Shown piece by piece: positions 1 through 64,000 of a DNA stretch of 64,000 bases. The notes beneath the pieces were generated by a model that saw only the letters and a program-made list of their open reading frames with translations, made no database searches and had not been told where the DNA came from. The position numbers were made by a program, and so were the translations under genes. How positions within the stretch are numbered: position 1 is the stretch's first letter; each line of letters begins with the position of its first letter. Origin of the DNA: Sipunculus nudus (Eukaryota; Annelida; Sipuncula; Golfingiida; Sipunculidae). The stretch covers positions 76,755,642 to 76,819,641 of the forward strand of contig CM049306.1 in assembly GCA_026874595.1 (NCBI GenBank), in the 5' to 3' direction.

Positions 1-603
1 TGTCCACATCCAAGTATCCAAATTTTTTTTTGACAGTTTTGGTTTAATCAAAACCTAAACCAGCTATTTGAGATAACCATATTTTGCTCTGTTTTGATAA
101 ACTGAACAATTATTTGGAAATGGAACTGGTTTTGTATTTTTGCATGGAACATGCCTCCACAAGTATGTTATGCATTCATTTTCATTTATGTGGGTGTTTG
201 TGTGTTTGTTCACAACATAACTCATGCAATCATGAACAGAATCTCTTGAAACTTTCAGGACATTTCGGGAATGGAAAAATGAACAATTGATTCCATTTTG
301 TTGTTGATCTGGTACATGTTCCAGACTTAGGAATGTCATTAAAAGGAATATTCACAAATGTACAATCACTTATGCAAAAATAAACCCCTGGGAATATATG
401 GGCCCAGTACATGAATGCAAACATATGGTGGGGGCTTGCACTCTTGAGAATGCAGATTAAAATTGAAAATTACAGTGAAAGTGGCTCTGTATTTTTGTAT
501 GGACATAATTATTATACTATCTTGATTATATATTGTAAACTTTTCATGTGTTGAGATATATCCTGGTGTAAGCAATCACAGGCACACTGATGACCTGTCT
601 CAC
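1..603. other. Intron of the vinculin-like gene, no other signal
   Basis: AT-rich, with short ORFs on both strands that lack splice context. The gene's next exon lies beyond the left edge. Confidence 0.5.
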
Positions 604-784
604 CAGATGAGGTTTCAGGTTGTGTAGGTGCTGCCATCTTTGCTGTAAGATCATCCAGCTCCAGCATTATTTCCCTGAGCCCCGACACCCGAGCTCTCCA
701 CTCAAACCATTGCTCCGGTATAAACTGTCTGGCACACTGAAGCAGGTCTCCTATACACTGCTTACACTCATGCAAATATTTTGC
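604..784 (-). CDS. Vinculin-like gene, most 3' exon in window
   Basis: Acceptor TTTTACAG at 785-787 and donor G|GTGAGA at 604/603. The frame enters at phase 0 and leaves at phase 1. It encodes about 60 residues starting AKYLHECKQ and including EQWFEWRARVSGLREIM, a helical segment. The donor shows that the coding region continues beyond the left edge; I found no further exon in 1-603. Confidence 0.75.
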
Positions 785-3700
785 CTGTAAAAAAAAGAGA
801 AAATTTGGCTTGAGTTTCATGAAAATTGTAATTTGTTTTGTTCTGTCAATGCAGTACATTTTTTCACCTAAATATCATGTTATTTTATTGTACACAGGTT
901 TTGCCTCACAAATAATTGTATTTAATGGTGAATAACATCCCTGTTGCCCTAAACAGACTTGTAATTATAATAGACTGATAAAGGTTAAGTAAATGTAATC
1001 CACAAGTGTTTGTTGTGTGAACAGAGGATTTCATCCAGATCCAAGACTTTGCCCTGATTTGATTGGCTGGTTCAAAGTGTGACATCACAGATAAAATTTA
1101 GAAATGATTTAAATCTGTTGTTTTTATTCTTCCCTGAAAATTATGGGCTCACAGAATAAGAAATTTCAAGCTTTTAATGAGATCTAGAATTTTTAGTCAC
1201 AGGGGATTTACTCGTTTGTGACGTCCCTGTTTAGTTGACAGTGCTCATAGATGTGCCAATGGTTTTTGAACAAATCTCACAACCTGATTTTTTTTTGGTG
1301 AAAAAATAAATAGAAATTATTTTTATCCTCCAGGAATTGGGTTCATTTTATATAACATCTATAATAATATTTTTTTTTCATAGGCAACATTGTTATATGA
1401 TAATATAATGAGATTTGGAATATGTTTGCTTGACCTGTAGACTCATAGAATACTTTGAAATTTACAAACCACTTCGTATATCATCAATAAGATCAAAAAC
1501 ATTACAGTATTAAACAAGCCAGTCGAGCATTTACTGGATCTTGTGATAGATTTGGAAAGCCACTTGATATATGTCAGAATAAAATGTCATAATACCTCAG
1601 CCTCTACAAGTCGTGAGTTACTGACTCGCTTGGCATCAATCAGTGTATCACATACAGCTCTCCACTTGTGTATGTACTGGTCAATCTGATGCTCTGCCTG
1701 AGAAACCTGAGGAGCGAGATAAACAGGTTCAAATTTAAAGGAGCACGCAAGCATCCTTCAATCAAAGTTATACACTAATGCATAATTCTAATACAACAGG
1801 CCTTTTCCTTTTCACTAGTGACACCTTTCCAAGATATCTGACATGTATGATTCGGGGTTGGTAGCATACACATATATGCCAGTCCACAGCAAAAGCAGTT
1901 GTGTTTTTTGCCCTGATGCAGCGATATAATTTGTAGCATCCTTGACAACCGTTAGATCCTGAATGAGTTCAACTTGGAAACAGAATATGTTTTGAACGCA
2001 TCTATGTCTGACAATCCATGCTGCATATGTCAATAAAACAATGATAAAATAACTTTAATATTGGTTATATTACAAAATATGTAGCCATCTAGCTATAATA
2101 TAGTTGCATCCTACATAGTATTTGTTAATATTAAACACCTGAATACTTGATATCATCATCTGCCTGTTTGTTTACAAGTGGAACCCTGATCAAACAAGCT
2201 CAGTGTGCATGCCCGTGAAAAAGGTCCATTACAGTTCATTATAATCTTTAACAATTATCACTGCACGTTCTTAAGTAGAAACTAAATGTGTCGGAACGAC
2301 ACGAATGCCCCCGCCTGGGGCAAATTAGAAACATTTGTTAAATTTTGAAAAATTTTTAAGTTCAGGAGGTGTCATATGGTCAAAAGTAGGTCAACAAGGG
2401 CAAAATGCAAACTCGATGTGTTACGGGTCATTATCAAGCAACACACCAAAAATCAGGCCAGTATCTGCAGGCACTGTGAAAAAAGTCCATACATGTGCAT
2501 TTTCCATAAAAATTTCTGTCTTTCATGAAATTTTCTATGTTTAGGAGCCTTAAAACAATCAAAAGTAGGTCAACCCAGATGAAACGCGAACTCGATCTGT
2601 AACTGTCATTATCTGCCCACACATAAAAAATCAGGGTGGTATCTGCAGGCATTGAGGAAAAAAAGTCGGTACATATGCATTTGTTATGAAAATTTCTATT
2701 TTCCATAAAACTTTCTATGTTCAGGAGCAGTCAAATGGTCAAAAGTAGGTCAACTGAGACAAAACAAGAACTTGATCTGTAACTGGTCATTATCTGCCTA
2801 CACACCAAAAATCAGGCCAGTATCTGCAGGCATTGCGAAAAAAAGTCTGTACATGTGCACTTTTTATTAAATTTTCTATGTCAGAGCACTGTCAAACGGT
2901 CAAAAGTAGGTCAACTGGAACAAAACATGAACTGGATCTGTAACTGGTCATTATCTGCCCACACACCAAAAATCAGGCCAATATCTGCAGGTATTGCAAA
3001 AAAAGTCAGTACATGTGTATTTGTCATGAAAATTTATTTTTTTAATGAAATTTTCTATGTTCAGGAGCCGTTAAACAGTCAAAAGTAGGTCAACTGGGAT
3101 GAAACCGAACTCCATCTGTAACTGGTCAATATCTGCCCACACACCTAAAATCAGGCCAATATCTGCAGGCACTGCAAAAAAAAGTCAGTACATGTGTATT
3201 TGTCATGAAAATTTATATTTTTCATGAAATTTTCTATGTTCAGGAGCCGTAAAACGGTCAAAAGTAAGTCAACTGGGACGAAACGCGAACTCCTTCTGTA
3301 ACTGGTCAATATCTGCCCACACACCAAAAATCAGGCCAATATCTGCAGGCACTGCAAAAAAAAGTCTGTACATGTGTATTTGTCATGAAAATTTATATTT
3401 TTCATGAAATTTTCTATGTTCAGGAGCCGTAAAACGGTCAAAAATAGGTCAACTGGGACGAAACGCAACTCAATCTGTAACTGGTCAATATCTGCCCACA
3501 CACCAAAAATCAGGCCAATATCTGCAGGCATTGCGAAAAAAAGTCAGTACATGTGTATTTGTCATGAAAATTTATATTTTTCATGAAATTTTCTATGTTC
3601 AGGAGCCGTAAAACGGTCAAAAATAGGTCAACTGGGACGAAACGCAACTCAATCTGTAACTGGTCAATATCTGCCCACACACCAAAAATCAGGCCAATAT

Positions 3701-6700
3701 CTGCAGGCATTGCAAAAAAAAGTCTGTACATGTGTATTTGTCATGAAAATTTATATTTTTCAAGAAATTTTCTAAGTTAAGGAGCCGTAAAACGGTCAAA
3801 AGTAGGTCAACTGGGACGAAACGCAAACTCAATCTGTAACTGGTCAATATCTGCCCACACACCAAAAATCAGGCCAATATCTGCAGGCATGGCGAAAAAA
3901 AGTCCGTACAACTGTTTTATTTCAGAATGATGGAATGACGGAATGACGGAAGGAGGGAAGGACGGACATGGGTAAAACTATATGCCCCAGCCACTTTGTG
4001 GCGGGGGCATAAAAAAAGTAGACTTAGACTGGTGCAAGAATAATATGTGTAATACATATAATACAATTTGAAAGGTCAACTGTAATATATTTTCTTGATA
4101 GTACAAGTACCATCTATTGAACCATACAAGTACCATCTATTGAACCATCTATGAAACCTGTTTTAGCTTTTTTTAGTTATAAAGAATCTCTCAAAAGAAA
4201 TGATTTATATGTAAATGATTTTCATTTAATTCAATTTATGACCCTTCACCTTTGACCTACCTGTCTGACCCATTCATCACATGCCTCATGCAGTGGCTCC
4301 ACCTGGGAGACATCCCACTCAGCAACTTTCCTGGCCAGCTCTATGAGCTGGGCAGATTTGGTGGAAAGCTGAGAAGCCATTCCCTGAAATATTCTGTAGA
4401 AACATATACTGATACAATTTCATATCACTCAGGTCTAGTCATATGAGTAAAATCATCAAACTAATGTCATACACTTCAGCCGAATATTCTTGTCAATTTA
4501 AACCAGAAGTATCTATTTGATTCTACAAATACTAACAAATAACTACAACTAATAATAATAATATTAATTTTTAATTTTTTTCATTTATAAACACAAATAT
4601 ATAACATCATTTCCATGCACTTTTGTGTGGCTCTATACTTCTACTATTTTCAAGAAAAGAGCAGCATTTTCAGATGTTTGAAAGTTTCCAATGTACCAGC
4701 TTGTCGCAGATTACAAGGCACATTGTTTCATAGCCTTGGTGCAGCTGAGATGAAAGCCTTCTCCCCTAGTGCTTTATGTATGGGTTGGAAATAAGCAAAG
4801 GAATAGCTTAGGTATTGTACATTTATTCATGCAATTCTGACAGATATTATAGAATGGTAGTATTTATGGTACATTTTGATTAAATAGAGCATTAGGCAAA
4901 TTTGAATACTAACACTTTCTTCTCTGCTTGGCATGAGCCAATGACAGTTGCACCCTCTACAGCTTGGTTTGTCCTGGCCAGAATGACAGTACTCAGAGTG
5001 GCTAATATCTTCTTATCTCCAGCTAGAGCACCCTGGATAAGATCCCTTCCTAATGACACAAGGTAACTGTCAGTCCTTTCTATGGAAAATTTCTGAACAT
5101 TCATTTTTTTAGGCACAACATTCTTAGTCTTCTTTTGTTTCTCATTGTCTTTGGGGTCATCAAGTACTTCATCAGTCACTATGACCTTGACCTGGCTATA
5201 GGGCACAGTTTGTTGACCTGTGACCTTGACCTTCACTGGAGTTGTCTTCTGATTGGCCAGAAGCTCAAGATCAGGTGGTACTTGACCTTCTAGTGCCTCT
5301 TTCACATTTGTGACACATTTTATCATGTTATCACAATGCTTGTGGAGTTCAATATGTCTTGTTGACTCATTTCTTTCATAAAGCACACTGACTGTTGTCT
5401 TCTTAATATCAGCTGTGGCTGAAAAACAAAATAAAAAACTCTAGTTTTCCTCTCAAACATGTTTATTAAAGATACATTAGACATATTTTGTCATAATTTT
5501 ATCTTCATTTAATTGCTTTCTACCTTTAAATTTTATAAACACAACATATAAACTCATTAATAAGTATGCCTAGTAACATTTTTCAGTAATTCAGCAAAAA
5601 TTAACCTTCACAATAAACCTTTGCCTTCCTTTACCAAATTGATTTTTCAAACATCTCTTTACAACATTTTACATATTCTTGATACCTAGAGGGATACCAT
5701 AAAATCAGGTAAATTATTATACATACAGAGTTATAATATTGGTGTATATCAGTGCTATCTACTGTTCATTTAATAACAAGACAGAGTAACCTGAGTCCTT
5801 TCTTTTAAAATTCCATTGGATATTATCTTGAAATGCTGTTTGATTTACACAGGGCAAATGGTGGGATTCTTCAAACAAATGGCAAGAAGTTTCAACCAGC
5901 AGTTTCACTTAACAGCAGAAAAATATTATAATATTTTCATGAATGAACAATATGTATGGCAGTTATACGCAAATGATGTTTGAACTAAAATATAAATCAG
6001 CACAATTATGTATGAAGGACCGAACTTTGTATAATTTTTACAGAAAAACAAAACTACTGACCAGATTCTAAGTTGGAGATATATCTCTTTATCCATCCCC
6101 TGTAAATGACATTAATGCTCTGGTCCATCTGTCTCAAGGCCATTTTAACTAGTCTCCCAGCAAGGCCACAAATGGCTCTTGTATGAGCCAGAATTTCTGT
6201 GTTGCCCATATGCATGGAGTCCTTTTGCTTGTAAATGTATTCAAAGAGTGTCAGTTCTGCAAAATAAATACATAAAAAGACTTGAACTACATACATATTA
6301 CTGAATATTGATGAGGCTGTATATACCTTGTAATTGGAAACTGCCAAAATACCTTTATGTATTATATAAATACCTTTATACCATTCAATAAAGATATTAA
6401 ATAAAAATATGAAAACAATCTAAATCTTCAGGACACCATATCAGGAACTTTAAGCAGTGTCACATTTTAAGGACTTCTTCTTCCAATATTTTCTTTTAAT
6501 CAATTTTAAATGAAAACGAAATGTGATGATGATGGTACAAAAAATAATCTGAAGGCCTTTAATATTAAAAAGACCATTTAGCTCTTAAGTTAACTCATTC
6601 ATCTGGGTATATTTCTTCAAGACAGATTTCTAGAAAGAAATTTCATGTAGTCTTGCCTTAATTGATCTAGAACTATTAATAGCATCCTTATTCCTTAATA

Positions 6701-9700
6701 TATTCTTACATGAGATTTATTATGAGATTATTGAGATTATTAAAATATGATGAAATTAAAATAAGAAATAAATATTTTTCTTGAAAGATATCTTTTCATC
6801 AGAATTTACTAAACCTTTGCAATGAATGTTGAATCTAAGGAAATATTTTCAAGGTAAGAACATTTTACCTGACACTTTAATGAAAGCCATGGGTTCAACA
6901 AGGTCATCTAGCGTGTCCAGCATGACCTTGAGATTGAGGGTCCACTCGTCTCGTAATGCCTTTATCTTATTGGAGCCAGTCATTAGTAAGCTGTCTCGGA
7001 CACATGTGCCAATTGTAGTCTCCAACTCCTGCACTAGCTCCATCTGGTGGTTGATGCAGGACTGAATAGTGTCCTCACCTGTGATTATTGTTATTATCAC
7101 TATTATTATCATTTTATATATTATAAAAATTAATAGATTTGTTTAAGCTTTGGTATAAAAATTTGTAAAATTAGATCGCTATTCAATTAATGAATTGTGA
7201 GAATTTTACTTAATTTTCACAAATGAAGAATTGGAGTGTAAAATGATGGAATATATGTTTGATTGTAGCCCCTTATTTAAATGCTATGTTCTGATACAAA
7301 TTATATGAGTATTTAGCATAAGTGTTGTTGTTAAAGATAAAATTACCATTAAACTACAGGTGGCACCTCGTAAAACAACAACAAGTGACCCATGGGTCAT
7401 GACGCTCAGCTGACTGGGTAAGAGATTCACAAAAGGAAATTTTATCATCAGAATGGTAGATACCAATTCAACTGAAGCATGAAACAGATTAACCAACAGT
7501 CCAAGATTTAGTCTGTATTTATATATCTGAAAAATAGAGAAAAAATGTGTAAACTTTAAAAACTAGAATACGGGTAGCCGACAAGTGACTACGTGTATCT
7601 GCCAAAATCAGAGTGAAGTGAGGCATGGATTGAGTGGCAAGGGGAAACAGAGTGAGGTATGTTGCATATTAGCATGGATGTCTGCAGCCTAAATGTGTAT
7701 GTAGGTTGTGCAACCTACCACAAATCCAGAAAGCTGTCCAAGTTGTATACATATGCAAAATTTTAGGCAGAAAAGTCAAACCACTACATGGATATGAGTG
7801 ATTTTAGCCCACGGCAGACAAACAGACAGACGCTGTGCAAAAATGGTTGCAGTTTTGTGTATGATAAAGACCTATGTGAGATTTAACACAAGCACAATTT
7901 TGGCCCAATCGGTCAAATGGTTCCTGAGATATTAGCTTGGATGTGTGCAGCGTTAACTAGAATGTAGGTGGCGCCACCTGTCATAAAATCAAGAAAGCTA
8001 TCAAGGATGTATAAACCTGCAAAATTTTAGGCAGTTATGTCAAACCACTACAGAGAAATGAGTGATTTTAGGCCACGGCAGACCAACAGACAGACGCTGT
8101 GCAAAATGTGCAAAAATGGTTGCAGGTGGCCCCTCCAGTTTTGTGTATGATAAAGACCTATGTGAGATCTATACACATGCAAAATTTTGGCCCAATCGTT
8201 CAAACGGTTCCCGAGATATGAGCTTGGATGTCTGCAGCATAAACTAGAATAAAGGTGGGGCCACCTGTCATAAAATCAAGAAAGCTATCCAGGATGTATA
8301 AAACTGCAAAATTTTAGGCAGATATGTCAAACCACTGCCAAGATGTGAGTGACTTTATTGCACGGCAGACAAACAGACAGACGCTGTGCAAAAATGGTTG
8401 CAGGTGGTGCCACCAGTTTTGTGTATGATAAAGAGCTATGTTAGATCTATACACATGCAAAATTTTGGCCCGATCGGTCAAACAGTTCCCGAGATATGAG
8501 CTTGGATGTCATCAGCGTGAACATGAATGTAGGTGGCGCCACCTGTCATAAAATCAAGAAAGCCATCCAGGATGTATACGCATGCCGAATTTCAGGTGAA
8601 TTAGTCAATTCACTGCAGAGATATGAGTGATTTTAACCAAAGGCAGATGAACAGATGGACACTGAGCAAACATGGTTACAGGTGGTGCCACCATTTTTTG
8701 TGTATGTTATAGAGCTATCCAAGGGCTACATTAGTATAAATTTTATTTCCTGATCAGTCAAACGGTTCCCGAGATATGAGCTTGGAAAGCTGATAAAATC
8801 AAGTCCCAGAGGAGCTCTCTGGAAACGAACGCGGCAACGGCGGAGGAACCCGGTCAAAAACATAGTATCCACAAAACTTCGTTTTGGCGGGTACAAAAAT
8901 ACAGGTGGCTCCACCAGTCTGCAGAAACTAATAAAAACACTTACAAACATCAATATCCATGCAAAGAATCATGGTGATCTCCCCATTAGTTGTTTAGATA
9001 CTTCAGCTTTTGTATCAAATTGTCCATTATTCTGAGGGATACTTCGGAGTCCTATAGCTTGAAGGATATGGGTAACAGAGACCTAATTTTAAGTTTCCAC
9101 AGGCACTTTTCATGGGCCTTCTTGCATGACAAGAATGAGGGATTCTAGGTCCATTTGTTGCGATTTGTACCCTGTTGACAGATAACCACATCTTTAAAGG
9201 TATCAAAAAAAGAGAAAAAAAATCGTAAAAATTTGAAAAAAAATAGAGGTGGCTCACCCAGTCTGCAGAAACTGATGGAACAGGTCATGATCAATATGTA
9301 TGCCGAAAATCATGACCATCAGTGTTGTAGTTATTGAGATACTGCAGTTTTTGTATCAAATTTTCCATTATTCTGGGGGGTAATTTGGAGCCATACAGCT
9401 TAAAGAATATAAGTAACAGAGACCTAATTTCAGGTTTCCATGGAGACTTTTCATGGGTCTCCCTGTGTGTCAAGAATGAAGATTCTAGGTCCAGTTTTAA
9501 TGATTTGTGCCCTGTTAACAGATGTTCATAACTTTAAAGGTCTCAAAAATAGAGAAAAAATTCGTAAAAAAAACCCGAACAAATACAGGTGGTGCCACCA
9601 GTCTGCAGAAACTGATGAAACACTCCATGATCAATATCCATGAAAACAATTATGGTGATCTCTGCATTAGTTGTTCAGATACTTCAGCTTTTGTATCAAA

Positions 9701-12700
9701 TTTTCCATTATTCTGAGCTGTACTTTGGAGTGCCATAGCTCAAAGGATATGGGTAACAGAGACCTAATTTCAGGTGTCCAAGGAGACTTATCATGGGTCT
9801 CCCTGTGTGTCAACAATGAAGATTCTAGGTCCAGTCCTTACGATTTGTACCCTGTTGACAGATAACTACATCCTGAAAGGTCTCGAAAATAGAGAAAAAA
9901 AAATTGTGAAAATTTGAAAAAATACAGGTGGCACCACCAGTCTGCAGGTACTGATGAAACACCTCTTGATCAATATGTATGCCAAAAATCATGACCATCA
10001 GTGTTGTAGTTATTGAGATGTTGCAGTTTGTTTTTATCAAATTTTCCATTATTCTGGGGGGTTATTGGGAGCCCCCATAGCTCAAAGGATATGGGTAACA
10101 GAGACCTTATTTCAGGTTTCCATGCAGACTTTTTATGGACCTCTCAGTGTGTCAAGAATGAAGATTCTAGGTCAAGTCTTTATGATTTGTGCCCTGTTAA
10201 CAGCTGTTCACATTTTTAAATTCGTAAAAAATCGAAAAATTCAGGTGGCGCCACCAGTCTGCAGGAAGTGATGGAACATCTCATGATCAATACGTATGCC
10301 AAAAATCATAACCATCAGTCAAGTAGTTAATGAGATATTGAAGTTTTTGTATGAAATTTTTGACTTTTCTGGGGGGTACTTTGGGGCCCCATAGCTCAAA
10401 GGATATGGGTAACAGAGATCTAATTTATGGTTTCCACAGAGACTTTTAATAGGTTTCTCAGTGTGTCAAGAATGAAGATTCTAGGTCCAGCGGTTACGAT
10501 TTGTGCCACGTTAACAGATGACAGCATCTTTAAACGTCTCAAAAATAGAGGAAAAAATTGTAAAAAAATCGAAAAATACAGGTGGCGCCACCAGTCTGCA
10601 GGAACTTATGGAACATCTCATGATCAATATGTATGCCAAAAATCATGACCATCAGTGTTGTAGTTATTGAGATATTAAAGTTTTTGTATGAAAATTTTGA
10701 CTTTTCTGGGGGGTACTTTGGGGCCCCATAGCTCGAAGGATATGGGTAACAGAGACCTAATTTATGGTTTCCAAGGAGATTTTTCATGGACCTCTCAGTG
10801 TATCAAGAATTAAGATTCTAGGTCTAGGCTTTACGATTTGTGCCTTGTTAACAGATGTTCACATTTTTAAAGGTCTCAAAAATAGAGAAAAAAATTTGTA
10901 AAAAATCGAAAAATACAGGTGGCGCCACCAGTCTGCAGGAAGTGATGGAACATCTCATGATCAATATGTATGCCAAAAATTATGACCATCAGTCAAGTAG
11001 TTAATGAGATGTTGAAGTTTTTGTATGAAATTTTTGACTTTTCTGGGGGGTACTTTGGGGCCCCATAGCTCGAAGGATATGGGTAACAGAGACCTAATTT
11101 CTGGTTTCCAAGGAGATTTTTCATGGACCTCTCAGAATCCTAAGTTACAAGGTTCTAGGTTCAGCGGTTACGATTTGTGCCTGGTTAACAGACAGATAGA
11201 CGGACAGACGGCACGACGGACGACGAACAAAGAGTGATCGCTATAGCTCAGATGACTTTCAGTCAGCTGAGCTAAAAATCTATCAAAGATCAATATGCAG
11301 CCATATTTCAAGGCATTCCATTAAGCCATAATGGTAAATGAATCTAAAAATACATGTCTACTCAAAAGGGACTAATTTAATTTAACTACATGATGTTTGT
11401 TGCAGTTAAAGACTACCTGATTAGCCTATCTTTTTAGATGCTTACTCGCATATATAGTACATGTCTTACAGTAAAACATTATTCCGATGTATGATCAATG
11501 CAAAATACATGACTGGTGATCTAATACTGGTAAAAATGATGACTTTTAATCACAATCATTAAACCAACCATCTAACTTTCCATTAATTAGTGACCTAAGT
11601 CATATGTCATCATTAAACCAAATTTCAAGGTTAAAAACACAGCCATAAATGAAAACATCTTTAGAATCAATTTAAACTGAAATTTAATAGACAAGTAGTA
11701 GTGAAATATCTGTTATTCACATATCACATCATCAAGAGTGATAGGGATAAAATTTTGTTAAGTGAGTCATTTTACCATTTTAAGATTCAGCATTATTAAA
11801 ATGTTTAATTTGTGAGCTAAAACTCTGACATGACTTCTATCAGTCATTAACATAAACTTCATTGCAAATTTATTTATAGACTAGTTCTACTAATAGTAGG
11901 CTTACATAGTTCACACTTTTACGTTATGACCCAAATATATATATCTATCGACCAAGAATATAACTCACAGAAAGGGTCATTGGTACTGGCTGCCATAGAA
12001 GCTGCTGTCTCACACATTTGCTCACTGTGGATACAGAAGCTGTTCAAATACGGCTGCAGCCATAGTTCAAGATCACCAGGGGACCATGATACCTGCAAAT
12101 AAAACATTATAACATTCAGTATTCTATATATACTGTTCCCCTATCTGCACAAATTGTTTACTTATTGCCTGTGGGATACTTTTTCATGAGACCATTATGG
12201 GGCCCTCATTTTTATTGATAAAAAATTTTAGCCCAGAATCAGCTTTAAAATGGATGCGATTGTGATATCCTGCAATGTCTACAGTTGATAACAAATCATA
12301 ACACAGGCTTCTGGAAAATATATTATGGTTTAACATAACCATTTCCAGAGATGACATCAAGTAGGCATCAAGACAGATCAAATCATGCAACAAAAGATCT
12401 GAAGAGGACATCTCTAAAGAAAATGTGACAACAAATGAACACAGATGAAAACACAACCTCCTACATTTATAAAACTGTTACAGACAAGAACAAAACATGA
12501 CATAATTAAAATAATAGTTAATGGCTTCTGTGGACCAGGGGTAGAGCACAGGACTTAAAAGTCGGTGGATCTTGACCCCCACCCAGTGACTCTTGGTGAG
12601 CACTCTGCAGGCTTAATGAGAAAGACGTGCCCAATGGCTGTGTTTCACTCATAAACAAGTGCGCTTTTTGGGGTTTCCTCGGTTGAATGACCCAGCTATG

Positions 12701-15700
12701 GAAAGGATTTAACAGCTAGGGGCCTGCAGGTGCAGTAGTCACCTGGCCTGGTTAACATCAGGATATAACATGAGAGGAAGCATGTAATACTGCTCAGCTG
12801 TCATATAGTCCAAAACCAGAATGGAATTCTGCAGATGTACATATACGACATTTAGCAAGCATAAAAAATGGAGGCAGTTACTTCCAACAAAAAATTAAAA
12901 AAAAAAGTTAACATTCCATTAGGATTGGGATGATACCTGTTTTTATATCATTATAATGATATATAATTTATCACTCAGTCAGTTTGTTGGGGAATCATTT
13001 AAATCAAAACAACACCCATATATTTTTTGTTTTATGATTACTTCTATATTTAATTCATTCTATTAATTAAAATAATTGTTATCCTTGAAAATAAATGATA
13101 TTCAGTACACAGAAAAAGCCCAGTGAGGCCATAATTTTTAGGTAATAATCCTGAGAAGGACATTTATATGGACGAAATTGCACATCAATGCTTGCAGCTG
13201 TGAGATATCATGATAATCTCCAAGATTGGTAAAGTCCCAACCCTAAACCCTACTTTGTTAGCCTGAGTAAAAAATGCTGATGAAGTTTGAAAAATTTATC
13301 TCCAAATAACAGTATGCTAGAATTGTCAGATGAACATTCAGACAGGATGTAACATGCAAAAACTACTATAGTCAATTTCACCACCTGCTGTTTAGTGGTG
13401 GGCCTATCATCGAGTTTTTTCGAAAGTTGGTCGGTTTGCTGCCACTTTCAAGCGCATGATTTTTTAAGGCAACTATCGATTACATCATACTCATGATTGT
13501 TTTTACCAGAATGTCTTTAAAATATAGGCAAAAATTACTCTTCCATTTTTTACAACATTCCACGCTTCATATAATGAGTCTGTGTTCCCAAATAACCTCC
13601 GTATTTAACGGAGTATGACACGGTAGATGACAGAATGAGGGACTTATTTAACCTCTGTGAACTGGCAGGGAGCTGCAGAATTAGGGGAGTTTTCTAACGA
13701 GATGTTCATTGGAAAATATTAGCGGTATTGCATTAAAATGCTCCATAACTCTCCAGGTCTATGCCAATTTTGCAAGATTCTCTTAGAAATAACCTCCTCA
13801 ACTGATGTCAGGTGCCGCTGCCGCATGAGTAATTATTTATTTTTTAGCTTTCAATTACTTATTTTTAATTTTTACCTAAAATTATATGGCCCTGTAATTT
13901 TTCTGGCAGGCCTGTGAAACCACTACGCATATTGGCAATCATCATAATTGTTATAAAATGAGAGTCCTTGCTGGTGAAGTTAAAATGACGTGCAGGAGTA
14001 TTCATGAGGGCCAGCAAGTAGATGTCCTGGACTGTGGTTTAATTCTTGATTACCATAATTAATAAAAATGAAATTTGGATAGCATTTCTTAGTGATAAAA
14101 GGAAAATATAAACAAATGACGCATGGGTCATGACGCTCAGCTGACTGGGAAGAGATTCGCAAAAGGAAATTTTATCATATGAATGGTAGTATATACCCAT
14201 TCAACTGAAGCATCAAACAGATTAACCAACAGGCCAAGATTGTGTCTGTATTTATATATCTCAAAAATAGAGAAAAAATGCGTAAAAAATACAAGTGGCT
14301 CCACCATTCTGCAGAAACTAATAAAAAGACTTAATGGTCAATATGCATGCAATGAATCATGGTGATCTCTGCATTAGTTGTTCAGATACTTCAGCTTTTG
14401 TATCAAAATGTTCATTATTCTGAGGGATACTTCGGAGTCCTATAGCCTGAAGGATATGGGAAACAGAGACCTAATTTCAGGTTTCCACAGACACTTTCCA
14501 TGGGCCTCCTTGCATGACAAGAATGAAGATTCTAGGTCCAGTTGTTATGATTTGTACCCTGTTGACAGATAACCACATCTTTAAAGGTCTCAAAAATAGA
14601 GGAAAAAATTCATAAAAATTTGAAAAAATAGAGGTGGTGCACCCAGCCTGCAGAACCTGATGGAACACCTCATGATCAATATGTATGCCAAAATTCATGA
14701 CCATCAGTGTTGTAGTTATTGAGATACTGCAGTTTTTGTATCAAATTTTTCATTATTCTTAGGGGTATTTTGGAGCCATACAGCTTAAAGGATATGGGTA
14801 ACAGAGACCTAATTTCAGTTTTTCATAAAGACTTTTCATGGGTCTCCCTGTGTGTCCAGAATGAAGATTCTAGGTCCAGTCTATACGATTTGTGCCCTGT
14901 TAACAGATGTTCATATCTAAATTAAAGGTTGCAAAAGTAGAGAAAAAAATTCGTAAAAAAACCTGAACAAATATACATGGTGCCATCAGTCAGCAGAAAC
15001 TGATGAAACATTCCATGATCAATATCCATGCAAACAATTATGGTGATCTCTGCATTATTTGTTCAGATACTTCAGCTTTTGTATCAAATTTTCCATTATT
15101 CCGAGTTGTACTTTGGAGCGCCATTGCTCAAAGGATATGGGTAACAGAGACCTAATTTCAGGTTTCCATGGAGACTTATCATGGGTCTCCCTGTGTGTCA
15201 AGAATGAAGATTCTAGGTCCAGTCTTTACGATTTGTGCCCTGTTAACAGATGTTCACATTTTTAAAGGTCTAAAAATAGAGAAAACAATTGGTAAAATAT
15301 CGAAAAATACAGGTGGCGCCACCAGTCTGCAGAAACTGAGGAAACATCTCCTGATCAATATGTATGCCAAAAATCATGACCATCAGTGATGTAGTTAATG
15401 AGATTTTGAAGTTTTTTTATGAAATTTTTTACAATTCTTGGGGTACTTTGGGGCCCCATAGCTCGAAGGATTTGGGTAACGGAGACCTAATTTCTGGTTT
15501 CCATCAAGACTTTTCATAGGTCTCTCACTGTGTGAAGAATGAAGATTGTAGATCCAGTCTTTATGATTTGTGCCCTGTTAACAGATGTTCACATTTTTAA
15601 AGGTCTAAACAACGGACCTATGGGTCACTGTGCTCAGCTGACATTAACCTTGAAGGTATAAATCTAAAATAATATCAAATGGAGATAAAGTGGAAGAGGT

Positions 15701-18700
15701 AATAAAGGCCATGGTTGGTTTATATGATTGGTTTGTATTGATGAGCAAGAAATTGTTGCAAATAATATTTTGTGACCTGACCATGTGTTTCCTAATGTTG
15801 AAACTGAAGCATGTGAGCAGTTTGTGAACAAATGATCTGTACAATTACCATGATCATTAGTTGGCTTTTCGATTAACTGTTGACATTTCAGTAGTTTACA
15901 CATTTGTTCAATCGAATCTTTTTTTTGTATAATATATATTATTAAATATATTTTTTTTTATGAAATGTATACAGTTGAAATATAACTAATTAACAACATA
16001 AAACATGGCAAACAAAGCCTGATCTCAAATTCTGCTGATGCAGGAAAATAATGAACAAATGTTTGTAATAAATCCTCATTTTTTTATGACATCAATTTTT
16101 TTTAAATTTAAGTTTATATTTCTATACATTTTCAATATAACATATATATCTGAATATAAAAGTTGATTCATAATTCTCAATTGCATCATCATAAATCTCA
16201 ATCTTGTCAGATAACATCACATCATGCATACAAATGTTTATTTATTTTTTACCACAAAAATATATCTTTTAAATCTGCAAAACAATAAATATCTAAAAAA
16301 AAATACTTGATTTAGATTTCACAATTTTTAATTGTGTCTTTATTTATCCATAATGTGCTTCATATTTTATCATAATTTAAGCATACTGATGGGTTCCATT
16401 ATGATTGGTAAAATCATTTAAAAGAAAAATGATTTCTTTAAAAATGCTACATTACACAACATTGCATCTTCTGGATTACACCTTGAATTACTTTTTCAAG
16501 GAAAGTTTTTGCATATCAGAGTGGAAACAGCATTACAATTAAGGAGATACAGTGAAAACAATAACAATACTGCATAACACTTGGTGGGTTGGGTTTGGGG
16601 GGGGGGTGTCATTGGGGTGGTGATATGAGAATAACTGTACACCTGTCACAGCAGGGAATCTCCCCCAGTGACTGTAACAAATCAGAAACCCTGGCATAGC
16701 TGACTTCCAGTGCCTGGAGTGGGACTCTGCATCTGTAATCTGTAAACAAAGCAAATGACTACAATAGAGCCTCAAGAAAAAAATCAATAACTAGCTTAAT
16801 TTTCAAGCTTTTACTTCCAAATTTCAGATTTAAACAAATTTAATATTTATGTTTACATGCTATGAAAATTAAATCAATGGTACTTACAGGAAAAAAACGT
16901 GCCATGGTCAAAGTTGGGCAAATTTAAGGTACTGATTTTATTTTTATACTAATTACTTAAAAAATTTACAAAATTCAGATCTAATTTTGGGTAAAAAATT
17001 GAATCTTAATTAAACATAGTTATATACTTGGGAAAACAGACTCTAGTTTCAAAATTTTTCATGTTAAGTGAGTAAATATTTTTCCTGATTTTTTACAAAG
17101 TCCATTATGTTTGGGCCCATAACTTAACAAATTTATACTTAACAGACTTAATTTCTGGCATGTACATAGGAACTATATAGAAGAATATTTATGGTAAATA
17201 TGAGGAAAAACAGATGAGTGGTTTTGATATTAGGCAGTCCTGAAGTGTGAAAATAGGATTTTAATAAAAAATTGAGGTTTTTCCTTAATTTCTCAAAGGA
17301 ACGAAGTCACAAAGACCCAGTTTTTGGCTTGGTAGGAGATCTTGGGGACATCTAACATTATGCTGAATTTTGGATTCCTAGGTCTTACGGTTTCAAAACG
17401 TGCCACATCTACGGACGGACGGACGGACGGACGGACTGACGGATGGACGGACGGACAGACGGACGGACGACGGACAATGGACCACGACTATAGCTCAGAT
17501 GACTTATAGTCAGCTGAGCTAAAAATAGAGAAAAAAATTCGTAAAAAATAAAAAAATACAGGTGGTGCCACCAGTCTGCAGGAACTGATGGAACATCTCA
17601 TGATCAATATGTATGCCAAAAATCATGACTATCAGTGATGTAGTTAACGAGATATTGAAGTTTTTGTATGAAATGTTTGACTATTCTGGGGGGGTACTTT
17701 GGGGCCCCAAAGCTTGAAGGATATGGGTAACAGAGGTCTAATTCCAGGTTTCCAAGGAGATTTTTCAAGATTGTAAGTCCAGCGGTTACGATTTGTGCCA
17801 GGTTAACGGACAGACAGATGGACAGACGGACGACGGACAAAGAGTGACTGAAAGTGAGCTGAGCTTAAAAAAGCAAAAACTTCTTTTCGTCAAGTAGAAT
17901 TACTTAGACAAGCTGGCTGGGTTAGGAGAGTACAGTTTCACAGATAATTGCACATTTCTTTAATAATGTCTGAACCGATTAATAATCGATCATCCATCGG
18001 TTTGCCCAAACCGATGATCAATTACGAAAAAGGAACTGACTCCCAATACTACTGCTGTCCACCTGTTTCTGTAGATAATTTTTTAAAAGTTTATATTTTT
18101 CAATTAATTCCCAGCAAACTACATATGGAACTGACAACCTAATATTGCAATTATGATTTTTACAATAAATCCCTAGTTTATGTTTCACAAATTTTTAGTC
18201 TCTTCAAAATGATCTGGCACATATGATGTGTTTCTGCATGAGTCGCCATCTTTGTTTTAGCTGGTTATATTTTTTAGAGTGTTTTCATAACATCATCCAA
18301 TCAGCAGCTGTCAATTGAGGCTGTTTCTGCATGTGACCAATGACCTTGACTGCCATAAGTGGGTATGATATGTTGTAAAATGACTAATTTCTCATATAAT
18401 CAAATAATTCTTTTTCTTAAATAAGATGTATGGTAAGTATTTAAAAGCCTATTCTCTGCATTATATTTCATCTTACGTTTTCTATATAATCTAGTAAACC
18501 AAGTATCTGAAATATTGGTCGACATGATGCATCCTACCCATTAATATGGAACCTGGTGTGTCAATCTGATTAGCTGCATTGTTCAGAGATGTTGCCGTTT
18601 TGAACTGCTATTTCGTCATTTTCAAGTGTTTTAATATGCTGTTAGATACATTGCCGGCCATGTAAGACACAACACCATTTGTTGACCATGTTTTATTCAC

Positions 18701-21700
18701 CTAGGATACAACTTTTATATCAATGGTACGCTTAGATATGGATTTCTCCCAAATCTTTAGCATGTTGTAAGTGGTATATGCTAGAGGGTAAGCCTTTATT
18801 ACCTTGTTGAAAATTAGGTTCTTAAATCCTCTACTCTATACACTATAATATGGTTTCCTTTGAAATGTAACTAATAAAACAGCAAAAAACAGGTGGACAT
18901 GAGGGGATTAAACCTGCCAAGCTTGTCTATAAAATGCTGATTTTCACATTGTTCTGTGGCTATATTTGGGGGGTATTGTAGATATAACCTAGTGACTGAG
19001 TTTACACAGTCAGCTTGGTTCATCCCTGGATTTTGACCACAATTATCCAAACAAAAGAAATGGAAGCCTAATCCTCCTGAGACACTGGAGCTGATCTCTA
19101 AAGATCCTGGCAAATAAGGCTGTCAAAACTGTGAAGATAAAAAGTCTTTTAATCACCCAGATGTAAAGAGCTTAAATACTGAGCTAAAAAAAAATATTCA
19201 ACTTTTCTGGGGAAAAAACCCACTAAGGCTGAAAAATTTATTTATCAAAATTATGGTATTCAGAATAAGTCTGGAAATTTCAGGAAAAAACAAGTGCAGA
19301 AGTCTGAGAGTTCATGACTGTTAAACAAATATTGATTATGAGTGCAGTTCGCTAAACAAGAAATTTATTCACACTGCTTGGCCCATTACTGTGAAGGACC
19401 ACATGCGTCATGAACGTCATTTCAGTGTAGCAGCCACTCCAGCCGCAAGTCCAGATTACTGTTTCCAAGCGCTGGTAGGAGAGCTTTTCTGATCCGTACT
19501 CCAGACGTTGGCTTTTATAACGAGAGCCAGTTAACTGGTGAGTCTGGCAGAGGTTGTGTAATGGCAATAAGACTTTTACGATGACTCCCTGGGGGGTTGA
19601 GGTAACAGATGACTGATGCCAATCCTCCGCGATCCAGTCCACATTCTGGTGAACGTAACAACAACAAATGGATGGTGATCACTCTCACTGCTTTTAACCT
19701 TCTGTGATAACTGTAACTGTGATAACTGTGATATTCATAACTATCAGGTAAGTTCACCACATTTTTCATTCACGTTTTCATTTGCTGTTCTCCTATTACC
19801 ATTTATCAATATAAATATGAGAATAATAATAATATTAATGATAGACTAGAATATCAGCAGAAGCTGACAAAAGCCCTCAGCCAGAAGAACAGTGTTTAGA
19901 GGTGGTAACAGTAACAAGTACTAAATATCTGTTCTCACATGGATGTATATCGATACATGTCTCAGTTAAAATTTGTAATGTACCATAATTCATAACATAC
20001 CACCAAATGCTTCCTGAAAAATAAGCTTCTAAGTTTTATTCTATTATAAGCTCTGTGACCTTGAAAAGTAGGTCAAGGTCACCCATCTTCGAACTTGACC
20101 GAGATTTTGTCAATATACATCTTCACCAAAGAAATAAAATTCCTATTGTGAATCCTTATAGAGAAAGTTTAAAAATCCAAGAAAAATTCATTAAAAATCA
20201 GAAATTGTAGGTGGCACCACCAAACTTGTGCAGCAGTTACAGACCATCAGTCCCTATGATCATAGTAAGTATTGTGAAAATCCACCCAATGGTTCCTGAG
20301 AAATATGCTTCTAAATGTTTATTTCTATAATCAGCTCTAAAACATAGAAAAATAGGTCAAGGTCACCCATCTTCGAACTTGACCGAGATTTTGTCAATAC
20401 ACATCTTCACCGAAAAAATAAAATTCCTACGGTGAATCCTTTTAGAGATATCCCGCTCACAAGCCCAAAGTTGAAAAATCCAAGAAAAATTCATTAAAAA
20501 TCAGAAATTGTAGGTGGCGCCACCAAACTTGTGTAGCAGGTACAGACTATCAGTCCCAATAATCATAGTAAGTTTTATGAAAATCCACCAAATGGTTCCT
20601 GAGTAATAAGCATCTAAGTTTTTTTCTATAATCAGGTCTAAAATGTAGAAAAATAGGTCAAGGTCACCCATCTTCGAACTTGACCGAGATTTTGTCGATA
20701 TACATCTTTACCGAGGAAATAAAATTCTGACGGTGAATCCTTTTCAAGATATCCCGCTCACAAGGTAAAAGTTAACGGACGCTGGACGGACGGACGGACG
20801 GACAGCTTGGGTGACGACAATAGCCCATCAGCCTTAGGGCTGAGGGCTAAAAAGTAATAAACAAATGTTTTAAGCTACCTTAACCTTTTGTAAGACATGA
20901 TTAACTAGTAATATTCTTTATCATGGTAAATTTTTCAATTTATTTCATCCATGGTGGTTATATTTTCATCTGTAGGTTTGTTTGTTTGTTAATTTTACTG
21001 GATCTATTATTCAGACACCTCAAACAATAGGCTTGTTTGGTCTTGGTGGAGGTATGTGATCTACTGAGTGCCATGCTGATTAAATTAAATTTTCATTAAT
21101 ATTCCCTAATATCATTTATTGATGTAAATATGATATACTAATATTACTAATGTCAGGCTCTATAACATCAAATGGCTAACAAGTGATCTCTGCTATTATC
21201 TATCCCCTGTGACAGCTAATATTTGAAAATACAATACAAAGTGAGACTGCAGGCCCTTTAGGCCAAGTAGTTTTTGAGTTACAGGCCTGGAGAGACATAA
21301 AACTTGAATAGTGCATACATATGTCAGAGACGAGATTGAAATCCAGGCAGATATGTGAAAATATGATTTCTAGATTCATAGAGTAATAGATCATTTATGC
21401 ATGTGAACATGCTTTGAATTATATTGATAAAAAAGAAATGAGCTATGTTCCTTTTGTCTTTTTAAAATACTACATTACTAATATTACTAATACCAGTTTC
21501 CCTTCAAATTAATATTGACAACAAAATTATTATGTAAATAATCAGCAGCAGCCCACATCATATATCATTTGAATATGCCATATACAAAACCAATGTAAGT
21601 TTCTTATTACATAGTTTATAAATAAAAATATAAATTAAAAAAATTAATGTTAATTATTACATAAATATTATAATATTCTGTAAATAATATTAAATATATA

Positions 21701-24700
21701 TTACTTCTTAACTATACGTAACCATTCAGTGTTAAAATATTGAAAATCTGACTGACAACATCTTTCATAAGTCAATTACAATGCATAATTTATTGGGAAA
21801 TTAGATCAGATCACTATTATAATCTCACCTAGGCAGATTTTAAACTCGCCCAAGTGATATCAGGCAGATTTTAAACTCGCCTGGATGACATCAGACAGAT
21901 TTTAAACTCGCCTAGGCGAGATTAAAATCCTGGCCTGCTCCATGATGGATTTTAATCTCGCCTAGGCGAGATTGCGATTGTGATCTCGTCTAGGCGAGTT
22001 TAAAATCTGTCTAGCCGAGATCACAATTGCAATCTCGCCTAGGCGAGATCACAATCGCAATCTCGTCTAGGCGAATTTAAAATCCGCCTGGATTTCAATC
22101 TCGTCTCTGACACATGTCAGAGACGAGATTGAAATCCAGGCGGATATGTGAAAATATGATTTCTAGATTCATAGAGTAATAGATCATTTATGCATGTGAA
22201 CATGCTTTGAATTATATTGATAAAAAAGAAATGAGCTATGTTCCTTTTGTCTTTTTAAAATACTACATTACTAATATTACTAATACCAGTTTCCCTTCAA
22301 ATTAATATTGACAACAAAATTATTATGTAAATAATCAGCAGCAGCCCACATCATATATCATTTGAATATGCCATATACAATACCAATGTAAGTTTCTTAT
22401 TACATAGTTTATAAATAAAAATATAAATTAAAAAAATTAATGTTAATTATTACATAAATATTATAATATTCTGTTAATAATATTAAATATATATTACTTC
22501 TTAACTATACGTAACCATTCAGTGTTAAAATATTGAAAATCTGACTGACAACATCTTTCATAAGTCAATTACAATGCATAATTTATTGGGAAATTAGATC
22601 AGATCACTATTATAATCTCACCTAGGCAGATTTTAAACTCGCCCAAGTGATATCAGGCAGATTTTAAACTCGCCTGGATGACATCAGACAGATTTTAAAC
22701 TCGCCTAGGCGAGATTAAAATCCTGGCCTGCTCCATGATGGATTTTAATCTCGCCTAGGCGAGATTGCGATTGTGATCTCGTCTAGGCGAGTTTAAAATC
22801 TGTCTAGCCGAGATCACAATTGCAATCTCGCCTAGGCGAGATCACAATCGCAATCTGGTCTAGGCGAATTTAAAATCCGCCTGGATTTCAATCTCGTCTC
22901 TGACACATACATATACAGACATAAACTCATTGTTCTTTTCATGTATTTCTGATCTCTATATCACAAAAAAAAGATTTTGTATTTTAAATATATAATAATT
23001 CTCTTCATCACAAACACCAGTTGAAACTTGACATTTTCTTTGAAATATTTTTTCCAAAATCACTTTAAGGAAGGAAGTTGGTACTTTTACCTTTTATTTT
23101 GAATGTAAAAGTAAAGTTTTAGAAAAGGTCATAGACTTATATCACAGCACCTGCAGAAAAAAAATAAAATGTCTAAATTGTTAGTCTAGACACTTAACTT
23201 AAACAAAAAACCATCTAAAACCAGATCATATATTTGCAATTACTCAATTATCATTGTTTTCTTCATTAACAGGAGACCACGCTTGAAGATGAACCCAGTA
23301 GTGCAAGATCACATCCCTAATGGTCAGAACTTTTCAATTCATCAACAGGAACCAATGGCATTCCTTGTTGGTCATATGATCAAAGTGGATTCATTGAGCA
23401 TTCAGTCAGTACAGAAACTTCACCCAAAAGCAATGCGGATTGCTATGGCGACCATACTGACAATCCTGACAATTTTAGGCATTGTGGGAAATACCATTGT
23501 GATTTTGTTGATTTACACAAGGCGACGACTCCATACACCATGCAATCTGCTTATTGCCAACATAAGTGTTGTGGGATTATTGTCGAACATCATAATCCTT
23601 CCAATGTTCATTGCGAACATTATCGGAGGCAAGGAAGTGTTCCCGGTTGTTGTTTGCAGAATATTTGCGTACTGGAATTATGCTCTAATTCTAGCCTTAC
23701 TTGCCAATTCAACTGTGATAGCATTGCACCGTTTTGTAATTTTGAAACTTCCACGGATTGGACTGATTAGCAAAAGGCACATGTTCATGATTGTAGTGTT
23801 GTGGGTCTGCCCGCTGGCAGCAGGACTCCTGGGTATTCCATTCTTTGGATACAACCCACAGCAGCTAAACTGCATTTTCGTTCCGGCGTCCCGCCACTCC
23901 TGGTACCTCGGTGCCCTCCTTGCAGCTCCGGCAGCATTGACCTTGGGGGTGATCTTTGTGTGTTATATACTAATCTGCTGCAAAGTCAAGGCAAGTCGTA
24001 ACAAACTGACTCCACAGTCAACAAGAACTGAGATATTCACCATTTCAAACCCCGTCCTTGTAGAAGAAGTTGAGAAGAACAATCTGCCAACAGGTTCTTC
24101 TAACAATACTCCTGTGCTCCGAAGAAGACTAGAAGCTTGGACTCAGAAAAATGTTAGAGAGGTGAAGGTTACCATCCACCTAACGCTTATATTCACTTTA
24201 ATGTGTGCTTTCTGGACACCCCTAATGACTCTGTACTTCATCCATATGAACATTGCTGTGTCTCCCAATCTTTGGTTGGTATTTTCTGTCATAGCTCGTT
24301 CTTACACTTCGATATTCTGGTTTCTTCATTTGTTTCTTAATCACAGCATTAAAACAGCACTACGACAGTCCTGGCAATCCTTTAGGGCTCACAAAGTTGG
24401 ACATTTCTACAGATGAAACTTCAAAATGCATTAATTAGTGCTAACCAAGACTGAAGTTGGCACTGTCATTGGGACCATAAACTACTGAAGTCTTGAATAT
24501 TCTATGCAGAAAAAATATTGCAGCAATCTGTTGTACCATATAATATTGTATAGATGATAATCTAAACATATCTATTCATGTGGTTGTTATATATATTTGG
24601 AAAATGGACCATCAGATAGTATTGGAAGAACCTGGTAAAGAACTTAAATCAATATAAATTTGTAATTTTTTAATTGCATGGTGCAAAATCTGATAATTCC

Positions 24701-27700
24701 ATTCTGATGAAAGTAAATAGGAGTTCATGAGCATTGAGGACATCAGAAACTCATGGAGAAATACCGATATTACTGATATGATCTGTGATGATGGTTGGTT
24801 CCACAGTTCTTTTATACCAATGCAAATTTTAAAAAAGGTGACACAAATGAGTCAAATAATATCCAAGAGTACAATGTATTTAACCAGTGTTATTGGATTT
24901 AACATTAAAACATGTTTTCATTGATAACTGTTGGTTAAGTTTCTGTTCACTTTCTTATACAAACTTGGTTAACTTGGTTTTCAAGTTTCCATGAATCTTA
25001 ACCAAACTGCTATTTAGTTTCCCCAAAATAGCCTATACCAAACAAACAAATTTCACCAAGGAATAATTTTATACAATTGGTAATAAATCCATGGAACAAA
25101 TCACGCACCTCTCATTTACTAATATTAATTACTAGTATTAATTACAGAGCGTGTTAACCCTTTTTGAGGTATTTACTCTTCTCCTTCACAAAATGGAAAC
25201 TAATCATATCAGATGCAAAAGAGATATTAAATATTTATCATTATCTTGGCATGTTCACATCAAGGTCAATGGATTATCAGCCATACCTGCCTGAAAGCCA
25301 CTACTGATAAATCATACAGTGTGAAGATAAGTTTTTCTACCGATGCTAACTTATCATTCAGACAGGAAGTATGATTGAAAAACACTGCAGGGTCATTACC
25401 ATTAAACCTCTTCTCATTGTTCATTTATTGGTAATGATTAAGTTCTTATAACTGATGGTCTAAAAACTCTGCCTATATATCATCCAAAGGCCAACCAAAT
25501 GAAATGCATTACTGAAGCATATATGACACATGCAGGTTTATTGGTTAGGATGCTAAATATGTGATCTTAAATTTGAGATTACTAATGTAGGGAATCCTGC
25601 AGAAAAAATTGTCATATTGTCTAAATATATAAGTGAGATTCCTTTTGCACCGTTCCTGCCTTTCAAAATGTCTATCCGGCCAAAGGAATGAATACATGTA
25701 GCGATTTTTGACGGTTCTGCATGGTATCCAGGGGCAACACATAGAAAACATGCATGCTGCTGTGCCAGTACATACGAAATTTCTCAACACGCATTCCGCG
25801 TTCCTTACATAAAGAAACTTAGCTTAAGACGGTGGATTTGTTTCCATTTGGCCTGTTCTCCATATCATAACAAACTTTCGCTCTCTTTTTCAAAGATCGA
25901 AAGGATTGCAGGCAAAAACAGAAAAATAACCTTCTAGCATCTTTTTTATCTATTCCTACTAGTGTTATTTTGAGCCATATTATACTAATAAGGTAGTGTT
26001 AGTTGCTGCAGGTTGTGTTGGTTGCTGCAGTAAGGTGGCAGATACCAACTATATTCCTGGATAATGGATAATGAACTGAACTCCACAGAGTACTGTGTAC
26101 ATACATTTTTCCACTTTTAAACACCTTTTAACACTATATAATCATTGGCAGATACAGGATCTCAGGAAAGAGGGGTCTAAATGCCTCGGTACAGGTAAAC
26201 AATTAAGTGTGCCAAGAGTGCTAGAAGACTTCAAGTATGTAGAGTGGTACCTGTCTGAAAGACCACCTGTCCTAAAAGACCACTTTTGGACAGTCCTATA
26301 TGGATGGCCTTATAACAGTACAGGTTTCACATATGTCTCACAAGCAAACCTAGAGAAGAAAACTGTACAAGATGCAAAATCTGGCACTGCTTTCCTGATT
26401 TTCCGAGATTTATTCTATTGAAAAAGAGAGGCTGCGTTCCCTCTTAATATGCATCTGACTATCCAAAATGAAAATCATGATGCAAAGGATTTGTCTCCCT
26501 CCTTGAAGAATACATTATGCTCCATTGAGTAATATTGCTCCATGAAACAAAAAAGACAAACAAAGAGATATTTTACTTTACTAAATAAATATAATGTAAA
26601 TCACTATAGGTCAAAACTGTCCATTTAATGTGTTAGAAAGTGGCAAAATACTGAGTAAACCTATTGAAATCATATCAAACTGTCCAATAGCTCATTTGAA
26701 AGTTTTTTTATGAACACATATCAATATGAACCACATCAAAAAGAAAGAATTTTGAACTATTTTTCAAAAATATTTGCTTGGGCATTCCTCTTTTATATCA
26801 CAGTAAACAAAATAAATGCTTAAAAGGCATTTTCATCAATTCCCAATTCAATTCCTTAACAAACAACATCTAATCACAGAAATCATCTGACACATAATAT
26901 TTCAGTATTTCACTGTTACTGTTAAATCTGAACACTGATCAGTATTAGACATTTTACCAGCCTGGTATCAGTTTGTAACAGAACTGGATTAGCCTTAGTG
27001 AGACAGACTTAGTGGTGCTCATGGCAGGCTGGGCTCAAATATTGGCTGAGCACTCCACAGCCCTACACCAGCACTCCAGCTGAACCTGACTCACTCTACT
27101 GCTTGACAGATGAAAGTGACACACAGCCTGGTGCTAAAAGTACTGACCCAACTCTCACAGACTATTACAAGTTGGAAAAAAAATATATACCCAGGTTTAT
27201 TGTGGACTTCATGTGATAAATAAAATGTCACACATTCATTTTTCTCTCATACAGCATGTAAACAAGAAACCAAATTCAAATATTGTGATGTAAAGATTAA
27301 GTTTAATTGTGAGTACCTTTATGGTACCTTTATACAACAGCATTCCAACAAAATATTCCAGACTATAGTCCGTTTCACCACCTGCTGTCCACCTGTTTTT
27401 TGTAGCTGATTTTCTTAAAAGTTTATATTTTTCAATAATTTCCAAGAAAACATCATATGGAAGTGACAACCTAATATGGCAATTAAGAATTTTACAATAA
27501 ATCCCCTGTTTATGTTTCACAACATTATAGTCTCTTCACCATGATCTGGCAGATTATGATATGTTCCTCCATAAGCAGCCATCTTTGTTTTAGCTGGTTA
27601 TATTTTTTAGAATGTTTACATGAGATCATCCAATCAGCAGCTGTCAGTGGAGGCTGTTTTTGCATGTGACCAATGACCTTGACCGCCATAAGTGGGTCTG

Positions 27701-30700
27701 ATATGTTGTAAAATGTCGACTGATTTCTCATATTTTCAGAAAATTCTGTTACTCAAATATGGCATAAGGTAGGAATCTAGTTACCTAGTTGAAAATTAGG
27801 TTCTGTAATCCTCTCCTCTACACTATAATTGTTTCCCTTGAAATGTACCTAATAAAAATTTTCATAGCAAAAAACAGGTGGACATGAGGGGATGAAACGG
27901 ACTATAGACATAATACTGATTGAAACAATGAGATGAAAATACACACATAAAGCAACTTTGTTAACAGTTAAACTCTTGGTATTTTATGTGTATATTCAGC
28001 TATTAGAGTGAACCTCACCTATTTCTTAAAGGAAATATCATACGTACATGGGACTAAACTTTAGCAATAAATTGACTAATTTAAGGAAAAATGCATGATT
28101 TGCAAATGAAGCCAACCGACTCAACTCAGCTAAACAGATGTTCAAACATCTCACAGTACTGCTTATTAGAGTTTTTCTTGCCTCAGAGTGGTTCATTTTG
28201 CAGATTAGCCATACTAGTATTCAGTTATCGAAATGCATACCAAATTTCAAGTCAATCAGTACAAGATTTATTGAAAACCTATGCTTTTGTAAACATAAAG
28301 TATTAATGCATAGTTTATGAGATAAAAAATTGTGAAACTACCAGTTTTGTTCAATTAATGAACAACAAGTATACTAAGTTTAAGGACAACACATAAATTC
28401 ACTGTTCAGAGACTGACACAGTTTAGAAAAATTAAAAGTGATTAAAAATGTGTAAAACATGAAAAAAATTGGATGGCACAAGAAAATGACACTGTTGCCA
28501 ATGATGAAACAGTTTAAAGCCTTGCTGAGCCCAGTTTACTTGCAGCTGTAGACACAAAATGATGAACAGATGGACATAAAGACAAATATATTTTAGACTT
28601 CTAACCAACCAGACAAACATGTCTCTCCAACATGATGTAAAAAGTCATCCAAATGATTTGCAAGAACTTTCAGAGGTGCTTTTACAACAGCTTGTCTGTC
28701 ATTTCACCAAGCTTCATTTGTTTTGTTGTACATCCAGATTGTGTTTTAAATTCTCATGGTAAAACTAGAAACCTGGATTCTAAGGAAATTGCAAGCCTCC
28801 AGCCTGTGGGAGTCCCTATTGTGAGATGCTACCAAAACTTTGCATTCACTTTTTTGCCCATATTCCCAGGATCATTTATGCATAAGTGACTGAACATTTG
28901 TGAATATTCCTTGATGACATTCCTGAATCCAGATCATGTGCTCGATTAACACCAAACTGTAATTAATTCACTGGCCCATTCCCGATATGCCTTGAAAATT
29001 TCATGAGATTCTGTTCATGATTGCGGGAGTTTTGTTGTAATTAAACACACACACAAACAGGGATAAACACATACCCCTCTGGCAGAATCAATAAACAAGA
29101 GGAGATTGGCCACGTGTACTATCATACTAACTGTTAAGCTATAGAGTTCCCCTGTCAATCATACACTGACCACTAATCAGGAGTGCTGAGTGTCATGAGA
29201 GTTCTCATAGCAATATCAACATAAGTTGATTAAATCTATTACAATGGATGCTGATAATCCAAGGGCTCAATAAATAATGGACACAGGGATATATCAGTCG
29301 TAAGTTCGCCAGTGAGAACCAAACTACCGGTACCTACATTGTCAGTGTGTGCTAGTGAATTCTGTACTCATTCTGTGGGTTGAAGGCTTGGATATGACCA
29401 AGTCCCTTAAATCTTATTCTATCCACCCACATATTGCAAGTTACAGAAACTATCACTTTAACATAACAGACAAGTGTCAGTCTAAAAATAACCATTAAGC
29501 ACGACAAAAAATGAAGTTAAAAATGTAGTGGGCACCACTAGTGTCAGGCATAGCGAATTTCAATTAGTCAGTGCAGGAGTTAGTGAAAATTTACACTTTT
29601 GTATTAAGTTTGTACTTAAAATGGACTAAAAGTAATGATATTTCATAAGATAGGTCTCTTTGGCCAATTCTTGTGAATACATTGCAGGATTACAGGTAAA
29701 CATAATGTTCCTCTAATGAATGGGCATAATATCAATTTGATTGTCTTACACAAATGATGCTTAGCAGTACTCTGATAAGACTGCCACCAGTTTTCAGCAA
29801 CTAATAAACATATATATATATATATAAATTATTATTACATATATACTTTTCTTATTTGATCAAATGTTTTCAGTAACAATATCACTAACATCCCCAGGTG
29901 CAAGGACTTGGTGGTGGTGGTGATGTGTGTGTGTGTGTGGGGGGGGGGTTACAACATCTGTGTATATATACATATTCATACAGGATATTCACTTAATTCA
30001 ACAGTGCTTACAGGATAAAAAAGTTCGTTCCAAGTTACTGAATATTTAAAAATGTAAAGACAGATTGGTAGACATACAAAACTGATCACTTTATCTCCCA
30101 TTCTGCTGAGGCAGAAAAATAATGAACAAATGTTCAAATTAGATCCACATTTTTTATTAAATTGTTTTTTTTTTTAATTTATATTTCCTTTACATTCCCA
30201 ATATAACATATATATCTGAATATAAAAGTTATAAATATCTTGAAATAATACTTGATTCAGAATTCACAAATTTAAATTGTGCCTTTATTTATACATAATT
30301 TGGCTCATATATTATCAATTTTTGTTTATTGATGGGTTTAATTATATTCTAATTTGAAAAAATTATTTAAAAGAAATTGATTTCTTTAAAATTGCTACAT
30401 TACCACAACACTGCATCTTCTGTATTACCCCTTGAAATACTATTTCAAGAAAGGTTTTGTATATTGGAGTGGAAACAGCATTGCAATTAAGGAAATACAA
30501 TGCAAACAATAACAGTTACTGCATAACACTTGGTGTGGATGATATGAGAATCTCCCCCTGTGACATGTTACAAATCAGATACAGTGGCATAACTGACCTC
30601 CAGTGACCAGAAGTAGCCTGCCTGCAGCTGGACAATGCAGGTGAACAATAGAGCCTAAAAAAATTCAATAACTAGCCTTATGATTTAGCTTTTGTTTTAT

Positions 30701-33700
30701 AATTTTTAGATTTAAACAGATTAAATCCTTTTATTTAAATGCTGTGAAAATTGAATCAACAGTACTTACAGGAAAAAAAAGTACCATGGTCAAATTTGGG
30801 CAATATTAAAGTTACTGCATTTTATTTTTATGCTTATAACTTAAACAAGGCCTACAGCCTAATGCCAGCCTGTGCAAACTTTGGGAGTATGAATTGAGGT
30901 AATTTTAAAAATTTAATATTGATCCTCTTATGTCCTGCATAACTACCTAAGTCATTATGATTTCAGCAAAATCGATGTTTCGAACCTGCAAGTTTTGGAC
31001 TAGGACATTTTAAATCTAGGATGCATCAGTCAGGATATTTTGGATATGTTCTTTTTTGCCAGGGTGGATTATTTGGACAGATGAAGGGACAATTTGACAG
31101 TATGGTTTCAGAGTAGAACATTTTTTAATGTTTTTTAGCTTCTTCCCTATAAAATCTAAGGAAATGCAGTTAGCCAAAAAATAAGCAAAATCCGATAGAA
31201 TTTTTAGATGACAAATTTTTTGCAAAAAATTTTGTGATGCTAGCTGCTGCCCTTTATGAGATAGCTATGATGGACGACGGACAACGGACGATGCCACACC
31301 ATTGCATAAGCTCACAGATTCGCTAAAAATGCAAACGCAGGTTTTATCAAACAGTTGAAAGATATAGTTCCAATAGTTTTAATCTAGGCATTCTGCATCT
31401 AGACAATGTGTCTAGACATCTAGACACCTTGTCTAGACATCAGACAGAGCCAGGTCAGTCACCTTGGTGAAGTCTGGACCCCACCTGGTTGTACTGAGTG
31501 ACCTCTTGACTTGGCTGCTGAAACTCAGCATGTTGTCAAAACTGTTTCCAAACACAGAAAGCCTTTTTCAATTGGCTACTCTGCTTTTTTAAAGCTGCAT
31601 TTACCCAATCTATTCTTAAAAAACTGGCAGAACCCTACCATAGAATAATTCTTGTAAAGTTTAAACCAATCAGCTTAACAGTTTTATCATAAAACAGTGT
31701 ATAAGCTAGATTCTAAAATTACACTTTAACTTGTAAAAAGACAGTTCAATGTAGGTGGCCCCACCAATACCTCAATTTTAGATATGACATATATGACAAA
31801 CTTTGGCATAAAATTTGGTGATGATGGCTCCAGCCGTTTCTTAGATTTTAATTTTAGTGTGCTTTTTTGGACAGATAACTAAGTTCAACCTCTTGTTACT
31901 CTGCTTAAATCACCAAACTGGAACCATTCAAACAAAATTGAGAGAGATGGTTCCAGGAAACATTTCGGTGAAATATTGGACAATTTGGCCGGACAGTTTT
32001 GTAGAAGAAGATTTTATAGCTTTTTCACTATAAAACCAAAATAAATGCAGATACCCAATAATAAGCTCTATGGCATCAAGTTTCACATGTGACTAATTCT
32101 TACATGTAATATGTAGCTGCTAGCTCTGATGGTTTCTGACTTACAGCCATGGATGGCAGACAGCCAGCCCTGGACGTTGGACGATGGACTAGACGGCAGA
32201 CAGATGACGCCATGCCATCACATAAGCTCACAGGTTCCCTAAATAAATAAACAAAATTAAGATCTTATTTTGGGTATACAATTGAATCTTGATTAAACAA
32301 ATTTATACACCTGAAATTTAAGTCTCTAACTTAAAATATTATTATGTAAAGTGAGTAAATATCTTTCCTGATTTTTTACAAAGTGCATTATGTTTGAGCC
32401 CATAACTCCAAGAAATTACACAGTATTAATCTCTCAGGCTGGCATATATATATAAAATACATAGGACAATATTAATGGTAAATATTTAGAAAAACAGAGT
32501 AGTTTTCATATTAGGGAATCTGGAAGTGTTATAATAGGTTTTTAATGGAAAATCAAAGTTTTTCCTTAATTTCTGAAATTAGGAACAATGTCTTAGTGAC
32601 CAAGTTTCTGGTTTGGTAGGAGATCTTGGGGACATCTCACATTGTGCTGAATTTTGGATTTGCAGATCTAACTGTTTCAAATTGTGATGGACAGACTGAC
32701 AGATGATGGACAGTGGACCATAACTAACAGTCAGCTGAGCTAAAAAAAAGGAGAAAAACTTGTATGATATCTGTTATGTGTCAGTCTGAAAAACTGAATA
32801 CAATGTGCATAAAAATTTCAGATGACACAGGTGGCTTAACTATCAGATATTTGAGCATTTGTAGGAAATTTTACTCAAAATGGAAGAACTGCAGTGGCAT
32901 TTAACAACATTTATCAATTATTTTAAGCATTTTAAACATTTCTAAAAAATTAAGAACATCAATTTGTTCAAATTTTGAATTCTGACAGGGATAGATGTAC
33001 ATATGAGGTACACTATTTCAATTTCTGATCCAATGGTAATTTTTTTCAACAGCCTTAAACATAGTTTAGGCACATAGCTTACAGAATATAGGTCATGCAC
33101 TTTGATCTCACTTTGGGTTTTATGAGTACCTGTTGTTCTGAGTTGACCAGCTAAAATCTTCGCCCAACTAGAGGATGATTTGACAGCTGGATGGAAGTAG
33201 GATGGAGAAAGACCAATCACTACAGCTCAGCAAAGATGAAAATCAGCTGAGTTAAAAATTACATTTTTCTTTTGGTGGAGTAACTGCCTCCATTTTTTTT
33301 AATGCTAACTTAACTACATATATGTACATCTGCAGAATTCCATCCTGGATTCAGACTACATGACAAGGCAGTATAACAAGTCCTTTTCATTTTATATTCT
33401 GGCACCAACCAGGCCCAGTGACTACTGTACCTGTGGGCTCTGGGTGTATAATCATCCCCACTGCTGGATCATACCACCGACTAACCCCCGAAAAGCGCAC
33501 TCATTTGAGAGTGAAACACGGCTGTTGGGCACAGCCTTCCCATTAATTAAGCCTGCAGAGCACTTACCCTGTGTGGGGACCAACTGTGAAAAATCTCACC
33601 GCCTCGGTTGCGATTCAAACTCATAATCTCACGGTTTTGAGTCCTATGCTCTACCCCTGGGCCTCAGAAGCCCATTTAAAAATTGCTCTCTTCAAAACAA

Positions 33701-34075
33701 GTGGAACAAAGTGACATGCTAAACATCAAGACACCACTTGGCTGACATTTATACATTCATTCTACACTTATAGATGTCATTTTGTGTGTAAATGTCCTGG
33801 TTTCCAGATAACGTAATGCTTATGTGCTCTCTTTGACACATAGACCACAGCTTATTTTGGACCTGCAGCATCACTTGATCTTGGCAAGATGAAGAGGCAG
33901 GGCATTTTACAAGGGATGTATTTACCTGAGCCTCCAGGGTCGCCTTGAGTAGCCGCTCCAGAGGTTCTGTTGTCTCCTTGAATGTCTCCACAAATTGATG
34001 AAGGAGGCCATTGGCCCCACAAAAAACTGGGTCATCCATCCTGGGGCTGGTTTTTGGTTTACCAAACAGAATATT
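604..34075 (-). CDS. Vinculin/alpha-catenin-superfamily-like protein, multi-exon gene (partial)
   Basis: Eight exons are visible on the minus strand: 34075-33926, 12092-11969, 7078-6869, 6256-6062, 5418-4916, 4383-4261, 1706-1596 and 784-604. Each has AG/GT borders. Splice phases match across every junction (0-0, 1-1, 1-1, 1-1, 0-0, 0-0), which is strong evidence for one transcript. The roughly 530 residues are almost wholly amphipathic helix with one charged linker. The stretch HSEQMCETAASMAAS, followed by KALRDEW and LVEPMAFIKVSE, resembles by eye the helical repeats of vinculin and alpha-catenin, which link cell adhesions to actin. That family assignment rests on remembered patterns and is tentative; alpha-catulin is the main alternative. 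The gene continues left of base 604 (donor, phase 1) and its first exon was not found upstream of 34075. A 22-kb intron contains a GPCR gene on the other strand and many transposons. Confidence 0.65.
1596..1706 (-). CDS. Vinculin-like gene exon
   Basis: 111 nt, 37 codons, phase 0 to 0, with acceptor CTCCTCAG and donor GAG|GTATT. It encodes a helix-forming stretch starting VSQAEHQIDQYIHKW and joins in frame with both neighbouring exons. Confidence 0.75.
2282..4010 (-). mobile_element. Family A: Helentron/pearl-like element with about 180-bp tandem repeats
   Basis: In minus orientation the 5' end is a hairpin (ATGCCCCCGCCAC ... GTGGCTGGGGCAT). The 3' side has an inverted copy of that terminal sequence (GCGGGGGCAT), then the hairpin GTGTCG-TTC-CGACAC and a short tail. 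The core holds nine repeats with a period near 180 bp, marked by TCAAAAGTAGGTCAAC at about 2379, 2559, 2739, 2899, 3079, 3257, 3438, 3616 and 3797. Next to the 5' end is a GGAC/GGAA-rich stretch. No coding capacity. Confidence 0.7.
4107..4152. repeat. Direct 23-bp duplication
   Basis: ACAAGTACCATCTATTGAAC occurs twice in direct tandem. Short and non-coding, in the intron 5' of the exon at 4261. Confidence 0.8.
4261..4383 (-). CDS. Vinculin-like gene exon
   Basis: 123 nt, 41 codons, phase 0 to 0, acceptor ATTTCAG and donor CAG|GTAGGT. It encodes GMASQLSTKSAQLIELARK and continues with EACDEWVRQ. The SxKxAQLIELARK pattern resembles the helices that open vinculin/catenin bundle repeats. Confidence 0.8.
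4545..4800 (-). pseudogene. Non-LTR retrotransposon 3' tail (broken)
   Basis: The minus strand encodes the typical end of a LINE reverse-transcriptase ORF: ALGEKAFISAAPRL, a stop where Trp is expected, then NNVPCNLRQAGTLETFKHL. An ATT/AAT-rich tail follows at about 4545-4590. Severely 5' truncated and inactive. Confidence 0.65.
4916..5418 (-). CDS. Vinculin-like gene exon (largest, with charged linker)
   Basis: 503 nt, phase 1 to 0, acceptor TTTTTCAG and donor AAA|GTGTTA. About 168 residues in three parts: an N-terminal helix, a central Lys/Asp/Val-rich linker (from about TTPVKVKV to NVVPKKM) that looks disordered, and a C-terminal helical part ending near ARTNQAVEGATVIG. The position of the linker before the last bundle recalls the flexible hinge before the vinculin tail, but no proline-rich motif is present. 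Confidence 0.85.
6062..6256 (-). CDS. Vinculin-like gene exon
   Basis: 195 nt, phase 1 to 1, acceptor TTTTGCAG and donor G|GTCAGT. Encodes 65 residues including HTRAICGLAGRLVKMALRQM, a strongly amphipathic helix, and ends YISNLES. Confidence 0.8.
6869..7078 (-). CDS. Vinculin-like gene exon
   Basis: 210 nt, phase 1 to 1, acceptor AATCACAG and donor G|GTAAAA. Encodes 70 residues including INHQMELVQELETTIGT and KALRDEWTLNLKVMLDTLDD. The spacing of the DEW segment and the following acidic helix is like the vinculin/alpha-catenin repeat in which a conserved W sits in a similar helix. Confidence 0.8.
7381..11278 (-). mobile_element. Family C element, copy C1, with about 340-bp tandem repeats
   Basis: In minus orientation the 5' end is the hairpin AGCTCAGCTGACT ... 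AGTCATCTGAGCT, followed by a GGAC-rich stretch. The 3' side has GTCAGCTGAGC in inverted orientation, then the palindrome TGACCCATGGGTCA and a short tail. The core is a series of about 340-bp units carrying CCACCAGTCTGCAG and ATGGGTAACAGAGACC. It is interrupted by B1 at 7563-8894. Confidence 0.7.
7563..8894 (-). mobile_element. Family B element, copy B1, nested in a family C element
   Basis: It starts with CTAGAATACGGGTAG and ends GTTTTGGCGGGTAC, like copies B2 and B3. It is diverged from them. It interrupts family C sequence; the uninterrupted counterpart is at about 14230-14330. The core has about 300-bp repeats containing GGTGGCGCCACC. Confidence 0.7.
11279..11968. other. Intronic AT-rich DNA
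   Basis: Between family C copy C1 and the exon at 11969. No repeats or ORFs of note. Confidence 0.5.
11969..12092 (-). CDS. Vinculin-like gene exon
   Basis: 124 nt, phase 0 to 1, acceptor TTTGCAG and donor T|GTGAGT. It encodes VSWSPGDLELWLQPYLNSF followed by HSEQMCETAASMAAS. The last residue is split with the exon at 7078 to give Cys, which supports the junction. Confidence 0.8.
12521..12895 (+). mobile_element. tRNA-derived SINE, copy S1
   Basis: The head TGGACCAGGGGTAGAGC is an A-box-like match. The body (CTCTGCAGGCTTAATGAG, GGGCCTGCAGGTGCAGTAG) and tail (CTGCAGATGTACATATACG, then A-rich) are shared with S2 and S3. The B box is degraded. Confidence 0.7.
12896..14110. other. Intronic DNA, mostly unassigned
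   Basis: Contains the family E stub near 13370-13400. The segment 13400-13960 is somewhat richer in GC but has no recognisable gene. Confidence 0.45.
16643..16739 (-). pseudogene. Exon-like segment inside a mobile element (captured or extra exon)
   Basis: Bounded by acceptor GTTTACAG (a second AG lies at 16733) and donor ACAG|GTGTAC. One frame is open and reads VPLQALEVSYARVSDLLQSL, a helix like those of the surrounding gene. However, its splice phase (2 in, 2 out if the inner AG is used) does not fit between the phase-0 ends of the exons at 33926 and 12092. The whole segment also lies within an element (15607-17525) inserted into another transposon. A decayed, frame-broken relative sits at about 30545-30640. 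It is either a captured exon or a cassette exon with partners I did not find. Confidence 0.4.
17411..17470. repeat. (GGAC)n microsatellite inside D1
   Basis: A run of GGAC units with a few changes (TGAC, GGAT, AGAC). The same type of run, in shorter form, lies next to one end of families A, C, G, H and M. Confidence 0.85.
18044..18912. mobile_element. Family E relative, copy E2 (longer, ends eroded)
   Basis: Matches E3 from TGCTGTCCACCTGTTT through GCCATAAGTGGGT and again at GCAAAAAACAGGTGGACATG. It has extra sequence in the middle and lacks intact CTATAG ends. A stub of the same end lies at about 13370-13400. Confidence 0.55.
19340..19770. other. GC-richer segment with an open minus-strand frame
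   Basis: The minus frame 19642-19352 is open for about 96 codons (for example SYQRLETVIWTCGWSGCY) but starts without an ATG in frame. Base composition is clearly less AT-rich than the flanks. No family recognised; it may be an old exon or repeat remnant. Confidence 0.3.
19846..20853 (-). mobile_element. Family G element with AGGTCA-rich repeats
   Basis: In minus orientation the 5' end is a hairpin (AGCCCTCAGCC ... GGCTGATGGGCT). The 3' end has the inverse GGCTGAGGGCT, hairpin TCAGC-TTCT-GCTGA and tail TATTCTAG, the same last bases as family B. The core has about 300-bp repeats with GTAGGTCAAGGTCACC and GAACTTGACCGAGATTTTG. Confidence 0.65.
21323..22111. mobile_element. 789-bp inverted-repeat element, first of a tandem pair
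   Basis: Begins GTCAGAGACGAGATTG and ends CAATCTCGTCTCTGAC; terminal repeats of about 30 bp. The right third holds many CTCGCCTAGGCGAG palindromes, including the 20-bp AATCTCGCCTAGGCGAGATT at 21954-21973. Confidence 0.75.
22116..22904. mobile_element. 789-bp inverted-repeat element, second of a tandem pair
   Basis: Same length as and nearly identical to 21323-22111, separated from it by ACAT. The pair is flanked by CATACATAT at 21314-21322 and 22906-22914, which looks like a single 9-bp target duplication. Confidence 0.75.
23289..24416 (+). CDS. Class A (rhodopsin-like) orphan GPCR, single coding exon
   Basis: 375 codons from ATG at 23289 to TGA. Just upstream is a splice acceptor (TTCATTAACAG, ending near 23271), so a 5' UTR exon is likely spliced on. 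The N-terminus has a sequon (NFS, residue 14). TM1 spans about 50-77 with the class A Asn in GIVGNTIV (N68), TM2 86-112, TM3 about 120-150, TM4 165-187, TM5 204-232, TM6 293-320 and TM7 327-350. C123 and C195 form the expected TM3-ECL2 disulfide. The third intracellular loop is long (about 233-291). Family microswitches deviate: TM2 Asp is Gly96, DRY is HRF (147-149), CWxP is FWTP (308-311), and NPxxY aligns with FWFLH (343-347). It should be a plasma-membrane receptor; the ligand cannot be read from sequence. The gene lies in the opposite orientation inside a large intron of the vinculin-like gene. Confidence 0.9.
   Translation: MNPVVQDHIPNGQNFSIHQQEPMAFLVGHMIKVDSLSIQSVQKLHPKAMRIAMATILTILTILGIVGNTIVILLIYTRRRLHTPCNLLIANISVVGLLSNIIILPMFIANIIGGKEVFPVVVCRIFAYWNYALILALLANSTVIALHRFVILKLPRIGLISKRHMFMIVVLWVCPLAAGLLGIPFFGYNPQQLNCIFVPASRHSWYLGALLAAPAALTLGVIFVCYILICCKVKASRNKLTPQSTRTEIFTISNPVLVEEVEKNNLPTGSSNNTPVLRRRLEAWTQKNVREVKVTIHLTLIFTLMCAFWTPLMTLYFIHMNIAVSPNLWLVFSVIARSYTSIFWFLHLFLNHSIKTALRQSWQSFRAHKVGHFYR
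24417..27362. other. DNA 3' of the GPCR gene, no recognised gene
   Basis: The start is the probable GPCR 3' UTR. Small ORFs at 24727 and 26095 lack family or splice support. The segment 26160-26330 resembles a repeat with AAGACCAC motifs. Confidence 0.4.
27363..27907. mobile_element. Family E inverted-repeat element, copy E3
   Basis: Terminal repeats CTATAGTCCGTTTCA and TGAAACGGACTATAG flank 545 bp, with inner CCACCTGTTTTTTG and CAAAAAACAGGTGG also inverted. No coding capacity. Confidence 0.7.
27908..30059. other. Intronic/intergenic DNA with microsatellites
   Basis: It has a (GT)n/G run at about 29920-29950 and a (TA)n at 29810-29826. The segment 28130-29100 reads like an old repeat (ACACACACAAACAGGGATAA near its end). 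No gene seen. Confidence 0.4.
30846..32250. mobile_element. Repeat M (two related units) inserted in D2
   Basis: Two units end alike: CATAAGCTCACAGATTCGCT at about 31301 and CATAAGCTCACAGGTTCCCT at about 32221, each after a GGAC-rich stretch. D2 sequence stops at ATAACTTAAA and resumes at ACAAAATTAAGATCT, which bounds the insertion. Confidence 0.5.
31395..31445. repeat. Cluster of TCTAGACA inverted motifs in repeat M
   Basis: Four TCTAGA sites in 45 bp (CATCTAGACAATGTGTCTAG, then CATCTAGACACCTTGTCTAG), giving overlapping palindromes. Confidence 0.6.
33290..33675 (-). mobile_element. tRNA-derived SINE, copy S2
   Basis: Reverse-strand copy. The head reads TGGGCTTCTGAGGCCCAGGG, with a B-box-like GAGTTTGAATCG. 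It lies just 3' of the vinculin-like exon at 33926-34075, in the intron. Confidence 0.7.
33926..34075 (-). CDS. Vinculin-like gene, most 5' exon recognised
   Basis: 150 nt, 50 codons, acceptor TATTTTCAG and donor CAG|GTAAAT. Encodes NILFGKPKTSPRMDDPVF and then FVETFKETTEPLERLLKATL, an amphipathic helix. It ends in phase 0, which matches the phase-0 start of the exon at 12092, so a direct join over a 22-kb intron is possible. Assignment to the same gene is inference from strand, phase and helix character; it could be the last visible exon of another minus-strand gene. The D3 mobile element begins only about 40 bp outside the acceptor. Confidence 0.6.
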
Positions 34076-34117
34076 CTGAAAATATTAAAAAATATATATA
34101 TAAACATTCTTAGGAAA

Positions 34118-36180
34118 AACAAGGGACCCATGGCTCAGCTAAAGGTTGAAGTTTTTGCAAAAGCAAAATATGCAAAACAGGGGCGGATCCAGGATTTAGG
34201 AAAAGGGGGGGTCCAACCCAGGAGGACTAATGAAAATCCTAAAAAAAAGGTCATCACGTCTGGAAAAGGGGGGGGGTCCAGGCCACAAAATTATGTCTAA
34301 AACCCCTTAAAAAAGGTTGCTTTGGGTGAAATAGGGGGGGGTCCGGACCCCTGGACCCCCCCTGGATCCGCTTCTGCAAAATATTCTATTGTAATTTTTT
34401 TATATATATAAGCATATGAGAAGCTAGGAGGAAAGGGGCCCTCCTACTTGGTTGTAGTAAAGTTTTGAATATATGATTGCAAAACTAATCCTCTGACAAG
34501 ACTGTCATGAAGAAAAACAGTAAAAGTTTTGAGATACTGTGATGCATATGAAAAATTTACAGATTGACAGGCAACTGGACAGAATGGGCTGATACCTTTA
34601 TTTCACTATCAAGGGAATAATGCTTTTAAGTTAAAGCCTATTTTTTATCATATCCACTTTTTCCAATAATAGTTTTTAACAGATTCATTTATTTTTATTT
34701 AAAAGTAAAAAAAAATCTGAAAATATAAGTTAAAATATCAGAGTTCTTAGTTGCAATCATTATTAATCTAGAGTGTACAAAGCTCATATTAGTTCATATT
34801 AAGCATAAACTTATTCTTTATCATTTTTAAATCACAAATGTTTACACTGAATTTAAAAGAAAATGATACAACAACATGGCATCTTCAAGATTATTCCTTG
34901 AATCACTATTAAAAAGTTTTGTACATTGGAGTTTTCAGTACATGCTAAATTTTATTCACTGAAAAATAAGATTCAGTAAATTTGGCAAAATAAAAACATC
35001 TTTTCAAACAAAGTGTACACACTGTTGGTTGAATGAGGGACAAACAACATCATTGTGCTAATAACTATCTTAGCTATAATTTATTATTGGAATTAATAGT
35101 AAATTTCAAACCTGGTGAAGTTTTTACTCTTTTGAAATAAGAAACTCCTTATCTAATGAACATCAACACTTGCACAGCAATACACAATATTGTTGACACA
35201 AATAAATGTGCACTTTAATCATTCTAACCCTTGTGGTACAATACAAAATCTTAAATGTAGCATAGCCTAGAATAAGAATGTATCAAATGCAGAAAATGAT
35301 TACATTCATCTAGTTTATGCACCATCTGGGGGGGGGGGGAGTGCAGGGCAGAGGGGAAGCCTGCTAGTGGTGGCCAAGCGAAGCCAAGGCAAGCCGCCTG
35401 GAGTGGGTGTTACATAACACAAGTGAAGGCTGTACTACAAGGTGGGCTTTATGTAAACAACACTTGGCATAGTGTATGAAAACTTAAATAAAAGCTACTC
35501 TTTTCAATCAATTCCTTTGAAATTTCAGAATTTGAAAGATTTAATCCTTATGTATATATGCTGTGAAAATTAAATCTACAGTGCTTACAGGAAATAAACA
35601 TGCCGTTGCCAAATTTGAACAAAATTTAAGGAATTAATTTTTTTTTACGCTAATAACTTAAAAAAATTGCAAAATTCAGATCTAATTTTGGGTAAACAAT
35701 TGAATCTTGATTAAATAAAGTTATATCCCTGAACTAAAGTCTCAAGCTTCAGCAATTTCATGTTAAGTGAGTAAATATTTTTCCTGATTTTTTTTTAAAA
35801 TTGCATTATTTTTGGGTCAATAACTTCAAAACAGTACGCAAAATTGACCTAATTAAAGGTATGTTAATAGAAAATTATGGAAAATTATGCATTCTAAATA
35901 TGATCAAAAACAGATCAGTGGTTTTGATATAAGGCAGCCTTAAAGTGTAAAAATGGCTTTTTTTTATGGAAAATTGAGGTTTTTTCTCAATATCTTGAAG
36001 GAACGAAGTTGTAGTGACCCAATTTTCGGTATGTTAGGAGCTTTAATTGTATGCAAAATTTTGGATTTGTAGGTCAAACGGTTTTAGAACGTGCCCTGTT
36101 AACGAACGGCCAGCAGGACGGACGAAGGACAAAGGACCAAAGCTATAGCTCAGATGACTTATAGTCAGCTGAGCTAAAAA
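34118..36180 (-). mobile_element. Family D-related element D3
   Basis: Starts AACAAGGGACCCATGGCTCA and ends TATAGTCAGCTGAGCTAAAA, matching C/D termini. The right half (35520-36180) aligns with D1, including TGCTTACAGGAAATAAACATG. The left part contains a hAT-like element. No open exon counterpart is visible. Confidence 0.6.
34178..34376. mobile_element. Short hAT-like inverted-repeat element
   Basis: Terminal inverted repeats CAGGGGCGGATCCAGG and CCTGGATCCGCTTCTG, G-rich interior, about 199 bp, flanked by CAAAA on both sides. The CAGGG-type terminus suggests a hAT relative. Confidence 0.6.
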
Positions 36181-38866
36181 AGGTTTGGTTCTCAGGCCCT
36201 TTTTTAGAAAATTAATATGGGCAGGGGCAATTTTTTTTTTTAACCTTTTACCTATGTTTCAATAAAAATATCATATTCTTTTATTATCATGTTTTCCCCT
36301 GATAATAATATTCTGTAACTAGAATACGGGTAGTCGACAAGCGACTACGTGTATCCGCCTAAATCAGAGTGGAACGGGTGAAGTGAGGCATGGATTTAGT
36401 GGCAAGGGAAAATTAAGTGTTGCATATTAGCATGGATGTCTGCAGCCAAATTGTGTATGTAGGTTGCCCCCCATACCACAAAATCCAGAAAGCGGTCCAA
36501 GTTGTATACATATGCAAAATTTAAGGCAGATAAGTCAAACCACTACATGTATATGAGTGATTTTAGCCCGTGGCAGACAAACAGATGGACGCTGAGCAAA
36601 AAAGGTTGCAGGTGACGCCATCAGTTTTGCGTATGATAGAGCTATGTGAGAACTATACACATGCAAAACTTTGGCCCAATCGGTCAAACGGTTCCCCAGA
36701 TATGAGCTTGGATGTCTGCTGCATAAACTAGAATGCAGGTGGCGCCACCTGTCATAAAATCAAGAGAGCTGTCGGGGATGTATAAACCTGCAAAATTTTA
36801 GGCAGATATGTCAAACCACTGCCAAGATATGAGTGATTTTATCCCATGGCAGACAAACAGACAGGAGCTGTGCAAAAATGGCTGCAGGTGACGCCACCAG
36901 GTTTGCGTATGATGAAGAGCTATGTGAGATCTATATACATGCAAAATTTTGGCCCAATCGGTCAAACGGTTCCCAAGATATGAGCTTGGATCAGTGTAAA
37001 CGTGAATGTAGGTGGCGCCACCTGTCATAAAATCAGAAAAGCTATCCAGGATGTTTACGCATGCTGAATTTCAGGTGAATTAGTCTAGTCACTGCAGAGA
37101 TATGAGTGATTTTTACCCAAGGCAGACGAACAGATGGACACTGTGCAAACATGGTTGCAGGTGGCGCCACCATTTTTTGTGTATGTTATAAAGCTCTCCA
37201 AGGGCTTTATTTGTGCAAAAAAATTTTCCTGATCGGTCAAACGGTTCCCGAGATATGAGCTTGGATGTCTGCAGCGTAAACGTGAATGTAGGTGGCGCCA
37301 CCTGTCATAAAATCAGAAAAGCTATCCAGGATGTGTACGCATGCCGAATTTCAGGTGAATTAGTCAAGTCACTGCAGAGATATGAGTGATTTTAACCCAA
37401 GGCACACGAAGTGATGGACACTGTGCAAACATGGTTGCAGGTGGCGCCACCATTTTTTATGTATGTTATAAAGCTCTCCAAGGGCTACATTTGTGCAAAA
37501 AAATTTTCCTGATCGGTCAAACGGTTCCCGAGATATGAGCTTGGATGTCTGCAGCGTTAACGTGAATGTAGGTGGCGCCACCTGTCATAAAATCAGAAAA
37601 GCTATCCAGGATGTTTACCCATGCCGAATTTCAGGTGAATTAGTCTAGTCACTGCAGAGATATGAGTGATTTTAACCCAAGGCAGACGAACAGATGGACG
37701 CTTTGCAAACATGGTTGCAGGTGGCGCCACCATTTTTTGTGTATGTTATAAAGCTCTCCAAGGGCTATATTTGTGCCAAAAAATTTTCCTGATCGGTGAA
37801 ACAGTTCCCGAGATATGAGCTTGGATGTCTGCAGCGTAAACGTGAATGTAGGTGGCGCCACCTGTCATAAAATCAGAAAAGCTATCCAGGATGTGTACGC
37901 ATGCCGAATTTCAGGTGAATTAGTCAAGTCACTGCAGAGATATGAGTGATTTTAACCCAAGGCACACGAAGTGATGGACACTGTGCAAACATGGTTGCAG
38001 GTGGCGCCACCATTTTTTATGTATGTTATAAAGCTCTCCAAGGGCTACATTTGTGCAAAAAAATTTTCCTGATCGGTGAAACAGTTCCCGAGATATGAGC
38101 TTGGATGTCTGCAGCGTAAACGTGAATGTAGGTGGCGCCACCTGTCATAAAATCAGAAAAGCTATCCAGGATGTTTACGCATGCCGAATTTCAGGTGAAT
38201 TAGTCTAGTCACTGCAGAGATATGAGTGATTTTAACCCAAGGCAGACGAACAGATGGACACTGTGCAAACATGGTTGCAGGTGGCGCCACCATTTTTTGT
38301 GTATGTTATAAAGCTCTCCAAGGGCTACATTTGTGTAAAAAAATTTTACTGATCGGTCAAACGGTTCCCGAGATATGTGGGTTTATGTGTGGAAACAGAC
38401 GCACAAACGGATGCAGAGCGCAGAGGAAAGGTCAGAGGTCAAAACAAAATTGGGGCGCAGCAGTTCACATGTGACCCGAACATAATCCCGGGTTTCATAA
38501 AATTCCGCCCAGCGGTTACGGAGGAGTTCTCCGGACACCTACGCGGCGGCGGCGGCGGCGTGCAGCTGAAAACATAGTATCCGCAAAACTCTGTTTTGGC
38601 GGATACAATTATCATGTTTTTCCAATACTGTATAATATTTTTCCTAACCAGGTAAAAGAACTATATAACAAAGGAAATATTATCAAAATTGTATTATTTC
38701 TATCTTTATGAGAGAAAAGTCTGAGTGGCTGGAGCTCAAAATTGGTAAGTTTCTGTTGAAAATCAAAATTAAAATTTTTGATTTTGGGGACCAAAACTGA
38801 GACAGGCGGTGTCTGAGAATCATATCTTTTTGTTGTTTTTTTGGCCTTAGGTATAACAGGTATAAG
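36181..38866. mobile_element. Family J copy split by B2
   Basis: The left part (36181-36318, GGTTTGGTTCTCAGGC) and right part (38608-38866, ending GAGAATCATATCTTTTTG and GGCCTTA) match the two halves of the J copy at 56361-56671. B2 lies between them. Confidence 0.55.
36319..38607 (-). mobile_element. Family B element, copy B2, with 280-bp tandem repeats
   Basis: Ends CTAGAATACGGGTAG and TTTTGGCGGATAC as in B3. GGTGGCGCCACC followed by TGTCATAAAATC recurs at 37011, 37291, 37571, 37851 and 38131, a period of exactly 280 bp. The element sits within a family J copy. Short ORFs of about 70 codons recur once per unit and are repeat artefacts. Confidence 0.75.
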
Positions 38867-39000
38867 CATCATTATCTGAGAGTATTCCATTATTGGAAGT
38901 ATGTGGGATTTGATTTCAACTTTTATATGTTTTTGTTCAATGTCTGATCATGAAACAAAATTGCCACTACTTACAGAGCTGTTATAACCTGCAGTTGTTA

Positions 39001-39216
39001 AAGATCTCCTTTGTTTTAACCGCTGCTTTGCACAGCAAGTTTTTTTGGGCATTTATACACCAGGGCTGGAACTAGGCCAAGAATTGTAATCAGACTGATA
39101 TGAGTGTGGTATCACACTGTGCATCAAACCAATGATGATTACAATTCTTTGCTCTGTAGTGATGAAGCCCAGAGAATCTTGCTAAACAAAGCAGCGGTTA
39201 AAGCAAAGGAGATAAA
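39001..39216. mobile_element. Foldback element
   Basis: Outer arms (TCTCCTTTGTTTTAACCGCT against AACAAAGCAGCGGTTAAAG) and inner arms (AAGAATTGTAATCA against TGATTACAATTCTT) pair around a small central palindrome, AGTGTGGTATCACACT. The whole 216 bp can fold into one long imperfect hairpin. Confidence 0.6.
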
Positions 39217-39394
39217 GGTAGAACCACTGAAGTGTATAACGGCTGCTTGAGGAGTGTAAACAAGAGTATGTGTGGGTTCTCCACCTACATGGGGTGGACT
39301 AATTATCAGTAAAAATATAAAAATCATAAAATGTTTATCAATGAAACAAGAGTATGTATGAACACTCCAGAAACGTGGGATAGACTGTTTAATA

Positions 39395-39942
39395 CTATAG
39401 TCCATTTCATTCCCTCATGTCCACCTGTTTTTTGCTATAAAAATTTTATTAGTTACATTTCAAGGGAAACAATTATAGTGGAGAGCAGAGGATAAAAGGA
39501 CATAATTTTCAACATAGTAAATAAATATCTACCTTACATCTTATTTAAGAATCAGAATTATTTGAAAATATGAGAAATCAGTCTACATTTACAACATATC
39601 AGACCCACTTATGGCAGTCAAAGTCATTGGTCACATGTATGCAATACACCCTTAAATGACAGCTGCTGACTGGATGATCTCATGTAAACATTCTAAAAAA
39701 TATAACCAGCTAAAACAAAGATGGCTTCTTATGGAGGGACACATGAAATCTGCCATATCATGGTGAAGAGACTTAAATGTTGTGAAACATATATGGGGTA
39801 TTTATTGTAAAATTCTAATTAGTTACCATATTAGGTTGTTACTTCCATATGTTGTTTTCTTGGAAATTATTGAAAAATATAAACTTTCAAGAAAATCATC
39901 TACAAAAAACAGGTGGACAGCAGGTGGTGAAACAGATTATAG
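39395..39942. mobile_element. Family E element, copy E4 (opposite orientation)
   Basis: Begins CTATAGTCCATTTCATTCC and ends GAAACAGATTATAG. The body is the reverse complement of E3, with several changes in the ends. Confidence 0.7.
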
Positions 39943-41032
39943 TAAAACTTTCACACTATGATTTTCAGCACAGATAAAGGTGTTATGAAAAGCTAACTTT
40001 CACCACTCCAGTCATACAAACATGCAATTTTTTATTAAGAGAATATATAACCTATAATCAAAATTCTGTACTGTGACCATTCCCCTGCAGATGTCCACTC
40101 AAATTCAAGTCAACAAATATTCAATATTTATCTCAGATAAATCTACCAGTAGATATTTTGCTAAAACTCTGCTCAGGTAAAGCATTTCATTTTGATTAAT
40201 TGCGACAGTTAATCCTTCACAATGCAGGATATACTTTGGTGATGGTCTCTGTAATGTACAGTATTCTATTTAGGACGTGTGTTTTATGCATGGTAAAGAA
40301 TATTCCATAACACCTTACACAAGAAACAATATTCATTGAAACCATGGACCAATAGGTCAGAGCTCTCACAAACGGGTTTGAGGTCATTCCCAGATTGTGT
40401 GTTCTAAACGTGAGTGTAACGGACAGGGATAAAAGTTCTTTGTTTGGATTATATACAATGTTGTTCCATTATTTGAGCACTAACAAATGCCAGCAAGAAA
40501 TGTTACATTCTCTGGAAAGGATAAAAATCATCTGTCTCAAGAATCCCCTGGGCATGCACCCATACTATAGGTAAATTCAGAAAATGACACTATTACAATT
40601 TATATTATTGCATTATGCTTGTAATTCATAAACTCTTTATTACTGATGCAGTGAAGAGCTGAAACAACACTTAGAGTAGGACGATTGTTTTATTGATACC
40701 TATGAGGCTGGTACAGACAAATACTCCCTAGCACCATTTGACAGGTAAGGAAATCAGTCTTCAAGTGTTTTCAAGAAAGTCAGGCAGCTGCAGTCTTCAG
40801 CCAATTAGAACTGTCAATTATATACTTGAAATATCGTCAACCCCCAGCTGGATGTTTTCTTGTCAGAACGGTGTCTGCACTTTCTGGGTACGAGGTATTT
40901 ATTTTTTTATAAATGATGACCATGCACTCCCATCAGATATCTGAACAAGTCTTTAGGACAAACTGATTCATCCACTTATAAAGAAGAAATATGTCACCTG
41001 TATGTGTATATTATGCCTATACTTAGGCCCAA

Positions 41033-41312
41033 AAAAAGTATGGTTTTCAGGGAATTTTAACCCCCTGCATCAAAAATTTTGATTTTGATATTCATCTTTC
41101 CAAAAGAAAAAATTATACAATTTAGATAAGATTTCCTTTGTTATGTAGTGCTTTTACCTGTTTAGCAAAAATATTCTGTTATTGTAATGCTTTTCACTGA
41201 TCAAGTGATCGACATATTTATCGAAACATACAAAAAAAGTAAAACAAACAACTGCCCGCCTGCGCTGATTTAAAAAAAAAGTGCCTGAGAACCATTCATT
41301 TTTTGGGCCTAA
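41033..41312. mobile_element. Family J copy
   Basis: Terminal inverted repeats TTAGGCCCAAAAAAAGTATG and ACCATTCATTTTTTGGGCCT, about 280 bp. The interior includes AACCCCCTGCATCAAAAATT and GCCCGCCTGCGCTGATTT. Confidence 0.6.
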
Positions 41313-41374
41313 ATTGTACTTCTGTAGTTGTCCATTGCTTTAATTTACATCTGTGAAAATGTAGCATTTGTAAT

Positions 41375-41387
41375 TATATATATATAT

Positions 41388-41461
<74 letters not shown>
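41375..41461. repeat. (AT)n microsatellite
   Basis: About 87 bp of alternating AT with one break near 41400. No flanking structure. Confidence 0.95.
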
Positions 41462-41464
<3 letters not shown>

Positions 41465-42050
41465 GTGATTAAGAAAAAATCATCCCAGATTACACAAACC
41501 ACCAATTACTTGCACAGAGTATTAATAACCCTTAAAGTTAAAGTTTGGGACTTTTTTTCTGAATCACCTGATATATTTACATTGACAGGTGTAAATTAAA
41601 GCTGTATAATTAAAGAAGCATTCTCTAGCTGCATTAAAATCAGCAGTACTAATAACATGCATGTTTTTTTAATCTTAATTAGTTCATATCCTCTAGTAAA
41701 CCTTTTGTCTGAAATATATATTAGTCATGACAGTTAACTCTGAAGGCTATTTTCTAAAACTGGTATGGCAACAGAATAAGTGGCTTTGGTATAATATTAT
41801 ATTATATATATTATAATTTTCAATGGCTATTTTGTATTTTTCAAGTGCATTTGTATGTGCCATGAAGATTAATATAATTAGGCCTAGACCCAGTTGTTGC
41901 TCTGTGTTTACAAATTATACCCAACTATATTTATCTTCTTTATGTACCAGACCTTTAAATTGAACAGGATGGGGCTTACTTTATCTTTAACATGCAATTT
42001 GGAAAAATGCAGCAAGCAGGATTATAAAAGCTTAAAAGGTGAATTTAAAA

Positions 42051-42854
42051 GGAAGTGGCTAAACAACCGGCAGGGTGCCGGCAGTTTAGTCCACAGGCTA
42101 AACAGCCGGCAAATTAATGTATACTCTATTAAGAGTATATCAGTGTTATACTAATACTCTGTACTTTCCATTATCATTATTATTTGGACAATGAGCTGAC
42201 AATATAGTTATGACTTACCAAATTATCTATTTTGCTGGTCTATATGTAATAAGTATGTTAAGTAATAATGAGTAGGTATTAAAAGTACACATTTGTGATA
42301 TTGACAGGGTACTTTTATATAAATTATCTGATAATAACTGTAATATTTACAGGATAGTTTATAGATTTTGTCAAAAAAATATACCAGAAATGTGAATGTG
42401 TGTCCAGAGACTGTTTATAGTTTATACACTAGTGTGCTTATGAGCAAACAAATAATTAGTGCGTGAAAACAAACTTAGGTTATGTCAAATTAATGGCCAA
42501 AGGATCAGCTAATTACTTGATCAAAGGTATAATCACACAATCTTACACCACACCCAATTAAAGTTGCTGAGCCTAGCTATTGTGTTGTGAGATGATGCAA
42601 GAAATATCCACACCAAATAGCATTTCTTAAGAAAAGGCTATCAAAATATCTAATTTGGTAAGTCAGCACTATATTGTCACCTCATTGTCAAAATGATAAT
42701 GAAAAGTACAGAGAATCACACTGAAATAGCGCATACAATGTTACATGTATCACATGTATTGGCTATAGACTCAAGGGCAAGGTCAGTATTCCCTGCCGGC
42801 TGTTTAGCCTGTGGACTAAACTGCCGGCACCCTGCCGGCTGTTTAGCCACTTCC
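42051..42854. mobile_element. Mutator-like non-autonomous element with 9-bp target duplication
   Basis: Terminal inverted repeats of 61 bp (42051-42111 and 42794-42854) with one mismatch, starting GGAAGTGGCTAAACA. Perfect target duplication AATTTAAAA at 42042-42050 and 42855-42863. The repeats contain CCGGCA motifs in both orientations. No transposase. Confidence 0.85.
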
Positions 42855-43547
42855 AATTTAAAAAGGCTCAAAAGAATATGAGAAAGTGACGGATACGAAC
42901 GGATGAATTGTCCAGAACAGGTGGCATGCAAATCTGGAAAATGTATTGGTGTACAGGTAGCATCTGAGCTGCGGAGCTTTGCAAATAATAAAATAACTCC
43001 AGAGTGTATGATAAACTTAAAATACCTGGTCAACTAATTACTGCCGTGATCCTGTGTGAACCTTTAACTTGTCATGTCTGAGACGATCCACCAAAACAAA
43101 CCCAGACATGTTGCATCATTCATGGTTTCGGCCTCAAACGGAACTTTTACAGTTCACTTTGAGTTAAAATTTTGCCGAGGGTTGTGATATATAGCACACC
43201 TGGCAAGGTGTCACGGAAAAGGTGAGACACAGATAGTAGCGCCATCTAGCGGGCTTACTGTAAACAAGCATAAGTGCATAAGTTTTATTATCATTTAATT
43301 TTTTAACAAAACGAAAGATCTATACACATTCATGATTATCAGGTAAATAAACCTAAGAACTTTCATTTCTATTTTCCTACAACTATTGGCTCAATCCGAG
43401 GCGTCCAGATGGTAGCGGGGTCAATACTACGATATATGGAACTAGCAAAAATAAATAAATAAATAAATAAAATTGAGTTAAAAAAAAAAAAATTAAGTTG
43501 CAAAATATTGTCGGTTGGTTCATAGGATTTTAATATATCGAATTAAG

Positions 43548-43708
43548 ACAAGAAAAAAAGTATGGGTTTCAGGTACCGCCCGCATCAATTTTAATACTCA
43601 GCATTACAAATATTTATTTTGATTATGAAGTGCTTTAACCTGTTTAGCCAAATGCCCGCCCGCATTGATTTATGAAAAAAGTACCTGTGAACTAATCTTT
43701 ATTTTTTT
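43548..43708. mobile_element. Family J copy, short
   Basis: AAAAAAAGTATGGGTTTCAG and GAAAAAAGTACCTGTGAAC at the ends, with CCGCCCGCATCAATTTTAA inside. A shortened relative of the 41033 and 56361 copies. Confidence 0.5.
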
Positions 43709-44366
43709 CCAGTCCATCGTTGTTTCCGTGTGTTATCACTCTGTATAAATTTGTAAATTGTTTCTATGCTTAAAACTGACATTTTAACGTACCAGTGAAC
43801 ATCGCATGAAAAATAGTGTTTCTCTTACAATATTATGGTATCTGCCAGTATTTTGTTTTAAAAACTTTTCCTTACTCCTGTATACGAATAAAAGTAAGCT
43901 TGCAACAGGTAAGATCAGTGGTGCAAAACAAACATAGGCCTAACTTGTAAACACACGACCTCGTGGCCGTACCGCGGAACTTCACCAATTAAGATTTTTA
44001 AACTGTCACAATGTTCATGAAGGACTTGCCATGTTCATGAAGGACACACGACTTTCATTCTCAATTGTTGATCATGTTACTTATATTTAACGTACAAGGA
44101 AAGGGTGACTAATGAGCTATGCTCATGCTCAATCCCAAATAGCTAGTACAAAGATGAAAATCATTTCAGTCAAATGTCAATAAAAATATTCACAACAATA
44201 CTTTTACAAGTCTCACTTGTAAATCAAGTGAAACTGAGAAATTAGTCTTGCTCCACCAGGAGCTATGGAAAGCATTTGTCAGTGTAACGACAACTCCAGG
44301 ATCAAATGAAGATCTGATAAAGAAAATAATGATCGCTCATTCTGACGTTCGCAATAGTTCTGCAAT

Positions 44367-44456
44367 CTGGATTGGCGTGGTGCCTATTTATAATCTGAAA
44401 GTAGTGACGAGGCAACATAGACTTATAAGATTATAAATAGGTACCGAACAATCCAG
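44367..44456. promoter_or_regulatory. Mirror-image core promoter (two TATA boxes in an inverted repeat)
   Basis: Arms at about 44367-44396 and 44428-44456 are inverted copies of about 29 bp with few mismatches. The right arm has TATAAATAG on the plus strand (44432-44440); the left arm has the same sequence on the minus strand (44384-44392). Each arm also ends in an ATTGG/CCAAT-type motif. The plus-strand TATA box is about 80 bp before the ATG at 44521. The minus-strand box would fire toward lower coordinates. That it is an active promoter is inference. Confidence 0.5.
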
Positions 44457-44520
44457 TTCTGGACTAACGGCTTAGCGGCCTGGCTCGCAGACTTCTTCAG
44501 AGAAAGCTGTACGAACAAAG

Positions 44521-44706
44521 ATGGCAGTACGACAAATTCAAGAAATGTTAAGCGAGGACATCAAAAATCAACTTGACTTGTACCAACCAGAGACTAGTGT
44601 GAATAGAAGCAAGGTGTTGGCGAAAGTGGACAAGGAAAGGGAGAAATGTGAGCAGTGGATCGAATCTGTATTCGAGCATGGTGGTATTTGGGAAACAAAG
44701 ATATGA
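44521..44706 (+). CDS. Small charged protein, possibly the N-terminal part of a frame-broken gene
   Basis: 61 codons from an ATG in good context (AAAGATGG), about 80 bp downstream of a TATA box. The product is acidic/basic and helix-prone (IQEMLSEDIKNQLDLYQPE, then VDKEREKCEQWIES) and I do not recognise it. Directly overlapping in another frame is an open stretch to 44974 that reads RRFPQLDLHVRSKIVRVE and ends with a hydrophobic segment (ALFCFYCFALTLSVMFCAF) and KYNKG. This is what a tail-anchored membrane protein would look like if a one-base indel, a programmed shift or a missed splice separated its halves. An AATAAA signal is at 44942-44947. Function unknown. Confidence 0.45.
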   Translation: MAVRQIQEMLSEDIKNQLDLYQPETSVNRSKVLAKVDKEREKCEQWIESVFEHGGIWETKI

Positions 44707-44974
44707 TGGACTGGACCAAAAAAATTATCAAAGAGCAAGGCGTTTCCCGCAGTTAGATCTTCATGTGAGAAGCAAAATAGTAAGAGTGGAAACAAAAAAA
44801 AGTCATGTAATCTTAAAGTATACCCAGCAGCTGGCTGATCTCCAAAATCATCGTAGGGACATGGATCTCTACAAGGCACTTTTTTGCTTTTACTGTTTTG
44901 CATTAACCTTAAGTGTAATGTTTTGTGCCTTTATGAAATATAATAAAGGCACCATTTTTAAAGCGTTGCCCTAA
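44678..44974 (+). CDS. Overlapping reading frame with C-terminal hydrophobic segment
   Basis: First ATG at 44678, stop at 44972-44974. It has a polar, basic helical region followed by about 20 hydrophobic residues (about 44877-44935) and a short polar end. It overlaps the preceding small ORF in another frame. The AATAAA poly(A) signal lies inside its last codons, so a transcript ending there would hardly include the stop. It may be the second half of the 44521 gene or fortuitous. Confidence 0.3.
   Translation: MVVFGKQRYDGLDQKNYQRARRFPQLDLHVRSKIVRVETKKSHVILKYTQQLADLQNHRRDMDLYKALFCFYCFALTLSVMFCAFMKYNKGTIFKALP
44942..44947 (+). terminator. Poly(A) signal AATAAA of the small 44521 gene
   Basis: The canonical hexamer lies about 235 bp after the stop of the 61-codon ORF and just before the K repeat block starting near 44974. 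Confidence 0.4.
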
Positions 44975-45300
44975 AATGTTCACCGTGTCAGTCAGTCCGT
45001 CCGTCCGCAAGTGACGCTTTTTTTTCGCGCGCGAAAACATGTTTGATCTTTCTCATATTCACAGGGATGATTGATACCAATAAGGGCTCTATACCTTTTG
45101 AATTACAGACCTGTCGGAATTCCAACATGGCCGCAAGTGCACAATCGGTGATTTTCTTTCGCGGGCGATATCTCAACAAGAACATACTTGATCTTTCTCA
45201 TATACTCAGAGATGATTGATGCCTATGAGGACTTGAATTACAGCCTTGCTAAAATCAAATATTACCGCCAGAGCACAATAGGTGATTTTGTATTGCTTAC
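44974..45300. repeat. Repeat K, two about 140-bp units with a GTCC-rich end
   Basis: TTGATCTTTCTCATAT and GATGATTGAT recur about 140 bp apart. The left end has GTCAGTCAGTCCGTCCGTCC, the GGAC-type end of other elements in the window. It lies directly 3' of the small 44521 gene. Confidence 0.5.
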
Positions 45301-48300
45301 ATTATTCAGACATATTTCTTTATGATTTTAACCAGTAGGATTATTGTTCCCTCATGCATATTGATAAAAAACCTGTTTCTGTTTGTCTTATATTTAAACT
45401 ATTAACTTTACTTTTTCCCGATATATAAACTATTATAGCACTACCAGAAATGCGGGGCCCTCTGAGGACAATTATCCGCCCACATCTAGTTTCATTTATT
45501 GACATGGGATATTGTGATATTGTACATGTGTAAATGTGCCTACACTATATTCTGCCTTTAGTGATTATGTATTTATAGTTATTAACTTATTTGCACCTGT
45601 ATTTATTTAATATTTTTTTATTTATTCAAACAGCAATAAGAGATTGTATATTAGTACATTTGCAAACACTATTTTGACTTTGGTGTTTATGTATTTTTAG
45701 TTAGTAGTTTTGAATTGTATATGGCTATAAAATGCTTATTTCTCTGTCATTTTACTCTTTGTATAAGTATATATTATTTTACAAGGAAATGGTAATTGAT
45801 TGTGATTCTAAATTAAGTATTGAAGGCTTTTTTTATTTCGAATATTATTTAATTTTAAATGCTGTTTCATCTCAGGTGTTAAAACTGGAAAAGTGACCAG
45901 TTCAATAATGACATTTAGCTTTGACTGTTTACCAAAACTAGAAGTATCTGACAATAGAAAAAATATCAGAGTAAATCTAGAATTTTAAATTTATCATTAA
46001 ATTTTCAGATTCCATATAAATTTTTGTGAATTTATATTTCAATTGTGACTTTATAATATTGAGAATATTTGTTTCAATGGTATATTTCTATCAATATGAA
46101 GGAGACTTCACTTCAGTCTAAAAATTATAATTTTAATCCTTTAATGTTTTGATTTCTTTATTTTGTAAATAAATTTAAGTTTAAATATCATGAGTCTTTA
46201 TCACAAATATTCAAGTATAGAATGTATGAGTGCAAGATTAATGAGTGAGATGATAGTTGGATCTGTGAGTCCCAAGTAACCACTGCTCAGTGACAGCTAG
46301 GGAAAGGCCCCCTTACTGATTGGCAGCCTGCCAAGCCTGGCACCAGCACTGGTCAGTGGCACTATCCTTGGCGCAAATAAAGTTAAATAATTACTTTTGA
46401 ACTGGTGGTCATGTTTTCTTCATTTAACAAATAATATTATCTTGAAATAGAAAGCTATCCCGTGATATTTTTTTATAATTTAAAAATTCAAATTTTGAAA
46501 TTTTCACTGATATACCTGAATGTAAGAAAATGGAGTGTGGGCAATTCTTTTTATGGACCTGTGAAATTATAACAGAGTTGTAACAACAGAGCTCTGTCAT
46601 AAAACAAACATATATGTAACTGTGTCACCTTAATTTAAAATAAAAGCAGGCAGTAACATGCAGAATTTCCTTCCCACTGTTTGCAAAAAAGATTTTAAAT
46701 GTTGAATTAGGTGGAAGATATGATTCCGTTACAATGGTTAAAATTGATAGTGCAGATTTTATCTATATATATATACAAAATGCTCACCACGGAGGCAAAA
46801 AGAAATATTAATTATTATAAAGATAATATTAGACATAATAAAGGCTAAATAAGATAACAAAGACATTAATCCTAAAAAAGGGGAAAGAATCAGACCATAA
46901 CATTGATTCATGTTAGACAACTGTCACTTGCATACACAAGTGCCTTTTGCTCTGCACACTCTGTTATAAAATTGTGATTAACAGATATTTTAGTTCAGTT
47001 TCCTAAATTTTCCCCTAAATATGTCCATAATAATATATCAATCGTGCATCTCACATTATGAAAATTCAGGTTATAATTTAGGTTGCGCCGCCCTCGGCTC
47101 CCCTTCATTTCCTTAGCAAACATTGTCCCTAAGTGTTGTTTGGGTTGCTGTTGCATCATTCCATGTCTCAGCGTATTTATCCGCTCCATATTATGCATGC
47201 AAATAAATGGAACACAATCTTAAATGTGCCATTCCTACCTTTTGTCTTAGAAAAAGAATTTGTGATTTCTGGCTTCCTCTGTGTATATATAAATGATCTA
47301 AGGGTAAATGTGGTTGTAAAAACTTCGCATAACGCCGCTGTGAAGGATTATGAACTTTGTTTATTAACAATATGTTTGAAAACACAGCAATGTTGATAAA
47401 CGGGAAAAATATGTAACCTGAAGTGGTAGGTTGCATATATGCAGAGGTCGGAAGGTCATTTATTGCAAAACGCCATTTGCAAAACTAGCTTATCTGACTT
47501 TTTGTCAGATGCCTTTGTTGATTTTTTAATATTTAGGATATGTGGACAACAGACAGCTGAATTTACCATCAACTGGAACTGATAGTTCCATTATTTTTCT
47601 TCAAATTTGTCCCACTTAAGCAAAACTTAATATAAAATAGAAACATAACCATTTTCTAAATTTGGCATCCAAAATTATACTGCCTGTTTGCATGCAGTTT
47701 CTTTCTCATTATTGTTATTACTATTATTATTACTATCATCATCATACCTGCACCAGGTAACTTCTTAATATTTTTTTTAAACTGGTCCCCTTTTAGATTT
47801 TTTTGGTGATGAATTTTAGATCAATCGGACATCTAATAAATCAGTAGGGCAGACATGTTGAGGAACTGGCAATCACATCCTAATTGAGGATCCTTTATGG
47901 TCCTTTAACTTTAGTTATTATTTTACCAGATTTATATAGCATTCATTTCATTCTTAGATTTTGAGAATATTTTAAACATATATATAACATTAATGATATT
48001 TCTAGGTAAAACAATCACTCAACAGAAACTTCAGTCGGAGGTTTGAAACACATAGGCATTTTACCTTGCTTGAGACAGTCCTTCGGGTAATGACATTATA
48101 ACACTTTATACAAAGATATAAAGCTTTTATATTTAGTGATGTGTACACAAATGTTTGAAAATTTAATAAATATATACATATAATTATTATACTTATGCTA
48201 AGTCCCTTTAACAACAAAATCTAGCTGAAAATATGGAAGCCAGTTCCAGTTTAATCATTATAATAAATTAATCATGCAACTGATGATGATAAGAAAAGAA

Positions 48301-48440
48301 ATATCAGTAGTACAATTTTAACTATCATATTTAAGAATCTAAGCATCATTTAATTCACTGAAACATGTTTACTGCAGCCTCAAGGAACTCTGCTTCTATT
48401 CCTTTCATACTGAGAAAATTATGAACATCTCATTTTTTTT
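45301..48440. other. Intergenic AT-rich DNA
   Basis: No splice-supported coding sequence on either strand and no element with clear ends. Confidence 0.45.
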
Positions 48441-50884
48441 AACAAGTGACTCATGGGTCATGACGCTCAGCTGCCAAACATGACCTGTGTCATCATGGAC
48501 TGAGATTCACAACTTCCAGTCAAATTTTGAAGAACCAATTTGCCAATTTGTTGAAAATTTTCTATGACAACAGAAATATATATCACCTATGTCTGGTTAA
48601 AACACAGTGAATTGATGGTCTGAGGAAAATGCATGATTGTTAAGCTATCAGGAACTATTCCAACAGCTTGCTTGAAACCTGTCAGTCTCAAAAGGAACAC
48701 CACAAAGGGCAAATATAAGATCAAAATATATAGCAAAAATCAAGAAAATACATGCAAGAATTATTGAGAAACAGGTGCTTCTGTATGAATTTTTATTCAA
48801 TACAAGCCAACTGTACTGTACTTTTATAAATGATGGTAATATTTATTCAGAAATATTTGACCCAATCCTTTACAAGATTACATAAATATATACATCCAAC
48901 TGCATTCACTTTAACTGTTCTTGAGATAATATGATCAAAAGGAATTAAAAGATGGTTGCCTGGTGGCCATATTGGATTTCTGACAAGTCTGAAATCAGAC
49001 AACAAACATTCTTTAAATCGGACCAAACATTAAAGAAAAATTACTGAAACTGCCCTGAAGAAAGAATTTCTAAGGTGGCTAACTGGCAGACATAATGGAT
49101 TTCTGACAAGTATGACATTTGATATCCCACATTCTCCAATAAGAGACCAAACTTGGGGCAAATTATCCAGTAATAAATGCCCAAAATAATTCAAAAGGCA
49201 TGTCCAGGCCCTCATATCAGATTTATAGATATGCAATTGTAAAAAGTGTAAGTCCAATATTTTTTATTATCACTCTGCTTTTCAATGAGGGCCGGCAGGG
49301 TAGGTAAACTGCCAAACCTGAAAGAAAAGAAATGCAGAAAGCATGACTAAGAGTCTTGAAATAAAACAAAAAGCCATCCTAAATCAAGGTACACATCCAC
49401 ATATTATGAGAACAAACACTTGCTTTTATATGTGGTGATATATATTAAAATATTCAGATATCTAGGAAACTAAGTTTATTGCTAGGATTCCATAAAATAA
49501 ACTGCAAAATGTTCCCATCATCTTATAAATCAGTAGCTAAACCTTAATACTATACTCTCATAGTCTTAATGCCTGGCTGAAGCATTCTGACAACAGTGTT
49601 TTTGTTATGAAGTAACAAGTACTTATCACTGAGCCTTATCACTTAATAGGCTGATACAAAAGGGAGTCATATGTCACCAGTGTCACTCACAATTACAGCC
49701 ACACAGGGATATGTACCAGCTGGAGTGGGATGGTTATATATACAAGAAAAATAGAGATGGTCTATAAAATTAAGTAATTGTGAACATTCCTGACCTTTGA
49801 CCTTGGCCTTTTGCCCATATATCAACTGGATTCTTTCTAAATGATGGGTAACTACTGACCACTTAAATCTGGTGTAATTACTTGGCAACCAATGGGTGAA
49901 TAACTTTGACCTGCAACCTTTAACCTGCTGACCAGCTGACCCCAAAATCAATAAGTTATTTATTCAAGCAAAAAGACCCATAAATATGAAGTTTAAGTCA
50001 AACTGAGTGATGCATAGATGTGGCATATGTGAAAGACTGAAGGTTTGGGTTGAACAGTTACACTTGAAATATGCTCACAAGCATTTAGAACAATTAAATA
50101 TTGTGACCTTGACCTTTGACTTTTTGACCTCAACATCAATAGGCTTCTTCCCTTATTGGTAGGTAAGCCATATATGACAGATGGAAGGTACAGATTAAAA
50201 AGTTTGCCTGATAATGACTCCACGCAAGAAGTGGGTGCTGTGAACTTGACCTTTGACCTCAAAATCAACAGGTCTTTTCCCCTGTTGGCAGAGAAGCGAT
50301 ATCAGTGCTGGAAGGTTTGGAGTGAAAAGTCTAGCTTGAAATGTGTCCACAACCTTTTCAAAGAAGTGGATCCTGTGACCCTGACCTTTGACCTTGTGAC
50401 CTCAAAATCTATAGGATTCTTCTCCAACTTAGTAGGTGAGCTATATGTGAAAGATCAAAGAATTGGGATGAAAGGGTTGGCTTAAAATGCATCCACAGGC
50501 TTTTCAAAAAAAGAGGCTCCTGTGACCTTGACCTTTGACCTTTTGACCAAAAAAAAATTATGGTTCTTCACTTGTTGGTAGGTGAGCTATATGTGAAAGA
50601 TGGAAGGTTTGGGATGAAAATTTTGTCTCAAAGAGTTATTTCTGGGGGGTGCAAACACACCCCATAACTTCGAGAATATAGGTCACAGTGACCTAATTTC
50701 AGGTTTGCAAGGAGATCTTTTTATAACCTCTAAGACTGCATAGGGTTCATGGCCCTAGCCCCTACGGTTACGATTTGTGCCCTGCTAACGGCCGGCCGGA
50801 CGGCCGGACGGACAGACGGAAGGACGCCGGACAAAGACCCATCGCTATAGCCCAGCATGACTGAAAGTCAGCTGAGCTAAAAAT
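48441..50884 (-). mobile_element. Family H element: C-type ends, core of TGACCT repeats
   Basis: Starts AACAAGTGACTCATGGGTCA and ends GAAAGTCAGCTGAGCTAAAA, as in family C. The core contains degenerate repeats with TGACCTTGACCTTTGACC motifs and TAGGTGAGCTATATGTGAAA. A CCGG/GGAC-rich stretch lies near 50790-50830. Confidence 0.65.
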
Positions 50885-52203
50885 TATGTCTGACCAAGTC
50901 AGACATTCTTAATCATGATGCTTAATGTAAAATATATTATGACTAACAACCTCTGTCATGATATAAATAACTCTATCACAAGGAGAAGGTTGCAGCGAAG
51001 TGCTTTAAAAGGCATGGCGCTATGGAGTGGAGGTTCCCTTCCTCAATCCCAACTAAAACCTGAAGGTTAAATGGTGAAATCTCAGCAGAACCTGTGGCTC
51101 CCTCTGATGTCTAAACAAGGAATTAGGACATCTTGTTTCTTGCTGCTCCCATGCCTATTAAATTTGGAAATTCAAAGGTCTTAATAATAAGTCTATTCTT
51201 ACCATATTTTTTATTTAATTCTTATTCAATACCAGGGCCACTGACAGACCTAGGAATATGACTCAAAAACACTTGACTGTTTATGAGAAATCCTCTTGGG
51301 CCTGAGTAAATGTGACATCTAAGTTATAACTGAGAGAGTCATATATATATAAATATATACACAAAGTGGCCTTGGCCCATCTAACTCAAATGAATATATG
51401 CAGTAATGGCATATAATGTGTAATCTACTGTACAATAATTAAAGCTTGCAGCCTGAAAGGTTTTCTATCAATTGTTAACAAGTACATGTATGTACAGACT
51501 ACACTCCCAAGGAAAATATATATAGTGGGGGCATCCCTGACAGGAACGATTCATTCAGGATTGATTCACCAAACAAAATAAGATGTGCGTGATAGATACC
51601 TTACCCTAACTGCAGCTTTACAATTACAGGCTATAAAACAACACATGCACTTATAATTTATGGGATGGTGTAAAAACATGTCAGAACATGGTTCTTAAAA
51701 TTTATCAGAAGTAAATCTGGACAGAGTTCTCTGCATGCAACCAATTCAATCTTACATCTAGCCTTATTCATGTGAATGCTATATCTGTCAAACCACATGT
51801 GACTGCTATGTTGTTGCCTTATGTCTATCAGTCCCTAGGTGAACAGCCCTTCACAAGAAGTTAAAATTAAAGTGCTCTGATTGAACCCTATGATTTATGT
51901 TATTACAAATAAAGCTTAGCACTGCAATTTACACTTTTATAATACTTAAAGAAACAATTTTGTAATGACACTGTAGACAAGAAATAAACATGAATAAGTT
52001 TTGTATCACACAGAAGACAATCTCCATATACTTGTAACAATCTCAGAAAGTAAGCTGAGACATGCAACATCTGTCCCTAAGAATATTATCTTATTCTGCT
52101 GCTGCTTGGCTGTCTACAGATCTCCTGGTAGGACTCCTCACAGATACAACCTACCATAAAGTACTTTTTGTATGTAATTAAAAATATTATTTTTGGCAGC
52201 CTG
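50885..52203. other. Region 3' of COX15
   Basis: Includes the COX15 3' UTR on the minus strand next to 52204. Otherwise no features recognised. Confidence 0.45.
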
Positions 52204-52338
52204 TTAGATCTTCGGGAAGCGCCTCAGTTCATGTACCAGCCATATTGCGATGCTGAGCAAAACAAGTGACCCTGACTGATGTGTTGCAGCAACAGGTGTT
52301 GGCACATAGGTCAGCAGAGTTGTTATTCCCAGTGACAT
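52204..52338 (-). CDS. COX15: COX15 terminal exon with fourth haem-ligand histidine
   Basis: 135 nt including the TAA stop. Encodes [20 protein letters not shown], then QSGSLVLL and [15 protein letters not shown] is the fourth histidine motif, and the C-terminus matches the length of vertebrate COX15. Confidence 0.97.
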   Translation of the reverse strand: MSLGITTLLTYVPTPVAATHQSGSLVLLSIAIWLVHELRRFPKI

Positions 52339-55300
52339 CTGGTGAGTAAAATAAGAACAAATTCAAAATACAACAATAAGAATTTATGAAAAAGGTTAAT
52401 TGTATGATTGTCAGAGGAAAGTTCTACATGTAGAAAAAAATTCTACATTATGGAAACATAAAAACCATAACCTTTTTAATTATATATATTATTCATATGA
52501 TTAAAGATTATGATATTTTTATGATATAATGCATTACTGTGTATGATATGTGATGTCATGAAGCTGCTAGGCTTTGAACTAGATATTCAGTTTTCCTGAA
52601 ACTAATATATCAAATGGAATCATGACATTTGTAAAATCATCAAACTTCTTGTCACTCATTTACTAATACCTTCATCAGCAAGCATGATTATGTTAAATGT
52701 TGCAACAACATCTGGCAAATATATTTTAATATCTACTGTCCAAATCAGAAAATATTTATGATAAGATTGGTGGTGCCAATATTTAGTATATAAACAAAGA
52801 AGTACTTACCTGAAGAATAGCCATGCCTAACATAGCATTGACAGCCAGTCTGGCTCTTGGGGGAAGTGGTGCCTTCCTGGCCACCCACCACAACCCCATC
52901 ACACTGGCCACTGTTAATTCTCCCTAAAATGATGATGAAAACTTACTATGACATATGTATTGTACACATTTTCTGACAAGGTAATGAGTCAATTTGCTTA
53001 AGTTAATTTAATTGTAAATAAGTTTAAAGGACTTTCCTTATAGGACTTTGATTAAGATTAAACTAAATTTATCTGAAATTCAAGTTATATTGCATTCAAC
53101 ATCAACCATATTTTCTTTTCCTAATCACTTTGCCGGTTTTACAAGTCAAACATTTTTATATCTGTTATTTAAACATTCATCTGTAATTGCAGTTTAAAAC
53201 ATAACATATTTTGTTGAACAGTTATTAGTAACATAATGTACATGAATGATATGTAATGCAAGGGACTACATTAAAAGGTTCAATCTCTGATGCTAACCAA
53301 ATGTCTGTGATTAAATTGCACTGTGGTTGGATTTTCAAAGATATTCTTCCACTTTGGTGCAAAGGTGAAGAGATCAGTGGGAATCCAGCGGTCAGCCATC
53401 TTGGGCCAGCTGTTGTAGACCAGACCAGCATCCAGCCCAGCGACAAAAGCACCTGCAGAACAACAGAATCTGTGTGGTGATCCAAATATGTCAATCATTA
53501 TGAAACATAATTAAGACACTGTATAACACCCTACCAACACTCAAGAAACTCTGGTGAAACTTTGATAGTTAAGGAGAGATGTAATAACTAAATACATATG
53601 ATGAATAAAAACTGAAATATAAATATGTGACTTTAACAATCTGGTGGTGCCCTGACATCACAAAGATTTCCCTAAATATTTTGATCCTTTATTCACCAAA
53701 GATTTCAATTACAGATATAACATAACAGATAGAAACCTAAATGTTATTGCATAAAAAAGTAATTAACTGGCAAATTGTTTATCAGAACAACTACTAGTGT
53801 ATTCATGTGCAGTAGGGCGTCAAATATCTGAAAGCCTCAGGGGACAAGCTTTTTGTTTGGATGAATGATCATTTGGATAAACGATTTTGCATGAAACTGC
53901 ACGGGGAAGCACCAAAATTAATGAATCTAGCCCAAAATAAACGCATGACAATGTTATAACATTTTCAACTGATTTGATAAATTTATCATTTAGATCACTT
54001 CAAAATTATTATTGGTGTACAGCCTTGCACTTGAATTAATCAGTATCGTACCTTCATCATGTTACATGAAGCTGGCATGATAACTAAACTGACCTTCAAT
54101 GACCTAGAATATGCTGCCATCCCTCGGCAGATAGATTAACTACTTTGTGGAAATCTTTGTGGACACATGCTCTGTATGTTTACTGAAATTCCTAGCGAGA
54201 GGACCGGGCGTAAGCAGTGATTCTAACCAATCAAAATTCTCAAATTTTCGCAGAAATATTCTGGCCACTAGAATTTGTGATAAAATAATGAAGGTGCACT
54301 TTAACTGAACATCTGCTCGTGGTTTAACTCGAGGCCTGGATGACCACCAGAATGAAGATCAAAGCTATCCTTAAAAGTCCCCTGACCAAAGCCCAGCCCA
54401 GGACTAAACTGGCAACCTGCATTCAGATGCTCAGTTATGTTCTCTTGTTACATTTTGTTTGTAGACCTACAGGTTAATTACACCAATTACAGGTTATTCA
54501 CACCAACTGCCTGCGTGCAGGTGCACTGATTAGTAGGCAACAGATCTCAACCGCTGATCTGGCTACATTTGTTTTGTGTTACGTGATCTTTTCTACAATT
54601 TTTTGAATTTTTTCATTGTACTTTTCGGTTCTAATTTTTTATTTTGGATGAACAATCTTCGGATATACAATGCTCCACTCTATTTGTACATTTACAGACA
54701 GCCTTGGATAATATAACAGTATCTTTCAAAAGGCAAGGACAACCAAATGTATTCAGACAGCATTCCTATCCTATCTTGATGTTGAGAAGTACCAGTATTT
54801 TTCTGATTTGCAATAAAACAGTTTCTTGGAAGTATTTAGTTTTACAAGCAAACAGTTCAAAGACCTTTCATATCAAAATAATATACATAAATTCAGAGAA
54901 GACTATTATTGTCCTTTTAAATGCCTCATTTAGCAGGTTACATTCTGTAGAGCTTCTTACCTGAAATAGCTGTTATGAAGACAAGGCCTTTTGTACCATG
55001 TGCAAACCTTCTCACAAGTGAAATCTGGGCTGTGTTTGGCAGCTGTAAAATGCAAAGTGTAAAGGTATAAACTTCAGCCCTGGATAATGCACCTTAACCA
55101 AATTTCCTTGTTTAAAGTTTAAAAGTAGGAAAACCACAAGATTTTAATTTACTGGCTCCTGTGGATCAGGGGCAGAGCACAGGACTCAAAGTCAGGAGAT
55201 CATGAGTTTGAATCTCAGCTGAGGCGGTGAGATTTTGCACAGTTGGCCCAAACCCAGAGTGAGTACTCTGCAGGCTTAATGGGAAGGCAGTGTACAACCG

Positions 55301-58300
55301 CCGTTTTTCACTCGGAAAATGAAAGCGCCTTTCTCAGGGGTCCCTCCGTGGTATGACCAAGGAATGGGGACGGTTACACACATAGGGCCTGCATGTGCAG
55401 TAGTCACTGGGCCCAGTTGTTGCCAGGATATAAAATGAGAGGAATGTGTGATACTGCCCTGTCATGTCGTCTGAAACTCGAATGGAATTTCGCAGATGTA
55501 CATATACATAGTTAAGTTAGCATTAAAAAATGGAGGTGGTAACCTCCACCAAAAGAAACAGAAAAAAAAGGAATTTAAATCCTGGCTGATACTCACTTGG
55601 TTAGGGGACAGTAGATGAGTCAGGGAGGACCAGAGCAGTCCTGTGTACAGCAGGAACGCTGACCCGAGGTGGGCTGCCAGTCTGTACTGACTGACACGAG
55701 GTACGTCGTTAGGTCCTGGCTTCTCCTCCAGTCCACTCTTCACCATGAACCATCCCAGCAGGCCCTGTTAACAACATAATTTATGACAATTCAAAGAAAT
55801 GAGTGGTAAGATGTGGCTCAATACCTCAGGTACCAAATCAGAATTATTGCTGGCATTCCCTGACAGAGCTGTCAAAGCATAAATTATGATGGCATTTAAT
55901 GATAAAAGTGATTTGCTTTCATGATCATAGGTTTTGACTTCAGGATTAATCTATATTAAAGGTACAGAAAAACCTGCGACACTGGAGCCTTTAAGTAAAT
56001 ATACTTCAATTTAAAATTTAAAAAAATTCCTAAAGATTTTTATGGGTACTAACTGAGTGTAAAATTTATGTAAGCTATACCTGGAACACTAGTAATCCAC
56101 CTAAGATTAAGACTCGAGGTTTCATGGCTTTTGATAAGTATCCTTTCCTCCAGAAGTAGATAGCTGGTAGACCGTACACCAAGCCTATAGCTCTGCCCCA
56201 CATCCTGTGGCCCCACTCCATGTAGAAGATCTTCTTGAACTCTGACAAGGTCATCTCATTGTTCATGCTGAAACCACATGATGCAGATATCTCCTATAGC
56301 ATACATTAAGAGTACCACTTACTTTTGAAGGACTAACAGTGGATAAGACGGATGTTATAAGGCCAAAGAAAAGTATGGTTCTCAGGCACTTTTTTTCAGA
56401 AAATCAGTGTGGGTGGGCAGGTAGGTTTTTTTAATACCTTTTTTTGTATGTTTCGATAAAAATGTCATATGATCAGGGAAAAGCATGATAACCTAATTTT
56501 TTTTTTCTAAACAGGTAAAAGCACTACATAACAAAGGAAAACTTTTTTTTCAAATTATATTATTTTATCTCCTTGAAAGATGAAAATAAAAATTGCTGAT
56601 GCAGGGGGTTAAAAAATTGACGCGGGTGGTGCTTGAGAACCATACTTTTTTTTATTTTGGCTTAACTTGCTCAAAACACAAATCAGTACATCTGTCATTC
56701 AAACAGGATGTTAGCAACCCGTGATATACATGTATACAGAAATATAAGTTACAAAGATATATACAGTTAACTTATTCCAATACTGCCTTGATTCAATAAT
56801 TTACAAATGTGAAAATTTATATTTAAATTTATTATTAGTTTATCTATTAACAATAATGCCGTAATGTATGTAGAGTCATGTAAACCTAGTTTTTGTTCCT
56901 TCATTAAAATTTTCATAGGCAACTTAAGTCTCTGTTTACTTGGCCAATAGCTTATCAGGAATGGCTTTAAAGCCTGTATGTGTAAACACATCTGATGAAC
57001 ATTATTTTCTATGTAATATTTTTGGAATTGTCTATAAACAAGAAACTGTGACAACACACTGACTGACATTATGCTGCATAAAAAACAATGTACAAAGTAA
57101 AGCACCTACTATTGGTATTCTGGAAACTGTTGATATTTCTGAAAGTAAGCTTGCCACTCCTCTTCTGTGCGGGGTGGCTTCATTCCTTTGATCAAGTGCC
57201 AGTCTACCATGGACAGGCCTGACTCTGTCAACCTTTGTAAAAAACAAATATATATATCATGATATTACACATATTTTATGTATTTATGGATGTGAAATCA
57301 CTTGCCTGTTGCAATAGCAGTTTTCAACTCAAACATGCAAATTCAAGGAATTTATGTCCTCCGCTTCTGCCTTCAAGTCTGGGATGATTTTTAAGTCTGT
57401 GGTGACTAAGTGCAAATAGTTTTAACCATGCAGCACCTGGCAGTTACTGCAAAAAAATCAGGTAATTTATGACACCTGCTAGCGACAGCTGTTGGTCATT
57501 AGTGACACTAAATGTGCCCATTCATCATATCAATAATGAAAGATGAAGTTGTATATTTATCTTATTAGAGAGACACACCAAAATCAATCCCATCCAAGGT
57601 ATGCATGAGAGCAATCACCGACCTAAATCTGAATTAAATCAGATAGTATTTAGGAAAGATATTGCAAGGAAACGAAAACCTGACAGATAGACAGCCAAAC
57701 CCAAATCAATGTCCCCTGTTCCGAGGAAGCAGGGGACAATAAAGTCAGACTCTGTCCAAGTTATAATGCATAATGGGCCACAGAGTTATAAACACAAGCC
57801 CTGGACGCTTAATCACCAAGGGATATGACAGCTGAACTGCTGGAACCTCATGTAGTGGATAATAACACAAACAGCAACAACATTACAGGAATGCCTGGCA
57901 ATAATCATCCAAGGGTGCATACCATTTCTTTATATTAACTTCAGCTTGATACTTCAGGTTTAACCATTCAGAAAATTTATTTAACCATCAGAGTTGTCTT
58001 TACATTTCTTTATATTTTTTGGTGGCTTTAAATCAACAGCCTATACTATATATTATCATCAGGATCATTTCATTCATTCGGACTCAATTTCCTTTTTTTA
58101 GTTCATTTATCCATTTACCATAATATTCAAGATATTTGGTTCTGTCTTGTGGTGACTGATAAATAGAGAGGTGCCCTAATTACTCACCTGGTGACTCCTC
58201 CAAGGATAACCGCGCCAAACACCATCCCTGCACATCCCATCAGCCATCGGCCAACCATGCGCTGTGCTTGTGGGGAGATCTCGACAGCAGCTTTCCCCGC

Positions 58301-59160
58301 AGCCTCTGCTGCTGTGGCAGTACCAGTCCTTTGTGTGATTTGTTTTAAGTGTGGACATAACTGCAAAATTAAAAAGATGGTCAAACATTCTCAAACATAC
58401 ATTGTGCTTCCAGTTGTCTTACATTCAAACATTTTCACCTAGGGCAGTGTCTTCACTGATGAAATGTGAAACATCAAAAATCATGTCATGGCTTATTTCT
58501 ATGTCATCTGGCCACTATGTGTTCTTTTGGACTACCAGATACATAGTTGGTGCAGTGCCTGGGGCTGGTCACAGGCTCAGATTGCCAATAAAACATCTTA
58601 CAAATGATTCAACTTTGTGAAAAAAATTTATGATATTAATTAATTTGAGACCGTCAGTACACAAGTTTTGGCATTAAAAAATATTTTTGCAAATGATACA
58701 GAAAAAATGACAAGTTATATACCAGATTTGTAATAAAAATATGGACCTCCTGGTCTGATTTCTTTTTCATTTAAAATCAGCATTTAATTCTTATCAGAAT
58801 ATTTATTTCTTGGAACAATTATGTCTGATAATTTGAGTTTTATGCCACTTCCACATACCTGATGGTGCCAGTAATGATAGCATTCATGTAAGGCTTTGAA
58901 ATGTAATCGATGGAAAACTACTGAACACAGAAGCCCCCCCCCCCAAAAAAAATAAAATGCCTGTCTATTTCTGCTATATATGGATGACAAAGCCTGCTCT
59001 AGTGGTAATATTTTTAGCATAAGTCAGAGTTTCAGGGAATTACTAAACTTGTACTTACCCTTGCTGGTTGAAAAAGTGTGTGGGAAATTGATCTTTTGTT
59101 TGGCTGCCTCGAAATGCTTGTGAAAAATCTGTTGGCACACTTCTGTTGTGCCAAGATATT
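52204..59160 (-). CDS. COX15: COX15, mitochondrial haem A synthase (lacks only the initiator exon)
   Basis: COX15 oxidises haem O to haem A for cytochrome c oxidase and sits in the inner mitochondrial membrane with eight membrane segments. Nine exons (59160-59059, 58360-58188, 57232-57110, 56267-56081, 55764-55597, 55042-54961, 53452-53298, 52923-52810, 52338-52204) join in frame to 412 codons, close to the 410 residues of the human protein. Family landmarks in order are [105 protein letters not shown] and [12 protein letters not shown], ending ELRRFPKI-stop. All four haem-ligand histidine motifs are present. The first visible exon reads like a matrix-targeting presequence (basic, no acidic residues). 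The start ATG must lie in a further exon above 59160, which I could not place. Introns contain a SINE and other repeats. Confidence 0.97.
52810..52923 (-). CDS. COX15: COX15 exon
   Basis: 114 nt, 38 codons, phase 0 to 0. Encodes the penultimate helix region, including [20 protein letters not shown]; donor CAG|GTAAGT. Confidence 0.96.
53298..53452 (-). CDS. COX15: COX15 exon: third haem-ligand histidine
   Basis: 155 nt, phase 1 to 0. Encodes [19 protein letters not shown], the DLFTF motif and VQFNHRHL, the third histidine motif. The donor TTG|GTTAGC is weaker than its neighbours, but the join to [10 protein letters not shown] agrees with the family. Confidence 0.96.
54961..55042 (-). CDS. COX15: COX15 exon
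   Basis: 82 nt, phase 0 to 1. Encodes [20 protein letters not shown] and the start of the next membrane helix; donor CAG|GTAAGA. Confidence 0.97.
55152..55570 (+). mobile_element. tRNA-derived SINE, copy S3, in a COX15 intron
   Basis: Best preserved of the three: A box TGGATCAGGGGCAGAGC and B box GAGTTTGAATCTC (55204-55216), about 30 bp apart as in tRNA promoters. The A-rich end abuts the COX15 exon 55597-55764. Confidence 0.75.
55597..55764 (-). CDS. COX15: COX15 exon: second haem-ligand histidine
   Basis: 168 nt, 56 codons, phase 0 to 0. Contains [15 protein letters not shown] and [14 protein letters not shown] with the second conserved histidine. The donor is CAA|GTGAGT, and a SINE lies immediately downstream in the intron. 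Confidence 0.97.
56081..56267 (-). CDS. COX15: COX15 exon: first haem-ligand histidine
   Basis: 187 nt, phase 2 to 0, acceptor GGTTTCAG and donor CAG|GTATAG. Contains [16 protein letters not shown], the first histidine motif of the family, and the following membrane helix up to GGLLVFQ. Confidence 0.97.
56361..56671. mobile_element. Family J copy in a COX15 intron
   Basis: Ends GGCCAAAGAAAAGTATGG and GAACCATACTTTTTTTTA, with TGCAGGGGGTTAAAAAATTG near the right end. It lies in the COX15 intron between exons 56081 and 57232, outside splice signals. Confidence 0.6.
57110..57232 (-). CDS. COX15: COX15 exon: TESGLSM loop
   Basis: 123 nt, phase 2 to 2, acceptor TTACAAAG and donor AATA|GTAGGT. Encodes [20 protein letters not shown] and ends QQFPEYQ. 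The conserved acidic residue in TESG is present. Using the donor four bases downstream instead would create a stop, which fixes the splice site. Confidence 0.95.
57563..57750. repeat. Repeat L, copy 1, in a COX15 intron
   Basis: Shares AGGTATGCATGAGAGCAAT and AAAACCTGACAGA with copy 2 at 59505-59690. It ends in the hairpin CCCCTGTTCC-GAGGAAGCAGGGG, which suggests another hairpin-ended element. Confidence 0.5.
58188..58360 (-). CDS. COX15: COX15 exon: first transmembrane segment
   Basis: 173 nt, phase 0 to 2, acceptor TTTTGCAG and donor AG|GTGAGT. Encodes the end of the presequence (an Ala-rich stretch) and [19 protein letters not shown], the first membrane helix of COX15, ending GGVTR. Confidence 0.95.
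59059..59160 (-). CDS. COX15: COX15 presequence exon
   Basis: 102 nt, phase 0 to 0, acceptor TTTTTTTTAG and donor AGG|GTAAGT. The open frame that joins the next exon includes [17 protein letters not shown], rich in Arg, Ser and Lys without acids, typical of a mitochondrial targeting signal. No ATG is in this frame, so an upstream exon is needed. Confidence 0.75.
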
Positions 59161-59307
59161 CTAAAAAAAAAGCAAAAAAAATTATATCAACTACAACAAG
59201 CATATTCATGGAATTAATGTCCCCAGCTTTGTATTCTTGCTGTCTTTCATGAGCAACCAAAATTATGACATTTAGAGAATATCTTGAGGGCACAACTTAA
59301 AACAGAT

Positions 59308-59440
59308 GCACTATGACATGTGGCGACATCTGCAGGGGAAAATAAAAAATAATTCACATTGAGAAATAGGACCAAAATCCACTGTGACATGTGGAGACAT
59401 CTGCAGGTGAATATAGAACTAAAACACACTGAGAAAATTG
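59308..59440. repeat. Short tandem duplication, about 70 bp, two copies
   Basis: GACATGTGGCGACATCTGCA and GACATGTGGAGACATCTGCA recur about 70 bp apart, followed by similar AT-rich sequence. Non-coding, upstream of the COX15 presequence exon. Confidence 0.5.
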
Positions 59441-59504
59441 ACTAAAATTTTATAATTTTGTTTTTGAGCTGGAGAGAAAAATATTTTTTAGATTTTCAGA
59501 TTTT

Positions 59505-59690
59505 TTCACTCCAACACCAATCCCAACCGAGGTATGCATGAGAGCAATTACTGATCAAAAATTTAAATGGAATCATATAAAATTTAGGAAAGTTATCCCA
59601 CAGAAAGGAAAAAACCTGACAGACAGACAGACAGACAGAAAAACCTAATCAATGTTCCCCGCATCCGCAGAGTGGGGGGCAAAAAAAGAC
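59505..59690. repeat. Repeat L, copy 2, in the 5' part of COX15
   Basis: Homologous to 57563-57750, with a short (GACA)n run at about 59617-59638. It lies just upstream of the COX15 presequence exon on the transcribed strand. Confidence 0.5.
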
Positions 59691-60387
59691 AAGCTGAATC
59701 TAAAATGTGTCTATGATATTGGCCAACAGATAATTTAGCCAGTGATAATCTGATCAAACTTGAATGTGCGTTCAGCTGCTGAATAAAAACCACATGGTTT
59801 TGTTTAATATGACAAACCAAAAAGGAGGAAGCATTTTCACTGTGTAAGAAAAATTAATATTGTCATGTGAAAATTAATATAAAAGTAGAAAACCTTACCA
59901 ATTGAAGGAAACATTTCTACAGATAAATATGTTTTATGCACTCAGTTTTATGGGCTTATGAATTTGTGTCAAGATTCACAAAAAATAATAAATTCAGCAT
60001 TCTAGACACTACAGACATCGCTCTCCTGTAGCACAGAAGAAATATTGCAAACATCAGCTTGGCAAAGACTCTTTTTCATATTAAGCACATTTAAAGTGCA
60101 CACACTATAGCTAATTTTATGAAAGGTTTGAAATTATAATTATAAAGGAATAATCTAAATCCCTTGAGAAAATGAACAAAATTTGTAACAACATTGTTTG
60201 AAGATAACCTGGCAAATGATATGTATCACAAAAGAAATAACTCTGTCACTTCTTTTTTTTTACATTTTTTATAAAATTTTTGTAGAGGTTACCATCTGCA
60301 TTTCATTGTCCGTCTGTAACGTACAGAAACAAATTTATAACTATCATTAGATTTACCAGCAGACTTTTTTTTGAGTGAGGTTCAATT

Positions 60388-61560
60388 GTATCCGCCAAAA
60401 CAGAGTTTTGCGGATACTATGTTTTCAGCTGCACGCCGCCGCCGCCGCGGCGTAGGTGTCCGGAGAACTCCTCCGTAACCGCTGGGCGGAATTTTACGAA
60501 ACCCGGGATTTGGTTCGGGTCACATGTGAACTGCTGCGCCCCCATTTTGTTTTGACCTCTGACCTTTCCTCTGCGCCTGTTTGTGCGTCTGTTTCCACAC
60601 ATAAACCCACATATCTCGGGAACCCTTTGTCGGATCAGGAAAATTTTTTTGCACAAATGTAGCCCTTGGAGAGCTTTATAACATACACAAAAAATGGTGG
60701 CACCACCTGCAACTATGTTTGCACAGTGTCCATCTGTTTGTCTGCCTTGGGTTAAAATCACTCATATCTCTGCAGTGACTTGACTAATTCACCTGAAATT
60801 CGGCATGCGTATACATCCTGGATAGCTTTTCTGATTTTATGACAGGTGGCGCCACCTACATTCACGTTTACGCTGCAGACATCCAAGCTCATATCTGGGG
60901 AACTGTTTGACCGATCGGGCCAAAATTTTGCATGTGTATAGATCTCACATAGCTCTTTATCATACGCAAAACTGGTGGCGCCACCTGCAGCCATTTTTGC
61001 ACAGCTCCTGTCTGTTTGTCTGCCATGGGATAAAATCACTCATATCTCGGCAGTGGTTTGACATATCTGGCTAAAATTTTGCAGGTTTATACATCCCCGA
61101 CAGCTCTCTTGATTTTATGACAGGTGGCGCCATCTGCATTCTAGTTTATGCAGCAGACATCCAAGCTCATATCTTGGGAACCGTTTGACGGATTGGGCCA
61201 AAGTTTTGCATGTGTATAGTTCTCACATAGCTCTTTATCATACGCAAAACTGGTGCCGTCACCTGCAACCATTTTTGCTCAGCGTCCATCTGATTGTCTG
61301 CCACGGGCTTAAATCACTCATATACATGTAGTGGTTTGACTTATCTGCCTTAAATTTTGCATATGTATACAACTTGGACGGCTTTCTGGATTCTGTGGTA
61401 GGGGGGGCAACCTTCATACACAATTTGGCTGCAGACATCCATGCTAATATGCAACACTTCACTCTATTTCCCCTTGCCACTTAATCCATGCCTCACTTCA
61501 CCCGTTCCACTCTGATTTAGGCGGATACACGTAGTCGCTTGTCGACTACCCGTATTCTAG
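60388..61560 (+). mobile_element. Family B element, copy B3 (clean ends)
   Basis: The 5' end GTATCCGCCAAAACAG folds on itself with TTTTGCGGATAC. Near the 3' end are GGCGGATACACG (inverse of the 5' start), the hairpin GTAGTCG-CTTGT-CGACTAC and the terminal CCGTATTCTAG. Flanks are AATT and TT. This is the Helentron/Helitron2 plan: asymmetric inverted repeats, 3' hairpin and a CTAG end. Confidence 0.75.
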
Positions 61561-62749
61561 TTAAACATAGGTGTTGCAAGAATACCCTTCCTAGCTCTAT
61601 GACACTGTGGCAACCAGAGGTTATTTCCTACTCTCCATTGACTGCACATTGATGCAGGGCTGGGATTACTGAGACAGGCTGGGGCTTGTAGGAAGAAGCC
61701 TCCTTCCTGTGATCACCAACGTGACGAGTCCAGCTCAAGTGCACTGGAGGGACCAGGATACTAGCACCTGGTCACAAGAAGGGCCTGCTTCATGCGACAG
61801 GGTCTAGGATTGTAGTTAATTAACAAATAATAACGATAATATATATTGATCACAGTGCTTAGGAATGAGCAGAGTGATTATATGTGTAACCCTTTGTCAT
61901 TCTTAAGTTACAAGAAAACATTTGGTAGTTCAACTGAAACTGAGGGCAAAAGTCACCAGAACATCATGAAAGTTTGCAAATATAGTTGCCAAGCAATGGT
62001 CTTCTCACATGGTATATGGCAGGGTATGAATATTAGTAGTGGCCTAATGCTTGGCAACTGTGACAGCCTTAATGTTTGTGGTAATGTAATATCATGCGCA
62101 TTAAGAAGGGCTTGACGTTTTACAGGAACAGACCAGACCTACTGGAACTGACCGAAACTGAGTTCATATTACTGGAACTGACCAAATCTTATCAGATCAG
62201 ATATTATTACTATCAGATTTGTTTCTGAATGTTGCACATGCCCCATTTTTGTAAATTAAAATTGACAATAAATTTTATGAATGCAAAAGAGTAGTTTTCA
62301 TGTTAACAGCCTTTATTTCATTGATTTTAATACATGGGCCCACAGGAAAATAAAAATACTAAAAATAGAGTGCTGTTGGGATGCTGCCATGCCCTTCTAT
62401 TCGATATACTGGTAATCAGTCCCACCAAGAGGACCCATAGGTTTTTGGCAATAATTAGCACTTGCTGATATTTGTGTCTAATATGTTACAATGGCAGAAA
62501 ATATATTAAATGTATACTCTGCAACTTTTTACACATTTTTTTCATCAAGTGACAGTGCTAGGTGTTGTCTTTCAGCTGCTGATCTATTTTATCATATTTG
62601 TGACAAGTCAATATGTCATGACAGGAATAGACTGATTTCTCTGATATTAAATTAATAGTTTCACTTTAAATTTTGCAAAGTATGGTCGGGTTTTCCTTGT
62701 TTAGAGCTGTCTTCTTGATATATCAGTACTGAAGGCTAACTTAGAACAA
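61561..62749. other. Region 5' of COX15 as seen in this window
   Basis: The COX15 initiator exon and promoter could be here or beyond the right edge; I could not identify them. The segment 61600-61800 is GC-richer but has no long frame. Confidence 0.35.
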
Positions 62750-63246
62750 GTGAAAACATCATCATTTCGATATGCAGGGCCAAAACTCTGGAATAATATC
62801 CAAGTATATGTAAAAAATAGTGCAACTATTAAAAATTTTTAAAGCTAGATTGAAAACATTTTTATTTTGTAGGTCTTACAATCTTGAGTATAAATTTTAA
62901 ATGTTTTACACAACACAGTGTGGTTTCTTTTAATAATAACTAGTATTATTATTCTTAAAAGATATACCTATTTAGTATTTTATGTGTAATAATTAAAGGA
63001 CTCCTGATGTTTTTTATGTATGTAAAATATAAACATATTTAGTATTTTATGTGAAATTTAGGGACTACCGGTACTGATGATATGTTTTTATTAGTACGTA
63101 AAATATATACCTATTTAGTATTTTATGTGTAATATAGGACAACTGATGATATGTTTAACATGTATGTAAAGCGCTTATGACATGATTCAATAGATATAAT
63201 GAGCGCTATATAAATAATAAATTATTATTAAATTATTATTATATTA
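62750..63246 (+). pseudogene. Non-LTR retrotransposon 3' tail (broken)
   Basis: The plus strand reads SSFRYAGPKLWNNIQVYVKN and, after a one-base frame break, FKARLKTFLF, the conserved end of many CR1/Jockey-type LINE ORFs. The 3' end has GAGCGCTATATAAATAATAA and an ATT-repeat tail. Confidence 0.7.
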
Positions 63247-64000
63247 TTAACTCAGAACCACTGACTACCAGTAAAAGTGCATCAATGAGCATACTCATTT
63301 TATAAGCCACAACAGCTCAGATTGGTGAGGGGTGAGGGCAGCCAGCCAGTTATTAGCACCCCTAATCAGCTCATCACACCCTGCACTGACGTTACTCAAA
63401 GAAAACAAACACAGATCAATCAGAGGGTGATGGACTAATCAGCGCCGTTTCTGAAATTCTGTCAATTTATTCAGAACATTTTTCTGATATTATATAAAAT
63501 AAGCTAGTGGCTGGATATCTATATTTGAGTGATTTAATGTACAATGCCTGGAGGGCATGACGTAGGCAGGACATGTGCACATAAGCCAAGTGGTGTAAAC
63601 AAGCAGAGGGAAAATCATGACAGCTACAAGCATGTTGAATCTTGTAAAGAAAGGATAAATTCCACATTATTGGCATATAGTAAAACCTGGAAATCTAATA
63701 AAACTCAGAAAAATGGCCAGAAAAGTATTAAAACACATGCGGAAGAGTATGATTCAGTGCAACTATACAGCTGTTTTTTATTTGCTTAAAAGAATAAACC
63801 TACTTTTAACTGACCCAATTGTGTGTTGATCACCCTGTAAATTTCCTGTGTCCACCATCTTGGGATCATGGCATGTCAGTGAAAAAAGTTGTCCCCTTGG
63901 AAATACAGTAAATTTTACATGAAGACTTAAACTGCCACATTATGCAACAAATCTTACAAATTTTTAAATTAACACAATAAATACCTTTTTTGGCAATCAA
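63247..64000. other. Unassigned right-edge DNA
   Basis: Short ORFs at 63467-63789 overlap on both strands and have no splice or family support. Confidence 0.4.

Follow-up and report, generated by a model that had tools for sequence, protein, structure and literature searches.

Elements with the HINE layout are described in PMC4067079, and the same layout is described for Cg_HINE of the Pacific oyster in PMC7492417; according to the former, Helentrons with identical subterminal repeats of at least 11 bp form one family. A 64-kb stretch of Sipunculus nudus DNA (the window) contains an insert, D, for which an original prediction had proposed a Helentron-like element that picked up a host exon. 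As shown below, the Helentron-like part of this proposal agreed with the layout of D, that of a HINE (non-autonomous Helentron). The insert is very probably an abundant, non-coding HINE copy nested in another element, C2, and its exon-like stretch regular element sequence that acquired the reported frame by a one-base deletion. The features are listed in Table 1.

Table 1. Features of the D insertion, its C2 target and the surrounding gene (window coordinates)
Feature	Position	Strand	Remarks
D element, complete copy (HINE-type, non-autonomous)	15607..17525	- (usual HINE orientation)	39 full-length copies, same ends
HINE 5′ end: TTTTT, subterminal repeat AGCTCAGCTGAC and complementary repeat (hairpin)	17491..17525	-	
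GTCC-type microsatellite	17411..17475	-	gappiest bin among copies (6.28% gaps, bin 17407)
HINE 3′ end: subterminal repeat GTCAGCTGAGC, short palindrome GACCCATAGGTC, end TTGTTT	15607..15642	-	
Supposed exon, regular element sequence	16643..16739	-	97 nt here, 98 nt in 38/39 copies
C2 element, left of insertion: HINE-type end and repeats spaced 335–343 bp	14110..15606	-	
C2 element, continuation after insertion	17526..17875	-	
Older D relative	30093..30848	-	~73% identical over main piece; part of core, without donor stretch
Host exon A, vinculin family	33926..34069	-	phase 0 end at CAG/GTAAAT; 5′ limit approximate
Host exon B, vinculin family	11968..12092	-	in-frame join to exon A

The D family and its insertion into C2

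The genome (1.43 Gb, 153 contigs) was searched with the sequence 15607–17525. The 41 matches represented at least 39 full-length copies, that of the window included, and one further copy split in two; since the best 40 of 5160 first-look candidates (which are not a copy count) were scored, 39 is a lower bound. The other full-length copies were 95–97% identical to the window copy (95–100% when the latter itself is counted). The 39 copies started with AACAA (one copy being a base shorter) and ended in GCTAAAAA, or GCTAATAA in two of them, with a terminal A/T run that leaves the ends uncertain by a few bases, and their flanks differed. D inserted without target-site duplication: repeats of at least 4 nt flanked 6 of the 39 copies (15%), and when flanks were mismatched ~17% of the pairs had them. 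An 8-bp direct repeat at L024, AAGCAGTA, was the longest. HINEs insert in sequence rich in T (or in A on the other strand); insertion sites of D were A-rich at the window, L007 and L031 and had few flanking As at several others. D-like sequence, window copy included, made up 7.0% of the window.

A clean insertion between 15607 and 17525 had been predicted, and the C2 array (14110–17875) is indeed broken there. The monomer breaks off at 15606 and is seen to resume at 17526, because the sequences on either side (15270–15443 and 17519–17692) are 90% identical. An uninterrupted C2 monomer reads GGTCTAAAAATAGAG, while the filled site reads GGTCT, insert, TAGAG. The target was an A-rich run within a ~340-bp monomer, so the exact boundary of the insert is uncertain by a few bases. 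D thus sits within a monomer of another element, as had been proposed, and the suggested likeness of their ends also held: the left ends of D and C2 were 78% identical over 37 nt, and the 11-bp 3′ repeat GTCAGCTGAGC was common to both, the 5′ repeat of C2 being one base different. C2-like monomers also hosted the copies at L007, L031 and L033, at other A-rich points, which makes 4 of 39 with the window copy; another five had flank matches to C2 that were short only. As C2-like sequence covers 7.2% of the 64-kb window, a clear preference of D for C2 monomers was rejected. Repeats such as these two elements are prone to misassembly, but an artefact of assembly at the C2 interruption is exceedingly improbable: the same two ends were found in 39 assembled copies, and the four of these that lay within C2-like monomers each had an A-rich point of their own.

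The orientation of D was set by comparison with the Cg_HINE layout (PMC7492417). Its minus strand starts with TTTTTAGCTCAGCTGAC; the complementary repeat that makes up the hairpin comes next, and after it the GTCC-type microsatellite and the 3′ features of Table 1. The 5′ hairpin was stable on DNA folding (z = -6.41; 0 of 200 shuffles equally stable), and the short palindrome near the 3′ end, 9–20 nt from it, had no significant energy (z -0.61). The subterminal inverted repeat of the window copy, 11 bp, lies within the ~11–15 bp of HINEs; TTCAGCTGAGC was present instead in some copies. The longest stop-to-stop frame wholly within the insert was 97 aa, and the core peptides had no Pfam match, suggesting that D lacks coding capacity.

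The genome contained 143 matches to a Helitron-like Rep domain. All three Helentron loci that were scanned had OTU and Rep domains with long frames; the Helentron-type motif IEFQARGSPHAH was found in six of eight loci tried, and the Helitron-type motif RGLPHVH at one, L054. Two Helentron loci of the 143 Rep matches were followed outward for an autonomous element with D ends, and ~3 kb on each side, which may stop short of their true ends, gave no D match better than E 0.005. At L073 (~139–2117) a long Helentron-type open frame had next to it a tandem array repeating every ~330 bp. We infer that D has a Helentron partner acting in trans: D would have moved by rolling-circle replication, presumably with the Rep/helicase of a Helentron, and it landed in the A-rich run of a monomer of C2, another HINE, inside a vinculin-family gene.

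The exon-like segment in young copies and older relatives

An acceptor, a donor and an open frame had been reported in the core of D. On the minus strand, the 97-nt stretch 16739–16643 is indeed preceded by AG, followed by GT and open in two frames, both sites being on the strand of the host gene; but with splice-site matrices the acceptor scored well and the donor (CAG/GTGTAC) was weak, and the peptide frame VPLQALEVSYARVSDLLQSL occurred in the window copy alone among the 39 full-length copies. The segment itself was present in all 39, each time flanked by AG and GT and open in one frame or more. Among all the loci collected, the one-base deletion was confined to the window copy, and 50 loci, representing 47 distinct other copies, had the longer form. 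The VPLQA start of the window peptide is another frame, fused by the deletion (VPLQALEV...). LEVSYAR lay within a translation of 39/39 copies, with ITDAGSHSRS at its start in the copies printed. Two substitutions of the window copy were unique among the 39, yet one recurred in L050 and one in L044–L049. Core bins diverged by 0.81% and 1.60% among full-length copies (all bins, 0.30–6.75%), and their G+C content, 37–47% per 100-bp bin, was above that of most of D. When the genome was searched with the core only, all ten matches whose flanks were examined, from the best 40 of 131 candidates, lay in D sequence. The reported frame could not be traced across the copies. Since it came from a one-base deletion and the segment is regular in the transposon, the insert is an ordinary one.

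Segments with both sites this good and an open frame numbered one in D and were found in 1% of 300 shuffles; the two strands of the 64-kb window together had five, some of which may be real exons, and the segment in D had been chosen post hoc. It may thus be graded a mildly unusual coincidence. The look of an exon would come from an AG and a GT ~98 nt apart in the element, and the reported frame from the deletion. A core hairpin was rejected as not significant (z -0.64). No Rfam match reached its gathering score in the window, and the best weak match in 15500–17600 (mir-241, E 0.032; 23.9 bits, where the gathering score is 63) was taken as chance.

Older relatives were collected by a search with a 71% relative, in which the best 40 of 3381 candidates were scored; six loci from it and the copy at 30.1–30.85 kb of the window formed an aligned set of seven. 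The segment was also present in older relatives that are 71–85% identical. Its exact acceptor AG was absent in 7/7, with other AGs a few bases further on in several, and the donor GT was gone in two (the 30-kb copy being poorly aligned at the donor). Segment length varied from 97 to 106 nt, with frame-shifting indels in several relatives and a 5-nt insertion common to three; some open frame was left in six of seven. Identity to the consensus in the core bins was like that in many other bins. There was no sign of coding constraint on the core, though the young copies have an open frame in common. Other older D-like pieces in the window lay at 32239–32711, 34619–34864, 35479–36180, 50682–50883 and 11069–11278, and L078, L080 and L081 represented an older D subfamily (80–84%) with ~600 additional bases between consensus positions 390 and 403.

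With the segment fixed in 39/39 copies, frame-shifting indels in older relatives and, for the core peptides, neither a match in Pfam nor a significant one in PDB, a recent capture of a host exon as cargo is not supported; the want of any protein relative, here within Pfam and PDB, had been named in the original prediction, together with a lack of spliced reads, as counting against it. An ancient capture is possible, as AG, GT and an open frame occur in 39/39 copies: an ancestor of D would have taken up a host exon together with a little intron sequence, the subfamilies of today would have diverged later, and the captured copy would have decayed since. This is consistent with the G+C-richer block, the LEVSYAR-containing translation of all 39 copies, the open frames left in most older relatives and the gene-fragment capture by Helentrons reported in PMC4067079. 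It is nevertheless improbable, given the protein searches, the loss of the exact acceptor, length changes that are not multiples of three, and conservation that continues beyond the donor in the 82–85% relatives. Young copies differ by just 1–2%, so their common open frame says little. It is likewise improbable that such an ancestral capture was followed by D scattering splice-ready, frame-shifting 98-nt segments in many introns, some copies acting as truncating cassette exons. The preferred reading is that of regular, non-coding element sequence. Counting against it are the scarcity of such splice-like segments in shuffles, the AG, GT and open frame of all 39 copies, the G+C content of the core, the 8-bp flank repeat of L024 and the lack of a clear D match at the two Helentron loci followed.

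The vinculin-family host gene

When its exons were pieced together by eye from open frames, the gene matched Vinculin (E 7e-13). The join of exons A and B is in phase 0 and the joined frame stays open; vinculin also aligned weakly across the junction (E 0.16), with a gap of two residues close by. The VPLQA frame would require a frame of exon A that contains stops; being out of phase with the two exons, it would not yield the predicted peptide when joined to them at 33926 and 12092. Origin of the segment from its own host gene, which had been suggested, was therefore rejected on the phase 0 join, the misfit of this frame and the alignment across the junction. When the segment was placed between A and B, translation read ITDAESHSRHWKSAMPGFLICYSHWGRFPAVTGIMVPW and then a stop, six codons beyond the 32 whole codons of the segment. 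Occasional splicing of the stretch into the host gene as a frame-shifting, truncating exon is very improbable; its AG and GT are on the strand of the gene and the acceptor scores well, but the donor is weak and inclusion leads to that stop.

The interval between exons A and B also held a single open frame (23190–24416, +), on the other strand from the vinculin-family gene, for a seven-helix receptor of the rhodopsin type (Pfam 7tm_1, E 4.5e-22). A HINE-like end was seen near 34.13 kb, shortly upstream of exon A.

Comparison with HINE, DINE-1 and Cg_HINE elements

The insert contributes little beyond annotation, namely a large HINE-type family whose long interior is its own, and a clear case of one element nested in another. 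It illustrates that a one-base change in a single repeat copy can mimic a captured exon, a mimicry exposed by comparing copies.

Judged by PMC4067079, HINEs (e.g. HINE-Mo) and Drosophila DINE-1 resembled D in having partly palindromic subterminal inverted repeats, a 3′ palindrome and a microsatellite, without target-site duplication or coding capacity. Their sequence differed from that of D, and the 3′ subterminal repeat was 25–36 nt from the end in D as compared with ~38–60 nt in the mite element. Cg_HINE of Crassostrea gigas and the bivalve Pearl elements, as presented in PMC7492417, had like D a 5′ subterminal repeat with a complementary repeat, a left GTCC-type microsatellite, and a 3′ subterminal repeat with a palindrome, a settled partner being lacking in both. 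A central tandem-repeat array as in Cg_HINE and Pearl was not seen in the long interior of D, whereas C2 with its repeat array resembled their tandem-repeat layout, its monomers being ~340 bp as against an average of 140–180 bp in those elements.
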